Below, piece by piece: positions 1 to 27,720 of a stretch of 27,720 bases of DNA; within the stretch, counting starts at the first letter, position 1, and the number at the start of each line of letters is the position of its first letter. This stretch comes from Mesaphorura yosii (taxonomy: Eukaryota; Arthropoda; Collembola; Poduromorpha; Tullbergiidae). Under the pieces are notes generated by a model that saw only the letters and a program-made list of their open reading frames with translations, was not told where the DNA came from and ran no database searches. The translations under genes and the position numbers were made by a program. The stretch covers positions 1 to 27,720 of the forward strand of contig WIXG01000668.1 of the NCBI GenBank assembly GCA_009869945.1, read 5' to 3'.

Positions 1-118
1 GGGTGGTTAGCATTAGGATTAGCATTAGAATTAGATGCTCTCGGAATCAAATGCATTAGGCATTAGAATTATCTAATTACTAATTAGCATTAGCATTAGT
101 TTAATTACAATTAGTAAT
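1..118. repeat. Degenerate ATTAG-based repeat
   Basis: The window opens with imperfect iterations of ATTAGC, ATTAGG and ATTAGA (the string TTAGCATTAG recurs near 7 and 90). From about 80 to 118 the same motif appears in both orientations (CTAATTACTAATTAG, then TTAATTACAATTAG), so the block is partly self-complementary. No coding potential is seen. Confidence 0.7.
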
Positions 119-743
119 TGCCCAACACTGACCATGACGCGCATTTGTATCATGTGTTTGAACAATGTACCGGCTGTAAGTGTACCTAATAGGCTTTGTG
201 AGCCTGGCCGCAATGAAATATGCCTGAGACAAACAATGGGCTAGGGTCTTCATTTGTAATGATTTATCCCTATAAGAACCGAAGACGCTATCAAGGAATG
301 AACCACAATTGGGTAAGGTGGCCCAGTTTTATAGGCTTGAATTCAAACAATAATTCTACCTACATGCAAGCAACAACTATTGATTAGTCAATAACCTACC
401 ACATATCCTAGAATATGAGTTGTCATTGCCTTACTGATAAATACTGGTGCGCAGCAAGGCTGTGGTCACAGAAACCACGATAATACGGAACCAGACATCT
501 TATTACAACACGTGTAATAGGACATCATCCTGCAAGTGCGCAATTGATTGGATGCTGTCTTGTGGTGCCTAAAAGTTTCGTTCTTTCAGGTTAGGTCGGT
601 ATAAAAACAATTCGTCCAACGGTGTAAAAACAATTAAGATATTTTGCAGAAGTTGTATCACATTAGAAGGTCGCACAAAAATACAACTATACCCTATCCA
701 TAATATTCAATTCATCTAGGTAAACTGAATCGCCTAATTAAAC
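119..743. other. Intergenic stretch upstream of the small peptide gene
   Basis: AT-rich sequence with no credible reading frame. It ends in the presumed promoter and 5' leader of the gene starting at 744. A single TTAGG-like string lies near 590. Nothing else was recognised. Confidence 0.5.
600..607 (+). promoter_or_regulatory. Possible TATA box
   Basis: TATAAAAA lies about 140 nt before the ATG at 744, which would place transcription start near 630 and give a leader of roughly 110 nt. The assignment rests only on the motif and position; it is an inference. Confidence 0.35.
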
Positions 744-960
744 ATGGACGCTGTGAAGACTCTTTTCATGCTCGTCGTCATCGGATTGGTTCTGTTTGTA
801 GGCGTGAGCCAAGGCGACCAATGTCCAGCCGACTGCGATTGCTGCAACCAAGAATGGGTACGTAACAATGTTTATTATAGTTCATACGCAAAGTTATTTA
901 CCGGTTTATTCCATTTGATTTTTACTTACTTAATAGGTCCGTGGGAAGTCAGGGTTTTAA
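744..960 (+). CDS. Tiny secreted cysteine-rich peptide precursor (two exons)
   Basis: An ATG in good context opens a typical signal peptide: basic residue near the start, hydrophobic core LFMLVVIGLVLFVGV, probable cleavage after SQG around residue 24. A cysteine cluster C-X3-C-X-CC follows. A good donor (GTACGT at 858) and acceptor (TTACTTAATAG ending at 936) define a 79-nt phase-0 intron. The spliced frame stops at 958-960, giving about 45 residues and a mature peptide of about 21 residues with four cysteines. Unspliced reading would run to 977 with 77 residues, but the extra part looks like intron. An AATAAA at 1074-1079 fits a short transcript. The compact cysteine spacing would allow two disulfides, as in secreted defence, signalling or venom-like peptides, but I recognise no family and assign no function. 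A decayed copy of its 3' part lies near 2625-2760. Confidence 0.5.
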
Positions 961-1073
961 CATGGCAGTGGACTTGAGGAAATGGGAACGTCCCAAAACT
1001 GATTTCTAACGAATTAGATCTAAAATTAATTGATCGGGAATGTGAATTCGGTAATTTGTAAATCTTTAGTTGG

Positions 1074-1079
1074 AATAAA
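1074..1079 (+). terminator. Poly(A) signal of the small peptide gene
   Basis: AATAAA lies about 115 nt after the stop at 960. The surrounding sequence is matched by the diverged copy near 2740, where the hexamer has become AATATA. Confidence 0.5.
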
Positions 1080-1903
1080 GCTTGATTCGAAACAGCTATA
1101 GAGAGTAATTAATTATCATCAAAAAGTTAGCAGATAACCAACGACGTATGTCATGAACTTTTGCTTTGAACTTCATAGTTTGGTTGTCCTGTGATACGGG
1201 TAGACCAAACGTGCTTCCTACTGTTGTGAGGAACAACGATCAGTTTTAGACAGTGAGAAGAACTAATGCTCGATAACCTCGAGCTGCTCGTATTTATTCT
1301 GATCGGAAACGAAGGGTTCTCATACCGGAAGGAATTTAAAGTACTTAACGGACAAAGACTAATTCCATCTGACACCTGAGAATGTCACGTCTTGTTGACA
1401 AATACGGTGATCATATAAAAATAGCTGAGATAGCAAAACATTGTCATTATTGCCACCTGAGAATGCAGATGTGACATACAAGCAAAGCGTCATAATTATG
1501 TCAGCAATGATCTCATAACTCGAGATTGCGCTTTATTCTATAACACCTACGCTTGAGGGCACCGCAATACGTGAACGTCTCAGTGTGACATACGCTATTA
1601 TTCCCATATTTCGCACAACGCTTCACCTGGCATGCTGGTCCGTCGTTTGGATGCCACTCAACATCTGCTCCCTGTCGCCTCACAAACAGCGTCGTTCCAA
1701 AACACACAGTGGGCGTGAATACGCTGTAACTTGTGTCTTGATGAAACTTACCCAACATCATGCTCATGTACATAGGTCTGTACAAACATGAGCAGAAAAA
1801 TTCTGTGATTCGACTCCGACTCCCTCGAGACTATTTGGTGCGTGCGTCGTGAGAACGGACGTCGCCAGTTTTTTTGTGTTTTTCCTCCATTTATTTCCGA
1901 AAT
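1080..1903. other. Intergenic, no recognised gene
   Basis: Several short open frames on both strands overlap here, but none has a recognisable domain or splice structure. The 12-mer CACCTGAGAATG occurs twice, at about 1373 and 1454 (81 nt apart), a minor direct repeat. Confidence 0.4.
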
Positions 1904-1999
1904 ATGAGTGAGCGCACGGCGGTCCTAATTTCCTTTATCGCGTACAGTGTAGCCTTTGTTGCAGCGATTCGTGCTTGCTTCCGTCCCCGTGTAAGGTGA
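1904..1999 (+). other. Possible first coding exon with a signal-like N-terminus
   Basis: In a locally GC-richer island an ATG opens MSERTAVLISFIAYSVAFVA, a hydrophobic membrane- or signal-like start. The frame reaches a strong donor (AAG|GTGAGG at 1997) and would stop at 1997-1999 if unspliced. No convincing downstream exon was found, so this could be chance. Function unknown. Confidence 0.15.
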
Positions 2000-2281
2000 G
2001 GCTCGTCGTCGCACGTACCCAATAAGAATTATATTTGCCGCTATTGGGTTTCAGAAACATTTTGAGGTTGCCGATTGAAAAGCGAAGGCAATGACAGGTA
2101 GAATTTATCCACTAATTTTGCAACGCTCAATTCTCCCAGGCACTCGGTGTCAAATGCAAGTTTTCACACAATCGATGCACTTACACAGGGTGACTTTGGC
2201 CGTGACTTCTGCAGATCCATTGTTCATTTATGTACAAACAACAAACCGTAAGCACGCGCGTTTCTTGTTCTCAGTAATTCT

Positions 2282-2382
2282 GTGTCAGTTCTAGTCCCGA
2301 CCTCAGTTCCCAGTCAGTTCCTATTAAGGTCTTTGTATTTGAAATGGAACTGAGGTGTGCTGTTGGAACTAGAACTGGAACT
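2282..2382. repeat. Imperfect inverted repeat of AGTTCC/GGAACT strings
   Basis: The left arm contains CAGTTCTAGTCCCGACCTC and AGTTCC. The right arm (2345-2382) contains GGAACTGAGGTG and GGAACTAGAACTGGAACT, largely its reverse complement. The longest exact block is CCTCAGTTCC at about 2301 pairing with GGAACTGAGG at 2345. Confidence 0.5.
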
Positions 2383-2624
2383 ACTTTCGGGAGAATCGAA
2401 CTGATGCTGAGAACACATTTCCGAGAGGGCAGTATTAGGTGGATAAAGGTTCATGATTCAGTCTTCTGCGCTCGCTATCCGGCTTTCTTGAAGAAATCTG
2501 TGCACAAGCGGTATTGCTCACATATTTTTACGTGCCCCATCTGCATCTGGTGTCGGAAGTCGGCAATTGCTCTTTGACCCCATCACCTTGAGTGACCGAT
2601 ATGTCAGACAAGGCCCAAAGGTTT

Positions 2625-2760
2625 CAGTCTTTGGGGACAATGGAACGGCCCTCAGGCCAATTACTTCAAATTAAACCTGAAGCAAATTAATTGTCAATGT
2701 AAATTCGGTGAATTGTAAAGCTACGATTGGAATATAGCTTCAGAAATAGATAGCGATTAA
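2625..2760 (+). pseudogene. Diverged duplicate of the 3' end of the small peptide gene
   Basis: From about 2630 the sequence aligns by eye with 970-1095, the end of exon 2 and the 3' UTR of the peptide gene. Shared blocks are TGGAACG...CCC, AAATTAATTG, AATGTAAATTCGGT (against AATGTGAATTCGGT), AATTGTAAA, TTGGAATATAGCTT (against TTGGAATAAAGCTT) and a final ATAG. The signal-peptide exon was not found upstream, so this is a partial, dead copy. The AATAAA is mutated to AATATA. Confidence 0.5.
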
Positions 2761-3541
2761 GTAGCACTCGTTTTCTGCTTCGGTTATTAGCACACCTTAT
2801 AGATGGGCTTATGGCTTTGTGCTTTCTGTCTGTATGTCTGTAACGCATTTTCGGCTCGCGCGTAGTCAACCGCAGGCAGAATGTCTAAACTATGTTCGAT
2901 TAAGAGCACAATGTGAAACTTGTCTCACAGGCCAGTCCGTGAAAAGCCGAGATATCCGATACTGGAATGTATAAACTGGAAGTGACATGAAGCTCGATTA
3001 CGAACTGCCCGACACACAGGACGCCATACCGTACGGAATCAAACTAAGGCTCTATTCGCCTATCCCAAACTTGGGTGAAACCGTATTAAAATAGAAAAAC
3101 GTGGATAAATTGCGGATATGTGATGAAGCAACTAGGAACTGGACATTTTTAAAAAGGTATAACTACGATGACATGATATGCCCAAACTTGGATGAAATCG
3201 TGTTATAGTATCGCAGTAAAGTAAATTTCCGCATTTGACTTCGTCAGAGTGTGACGAAGGTGGGGTGTATGTTGGTGGGTGTGTCAGCTTGTTACGAATT
3301 TCTGTGACAATCTATTTTGTATCTCCTACGATCAGAAGCTCAGATATCATTCCCTACTTCTTTACTGCCCAGATGTGCTTACGTACCATAGCTTGCTAGG
3401 CTCTATTTATCTCGTTGCTTAGGCATAACTTGTCTCAATGGAAACCACAACATTCATTTTGATAAAAACTAGACTATACAATATGCTATTAAAGACATTG
3501 GTATGTTCGTGCTGTATTATTATATCGTTCTTGTTTCCACG
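2761..3541. other. Intergenic with a diverged direct repeat
   Basis: No gene is recognised before the calpain start. Two copies of a roughly 40-nt sequence lie 116 nt apart (CCCAAACTTGGGTGAAACCG at 3064 and CCCAAACTTGGATGAAATCG at 3180), and both continue with similar AT-rich sequence. A related CCCAAACTGGGATAAAG occurs near 7595, so this may be a dispersed repeat. Confidence 0.45.
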
Positions 3542-5466
3542 ATGACTACAACTATTGCACCAGCTGAGTTTGAGAAGATTGAAGAAATGAAGAAGCAGTT
3601 TGGTCCTAACCAACTGTTCACTGACCATAATTTCCCACCAAACGATGAGTCCCTCGGCAAATTGGAAGGTGACACGGCTGCAGGAGAGGCTGGACGGACA
3701 GAACAGAAAATATATTGGGCTCGTCCATACGTAAGGCAGTTCTTATGATTAATGTCTTAATATTATTCTAATACTAAGAAATATTGATTCAGGACATCTG
3801 CAACTCCCACGGAATTTCTCGTCCTTACTTTGTAGTAGTACAGGATGGTGATGAAGACAGGGAGCCATTCTCAATTTCCGACATAAAACAAGGGGGCTTG
3901 GGTGATTGCTGGTATATTGCTGCTCTACAGGCACTCACTACACGCCCCAATTACCTCCAAAACGTCATCCCTAGTAACAACTACAATGGATTCGAAGAGG
4001 GGGAGTACTGCGGTGTCTTCCAATTTCAATTTTATTCAATGGAAACCAATGAATGGGTGAACATTGTCGTTGATGATCTGTTGCCATGTACAAAAGACGG
4101 AGATAAGCTACTGCCCGCATTCGCTAAATTCACTACGAAATTTCGAATAGACGTAGAGGATTTGAAAGCCGAATTCTGGACGCCTTTAATTGAAAAGGCT
4201 TTTGCAAAATTCATCGGAAGCTACGCGCGCATAGAGGGCGGGTTTGCAAGTCAGGCTCTTTGCAATTTTACTGGAGGCTGGCCTGAATTTGTCATTCTAA
4301 GGCCTGATAATGACCAGTACAATTTCATCAAGTCCCGAATTAAAGCGGCTTTTGGGTCCTGTGGTTTCATGACACTACTATCACACACAATAGAAAATGC
4401 TGCTCGCGCGCATTGTCTTGATGGCTACACGAATTATATAAAAAACCTTGACAAGGAAGGGAAATGGACGGGAGCTGTTACCTGTGTTGGTTACAAATGG
4501 GAACCGGAGACGGGGCAGATCATTGATGGCAATGGGGAGAGTGTGGGGCTTGGTCTACTTGGCCCCCACTCTTATACAGTCATTAGAGCAAAAGAAGTTG
4601 GAGCTAAAGGAGGGGGTGGGTCTTACTTTCTACTCCAAATTCGCAATCCACACGCAACACATGAATGGACTGGACAATTTGCGGACAGAGACGAGACTTC
4701 ATGGGCATTGCTGGAACAAGATTTACGGATAGAATCGGTGCCCGGGTCAAAAGTGGTTGACGACGGTGTATTCTGGATTGAACTAAACTCTGTGCTTCGT
4801 TACTTTTATGCCGTTGAGTTTTGCTTCCCGAGAGGAGTTGGGGACGCTAAGCAACTGACAACAATAAAATCCGTTTGGCCAAAATCGCTTCAGGACAGAA
4901 AAAAGGCAATCAGAATTTCTGGCGCAGGTAAATTAGTTCATCGAAGAATCAATTGAAATTTCGATTTATTAAAATTAGTTAAAAAATGTCCTCTGCTTAC
5001 TTAAGTGTGTTAACCTGTCGATATTGCTATTTCAGCCACCGCAGAGTTCTCGGAGTTTCCAGCCTTCAAATTTTACATCAAGCCATCAAGCCACGGAGAC
5101 GGGGGCCAAACGTTGGGAATTACCCTTGTTTTGCACGGTTATCATTCGCTACTGACCCCAAACCCATATTTTGGATTTCTGTTATATAAACATGAAGTTG
5201 GAGTATGTAGAAAGAGTAAATTGGACAAAACTCAACTTGCAAGCATGTTTATGAATGAGAATCCTTTGATGAGATCGCCTCCGCAAAGCCCAGGAAGGGA
5301 TGTCAGTTGTTACATGAATGGCTTGGAAAGTGGCACCTACATCCTGGTAACAACTCTCTATGCCTCCTCAAGAAAATTACCACCTGAATTCCAAGGAAAG
5401 GAAATTGGATTCACTCTCAGAGTATGGACAGAAGCTGTAACTGAGATAGAACCAATTCAATATTAA
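3542..5466 (+). CDS. Calpain-type cysteine protease (three exons, no EF-hands)
   Basis: A cytosolic calcium-regulated papain-fold protease. Exons 3542-3730, 3793-4927 and 5036-5466 join at GTAAGG...TTCAG and GTAAAT...TTTCAG in phases 0 and 1, giving 584 residues. Residues 14-60 carry the calpain leader (LFTDHNFPPNDESL, then WARPYDIC). The protease core has QGGLGDCWYIAAL (Cys102), GPHSYTVIRA (His322) and QIRNPHATHEWTG (Asn348), so the triad is intact. About 220 residues separate Cys and His, against about 157 in classical calpains. The extra residues lie just before the GPHSYT strand. The third exon is a calpain C2-like (CBSW, domain III) module ending EPIQY; no penta-EF-hand domain follows, as in atypical calpains. 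I chose ATG 3542 over in-frame ATG 3503, which would add 13 hydrophobic residues not typical of the family. No neighbour is functionally linked. Confidence 0.9.
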
Positions 5467-5571
5467 TCTGATCAAATATCGGATTCTGAGTAATTTCGCG
5501 CATTTGCTCTAATTCGTTTCTTATTGGTTTACTATAAATTGTCGCCGAGGTTAATGCAGGATATAAGTTTA

Positions 5572-5577
5572 AATAAA
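5572..5577 (+). terminator. Poly(A) signal of the calpain gene
   Basis: AATAAA lies about 105 nt after the calpain stop. An antisense Copia fragment begins within about 15 nt. Confidence 0.6.
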
Positions 5578-5590
5578 AGTTCTACATCAT

Positions 5591-5746
5591 TCATTCATCC
5601 AATTCGTCATTGTACAAAAACACTGATGGGTCACTCGTTGTTGCATAAAAGCTCAATGATTCAAGAAATTCAGACAGTCTTTCGAGCCAGCATCTTGAGC
5701 TCTGTTTAAGTCCATAAAGACTTCTGTTTACTAAACACACATCATC
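5591..5746 (-). pseudogene. Ty1/Copia reverse-transcriptase fragment
   Basis: On the minus strand a short frame reads VCLVNRSLYGLKQSSRCW followed by LERLSEFLESLSFYATTSDPSVFLYN. This is the Copia RT signature (consensus like KSLYGLKQSPRAWYERL...F...SDPSLF). Family knowledge says this lies just before the YVDD catalytic block, which is absent here. Sequence upstream of DDVCL (5747-5818) does not match RT, so only about 50 residues remain. It is a dead insertion remnant with its 3' side facing the calpain poly(A) site. Confidence 0.75.
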
Positions 5747-5819
5747 TGTGTTGAAGCTCATCACTCTTATATCAGAGTCAAACCTAAATATTTTTTTCAC
5801 GCATTTAATTCGTTTCAAT

Positions 5820-6480
5820 TTCGAACTGCGTGTTATCTTCTTTTCCTCGACAATAAATCTCTCATCACCTTAACCATTGATCATTGCGACTATCACCTCA
5901 TGGTTGATGATTTCAAAGTTTTCTTAATTAAAACTATCTCCTTAAATTTACAATATTATTCTTTTAGCGTATAGCTCATTACACCCGTGCTTTTTCATTC
6001 CATTCCTTCATTCTCTCTTGTACCTTCCCTCAACTAGTTACCACGGGAATTTTCGATCGAACCTATGCAGATTAACTCTTTTCTGTCAAGACTTTTATCG
6101 GAACTTATTTAGTTATTTCGAATCTGCATGAACAGATGGATTTTATGCATTTTATACCAAGAATAAGTATCAGGATTTTGAGATATAGCTCTCCAAATTT
6201 GAACTTCTACATGCTTACATTTGTGCATGTTTAAATCGGGAATTTTTGAACGTATTTTAATAGGACTGGTTTGGCATAGAAATGCGTCGTTGTGAGAGCC
6301 GCTCAATCATTGAAGTCTAAAATAAAAATATGTCTCCGGCAAAAGGTTCCTTTGGTTCCTTTTGGTAAGCCTTAGTATTGCATTTTGCGAATTCATGGAA
6401 TCCCTCAGTCTCTTTCCTTACATTACTCGGTCTTATTCAGACGAAATTGTAACTACGTAGTACAAAGTACAAGGAAAATT
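5820..6480. other. AT-rich intergenic, nothing recognised
   Basis: No open frame with domain-like composition and no repeat of note. It separates the calpain/Copia area from the minus-strand candidate exons at 6488-6985. Confidence 0.4.
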
Positions 6481-6487
6481 AATAAGC

Positions 6488-6985
6488 TCAGAATTGACGA
6501 AGTTCGATCCAAAAATTAGAATTAACCAACTCCTTCCAAGTCGTCCGTGGTTCCTTACACCTGCATAATCCACAACAGACAAAGGAGAGTATGGACAAAA
6601 ATAGGAAAGCCCCAAACACGTACAGCACCCACAGCCAAACTGAATTCGGAATTCGATAAGTAAAATAAATCAAAGCTGATTTGATTTTGATTGTTGTATC
6701 GGACAAATGAGCGACCAGCACGTTTAACAAAGTCTCTGCTTGCGTCTTCTAGCCCCACATTTCTGAAACATATCAGGACTGTCAATTCAGGATGAGGATA
6801 GGAACTCTTGTCACATTATTAAACCGTTCACTTACCCATGTGTTCTTGTCCTGTCCGTTTGCGATTGTTCGGATGCCATGCTGCCTATAGTGATTTTGTA
6901 TCCTTTCCGAGGCCAAGACTGTTGCCAAGTACAGAGGCTGCACTGCAGCACCAGCACGTACTCTTCGACTCTTGGGGTCTAACAC
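6488..6985 (-). CDS. Possible two-exon end of a single-pass membrane protein
   Basis: On the minus strand the stretch VWLWVLYVFGAFLFLSILSF followed by VCCGLCRCKEPRTTWKEL is a clear transmembrane helix followed by a cysteine-rich, possibly palmitoylated cytosolic tail, ending at a stop at 6488-6490. A strong donor (TGG|GTAAGT at 6835) and an acceptor (GGGGCTAG before 6748) would join an upstream exon 6836-6985 in frame (…DKNTW|KTQAETLLNVL…). That exon has no ATG and overlaps degenerate repeats. A competing acceptor (TTTCAG, about 12 nt earlier) would give an early stop. No family is recognised; it could be a remnant. Confidence 0.2.
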
Positions 6986-7215
6986 AGGCCTCGGGTCCGG
7001 GGTTTCTTCTAGATATGTTTGGATTCGTGTTACACCGTTGGAAAGTTGTGCAACTGCGCAGTTGCGATTTGGCGAAGGTGCACATTGTAATCTATGGTAG
7101 ACCTGTATTCGGGTCTAACTAGAGTCAGAGCGGCCTAGACCTGATTCACTTCATGGGTCTAACCAGACCTCGGTCGGTATTCGTGTCTTGCCAGACTTGG
7201 GCCCGGAGTCAGGTC
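6971..7215. repeat. Degenerate GGGTCTAAC...AGACCTCGG repeats
   Basis: GGGTCTAAC plus a following A/C-rich and CTCGG string recurs near 6975, 7115 and 7158, interleaved with AGACCTG. GTCTAGACC-like content makes the array partly self-complementary. Copies are diverged and irregularly spaced. No gene is seen in the block. Confidence 0.4.
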
Positions 7216-7693
7216 TTGATGGCCGTGGATGCATCTTCTGGTCGAAGTTGGCCCGAGGGTAACCTGACTCCGTGGTGAGTTCAGGGGTGAGGCTTGGATA
7301 AGATGGGTCGGAGTAGACTAGGTTAGTTTAGGTTAGGTTATGATAAATCGAACAGAACCTAGAATGAGAGCATCCGAGCCACATGTGAGTCGAGGTCATG
7401 ACAATAGCGAACGAAAGGTCGAGGAATGACTCTGAATACATCGCAGTATAAGGATGAAATGCTATTCACTACGGTACGTCATACCTGTCACATACGCCTG
7501 AAGATGTACCCAGGTGGTTCATTACTTGTAATGACGTATTTATTCGTTCGATTCCAATTCTATCTATAATTTACTCTAATCTCTAACTCGTAACCCAAAC
7601 TGGGATAAAGTTACAGCAGTATTTGAAAAATTGAAACTCCTAAACAATCAGCTTTCTTTAAACTTGCAAGGTTTTCATATGTTAAAAGTGTCT
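7216..7693. other. Intergenic with a short TTAGG tract
   Basis: At 7321-7340 lies GGTTAGTTTAGGTTAGGTTA, a short telomere-type tract. The rest has no recognisable coding content. Confidence 0.5.
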
Positions 7694-7963
7694 TTATCCC
7701 ATCGGGAATTGAATGTAAGAAATCCTGTCCAGACGGTCGAACTCCGTTCCTTCGAATATTGCAGTTCCACCGATGAGGTACATTCTTGCTAGTTTCGGAA
7801 CGTAGATGCAGGATGCTTTCTCAAGTCGCGATGGCCATGACTCAACGAAAACTCGCTCAGTTAGGTTAGTGGTCGGATCGAACTTAAACAAGTATGGAGT
7901 AGAAATGTACCCAGGTTGAACGTACATATTCCCACCGTTGTACGCCGCGCAACGCCCTCGGGC
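7694..7963 (-). pseudogene. Kelch-repeat (beta-propeller) protein fragment
   Basis: The minus-strand frame is open from 7963 to a stop at 7694 and reads AAYNGGNMYV, then YLFKFDPTTN, then RLEKASCIYVPKLARMYLIGG, then ISYIQFP. Alternating aromatic and hydrophobic strands with GG pairs and the YVPKLARMYLIGG block match kelch blades (…Y.P...R.YIFGG…F.Y...). Only about 90 residues remain, roughly two blades, where propellers need five to seven. A TGA at 7964-7966 closes the frame upstream, and no clean acceptor is visible. It may be one exon of a broken gene. The F-box fragment lies just upstream in the same orientation across a TTAGG tract, so an F-box/kelch gene is one possibility. Confidence 0.45.
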
Positions 7964-8081
7964 TCACCATCATCCCCGCGTCGCCTGAATGTGCATTTAA
8001 CCTAGAATTTAACATTGAGGGCATGGGTGCCCTACTGAAATGCATACGTCTCATCAAATAGCATGGCATACTCTTTATAAA

Positions 8082-8103
8082 CCCTAACCTAACCTAACCT
8101 AAC
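8082..8103 (-). repeat. Short telomere-type (CCTAA)n tract
   Basis: CCCTAACCTAACCTAACC runs as four perfect pentamers of the arthropod telomere repeat in the C-rich orientation. It overlaps the 3' end of the F-box frame, whose last residues (VRLG, then stop) are encoded inside it. Confidence 0.8.
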
Positions 8104-8385
8104 GTACTGTTCATGGCCCGTCTGGAGGGCAGGAAGAATGGCATCATTCCAGTCTCGCCATTTGAGGCGGTGAAGGTCGCGGGTCGGTAGCTTGGAGACG
8201 ACCCGGCTCATCACCTGCGATTGAGGTAGGGTAAACTGGCGTTTAGCATTGTTAAAGGATCGTTGGACAAGTATACAAAACCTGTGCACGAAAGGTGGAA
8301 TTGCCAGCTCGTTTTGAAAAATCCTCGAAGCCTTCCTGGCGTCTGCCACTGCGACGACTGCAGGAAACACGGAGGCGTCGTCCAT
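8089..8385 (-). pseudogene. F-box-like protein N-terminal fragment
   Basis: The ATG at 8385 opens a 98-residue frame. Residues about 57-90 read VMSRVVSKLPTRDLHRLK then WRDWNDAILPAL, the F-box pattern (a hydrophobic helix, LP..DL, then C/W..W). F-box proteins bind Skp1 in SCF ubiquitin ligases and normally carry a substrate-binding C-terminal domain. Here the frame runs into a TTAGG-type tract and stops, so no substrate domain remains. A kelch-like piece follows 130 nt further on. The canonical cysteine of V.C..W looks replaced or deleted (LKWRDW), consistent with decay. The match is by motif only. Confidence 0.4.
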
Positions 8386-8929
8386 GAAGGCGGTGGAATT
8401 GGAGCGAACGAATAGGAGTTTTAGTGTTAAGTTGGAGAAATTTGCTTAATTGCTAACTCCAAATTATTGTGAAGTTGAGGCCAAATCCCAGAAAAATGAA
8501 ATTGCCTGCCTCCGTGGTGTTGGAGACGAGCAAGTAGTTTGAAAGTATACGCATGCGCAGCACAGCAACTCGGCCGCTGCTTGTTCACGCGCTGACTGCT
8601 GTGTTCGTTTGATGCGTTTACATTTCGTCTTTGCAAGGAGTCGAGTTGAGAGAATCATTATCGCTGCCAGTCTTTCTGAGAAATTCAGCAGATTGTTATC
8701 TGAAGTCCAGGATGCAACCGCTTTATCCAATGCGTATGCGTCATTTAATTCAATTAAGTTATCAGATTAGCACCTCAGATTTTTTTCAGTTCGGATGTCG
8801 TATTTTCAACGTCTTTGGTTTATTTTGCTTGTGTGAATTGCAATTTATATTCCAGACGCAATATCCAGTCAATTGAATTAGAAGGTGCCTTCTTAAATCT
8901 TACAGGGGAAGTTCTTCAAATGCGTATCG
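8386..8929. other. Intergenic, no convincing gene
   Basis: Short overlapping frames on both strands lack domain signatures. This stretch separates the F-box fragment from the foldback element. Confidence 0.4.
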
Positions 8930-9337
8930 GACCTGGCTATACGATGAAGTTTTTCAAGTCCACGGGGACATTCTGAGACATACTAGTCCGAATTTGGCCT
9001 GCAGAAGTTGAAATCTGCAAACATACTTGAAGATTTCTAAACGGCCATATAGCATGCTTTTTAGCAGTGTTTACAATCAATACACTCAAACAAACAAATC
9101 ATTTGTAATCGGACAGAACTATTGTGGTTGCTTGTCGCTTATTTGAATCATTTGCTATTTGTTACCGTTTGGTTTGGTTTTATCACCTTGCTATTGCTTG
9201 TAAGCATTGCAAATGCACGCTATTCGGCGGTTCAATCTTCAATTATTTTGCAGGGTTTCAACTTCTGCAGACCAAATGCGCACTAGTATGTCCCAGAATG
9301 TCCCCGTGGACTTAGGGCAGCGGGATAACCAAGCATG
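8930..9337. mobile_element. Foldback/MITE-like hairpin element, ~400 bp
   Basis: The two halves are imperfect reverse complements over nearly the whole length. The best block is 8956-9018 (AGTCCACGGGGACATTCTGA...CATACTAGTCCG...CTGCAGAAGTTGAAA) against 9249-9313 (TTTCAACTTCTGCAG...CACTAGTATGTCCCAGAATGTCCCCGTGGACT). Pairing continues inward: AACGGCCATATAGCATGC with the complement of GCACGCTATTCGGCGGTT, and AACAAATCATTTG with CAAATGATT. It also reaches outward to GGCTATACG with CGGGATAACC. The centre is near 9115-9125. There is no transposase frame. This fits a foldback or MITE-type nonautonomous DNA element, and its transcript would be a long dsRNA hairpin. Confidence 0.75.
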
Positions 9338-9342
9338 TGGTT

Positions 9343-9369
9343 GATTTTTTTTAAAAAAAAAGGGGGGGG
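9343..9369. repeat. Homopolymer junction T8-A9-G9
   Basis: A run of about eight T is followed directly by about nine A and nine G, immediately outside the right arm of the foldback element. It could be insertion-site scarring or a sequencing-error-prone spot. Confidence 0.6.
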
Positions 9370-9444
9370 GAATTTGGTGAGAGCAGGCAGGTGGAATTAA
9401 GCAGTTTATTTCAAAAATTATTTCATACTTTTGAGAGCGCCCTC

Positions 9445-10096
9445 TCACCAATGGAAGACCTTCTCCCTACGGAACTGTTTTTTTATGCTGATATGCGGAG
9501 TGCGCAGCTGCATAAATGGTAACCTCGGTGAAACTAGACGCTCTTCCAGCTGTGAGAGGTTACGGAGGACTGGAGGCAAGTCTGAAAATCCAAATCCATT
9601 CGACAGGTTCCGTTTTGGAAGTGCACCTTTCACGGCCGACTTCATGCACGTCCAGCAGAGACCAAGCTTTCCATCCGGGTTTGGTTTTTGCAAGAGGAGC
9701 AGAATAAATTCCGTTGAGTAGCCCCGTTTTGCGAAGTATTCCTTTGTTACAGGGCGAACTGACTCCCGGAACCGAAGCCCACCACATGATGCACAAATGG
9801 TGGTCGGTCCGTTCTTAATTTCAGCACGATATTCTGTCAAAAGCCTGTCCCAGTTGTAGTGCTTTAGCGCCGGTGATTTCTGAAACATAGGTATGGAGTT
9901 TGAATGCCGGTCATTCGAGCGAACATAGAATAGATTTGCTTACCTTCGGATCGTTGCAGCTTCGCTGGCGTGCCGCTGCATCTCGAACCCTCTCGTCTTG
10001 TCCGTAGGCCTCATTCTCCCGAAGCTCACGATTTTGCTCTCACTTTCGTTCTCTCTCGGAGTCTCGGTATGTCTTGGAGTGTCTTAGTTTTATCAT
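9445..10096 (-). pseudogene. Helitron N-terminal (zinc-ribbon, DUF6570-like) remnant
   Basis: Minus strand. Exon 2 (9879 to 9445) carries ICASCGGLRF, LCWTC and ALPKRNLSNGFGFSDLPPVL, then LSQLEERLVSPRLPFMQLR. These match the N-terminal region of animal Helitron replication/helicase proteins (…ALANG…PPEL..L..LE..LI.PRIPFMQIR…). A 64-nt intron (9880-9943, GTAAGC...TTTCAG) joins in phase to an upstream exon. That exon encodes a basic, charge-repetitive stretch (ELRENEAYGQDERVRDAA) typical of the Helitron N-terminus, extending to a possible ATG at 10096. One in-frame TGA interrupts that exon, and the Rep and helicase domains are absent after 9445, so the copy is dead. Whether the intron is genuine or the whole is a host gene fragment is not settled. 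Confidence 0.65.
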
Positions 10097-10458
10097 TCGC
10101 CCCGAAGACTTCTGATCCGGCTGATTCCTTTTTCCCGGTCGACCGCGGCCCACTTTGAAAGGTGTGAATGTGATCCGTATGACTCGCAACTCTGATACTT
10201 CACCGATGAGTCGTAAGTATCAGCTGAAGCTGCATTAACACTACTGCAATCCTTTGGAATTCCTTTTCTGCAGATCCCGGAAAAGTTACCGACGTGCAGT
10301 CTTTATACAATCATGCACTCATCTTTAGATATTAAACACCTACAACACCGACAATTTCACTCCACTCCGACCAACAACCCAGACTTTGTAAGGAAATCTG
10401 GAATCCAGTAATCCAGCCCTCGCTTGAATAATTTTTGAATTTCCCACATACCGGTTGG
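10097..10458. other. Intergenic between Helitron remnant and membrane ORF
   Basis: No domain-bearing frame. ATACTTCACCGATGAGTCGTAAGTATC (10195-10221) is a small imperfect palindrome; otherwise nothing is recognised. Confidence 0.35.
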
Positions 10459-10749
10459 ATGCTGTGGATCGCGGTATCCTTGGTTTCTGTTGTTCTGATT
10501 CCATTTCAGTTGGTGGTAGATGTCCTTCTCTTTAAATCCTTGCACGACACGCTTCGCTCCATTCAGAAGTACGAAACGTGGATTCGAATATCAGCCCTCT
10601 TATTAGCGCACACTGTGTTGGGGGTGCTGCTGGCCATATTCTGTCCCCTCAGCCCGCAAGGGAAACCCCTCCGTGGGGGCCTGGTGCTCGTGATCCTCCT
10701 GCTCGTGGCACGGGTGGGCGCAGTTAATGCTGAGATTATATGCCAGTAG
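10459..10749 (+). CDS. Hypothetical small protein with three membrane segments
   Basis: From ATG 10459 the frame gives 96 residues. There are three hydrophobic stretches: LWIAVSLVSVVLIPFQLVVD, then ISALLLAHTVLGVLLAIF, then GLVLVILLLVARVGAV. They are linked by the basic loop KSLHDTLRSIQKYETWIR and the proline/glycine loop CPLSPQGKPLRGG. An in-frame TAA at 10429 closes the frame upstream. No acceptor precedes the ATG, and no AATAAA was seen soon after the stop. The pattern is compatible with a small multi-pass protein or the tail of a larger membrane protein such as a transporter or chemoreceptor. No family was recognised. The gene lies 330 nt upstream of the pseudoprotease-kinase gene on the same strand. 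Confidence 0.35.
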   Translation: MLWIAVSLVSVVLIPFQLVVDVLLFKSLHDTLRSIQKYETWIRISALLLAHTVLGVLLAIFCPLSPQGKPLRGGLVLVILLLVARVGAVNAEIICQ

Positions 10750-11079
10750 GATTTCTGTAGAGTCATAAAGTACAGACTAATATCTGTCCTAATATCCAAC
10801 GAATCTGTGATATTTCGCACTTTATGTTTACTCGTCTGATTTCAAGAGGGAACAGAGTACTAGTCATTCCATTCATTATTCATCGGGTAGGTATCAGATG
10901 TTTACTTTCCCTCAACCATACGTCAGCACAAAACATTGCGTTTACTGTGTTGTATACATTCATAAATATATCGATGCAGTAATGTTTTGACTCCGATGCT
11001 GAGCAGTCACAACACACAACCTACAAATCACATGGAAAGATTCAGGCAAGGATAAGAAATAAGTAAGGCTAGGCTAAAC
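10750..11079. other. Upstream region of the pseudoprotease-kinase gene
   Basis: AT-rich, noncoding. It presumably contains the promoter and leader of the gene at 11080, but no clear TATA box or initiator stands out. Confidence 0.35.
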
Positions 11080-14000
11080 ATGCAGGTTTCTTTCATAAGT
11101 TTCATGCTACTTATCCCCATCATCTCTGCCGAGGCAGCACTGGGAGGGGCACGTAAAGGGTCGCAGAGGGAGACTACAACCCTCCCTCCACCATACGTTG
11201 CTTATTTCGATGAATGGAACAGTACGCACTCCTCTATCCTCCTCTTATATTCAGCGCTATATTGTGCTAATTAATTGTCGTCTTGAATAGATTGTGAAAT
11301 GGGGGAGGGGGATTTCCAGTTGGCGCCGTGGATTGTCACAATTCGCCGAACTTCTTTAAGTGGGCAGGGCATGAGCATGCCAGGAGTGGTTCTCGACCAC
11401 CGCACAGTCATCACACAATGTCAGTCATAAACAGAACGCTTAGCAGAACGAGTTGTTAGCTATCCGGAATCCCCCTTTAATATTTGAACTTTGTTAATTT
11501 GTAGTCGTTCGGTACATCGTGGCGCCTGGGTCGGATTGGCGATTGTGCGAGGGAGCGACATACAAGGTGTATACGGATGGTGGGCAGGATTTAACTGATG
11601 GCATTGACGTTGTGAGGGTAACTCCGCATCCTTGGCTACATTGGGATGGGGTTGACCAGAACGATCATGAGTGGTGGGCGACACAACGGTACAACCTCGT
11701 GCTAGTCCACTTGAGGCGCCCACTAACGCTAAGCAAGACCCTACGCCCCGTTTGTATTCCGAGCCCAGAAGAAGGAGACTTGAGGGGGCTGATGCAGGCC
11801 ATCGGGTCAGGGTTCATTTCTGGGTACAACCGCCGCATCGCTAATCCCTTCCAACTCTTGACACTTGGCATTGACTTTCTTGGGGAAGAGGAGTGTGTGG
11901 AATGGTGGAAAGGGGAGACTGAGGTGGGGCAGCCATTGGGTGATCGACTGTGTGGCCGCAACTCACCCAGTGGGACACTGCTGAATCCTGAGATGATTTG
12001 CATCCCGATGGATGGCGGCACTGTCGTTCGGGTGGGCAATCGGACGCTCCTGCTCGGGTTTACCAACGAGTATTTCAGAAACCCACAAAAGGAGCGATGC
12101 GACGAGGAGGCCAAGCAGTTCATTTCAATCCTGAATGCCAACTCAACTGCGTGGATCCGTCGAGGGCAGGTGTGTGGCGCCCTGCAGTTTGCCTGCAGTG
12201 ACGGCAGTTGCATTCTGAACAGAAACTTGTGTGACGGGGTGACCGATTGTTCCGACGGTGGGGATGAAGATGCGCGGTACTGCAAGCCAAGGAATTGCTG
12301 CCTTCCGGGCGTGGAGTTTGCCTGCGGGGTGTATGGGCAGTGCATTCCCAGCTTTGGCGGGGTTGGTAACTGCAATGGCGTCGTAGATTGCCCCAAGGGG
12401 GAGGATGAGGATAGCGCCATCTGCCAGAAAACGACGAAAAGAACGTCGCAGAAACTCGGAATCGAAGTTGGGGTAGCCTCCGGCGTCGGTCTGACCTGTT
12501 CGGTCGGTCTCTTTGTAGTGTACTTTTGGCGTAGGAGGAGGAGGAGGGAGGTCAGTTAAAATTGGGAGGGAGGGTGTACATGGTTAAAATTAGAATATAT
12601 CTTCTCACCCGCAGTATCTGGCAAAGTTGACTGAGTTCCTCAAGTTTGGCGAGGGTGAGGGCGGAGGTGGGGACGGATATCCGGTGGGTGACATTCGAGG
12701 GGTGAGGTGCGACCACGCAGACGAGTACGACGAAGAGGACTGCGTGCGGGAGATGCTCCTTGGGAGAGGGCGATTTGGCGCTGTGTACAAGGCAAAACTC
12801 ATTATTAAGACAAATAGTGAAATAGATCCAACAGTGGTGGTAAAAACAAATCTAAGTGCCCTCACGGGTGTTGACTCTGGGGATGAGTTGGGGTCGTTCA
12901 TTTCCCTGGTCTCCGAGTTGAAAATGATGTTGCTGCTGAAGCAGCTGGGTGGTCATGACAACATTGTCCGGTTTAAGAAGGTCAACACAAAGCACATCAA
13001 GGCATGTAAGTAAAGTACCGGTCAATATGACATCTATACAATTCCATCTGTCAAGTCAGAATCGGTTGTGTTGCCAACAGATCGACTTGAGATTGCGATG
13101 GAGTACTGCGCCAGAGGGAGCCTCGAAAAGTTTTTACAGAGCAATCGATTTTGCTTTCGTGGGACCTGCACGCGAAATTTGAATCAATTTACGAATTTTG
13201 TGGATTCCGAGTTGGATAAGGGACGTGTCCTGCAACTGACAACTGTGGATTTAGTAAAATGGACAATGCAAATCGCACAAGCCATGCAGTTTCTTGCGGT
13301 CAATCGGGTACAGTTGCAACATGGTTTCGAAGGAGATAAGTTCGAGAAAGTGGAAATATTTTTGAATGATCTGGGTAGATTGTACACGGGGATCTGGCAA
13401 GCAGGAATGTGGTTTTGGATGGTGGACTGAATGCCAAACTTTGTGATTTTGGTCTTTCCCACCAACTATTTGAATCTTCCGCCATATACACGACCACTAC
13501 GCGGGTAAGTTAGGCACACGCTCACATTCTAACTGATTTTTGCATGTGTTTTATTCAGCTTGACATCCCGTGGCCGTGGGCGGCGCCAGAGGTGCTGGAA
13601 AGCTGTGGGCCGGTGTTCAACCTCAAGTCCGACATTTGGGGCTTCGGAGTCACCAGCTGGGAAATATTTAGCTTGGGCCAAGTTCCGTGGGCACATGTCG
13701 GAGGGGAGAAGGACCTCCTGGCTCTGCTGAACCGAGGCAACGTCCTACCCAGGCCGGAAAACTGTTCTAGCAACGAGTTGTACGAAATTCTGCAGTCTTG
13801 CTGGAAATTAAAGGCTGATGAACGAGTTTCTTCCGAGAAGCTCGTATTACAGCTGCAAAACATATACGACGTAAGCAGTTCATGGAGTATTGAATCCGGG
13901 TTCAGTGATTTGTATAGCATCTGTTGCATTTCAGAGGATGTGCTGCACATTTGAGGCGACGACGAGTGGACATGTGAGTGGTCCTTCCAACACCGCAGCC

Positions 14001-14129
14001 ACCAAGCCACTGCCGCCAGAAGGAGACGCGAAGGAAATGGTGGTGAAGATGGACGGGATTAATATGACCGGGACGTTGTGCGGGAATTACATTGCAATGG
14101 AGAGTTTAATCACTACGTCTTGTGAATAA
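11080..14129 (+). CDS. Receptor tyrosine kinase with inactive trypsin-like and LDLa ectodomain
   Basis: Eight exons (11080-11221, 11291-11419, 11505-12550, 12615-13005, 13081-13307, 13379-13504, 13559-13870, 13935-14129) join with matching phases into 855 residues. Domains in order: signal peptide 1-19. Chymotrypsin-fold domain ~49-300 (LAPWIVTI, GVVLDHRTVIT, NLVLVHLRRPLTLSKTLRPVCIP) with the triad lost: the His motif is gone (TQF for AAHC), the Asp position reads YNLVL, and GDSGG is replaced by PMDGG. LDLa modules lie at ~314-350 and ~355-387 with CDG..DC.DG.DED calcium motifs. One transmembrane helix spans ~408-432 and is followed by six arginines. The kinase domain spans ~482-789: GRGRFGAVY (489), VVVK (516), SELK (540), HGDLASRN (648), DFG (668), WAAPE and SDIWGFGVTSWEIFSLG. 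The tail has YIAM (843), a YxxM motif. A tyrosine-type kinase with a kinase insert, as in PDGFR/VEGFR-like receptors, with all core catalytic residues present. Type I membrane receptor; ligand unknown. Confidence 0.85.
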
Positions 14130-14130
14130 A
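14125..14130 (+). terminator. Poly(A) signal overlapping the receptor-kinase stop codon
   Basis: AATAAA overlaps the TAA stop at 14127-14129, implying an extremely short 3' UTR if used. No other AATAAA was noticed in the next 300 nt. Confidence 0.45.
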
Positions 14131-14629
14131 TTCTTGTCAAGCTCTAAATAAGTTAATGAGTGTGATAATTTAGTGGTGACAAGTTTCCACTTTAATAATA
14201 ATACTACTTGAATCTTTCCTTTGTGTCAAAAAAGGCCACACGTCATAACTTGGCCAATTCTCATCTTACCAGGCGCAATTTAATGTGCGCTGACGTTGAC
14301 GCGACCTTTACGATAACAGTCAATACGAATACAGAGAATACTTCGTTCTCAGAGCAGAGCATCATCGGTTCTTTGAATTTCTTGGTCTTTATCTTATTCG
14401 AGTGATCTCTTCACCTCGACTGGACACGAACTTTCTGGACCTTTATCACTTGTATGATGTATGGTGACTATTGAAAAGTTTACGATTAAGTTCCGAGAAT
14501 CGAAGGCTTAGATAAGAAAATCATTCAAAATAAAAGACTACAAGAGAATTTTGCGATTTCTTTCTTGTAGAATCGTTCAGTAAATGTTCGGAGTTTTACC
14601 AGGAAACTTGAGTTCCGTCCGTCCTAGCA
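14131..14629. other. Intergenic, nothing recognised
   Basis: Short frames lack any signature. An AATAAA at 14530 is not linked to a recognised gene. The stretch ends at the ATG of the gene at 14630. Confidence 0.35.
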
Positions 14630-15097
14630 ATGGCTTCAACTTTCGCCTCCAAAAAGTGCAAGGAATGTAAAGGCTTCTCCCTCAGGAGCACTTCTACTTC
14701 TTCCGCAGCACTTTTGCTCTGTTTTCTTATCTGGGCGCACTTCACTTCATTCCCGTTCACGAGTGCCTCGGGATTATTCGAGTCGCCAAAGATCCACGTT
14801 GTTGGATCCGGCAACACAAGCGTCATTTCCTTTCAGAATGCGACACACATTGTCGTATTCAAGAATCATTGTCGTGTCGATTGTGTTGCACTGCAATACT
14901 TCGTGTCCAGTCATGTGGAACCTGGACTCGCTAGAACAACCCGGGAGTCAATAAATGAATGTATTGAACACGTACGCGGTTTTACGAATTACCCGATTGT
15001 TACTGAATGCAGTGGGCAAGTGAAACCAAGACTTACAGAATGTTTGGAGCCTTTCGAGATCCGTCGACATACAAGTACTCCAAGAGCGAGAAATTGA
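14630..15097 (+). CDS. Hypothetical secreted or signal-anchored cysteine-containing protein
   Basis: ATG 14630 opens 155 codons with no family I recognise. A 25-residue N-terminal tail containing KKCKECKGF precedes a hydrophobic segment at ~26-46 (AALLLCFLIWAHFTSFPFTS). That segment could be a long signal peptide or a type II signal anchor. The rest is predicted luminal/extracellular. It has two N-glycosylation sequons (NTS at 62, NAT at 70) and five cysteines (81, 85, 111, 127, 138) in a mixed beta-like sequence. The C-terminus is basic (RRHTSTPRARN). A donor-like GTACGC (about 14970) and acceptor-like TGCAG (about 15012) lie within the frame, so a shorter spliced form is possible. A subsequent exon cannot be excluded, and no nearby AATAAA was seen. 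Function unknown. Confidence 0.45.
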   Translation: MASTFASKKCKECKGFSLRSTSTSSAALLLCFLIWAHFTSFPFTSASGLFESPKIHVVGSGNTSVISFQNATHIVVFKNHCRVDCVALQYFVSSHVEPGLARTTRESINECIEHVRGFTNYPIVTECSGQVKPRLTECLEPFEIRRHTSTPRARN

Positions 15098-15516
15098 TTA
15101 ACTGCCTTTATTAACGGTCGATTAACAGATCACTTTATTAGCCGTTACTGACTAACCGTCGATGGCTATTTTCCTGATGATTACGAGTGCTGCATTACTG
15201 GGCATCTGCCGACTTGGCTTAATCGACCACAGCGATTAGAGTAGTCTGGGAAGCGAGACTGAGTCAAAACAGCCTACCCTATCCTAACCTATTCACATTT
15301 TACGGGGTTTTTTTCAAGACAAAAACTTTAACATGTATTTTGGCACTTAATTAAGGTTAGATTAGGTTAGGTTAGGTATACTAGATTTCATGTGAAAATG
15401 CAGGATTTTGTGAGGTTTAGGTAGTTCAACATAACTCCGTAGTGAAGATCAAATTTTAGAATTTATTGGAACGTAGTAACAGTTAAAGTTTCGTTCCTAT
15501 TCAGGTTGTATTTTAG
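15098..15516. other. Intergenic with a TTAGG tract at 15352-15378
   Basis: TTAAGGTTAGATTAGGTTAG continues as GTTAGGTA, a short degenerate telomere-type tract. A single TCCTAACCTA occurs near 15283 in the opposite orientation. No gene is recognised. Confidence 0.55.
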
Positions 15517-15873
15517 TTTTCCATTTTCAATTTACCAATTTTCCAATTTCCATTTTTCCATTTTTCCATTTTCCATTTTCCCATTTTCCCATTTTCCATT
15601 TTCCCATTTTCCCATTTTCCCATTTTCCATTTTCCCATTTTCCATTTTCCCATTTTCCCATTTTCCATTTTTCCATTTTCCATTTTCCATTTTCCCATTT
15701 TCCCATTTTCCATTTTTCCATTTTCCATTTTCCATTTTTCCATTTTTCCAATCTTCCATTGTTCCATTTTTATTAACTGCTAAATGGAGAAATGGAAAAT
15801 GGAAAAATGGAATTATGGTTCCTTAGGAGGAGGTGGAGGAATGGAGAAATGAAAAATGGAATCACGATGGAAT
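15517..15873. repeat. Strand-switching CCATTTTC low-complexity array
   Basis: About 250 nt of pyrimidine-rich CCATTTTC/CCCATTTT units (15517-15770) are followed, after a short spacer, by the same motif on the other strand (AATGGAAAATGGAAAAATGG at about 15791, and again at 15841-15860). The whole is an imperfect palindrome. The apparent long open frames here (FPFSIFPFSHF and similar) are translations of the repeat, not genes. Confidence 0.85.
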
Positions 15874-15982
15874 CCTTCATCACGAGTCCGTTTTTTGGGC
15901 CCAGTGTGAAAGCATGCGTCCGCTTCAGCGTCAGACGCGCTGTACTGCGGCACGTGCATCGTACGTCATTTTCTTTGCCCAG

Positions 15983-16607
15983 CAATTCAGGAATTCAGTA
16001 GCCTAAAATAGAGATTCAGCAGTTCAGCAGTTCAGAAGTTCAGAAGTTCAGAAGTTCAGAAGTTCAGAAGTTCAGAAGTTCAGAGGTTCAGAAGTTCAGA
16101 AGTTCAGAAGTTCAGAAGTTCAGAAGTTCAGAAATTCAGAATTTCAGAAATTCAGATATTCAGAAATGAATCATACCGTACCTCCTTACTGAATTTCTGA
16201 AATCAAGTATACTATATCTGCGTACTGAATTTCTGAAATCACTATACTATAGCTGCGTACTGAACTTCTGAAACGAACTATACAACAGCTGCATACTGAA
16301 TTTCTGAAATGAACCATACGATAGGACCATACTGAATTTCTGAAGTTCTGAAATGAACCTCAACATGGCTCCATAATGAATTTCTGAATTCCTGAAATGC
16401 CTTGTGTAGAAGCTGGATACTGAATTCCTGAAATGAATCACACTAGAGCTTAGAAATGAACCATACGATTGCTGGATTCTGAATTTTTGGCTTTTTGAAA
16501 TGAATCATACGATTTCTGAATTTCTGAAATGAGCCTGAACATGCCTTCTCGAAGGATTCTTGAACTTCGCAACTGCTTAATGTCTGAGTTCTGATGTGCT
16601 GAATTTT
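15983..16607. repeat. Strand-switching TTCAG array
   Basis: From 15983 to about 16167 lie tandem 8-nt units AGTTCAGA (about fifteen near-perfect copies at 16030-16125). From about 16188 to 16607 the complementary form CTGAATTTCTGAAATGA recurs about ten times in longer, degenerate 40-65-nt units that also contain ATCATAC or CCATACGAT. The two halves can pair. The truncated BEL retrotransposon abuts the right side. Confidence 0.85.
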
Positions 16608-16632
16608 TGTAATGCATTTCAGTCGCTTCTTC

Positions 16633-18876
16633 TTACACTGCCTCAATGATGCCTTCGACTTCCCATGACTTAAATAGGTTGCCGTAATTCTCGTACTGGC
16701 CTAAGTTGCACAACTTCTTTGTTGTTGACTGCAGCCTTCTCTCGGCAACAATGAAATTGTTGGGAAGATTTTTTTCATCATTTATCCAGGGCAATTTCAC
16801 CGAGTATCTGCCGTCGTCTTCTCTCGTGACAGTATTCATAAAGTGCTGTTTGGCTTCCATGTCCTGTTCTTGTCGTGTTTTGGTTTCTCCAGGATCACGA
16901 ATGCCAATTGCCTCTAAACTCCAAAGTTCGGCTGGACTGAAGTTGACGCTGAGCATGGACGTAATGGAATTAAGACCGCTCTCATATCTTTGTATCCGTC
17001 CACTCAGGGTCCACCCCAAAACTGTTTCAACTGCTACAAGCCCGCAGTCCAGTTTCTGTCGTCGCCCTGTCATGAGCATTTGGTAGTAATCACTACCGAT
17101 AAGGATGCAGATCTCCGATTTTTGACATTTGGCTCCACTAAGATCGCAAATCCAAATGCCATGTTGCTTCAGTTCTTTGATCCACGGGCCCGGAGGCACT
17201 TTAGGAATGTCTCCACAAATCTTGGTTTCCTCCAGCATCTCAAAATTATAAACGTTGCTGCTGCGAGTAGATTTAAGCTGGACTTCGTATCTTTTGTGGC
17301 ACCCTGCTTTAGTGACTTGGCCTCCATACAAGGATCGACTTATCATTTCTTGTCCAACGGGTTTACAACCAACGGCTTCTGCTGTTGACGTCAATATACT
17401 TGACCGTTGGCTTCCGTTGTGGAAAAAACGTACAGTCGTGCGCTGACTCTTTTTACCAATGACGGTGACGAGTAAACTTTCAAGAATCACTTGTCCATGC
17501 ACCAGACTTGCGAGTCCTGATTGGACTTGGTCACCCTGTTTGCTCTCTTCTTTAAGATGCTGATCAGCTCGCCAGTTTTGTGGTGACTTCGGACACATCA
17601 GGGCGTAATGTTTCTTGGTACAGAAAGGACATCTGACTGCCACCTTACATTGTGACGCTGAATGGTTCTTTCTAAAACAAATGAAGCATCCACGGCTGTC
17701 CTTGACCTTCTTCATTTTCTCGTCCCAAGTCAATGATTGTGCTTTGATGCACTCTTGACTTGGGTGTTTTTTGTTACAAAAGACACATGACAGGTTGACA
17801 CCAGCCAAGAGACCAGCAGCCGTGGCGATGTCGTCGTCATGCTGTTGAGGCTTCTTTGCTTCCAACTTCCTGTACTTATACTTGTCTGCTGAAGTTGGAG
17901 CAAATCCTGCTCGTGACAAATGGCGTTGGTCTTCGCTCTCGACTTCCCTCTTCAGAAAATCAAGTAGGAAGTCTAATTCAGTTTTTGGAGGAACCAATTT
18001 GCTGCCGTCCTGGTTGTAGAAGTAGCTGCGTTGCCAGGCGACCAAAACTTCCTCAGGCAGACTCGATTCGACAAGCGGAAACAGGAACTCGGCTGACTGA
18101 TCGACCGTCACTCCGAGAGACTCCAAAGATCTGAGATGGCTTTCTAAATTGTCAAACATCTTTGAGAGGTTGACCTTGTCTTTGGTTTTTGTGTTGTTAA
18201 TTACCATCTTCAAGAGTTCACGGACATAAACTTGTTTAAGAAGTTTAGCTTTGCCAAAACGCTCTTGCAGTGCTGCGACGACCTTCGGGTAATTTTCCTC
18301 GCTTTGTGGGTAGCTGTTGACAAGCTCCTTTGCTCGGCTTCCTGTTTCAATGGACTGTACTAAATATTGAAATTTGTCAGATGGTGCTAGCTCGTTGTCT
18401 TCATGAATTTTCTTAAATTGGGCCCACCATCCAAGCCATTCCATTAGATCGCCATTGAACTTTCTGATCTCAATCTTAGGCAACTTGTACGTTTTCTTTC
18501 TCCCACCCACATCTGCAGTTTGGAAGTCTTCCTTGCTGCCCCCCGATGATAATCGGCGGCTCTTAGGCCGTTTTGTTACAGGTGGCTCAAGGACGTCATT
18601 TACTGTGTACTTCATTGTCCGTACTTGATCTTTGTACCCGTCGGATGCTGCCATTTCTTGAATTAACTCGTCCTCCGTGCATTCAGCGTCTAGCATGGCC
18701 TCCAAAACTTGTTGGTCAGCTTAAGCCAATTCTTCCCCTGCTTCCTGAAGCCTTTCTAATTTGGTACGGAGGACTCGGTGGTCGATGACCAGTTCATCCA
18801 TATCTGCATTCAACTCGTTGAGGGTTTTTGTGACACGGCCGCGATGAACAGCTCTGGCTCGCCTCAGACGGTCCAT
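16633..18876 (-). pseudogene. BEL/Pao retrotransposon gag-protease-pol fragment
   Basis: Minus strand. A start MDRLRRARAVHRGRV at 18876 reads in one frame to 16633, broken by a single TAA at 18721-18723. The 690-residue open part holds a BEL-type gag region (KLPKIEIRKFNGDLMEWLGW, DUF1759-like). Three CCHC knuckles follow (CVFCNKKHPSQEC, CFICFRKNHSASQC, CPFCTKKHYALMC). Then comes a retropepsin-like DUF1758 domain and the segment just before reverse transcriptase (LWSLEAIGIRDP, YSVKLPW). The protease motif reads FFHNGSQRSS where functional elements have an Asp-Ser/Thr-Gly-type site, so it is probably inactive. The RT, RNase H and integrase domains are missing, replaced at 16633 by the TTCAG repeat. 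This is a dead 5' half of an element; its PBS and part of an LTR lie at 19058-19300. Confidence 0.9.
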
Positions 18877-19057
18877 GTCAAAAAACAGAAAAGAAAAGAA
18901 CAACTTGAAAGAATGTGTGCAATGATTCCACGAATTGGAACTCCTTCACCTTAGGATGCTGCCGTAGGTGGCAGCAAACCGTAAATGCGTGTGTTTCTAG
19001 GCCAAACACTAGCCGACGATGGTAATTTCCTCTTTGGGCTGAATCCAAATCCAATCT

Positions 19058-19075
19058 TCCTGGCTCGGGGCACCA
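19058..19075 (-). other. Retrotransposon primer-binding site
   Basis: On the minus strand TGGTGCCCCGAGCCAGGA begins with TGG, as expected for a site complementary to the CCA end of a tRNA, and lies about 180 nt before the BEL gag start. Which tRNA primes it cannot be decided by eye. Confidence 0.65.
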
Positions 19076-19300
19076 GATTTTGGAGTCGCTCTTCCCAGAC
19101 TACCCGTCCAGGCGCTTCTCGCTTGCAGGAAATGATGGGACTGGTCTGGAGCTTGTATTTTCACACGAAATCAGTTTATTCAACCAAAAGAGTTACTAAA
19201 TATAAAGTTAATGTGCGGGGCCAAAAACTCTTCCTCGGCCGGGCTCGTGCTCCTCTACCGACTGCGCGTGAGAAAAAATGACACGAGATCAAAAACACAA
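19076..19300 (-). other. Partial 5' LTR of the BEL element
   Basis: Sequence immediately upstream (minus sense) of the primer-binding site should be LTR. It contains AATAAA on the minus strand (19180-19175), as in an R region. The outer end is not determined; 19300 is a guess, and a CCTAA tract lies at 19442-19454. No second LTR was found below 16633. Confidence 0.4.
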
Positions 19301-19710
19301 AGGGCAGGACCACAGACGCTGCGAACCGACGCCAATGCGTCGGTTCAAATCGCCCCTGCCTCATCTCAAAACCATTTACAAAAACATGAGGAAAATCTCA
19401 AATACAAGTCCTTCCTACTTGCAACAACCGTAAATCGCTATTACCTAACCTAACGGAACCAGCTTCATTTCCGTAAATATACTCCAGAGGGGAAACCAAA
19501 CACACAGAGAATCACACTGCCGTTGGCTAAACTGCATATTGTTAAGAGAGCCCTCGAAGTAGTAGAAACTCACGCGAAGGCAGAGGGAGTCTTCGCAGAA
19601 GAAAAGAAGAAAAAAGTGGCTAGGTTAGGTTTAATGTGGCTAAGCTTATCCTGTCAGACAATTTTAAAAATTGATTTGAGTGTAAATTGAATTTGTCAAT
19701 AAAAAGGCTT

Positions 19711-19746
19711 CCACTGCACCGAGGCACTTGTGCCTCGATGTAGTGG
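19711..19746. repeat. Compact 17-bp stem-loop
   Basis: CCACTGCACCGAGGCAC, a 2-nt TT, then GTGCCTCGATGTAGTGG. The arms are complementary except at two positions that would form G-U or A-C pairs depending on the transcribed strand. A CAATAAAAAG precedes it at about 19697. Surrounding sequence (19300-20122) otherwise holds only a CCTAA tract (19442-19454) and a (TA)n run at about 19899-19915. Confidence 0.65.
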
Positions 19747-20122
19747 ATATTTCATCATACTGCTAACCGCCGCACCTTTCTCAAGGTGAAAGTCGGTTGC
19801 GTGGCGGCCAATCCAGCGTAGGAGTTTCGAAGGTGACTCAATTGCCATGGATTTGAAAATGAGCAGAAGGCAACCAGGCTAAAGCAGGCGTAAATGTAGT
19901 ATATATATATATATTTCATGCTACATAATTTCATTAGACTTCAAGTGTAATGAAATCCAATTGAAAAATTATTATTTCGTAATAGCTCTTAAATAAATTA
20001 AATTGTGATTGAGCAATTGGTTGAGTACATATAAAACATATAGCGAGAACCTTGTGTCGCCGTCTTGTCACTTCACGTACCACGATTTTTTATTGCAGAT
20101 TAATTGGGAGTTTCGATCCATA

Positions 20123-22021
20123 ATGAAGTTTAATCAAGCAGTTGCCTTCATGGTCACTTTGACCCTAATGGTCAGCTCAAATTCTCATATGGCTGAATCT
20201 ACGGACCTTCAGCTACAATATTTCAGCAAATGCGCATTTCATGTCGTCCACTTTTACGACATCGATTTTACAGAAAATATGGTCGTATCAAACCAGTACC
20301 GGCAGCCTTGGACAGTTTTCAATATCAGCAGACCTATGCTCCACGAGGCGCCTCCAACCGATGTACGAAAAGCTCCTTCTTGGGGTTACGACCGGGAATC
20401 TCGCTTCTGCAATGTGCACTTGCTCATAAAACCTTTCTACTCCTCAGTCCAAGCCGCAGTGGCCTATGCTGACGTGCACTACGTTAGAGAGAGACCGTTT
20501 GCATTCATCATTGTGGTTTCCGATCTAGAGCCCACGGAAAGGGTTTGGAGGGCCGCCCGTATGGACCTGTTCATCCAGTACACGTTTTCCCTATTCTATT
20601 TCCAAATTCGTGCAGGGGAAATTAACCGGCGGTGGATTTGCTCTATCAGCAGAAGGTTGTATCCAATACCGCGCGGCATAAGTTTAGTGGGGCGAAGGGC
20701 ACATTCATTGTACGTGAAAGGCACCAATTTCCATCGCAGTTCCTTGAGAATCCTGCACAGGTTTGCCAGTACTGAATCTCTAACTCTTCGCTGTCCCTCA
20801 GAATTCTACCCAACACCGTACTGGGACAAATCAGTCGATGTGAAAACTTTTACGGATATTTGCTCATCTAGCAGGAAGCTTGGTCTTATTATTGCGAGCA
20901 AATTCAACGCAACTGTGATGGTTGAAAATGTATTCCGAACCGAGGCATATTTTCCTGCCACCGTTGAAACTGATATGGAGTACCCATTTCTACGACAATT
21001 CGGCACACAAAGCCGTCTACTAACAAATAACATACTTGTGCATCTTGGGTACTGACAGCGTCAGATAAAACGGAACCCATTGACCACTGTCGAGTGGCTT
21101 CAAGCCTATGACATCGGGACATGGGCGTTGCTATTGGTCGCTGCACTCCTGGGTACACTTGTGACTGGCTTGTACGTGGACAGGGCCACCGGGCTACGCA
21201 TGCGAATCGATTTATTCAACATTTTGAGACTTATCCAGCTTGAAGGAAACGTGCGAAATAAGTTTCACCTTGGAATCATGGTCTGCGCTTGCATATTCAT
21301 TTCGTTATACGAGACTCACGTGACAAGCGTGGCGTTGGCACCCGGTCCACTGAAATTATTCACAACCGTGAAGGGCTTGCTTGAAGATGGTGGCTACAAA
21401 ATCGGATGGACGAACCAAATTGCACCAGAACGTATGTACAAGTCCGCCTTTGAACATCACAAAATCTCTCATTTACTTCATGTAGCATTCGTGAATTCTT
21501 CAACGCTCTCAGAAGGGGTTGCCCGGGCAATGTATTTCTTCACCCAAAGCGAAATACCACTGGTTGGAAGAAATTTGGTATTGGAGGGTTGGGAACCGTT
21601 GGGAGTGACAAAATGCCACATTGTAGAAGAGCAGTTGGGAAATGTTGGACAGAGCTGGGTGAATCTTTCAGGTATGTTTCGGGATGAAGTTGTTCGATTT
21701 GCACAATTTGCAGTTCAACATGGGTTTTTATATGTGTGGGACAAAATTGAGTTACGACGATTTGAGCTAGTGCTTCTGGAGGGTGAGAAGCGAGCTCAAG
21801 GCATGATCAAATCAGCGTTGAGTGATGACCCGGTTCCTGTTTCTCTGGACTTTGAAATCATCAAAATTTTCAGAATCTGCGCGTGCCTACTGGCTGCCAG
21901 TGCATTCGCTTTCATGTACGAACTGAGGGAAGAGGTCCTATTAGCTTGGAAAATATTGAAGGCTCGATTAGTTGCCTGGAGAGTCAAATTAATCAAATGG
22001 AAGAAAAGTTTCTTCTTTTGA
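20123..22021 (+). CDS. Ionotropic-receptor-like gene with one in-frame TGA
   Basis: A divergent ionotropic chemoreceptor (iGluR-related ligand-gated channel). ATG 20123 opens a signal peptide (MKFNQAVAFMVTLTLMVSSN). A 633-codon frame reaches 22019-22021, open except for TGA at 21053-21055 (codon 311). The first 310 codons form the extracellular N-terminus. After the stop come QRQIKRNP, M1 at ~333-352 (TWALLLVAALLGTLVTGL) and a pore-loop region. M3 is at ~381-407, where YETHVTSVAL stands at the place of the iGluR SYTANL motif. The S2 lobe follows, then M4 at ~580-601 preceded by SLDFEI. The gene at 26121-27434 shares the same landmarks (YENYLTSMAM, ALDFEI, TWILLL), which anchors the assignment and shows the reading on both sides of the TGA is genuine. 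No other lesion exists in about 630 codons. An upstream frame to 20009 exists, but the signal peptide favours 20123; TTATTGCAG at ~20098 could end a leader intron. Confidence 0.7.
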
Positions 22022-22782
22022 TGGACGACCAAGACTACTTTTATGGAAGCATTGAGGAACCTGAGTATAACTGAATGAGCGAGCTTATGAAAATATAACA
22101 TTAATCCAGTTCTGCTGAAGTGACGAAGGAAATTGGCGATTCATTGACTTCATTGTTTACTCTCCTGCGAATACACGTAGCCACCTTGAACAACCGGCAA
22201 CAGGTTACTTTGGAACGTGAGCGGAAGGCGTCTAAGAACCCTCGATACCCATGAATCTATCCGAGTAGCGGTTCAGCAGTTCAGTACAGGACCAACACAA
22301 TGGCCAGATATCAATTCAGCACCTCAGAGGTTCATCATTACCCAACACCTAAACTGACCTGAAGTCTTGCCATGCTGTTGGCCTACGCTGAACTGCTGAA
22401 TTGAAGTCTGCCACTGTTACGATCAATTCTTAAGTCCTTATTTCTGCTTCTGCAAAAGAACTAACTACTGACAACTGCATCCTCTCATAAAATCACACAA
22501 AAGCATCTCATCTCAATTCGCTGACACTGACTGCTGGCACTTCCCCAACAAGAAATGTTGCTCCACTTTAACTTTCAAGGAACTCTAATATTCTTGACAG
22601 TAAATACTCAATAATAGCTTACTCACATTCTCTGAGTATTTGTCTGACATTTACAGTCACCTTATACCACTTGACATTTTTGAATGACACAACTCCGGGT
22701 TATTATAAAAAATTCCAGGGCACAAGCAGGTTCCACGGATGAACCACAGGTTGTAATTTCAATCTAATTTTATTAAATTGAC
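22022..22782. other. Intergenic with a 13-bp exact inverted repeat
   Basis: TTCAGCAGTTCAG at 22272-22284 is exactly complementary to CTGAACTGCTGAA at 22388-22400. It is the same motif as the TTCAG array at 16013, so this is probably a small dispersed relative. No gene is recognised. Confidence 0.5.
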
Positions 22783-22868
22783 TAGGTTAGGTTAGGTTAG
22801 GTTAGGGCTTTAGAGAAGAGCGGAATGCTTTATGCTAGTGGGCCATGTATTTTGATAGGGCCCACTAG
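22783..22868. repeat. TTAGG tract followed by a 10-bp hairpin
   Basis: Four to five TTAGG units (22783-22807) are followed by CTAGTGGGCC (22835-22844) and its exact complement GGCCCACTAG (22859-22868). A similar TTAGG-then-CATGTATTT/CAATGTATTT arrangement with CTAG near the end is seen at 27613-27680. Confidence 0.6.
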
Positions 22869-22904
22869 GCACATGTGCTAAATTGTGCCTATTACGAAGG
22901 TTTA

Positions 22905-23195
22905 AACCCGTCGCCAAATCGCTTTGCAATGGATGCCATAGGGATTTAACATATGACTATTGGCGACGCCAACGGCTCAATAAAACCCCGTCGCCAAATC
23001 GCTTGGTCGTAGATACTCTAATTAATTGGCGACGCCAGCGCCAACGCATACGTCACACCAACGACTCGCCAAACCCTTTCGCCAAATCGCTTGCTAATTA
23101 ATGGTTCATGCATTTGCGTACGCCATTTGACGACGCCAGCGCCAACGAATACGCCACGCCAACGCCTCGCCAAACCCCGTCGCCAAATCGAGTGT
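22905..23195. repeat. Hairpin-rich minisatellite (CGTCGCCAAATCGCTT units)
   Basis: The core CGTCGCCAAATCG(CTT) starts near 22909, 22989, 23077 and 23179, about 80-100 nt apart. Between cores are TTGGCGACGCC, GCGCCAACG.ATACG.CAC.CCAACG and CTCGCCAAAC. Each unit therefore carries the same decamer in both orientations (CGTCGCCAA and TTGGCGACG) and could extrude as a hairpin. It is noncoding. Confidence 0.75.
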
Positions 23196-23210
23196 GAGTG
23201 GAGGGTGCAT

Positions 23211-23235
23211 GGGTTAGGTAAGGTTAGGTTAGGTG
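23211..23235 (+). repeat. Short TTAGG tract
   Basis: GGGTTAGGTAAGGTTAGGTT followed by AGG: three to four telomere-type units directly after the minisatellite. Confidence 0.75.
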
Positions 23236-23370
23236 TTAGAAAAAAAAGAGTCCGAATAACCTGCCCTTTATAACCTTTTTCTAGTGCAAATCGGTTTCAA
23301 ATGTTATTTTCCCATAAGAAAAATTTGGAGAAAAATATTTGAAGCCAATGTTAATTTGCTATCAGATAAG

Positions 23371-23715
23371 TTCGTGGCTTCATGGTTCATGGCTTCAAGG
23401 TTCATGGCTTCAAGGTTCATGGCTTCATGGCTTCATACCTTCATGGTATTATGGCTTCATGGGTTCATGGCCTCATGTGTAACAATATAGTATAATACGT
23501 GTTATGGGATATATCAGCGGGCATGAACTTATAAAACCATGTGCCCATGACTCCATGACTCCATAAACCTATGAACCCATGAATCCATGAAACCAAGAAG
23601 CCATGAACCCTGAAGGCATGAAGGAATGAAGCCATGAATTGCTGTCAGTACCCTCGCATGATGAAGCCCTGAAATCCGGAAACCATGAAGCTATGAAGGC
23701 ATGAAGCCCTGAACC
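23371..23715. repeat. Strand-switching TTCATGGC array
   Basis: At 23371-23475 units TTCATGGC(TTCAAGG) repeat. After about 60 nt of other sequence the complementary form CCATGAA(C/G)CC repeats from 23537 to about 23715. The right half overlaps the region where the C-terminus of the chemoreceptor-like gene should lie. Confidence 0.8.
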
Positions 23716-24420
23716 CCTGGACTTTTCATGATTCTGAGAAAGTACGAGACGCAGTGCAGACGAAATCCCAACGACGAAGCACAGGAGGCTCAACGCAGGA
23801 AAGACGGCCAGAGGAGGGTTGGTCAGCAGCCTGGCCGGCCCCATGCGAATGGTCAGAAACAGGCAGGCCGGCCCGAGCACTTCGGTCGTCGTCTTGGACA
23901 ACGGGTAGAATAGGCTGCCGAATGTGCGGTTTATGTGCCGAATTTAGTATCAGGAGTGAACGGTACGTCGAAATCGCTCGCTCGGGGTTCTTTCCATCGT
24001 ACACGCCTAGTTGGGCCGACTCAAGGTCCAGCACATCCCCGGATGCCACCCAGTACACATAACCCACCTGCAGGATGATCAGAGCGTGGTCCACTGCTTT
24101 GTAAAACGTGATTGTTTCCAGGAGCCAGACGGGAAGCCACGCAACCCAGGAGCACCGCCGGGGTCCTGGAAGGGCGAAGGTCAGGTGGAAGGGTGAACTT
24201 CGGGTGAGGAGCATGAGCAGGCAGCTGAGGGGGAATGCAGACGCGGTTATTTTCGCAAAGATTCCAAAAATTCGCCCCGCTCGAGCCCGTTTCCTGTCAG
24301 CCGTGGCCACACTTTTCATCGTCGCCATCGTGTGAAGCTGGTACAGGAGACCGACGAACTCTTCTTCGCACGCTGCGAGCCCAGCGCCGACGCCCAAGCT
24401 GATTCCGCCCGAAAAAAGCT
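23716..24420 (-). pseudogene. Gustatory-receptor-like chemoreceptor fragment, frameshifted
   Basis: Minus strand. From about 24417 a frame reads EEEFVGLLYQLHTMATMK, a basic loop, then hydrophobic segments (GIFAKITASAFPLSCLLMLL; LPVWLLETITFYKAVDHALI; ILQVGYVYWVASG) and STYRSLLILN. It then loses sense, while the next frame continues with INRTFGSLFYPLSK, LGPACLFLTIRMG and FPALSLLCFVVGISSALRLVL. A single extra base near 23940 restores continuity. Multiple membrane segments with a Y..L..LN loop resemble arthropod gustatory receptors, which are poorly conserved, so the family call is tentative. The C-terminal end is absent: the frame dissolves into the TTCATGG repeat. Upstream exons may exist beyond an acceptor-like CACAG near 24418. 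It lies between two ionotropic-receptor-like genes. Confidence 0.45.
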
Positions 24421-26120
24421 GTGAATACGCAACATCAAGGTTCAGACGTGCTCGCTCGGTTCTTCACATGTTCGGTTCAATAGTACACGAGCGTTCTGGC
24501 TTTTGCCTGATTAAGTTTGCACTGCTCTTCAGGAGAAGTGAGCAGGTTCTTACACAAAATTGAACTACCACATTAGCAACTATTAATACTCGTGTCCTTG
24601 AGCATTGTCGCCAAAACTAAAATTGGTTTAGACTGTGAACTGAGGTTGATACGCGTTGGGACTGATAGGTAGGTAAAAACAACTTTATCTTCCCAGCACA
24701 CATCACGTAAGCTACTTTCCCACACAAACACTAAGGTTTTATTTTGAGAGCTTTACTTTTACTAAATGTTCTTAATTGAAACAAATCAAATTGTAGTTTG
24801 ATAAATCGGACATAAAAATACTGCTAAAAAAGGATATCCCAAACCTTCAATTAAAAGCGCGTGGCCACAATGGAAGCTCAGAGAAGGATTTTAAATTAAT
24901 TCTAATTCAGTTAATTTAAGGAAAGACAAGATAATAATTAACAGAACAACCAGGATTTTAACTAATATGTTTTCAAAGTTCGACTTTGGTTTTGGATTGT
25001 AGATTACAGGTTTCACCTTGATAATCAATATGGTCATGAATTAAAACTTGCATTTAACTGTGTAGAATAATAATCTCCCCAATTGAATGTAATTAGGTTC
25101 AAGCAAAAAGAGTTGCAAATAAAAGGAAGCGCGGACGGTTGGTCCGGGGTCTTCCACAAAATTGAGAATCTGTTAGGTACTCATTGGGATCTCTCTCCGT
25201 CTGCCATCACTGCAACCACCTAACAGGACACATCTTGATTCACCCTCGCTCTGAAGTCTCCAATTTGAAAATGCATGCCAATGTAATTCCTTCCCAACCC
25301 AACGAAGTAACTCATTTTATTATCAAAGAGTTGAATAAACAAAGCACTTTCATTTTCCCTCTACAAATGCCTTAACTTCCCCCTTCTACGTTTAGGAATA
25401 CAGCGTTTTACGTAGAATTTGTTGAGTTTGTTGGGTTTGCTGAGTCAACCTAACCAATTCTGACTTATGAAACTAGAATCTTAACTCCCCTTAACTCTTT
25501 ATAAAAAACTAACTGCTGCACCTTCTCCATGTTCATATCTGTGTCATTTCGAAAATTCCTCGTGAGAATTGCTGCTATCGCGTGGGATCTGCCCTTCCTG
25601 TGCTCGAAGTGGTTTCCAAGTGTCCCAAGGTTTGAACACTCCCACATCGTTTGATATGGCGTTTCGGTCATTGCTTCCAGCCCGCTGTCACCGCTTCTAT
25701 GCATAAAACAGCGATGAGCTCGACAACCAACACATTCTAATCTGAATTTGTGAAGCAGTGCCCATTTGTATTTTTAAAATAAAGCGTCACAGAAAAACGG
25801 ACGGACAGAGATTTGAGATTGCATAAGCACACTGAAGATGTGCTAATAAATTTTGAGAGCGGTAAATTTAAAGTTCGTGGAGGTCAGGGACAGGCGCAAG
25901 AGTAAACACCACCCTTAAATGTGCCAGAATGTGTTTACGCGTGCTCGTGCGTGTCAAATGATGAAACAGTAAATAGTAAATAGCAAATAGATCAGCAAAC
26001 AAATTTGTAATTTCCCAGGAGTTTCCCAGCCAAAGGTTGCCAAGGTAATTGCGTGTATCAGTTAGAGACTGAATTCCAACCTGTAAAGACGTACTGGCCG
26101 ATTTGGTTCATGATTCATCA
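24421..26120. other. AT-rich intergenic, no supported gene
   Basis: About 1.7 kb. A minus-strand frame at 25465-25704 (ECSNLGTLGNHFEHRKGRSH and following) has a protein-like composition but no recognised family, and no splice partners were found. A donor-like GGTG|GTGAGT at the end of the downstream receptor frame (26121-26130) leaves open a small last exon within this stretch. Otherwise nothing is seen. Confidence 0.35.
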
Positions 26121-27434
26121 CTACTCACCACCCAGAAAACCCGCGGAGTTCCACAACTGCCAGAGCCAGCAACCCCACTCAAGCAGGAAGACGATCGCCG
26201 CCACTGAAAGGAGACCGCCGCAGATTGGAAATATCCGCATGATCTCGAAATCAAGAGCGAGCGGCTGTGCCTCCGCCGTTTCCTGCGAAGTTCGCTGCAG
26301 GGCACGCGGCAAGTCCCTCCGGTCTCTCTCGTTGTCAAGCTCCTTTTCGAAGTGATCCATTTGCTGCCACCAGGAAAAGATGCCGGACTCCATCAGCGTT
26401 TGCATGCGTCGAAGCATCGTGCCCCAGAGGAGACCGACGAACTGGGTGGACGGGTAATCGACGGCAAGACCCTCCCGAACGACGTGGCACAATGCATTGG
26501 CGGTGTTGTACTGCATCCAGCGCTGGATCTCCTGGGCCCATTCGCCCTTGATGACCCTTACGTGCCCCCTTCCCGCCACCGGCGAGCCAAATTCCGCGTC
26601 GGTCACTGCCAGGATGCTCGCGTTGGCATTCCGGATCCCGAGCCTCTCGAAATCCCACCCAAAGACCACCGAGGGCGACACTGTTTTCCCGCAAGAGACA
26701 TTCAGCGCCCGGTCGCACCACACCAATCTGTGGCCGCTGGCCAGCAGCTCGGCAACCGTGTCGTAGAAGAGCGGCGGGTTGGCCGCCATCGCCATGCTCG
26801 TCAAGTAGTTTTCGTAGCATCCCAAAAACACAGACGCACCAACTGCGACCGCCAGCTGGATGGCGGATCGAGCGTCTGCTTCGGTTTGGAGGAGGCGCAG
26901 AAAACGAAAGGGGTCCACCCTGAGTCTGAGGTCGCCCCGGACCCGAATTCCATCCACAAATGCCCCGAGGACCACAACGGCCAGAAGCAGGATCCAGGTT
27001 GACTGATCGAAGGCGCCCAGCCAGTTCACGTCGTTCCTAATGCGGCGTCCGTCATACTCGCAGTAAAGTAAAGAAGCACTGGTCGAGCCCAGCAAGAATA
27101 CTTTAAACTTTACGTGGGACAGCACAGGTACGTAAATGTTCTCAACGTAAATCTTCGTCAACGCTGCTTCCTGCCCGGAGTGCTTTATGGACGCGTTCAG
27201 GCTGGCAACGATGAACATGGCAGCTTTGGTGGCGTGCTGGCAGTTTCCAAACTCCAGGCGACTGCGGTGGAGGCAGCTGAGGGCGTCCGAGCTGAACGGA
27301 ATAGGCATGATGGTGAGTTGCCGCCCGCTCAGGCTTCGGCGGTCACAGGCACTCGCACGGCCGAGGGCGACCCAGTCCTCATGCGCCAGGCAGTATTCCA
27401 AAAGCTGGATCACAACGCCCTCTTTTATTACCAT
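26121..27434 (-). CDS. Ionotropic-receptor-like chemoreceptor, probably 5'-incomplete
   Basis: Minus strand, 437 residues from ATG 27434, uninterrupted and GC-rich compared with its neighbours. After a shortened extracellular part come YDGRRIRNDVNWLGAFDQ, M1 (STWILLLAVVVLGAFVDGI), a pore-loop region (LRVDPFRFLRLLQTEA) and M3 with YENYLTSMAM in place of the iGluR SYTANL motif. The S2 lobe ends in PLALDFEIMRIFPICGGLLS, and M4 follows. It is a clear relative of the gene at 20123-22021. About 145 residues precede M1 here against about 330 there, so the N-terminal part of the ligand-binding region and the signal peptide are missing. The frame stays open upstream of 27434 for about 13 codons and contains TTAATGTTAG, an acceptor-like string, so an upstream exon may lie beyond. 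The stop at 26121 overlaps a strong donor consensus (GTGAGT). Odour ligand unknown. Confidence 0.7.
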   Translation of the reverse strand: MVIKEGVVIQLLEYCLAHEDWVALGRASACDRRSLSGRQLTIMPIPFSSDALSCLHRSRLEFGNCQHATKAAMFIVASLNASIKHSGQEAALTKIYVENIYVPVLSHVKFKVFLLGSTSASLLYCEYDGRRIRNDVNWLGAFDQSTWILLLAVVVLGAFVDGIRVRGDLRLRVDPFRFLRLLQTEADARSAIQLAVAVGASVFLGCYENYLTSMAMAANPPLFYDTVAELLASGHRLVWCDRALNVSCGKTVSPSVVFGWDFERLGIRNANASILAVTDAEFGSPVAGRGHVRVIKGEWAQEIQRWMQYNTANALCHVVREGLAVDYPSTQFVGLLWGTMLRRMQTLMESGIFSWWQQMDHFEKELDNERDRRDLPRALQRTSQETAEAQPLALDFEIMRIFPICGGLLSVAAIVFLLEWGCWLWQLWNSAGFLGGE

Positions 27435-27477
27435 GTGAAACAGGGAGAAGCTAACATTAAGTAGATGAAGTTTTATA

Positions 27478-27530
27478 TTTTATGAATAATTGTCATGAAT
27501 TGTCATGAATAATTGTCATGAATTTTGTTT
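27478..27530. repeat. Short AATTGTCATGAAT tandem repeat
   Basis: TGTCATGAAT recurs four times with AATAATTG or AATTG spacers just upstream (minus sense) of the second ionotropic-receptor-like gene. Confidence 0.65.
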
Positions 27531-27612
27531 CGGGTGATTTTTAATTTTTTTTTTCGTTACAAAGCTACGAAATTAAAATAAGGAAAAAGTAATGCGAATA
27601 CAATCTGGGGGT

Positions 27613-27638
27613 TTTAGGTTAGGTTAGGTTAGGTTAGG
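27613..27638 (+). repeat. Short TTAGG tract
   Basis: Five TTAGG units in a row. The rest of the window to 27720 has no recognised gene. Confidence 0.8.
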
Positions 27639-27720
27639 CCCAGGGAGCTTCGCAATGTATTTCACTAGCCCCTAGCCAAAAGCATGTAAACTGTAACGCT
27701 GACTCTGTGCGGGACGATGT

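Follow-up and report, generated by a model that had tools for sequence, protein, structure and literature searches.

An eight-exon receptor tyrosine kinase gene

The window, a 27,720-nucleotide stretch of the genome of the collembolan Mesaphorura yosii (contig WIXG01000668.1), carries a forward-strand gene (11080–14129) whose eight exons join into 855 codons plus a stop across introns of 54–85 bp, GT–AG throughout. In the spliced model, exon 1 (11080..11221) is followed by exon 2 (11291..11419), where a pseudo-trypsin domain begins, and by exon 3 (11505..12550), also covered by matches on other contigs, which holds the bulk of that domain, two LDLa modules and the transmembrane segment. Beyond a phase-0 intron of 64 bp (12551..12614), exon 4 (12615..13005; model and Pfam) encodes the juxtamembrane region and the kinase N-lobe with its G-loop and Lys, exon 5 (13081..13307) the kinase insert region as judged by eye, exon 6 (13379..13504; model and motif search) the catalytic loop HGDLASRN and DFG, exon 7 (13559..13870; model and Pfam) APE and the kinase C-lobe, and exon 8 (13935..14129) the cytoplasmic tail and stop codon. 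Enumeration of GT and AG sites in short, hand-set stretches at the joins gave 30 open models, every one with donor 12550 (acceptor 12615, 12627 or 12636) and with the joins 13005/13081, 13504/13559 and 13870/13935; alternatives exist for joins one and two and for the donor preceding 13379. Introns recur among relatives in the same genome: the phase-1 intron at the end of exon 2 is found in 10 of 12 intron-bearing family models (columns 118/119 counted as one), and 7 further models have a phase-0 intron just behind the transmembrane segment, at alignment columns that are nearby, not identical.

The encoded protein has the layout of a receptor tyrosine kinase, with a signal peptide, one transmembrane helix and a cytoplasmic kinase bearing catalytic motifs. 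Its hydrophobic stretches are residues 1–24 and 410–432, the second followed by RRRRRR. The signal peptide (residues 1–19; 11080..11136) was placed by eye and by hydropathy, in windows starting at residues 1–6. Next come the pseudo-trypsin (S1) domain, spread over three exons (residues 48–310; 11221..12163; alignment, family profile, Pfam and motif search), LDLa module 1 (residues 314–350; 12173..12283; Pfam at 314–348) and LDLa module 2 (residues 356–397; 12299..12424; Pfam, with PDB matches spanning 313–397). The transmembrane helix lies at about residues 410–431 by hydropathy (12461..12526) and runs into a hexa-arginine stop-transfer signal in the spliced model (residues 433–438; 12530..12547). 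The tyrosine-kinase domain occupies exons 4–7 (residues 485–785; 12750..13852; Pfam at 487–785 and PDB matches), and the tail contains the motif YIAM (14088..14099), a putative docking tyrosine of the YxxM type. Similar tails occur in two relatives on other contigs, C454 and C608, the latter in its first-pass model. Of the three domain families that the sequence-only reading had named for the 855-residue model, Pfam recovered PK_Tyr_Ser-Thr (3e-58) and Ldl_recept_a (PF00057; 1.4e-7, two stretches), and Trypsin stayed below the cut-off, both in the full model (0.015) and with the domain searched alone (0.0015). The proposed order of signal peptide, two LDLa modules, transmembrane helix with hexa-arginine and kinase is borne out by Pfam and hydropathy together.

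The kinase catalytic elements are intact, as had been claimed: a motif search found LGRGRFGAV, VVVKT, HGDLASRN, DFG and APE, the alpha-C Glu was located by eye, and the Pfam match agrees. Among the best 60 of 1820 phmmer matches in the PDB, the top rank by summed score goes to a two-copy EGFR construct, and the best of the others are FLT3, PDGFRA, FGFR, VEGFR1 and KIT; on these matches, the kinase may be closest to the PDGFR, VEGFR and FGFR class. The HRD arginine is absent from 27 of 29 hand-chosen kinase rows, which may alter the mode of activation.

The ectodomain is a dead S1 protease fold

Because the match of the window protein itself was too weak, the trypsin call was made with an S1 profile built from 12 family members. 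Its best PDB match reached 9.7e-10, and the best 60 of 356 matches were all S1-type proteins, with the best alignments concentrated in the N-terminal two thirds of the domain. Pfam Trypsin was matched at E 1 or better in 8 of the 12 members (best 2.4e-9) and was absent at that threshold in the other four. A structure model of exon 3 from its single sequence was not informative (pLDDT 37.9), so the fold assignment rests on sequence profiles; at that level, the 12-member profile settles that the trypsin-like ectodomain is an S1 (chymotrypsin) fold.

At the positions of His57, Asp102 and Ser195, the window protein has V, N and G. None of the 14 family members has His at the His57 position (13 placed by motif search, and C454, which reads LITSFV there, by alignment), and the domain is therefore a pseudoprotease. 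Ser is kept at the Ser195 position in 8 of 14 members, by eye on alignments, and Asp at the Asp102 position in 6 of 14 by motif search; C608 has F by alignment and N by motif search at the latter, which leaves the Asp count unaffected. Loss of the His is therefore the common denominator. The zymogen activation site (R/K-IVGG) is missing from the window protein and from C454, both with complete N-termini, and also from the part covered by the other 12 models, which mostly start at the first Cys (exceptions are C94, starting at PW, and C297 and C608, which begin two or three residues ahead of it). An active S1 protease is ruled out by the triad and, for the window protein and C454, also by the missing activation site. 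The family profile and the V/N/G triad thus uphold the earlier call of a dead trypsin in the ectodomain.

An intronless relative joins ectodomain and kinase

The two halves of the window gene are joined by only a 64-bp intron, as might be seen if a secreted or membrane SPH–LDLa protein and a neighbouring kinase had been wrongly fused into one model. The relative on C454 makes such an error exceedingly improbable: it carries ectodomain, transmembrane segment and kinase within one uninterrupted 900-codon frame, in which Pfam finds a single LDLa stretch (5.9e-9) and the kinase (2.5e-63). Trypsin is not matched in this frame at E 0.1, so its ectodomain was identified by alignment to the window protein. 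C454 lacks every intron that its relatives share, as would be expected for a copy made from spliced mRNA. The ectodomain–kinase order is seen again on many other contigs, and by this repetition across sequences the architecture of the window gene is more than chance. A split into two genes at 12551–12614 is excluded for the family by C454; this relative and the open GT–AG model together substantiate the original proposal of a single eight-exon gene, whose product reads as a type I receptor tyrosine kinase.

Between the window gene and C454, amino-acid identity is 0.44 in the protease part and 0.54 in the kinase part, and fourfold-site identity is 0.33 and 0.26, respectively. By these identities, both halves are under constraint, with silent sites near saturation.

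A diverged family within one genome

In this genome the family comprises 14 members, the window gene included, whose aligned part contains no stop. Within single folded domains, amino-acid identity is 0.42–0.65 (seven pairs compared), and the transmembrane and juxtamembrane part is poorly conserved, at 0.23–0.33 identity to the window protein (four pairs). Several relatives are broken: C646, C826, C533 and C996 have stops in the aligned part, three of them with frameshifts as well, and C320 has stops within its match. The window gene could on that account be a non-functional duplicate or decaying copy, but this is very unlikely, given a stop-free frame, intact kinase motifs and constraint against near-saturated silent sites. 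Searches for relatives by peptide pattern gave 27 pattern matches in prokaryote genomes and 3 in viral contigs, none confirmed. As side observations, the wrong-strand score of C444 was 115/95, a search of the assembly for COX1 gave no match, and arrays of TTAGG, the arthropod-type telomere repeat, lie on contigs C900, C1051, C1061, C1070 and C1114.

The sequence-only reading had overlooked a set of similar kinases with differing ectodomains. Further kinases of the same genome have, as their outside part, a dead subtilisin (S8), Kelch propellers or Ig domains. Subtilisin is a second, unrelated protease fold used in the same manner as S1, as a dead ectodomain on a kinase; in C789, of this group, the NCBIfam models CspC and CspBA matched far below cut-off. 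An Ig-bearing kinase groups with the Kelch-bearing kinases, a placement that points to ectodomain exchange. C961 (23% identity, E 1.7e-4) is the one kinase-less relative of the window ectodomain that was followed further. Its locus combines a pseudo-S1 domain with stretches resembling LDLa (by eye) and Sushi and with a trypsin domain that is intact; these were grouped by neighbourhood rather than by a gene model, and a kinase is absent from the stretch examined.

Dead proteases as putative ligand-binding receptors

On balance, we consider that these type I receptor tyrosine kinases probably bind ligands and have put a dead protease fold to new use. The pseudoprotease would bind ligand through its retained S1 fold and surface loops, and the LDLa pair would form a calcium-stabilised stalk or a second binding site. 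Ligand would bring two receptors together, allowing mutual phosphorylation of the kinase domains, and SH2 proteins would be recruited by tyrosines of the tail, for example that of YIAM. The working mode would be that of HGF and MET, except that the dead protease would be part of the receptor itself. Proteolytic-cascade or microbe sensing by these receptors is possible.

Should the ectodomain bind, or be cut by, proteases or protease–inhibitor complexes of an extracellular cascade and signal this to the kinase, the receptors would be the cascade sensors that the sequence-only reading proposed. Arthropod dead S1 proteins act as cofactors of immune proteases, which fits such a role, and the C961 locus offers one hint, its domain set being that of a modular protease that starts cascades. 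That support is limited by the low identity to the window ectodomain, an LDLa call by eye and domains joined by neighbourhood, and the Kelch and Ig versions would require another type of ligand than cascade proteases; we regard the proposal as doubtful. A conventional receptor of the PDGFR, VEGFR or FGFR kind, serving growth-factor or developmental signalling, with the new ectodomain a mere scaffold for a conserved peptide ligand, would agree with the best PDB kinase matches other than the EGFR construct. It is unlikely: both the divergence of the 14 members in their folded domains and the similar kinases bearing other ectodomains would be better explained by a recognition repertoire than by a single developmental pathway. 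The similar kinases with dead S8, Kelch or Ig ectodomains in this genome suggest a repertoire for recognition and not a single conserved growth-factor receptor.

Beyond the favoured reading of putative ligand-binding receptors, we tentatively suggest an expanded germline-encoded repertoire of receptor tyrosine kinases, mostly non-RD, with dead S1 plus LDLa, dead subtilisin, Kelch and Ig ectodomains, which would be to this animal what receptor-like immune kinases are to plants. Its dead proteases would recognise the partners of live ones, whether substrates, inhibitors or microbial proteases.

Descriptions of animal receptor tyrosine kinases usually recognise only a few kinds of ectodomain. The use of both S1 and S8 as dead ectodomains would show that enzyme folds become receptors repeatedly, and the family supplies ready relatives for asking what a dead protease recognises. 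Shuffling of receptor-kinase ectodomains is described across holozoan history in PMC8662651; here it could be studied among close relatives inside one genome.

Comparison with known systems

No receptor kinase with a protease-type ectodomain was found in the titles and abstract openings of the open-licence PMC literature searched. Type II transmembrane serine proteases such as TMPRSS2, which are among the PDB matches of both the LDLa region and the family profile, likewise carry both trypsin and LDLa in a single membrane protein. They differ in order and topology: the window protein lacks the type II layout of an N-terminal transmembrane segment and a C-terminal protease, having its dead protease first and a kinase inside. 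FGFR, PDGFR and VEGFR make up the FPVR subgroup of receptor kinases, which the window protein resembles in its kinase domain, by PDB matches, and in its kinase insert (by eye); its ectodomain, in contrast, is without an Ig domain (none at E 1 or better in Pfam). The subgroup is named in PMC8662651, where ALK is also said to carry LDLa. ALK and LTK share with the window protein a receptor tyrosine kinase with LDLa outside, but the window ectodomain has a trypsin-like domain, and its kinase matches FLT3, PDGFRA and FGFR well. ALK has MAM and glycine-rich regions and no trypsin; Pfam finds no MAM domain in the window protein at E 1 or better.

CspC and CspA of clostridial spores are dead subtilases serving as sensors, a likeness that applies to the C789 group and not to the window gene; they are bacterial and without a kinase. 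Plant receptor-like kinases form a large family with varied ectodomains, including non-RD immune receptors. The resemblance lies in family size, differing ectodomains and a catalytic loop without the HRD Arg, but the history is unrelated and the plant enzymes are Ser/Thr, not tyrosine, kinases. HGF and MSP are catalytically dead S1 proteases that activate the receptor kinases MET and RON, so that there, as here, a dead S1 fold would be the recognition element of receptor-tyrosine-kinase signalling; in those systems the dead protease is secreted as a ligand apart from the receptor, whereas in the window protein it forms part of the ectodomain.

Ectodomain and kinase are encoded by one gene

The sequence-only reading had assembled a Mesaphorura yosii receptor gene from eight exons at 11080–14129 (+) on contig C668 (the window), and these are real as sequence: enumeration of GT/AG choices inside short, hand-set stretches around each join narrowed the possibilities to 30 open spliced models. 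All 30 use donor 12550, with an acceptor at 12615, 12627 or 12636, and share the joins 13005/13081, 13504/13559 and 13870/13935; alternatives exist for the first two joins and for the donor before 13379. The selected model has introns of 54–85 bp and 855 codons. As for the domains claimed in that reading, Pfam upheld the tyrosine kinase (3e-58) and LDLa over two stretches (1.4e-7), and left Trypsin below threshold at 0.015. Hydropathy of the predicted protein revealed a signal-like N terminus and a single transmembrane (TM) helix, followed by six arginines.

Against the same genome (93.0 Mb, 1,127 contigs), the window ectodomain gave 29 matches, its own exons among them, and the kinase part gave at least 118 (100 of 253 candidates scored). 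The proposal that both parts belong to one gene was borne out by another contig, C454, in which ectodomain and kinase matches lie inside one uninterrupted, stop-free frame of 900 codons. C454 aligns to residues 47–430 of the window ectodomain query with 45% identity (3.5e-93). Pfam detected a kinase (2.5e-63) and a single LDLa stretch (5.9e-9) in this frame and no Trypsin match at E 0.1, so its protease-like part is known through alignment to the window. C454 lacks all introns common to its relatives and, because its frame is also intact, looks like a copy made from spliced mRNA; if so, that mRNA would have held ectodomain and kinase jointly.

A family of receptors with a pseudo-trypsin domain

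Eighteen loci of this genome were retrieved and aligned by a custom spliced-alignment program, with C454 as its own template. True-strand scores ranged from 323 to 1,679 in 15 of the 17 other loci, with C996 at 101 and C961 at 113; the wrong-strand scores listed were 41–61, except at C444 (95–115) and at C646 (367–373), the latter having another kinase on the opposite strand. Fourteen members, comprising refined models and the second tandem copy at C779 (C779b), are stop-free across the aligned part: C668, C454, C666, C608, C914, C903, C444, C254, C1030, C94, C876, C779, C779b and C297. Full Met-to-stop models are those of C668 and C454; the other 12 are open-ended alignments, their LDLa and kinase parts assigned through alignment rather than Pfam, and a few models, above all C444, contain doubtful tiny exons. 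Left out of this count were C646, C826, C533 and C996 (stops or frameshifts), C320 (stops inside the match, no model), C527 (partial) and C961 (no kinase found). The refined models of C94 and C779 are without a TM exon; the first-pass C94 model has one, and in C779 none was located. By eye, the second LDLa is degenerate in C779 and C876.

Among 12 intron-bearing models, a phase-1 intron at adjacent alignment columns 118/119 occurs in 10; other common introns lie at columns 782 (phase 1, nine models), 921 (phase 0, seven) and 878 (phase 0, six). Eight models have a phase-0 intron soon after the TM, at the identical column 600 in C666, C608 and C914 only, and at columns 592–615, where the alignment is loose, in C779, C876, C297, C1030 and the window.

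Selection has maintained both halves. When the window gene is compared with C454, C666, C914 and C608, amino-acid identity is 0.42–0.48 in the pseudo-trypsin, 0.53–0.65 in LDLa, 0.50–0.54 in the kinase and 0.23–0.33 in the TM and juxtamembrane part. Fourfold-degenerate third positions agree at 0.17–0.37 in the three folded parts (LDLa from 11–18 sites only), and it is this near saturation of silent sites that argues for selection.

The protease domain is dead

A profile of 12 pseudo-trypsin domains searched against the PDB matched activated protein C best (9.7e-10), and the best 60 of 356 matches were all S1-type proteins; S1 matches include thrombin, complement factor B, C1s, factor IX, factor Xa and TMPRSS2. 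Many top alignments span only the domain's first two thirds, and those to factor IX and plasminogen activator span nearly all of it. Scanned singly, 8 of 12 members reached E 1 or better with Pfam Trypsin (best 2.4e-9). With the His57 position fixed by the PDB alignment of the profile, none of the 14 members has His there (C454 placed by member alignment). Asp occupies the Asp102 position in six of 14 and, by eye, Ser the Ser195 position in eight (C454, C666, C608, C914, C444, C254, C1030 and C94). The window carries V, N and G: its triad is dead. Several members keep DSG motifs, which further supports S1 ancestry. No R/K-IVGG-like activation site was found in the window or C454, nor in the other 12 members, whose N-terminal parts are partly covered by models and were scanned from the first Cys (from PW in C94, and from two or three residues ahead of that Cys in C297 and C608).

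A possible ectodomain donor is C961 (locus L056), in which a pseudo-S1 domain (Trypsin 3.9e-5) is followed by a stretch that is LDLa-like by eye and unmatched by Pfam LDLa. A Sushi-like stretch, right at the cut-off with 5.6e-4, and an intact trypsin domain with LITAAHC and GDSG (1.9e-36) come next, in separate frames. The 7 kb covered showed no kinase, and C961 is absent among the kinase matches listed. Its make-up resembles a modular serine protease, possibly an immune one. With its low identity of 23% to the window ectodomain (E 1.7e-4), C961 is a lead rather than a demonstrated origin.

Similar kinases carry other ectodomains

At a threshold of E 0.001, scoring 129 of 642 candidates yielded at least 159 PF07714 matches in the genome; these are exon-level and not gene counts. 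Ten long frames, C454 among them, were scanned with Pfam. Kelch propellers accompany the kinases of C654 (L029), C539 (L033) and C578 (L060) in this set and of C732 (L065) outside it, and Ig (1.7e-7) that of C346 (L062), which also has a weak lysozyme-like stretch (3e-4, below the cut-off). C313 has a weak Ig match (0.0041, below the cut-off), and no clear ectodomain match was obtained for C727, C610 and C992 in this set or for C604 and C185 outside it. In the window itself, 80 residues at 7712–7951 (−) share 31% identity with the Kelch ectodomain end of C578 (alignment score 109), with no Pfam Kelch match and no adjoining kinase recognised; a hydrophobic frame lies at 6488–6748 (−).

A single open frame on C789 (L035, 1–2454) joins Peptidase_S8 (6.5e-28) to a kinase (5.8e-76). 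Its subtilisin domain matched four of seven further loci, representing three more places where S8 adjoins a kinase on the same strand, by adjacency rather than gene models: C646 (+; L027), C981 (L017) and C646 (−; L038, L050). Judged by eye against the S8 catalytic motifs, His and Ser are missing in C789, Ser in C646 (+), His in C981, and both Asp and His in C646 (−), where the region around the Ser is too divergent for a call. All four are candidate receptor-kinase loci with a seemingly dead subtilisin ectodomain; these kinase-linked places are those at which catalytic residues were read, among 72 S8 matches in the genome. On C793, a partial S8 match (13989–14231, +) lies upstream of a kinase match (15212–15703, +), and this is possibly a fifth subtilisin–kinase locus.

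In a maximum-likelihood tree of 29 hand-chosen kinase domains, one change accounts for the 13 pseudo-trypsin rows when only the four Kelch rows serve as contrast (12 unlabelled rows left out). The tree does not show the full pseudo-trypsin set as a single clade: the C297/C779/C876 group and C903, on a long branch, attach at unresolved forks. The Ig-bearing C346 shares a group (support 99/96) with all four Kelch rows and with C1099 and, as the order within that group is unresolved, may be sister to the Kelch kinases rather than nested among them. With either placement near-sister kinases bear different ectodomains, which points to ectodomain exchange. The tree contains no reference kinases of other animals, so it does not establish lineage specificity. 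The HRD arginine of the catalytic loop is missing in 27 of 29 rows (HGD 21, HSD 4, HLD 2), which are non-RD, and kept in C444 and the ACK-like outgroup row C653.

Other features of the window

A calpain-type protease exon (Peptidase_C2, 1.6e-54) at 3778–4956 (+) has GDCW and other motifs that look catalytic by eye. Long frames at 20009–22021 (+) and 26121–27479 (−), with no significant Pfam match, resemble divergent ionotropic-receptor-type chemoreceptors by eye. A retroelement gag-like frame, presumably of Pao/BEL type, lies at 16633–18720 (−; DUF1759, 3e-23), and DUF6570, a domain that frequently accompanies Helitron-like helicases, is matched at 9445–9939 (−; 9.5e-7).

Discussion

The architecture, the dead triad, the family, its constraint and the existence of similar kinases with other ectodomains are established here. 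In a putative mechanism, the dead protease domain would bind a ligand, the receptor would dimerise and trans-phosphorylate, and partners could dock at tail tyrosine motifs such as YIAM in the window; the C454 tail has the related GYILYNS, and the first-pass model of C608 has RYIAFS. Possible ligands include cascade proteases, inhibitors, microbial proteases or self peptides.

Titles and abstract starts listed from an open-licence subset of the literature yielded no receptor kinase with a protease ectodomain; subscription papers and database entries lie outside that scope. Ectodomain shuffling across holozoan receptor kinases is described in PMC8662651, the main text of which does not contain the words trypsin, peptidase, protease or Kelch. 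With the putative mechanism above, the window's receptor tyrosine kinase would in function come nearest to HGF–MET, with the dead protease sitting within the receptor itself.
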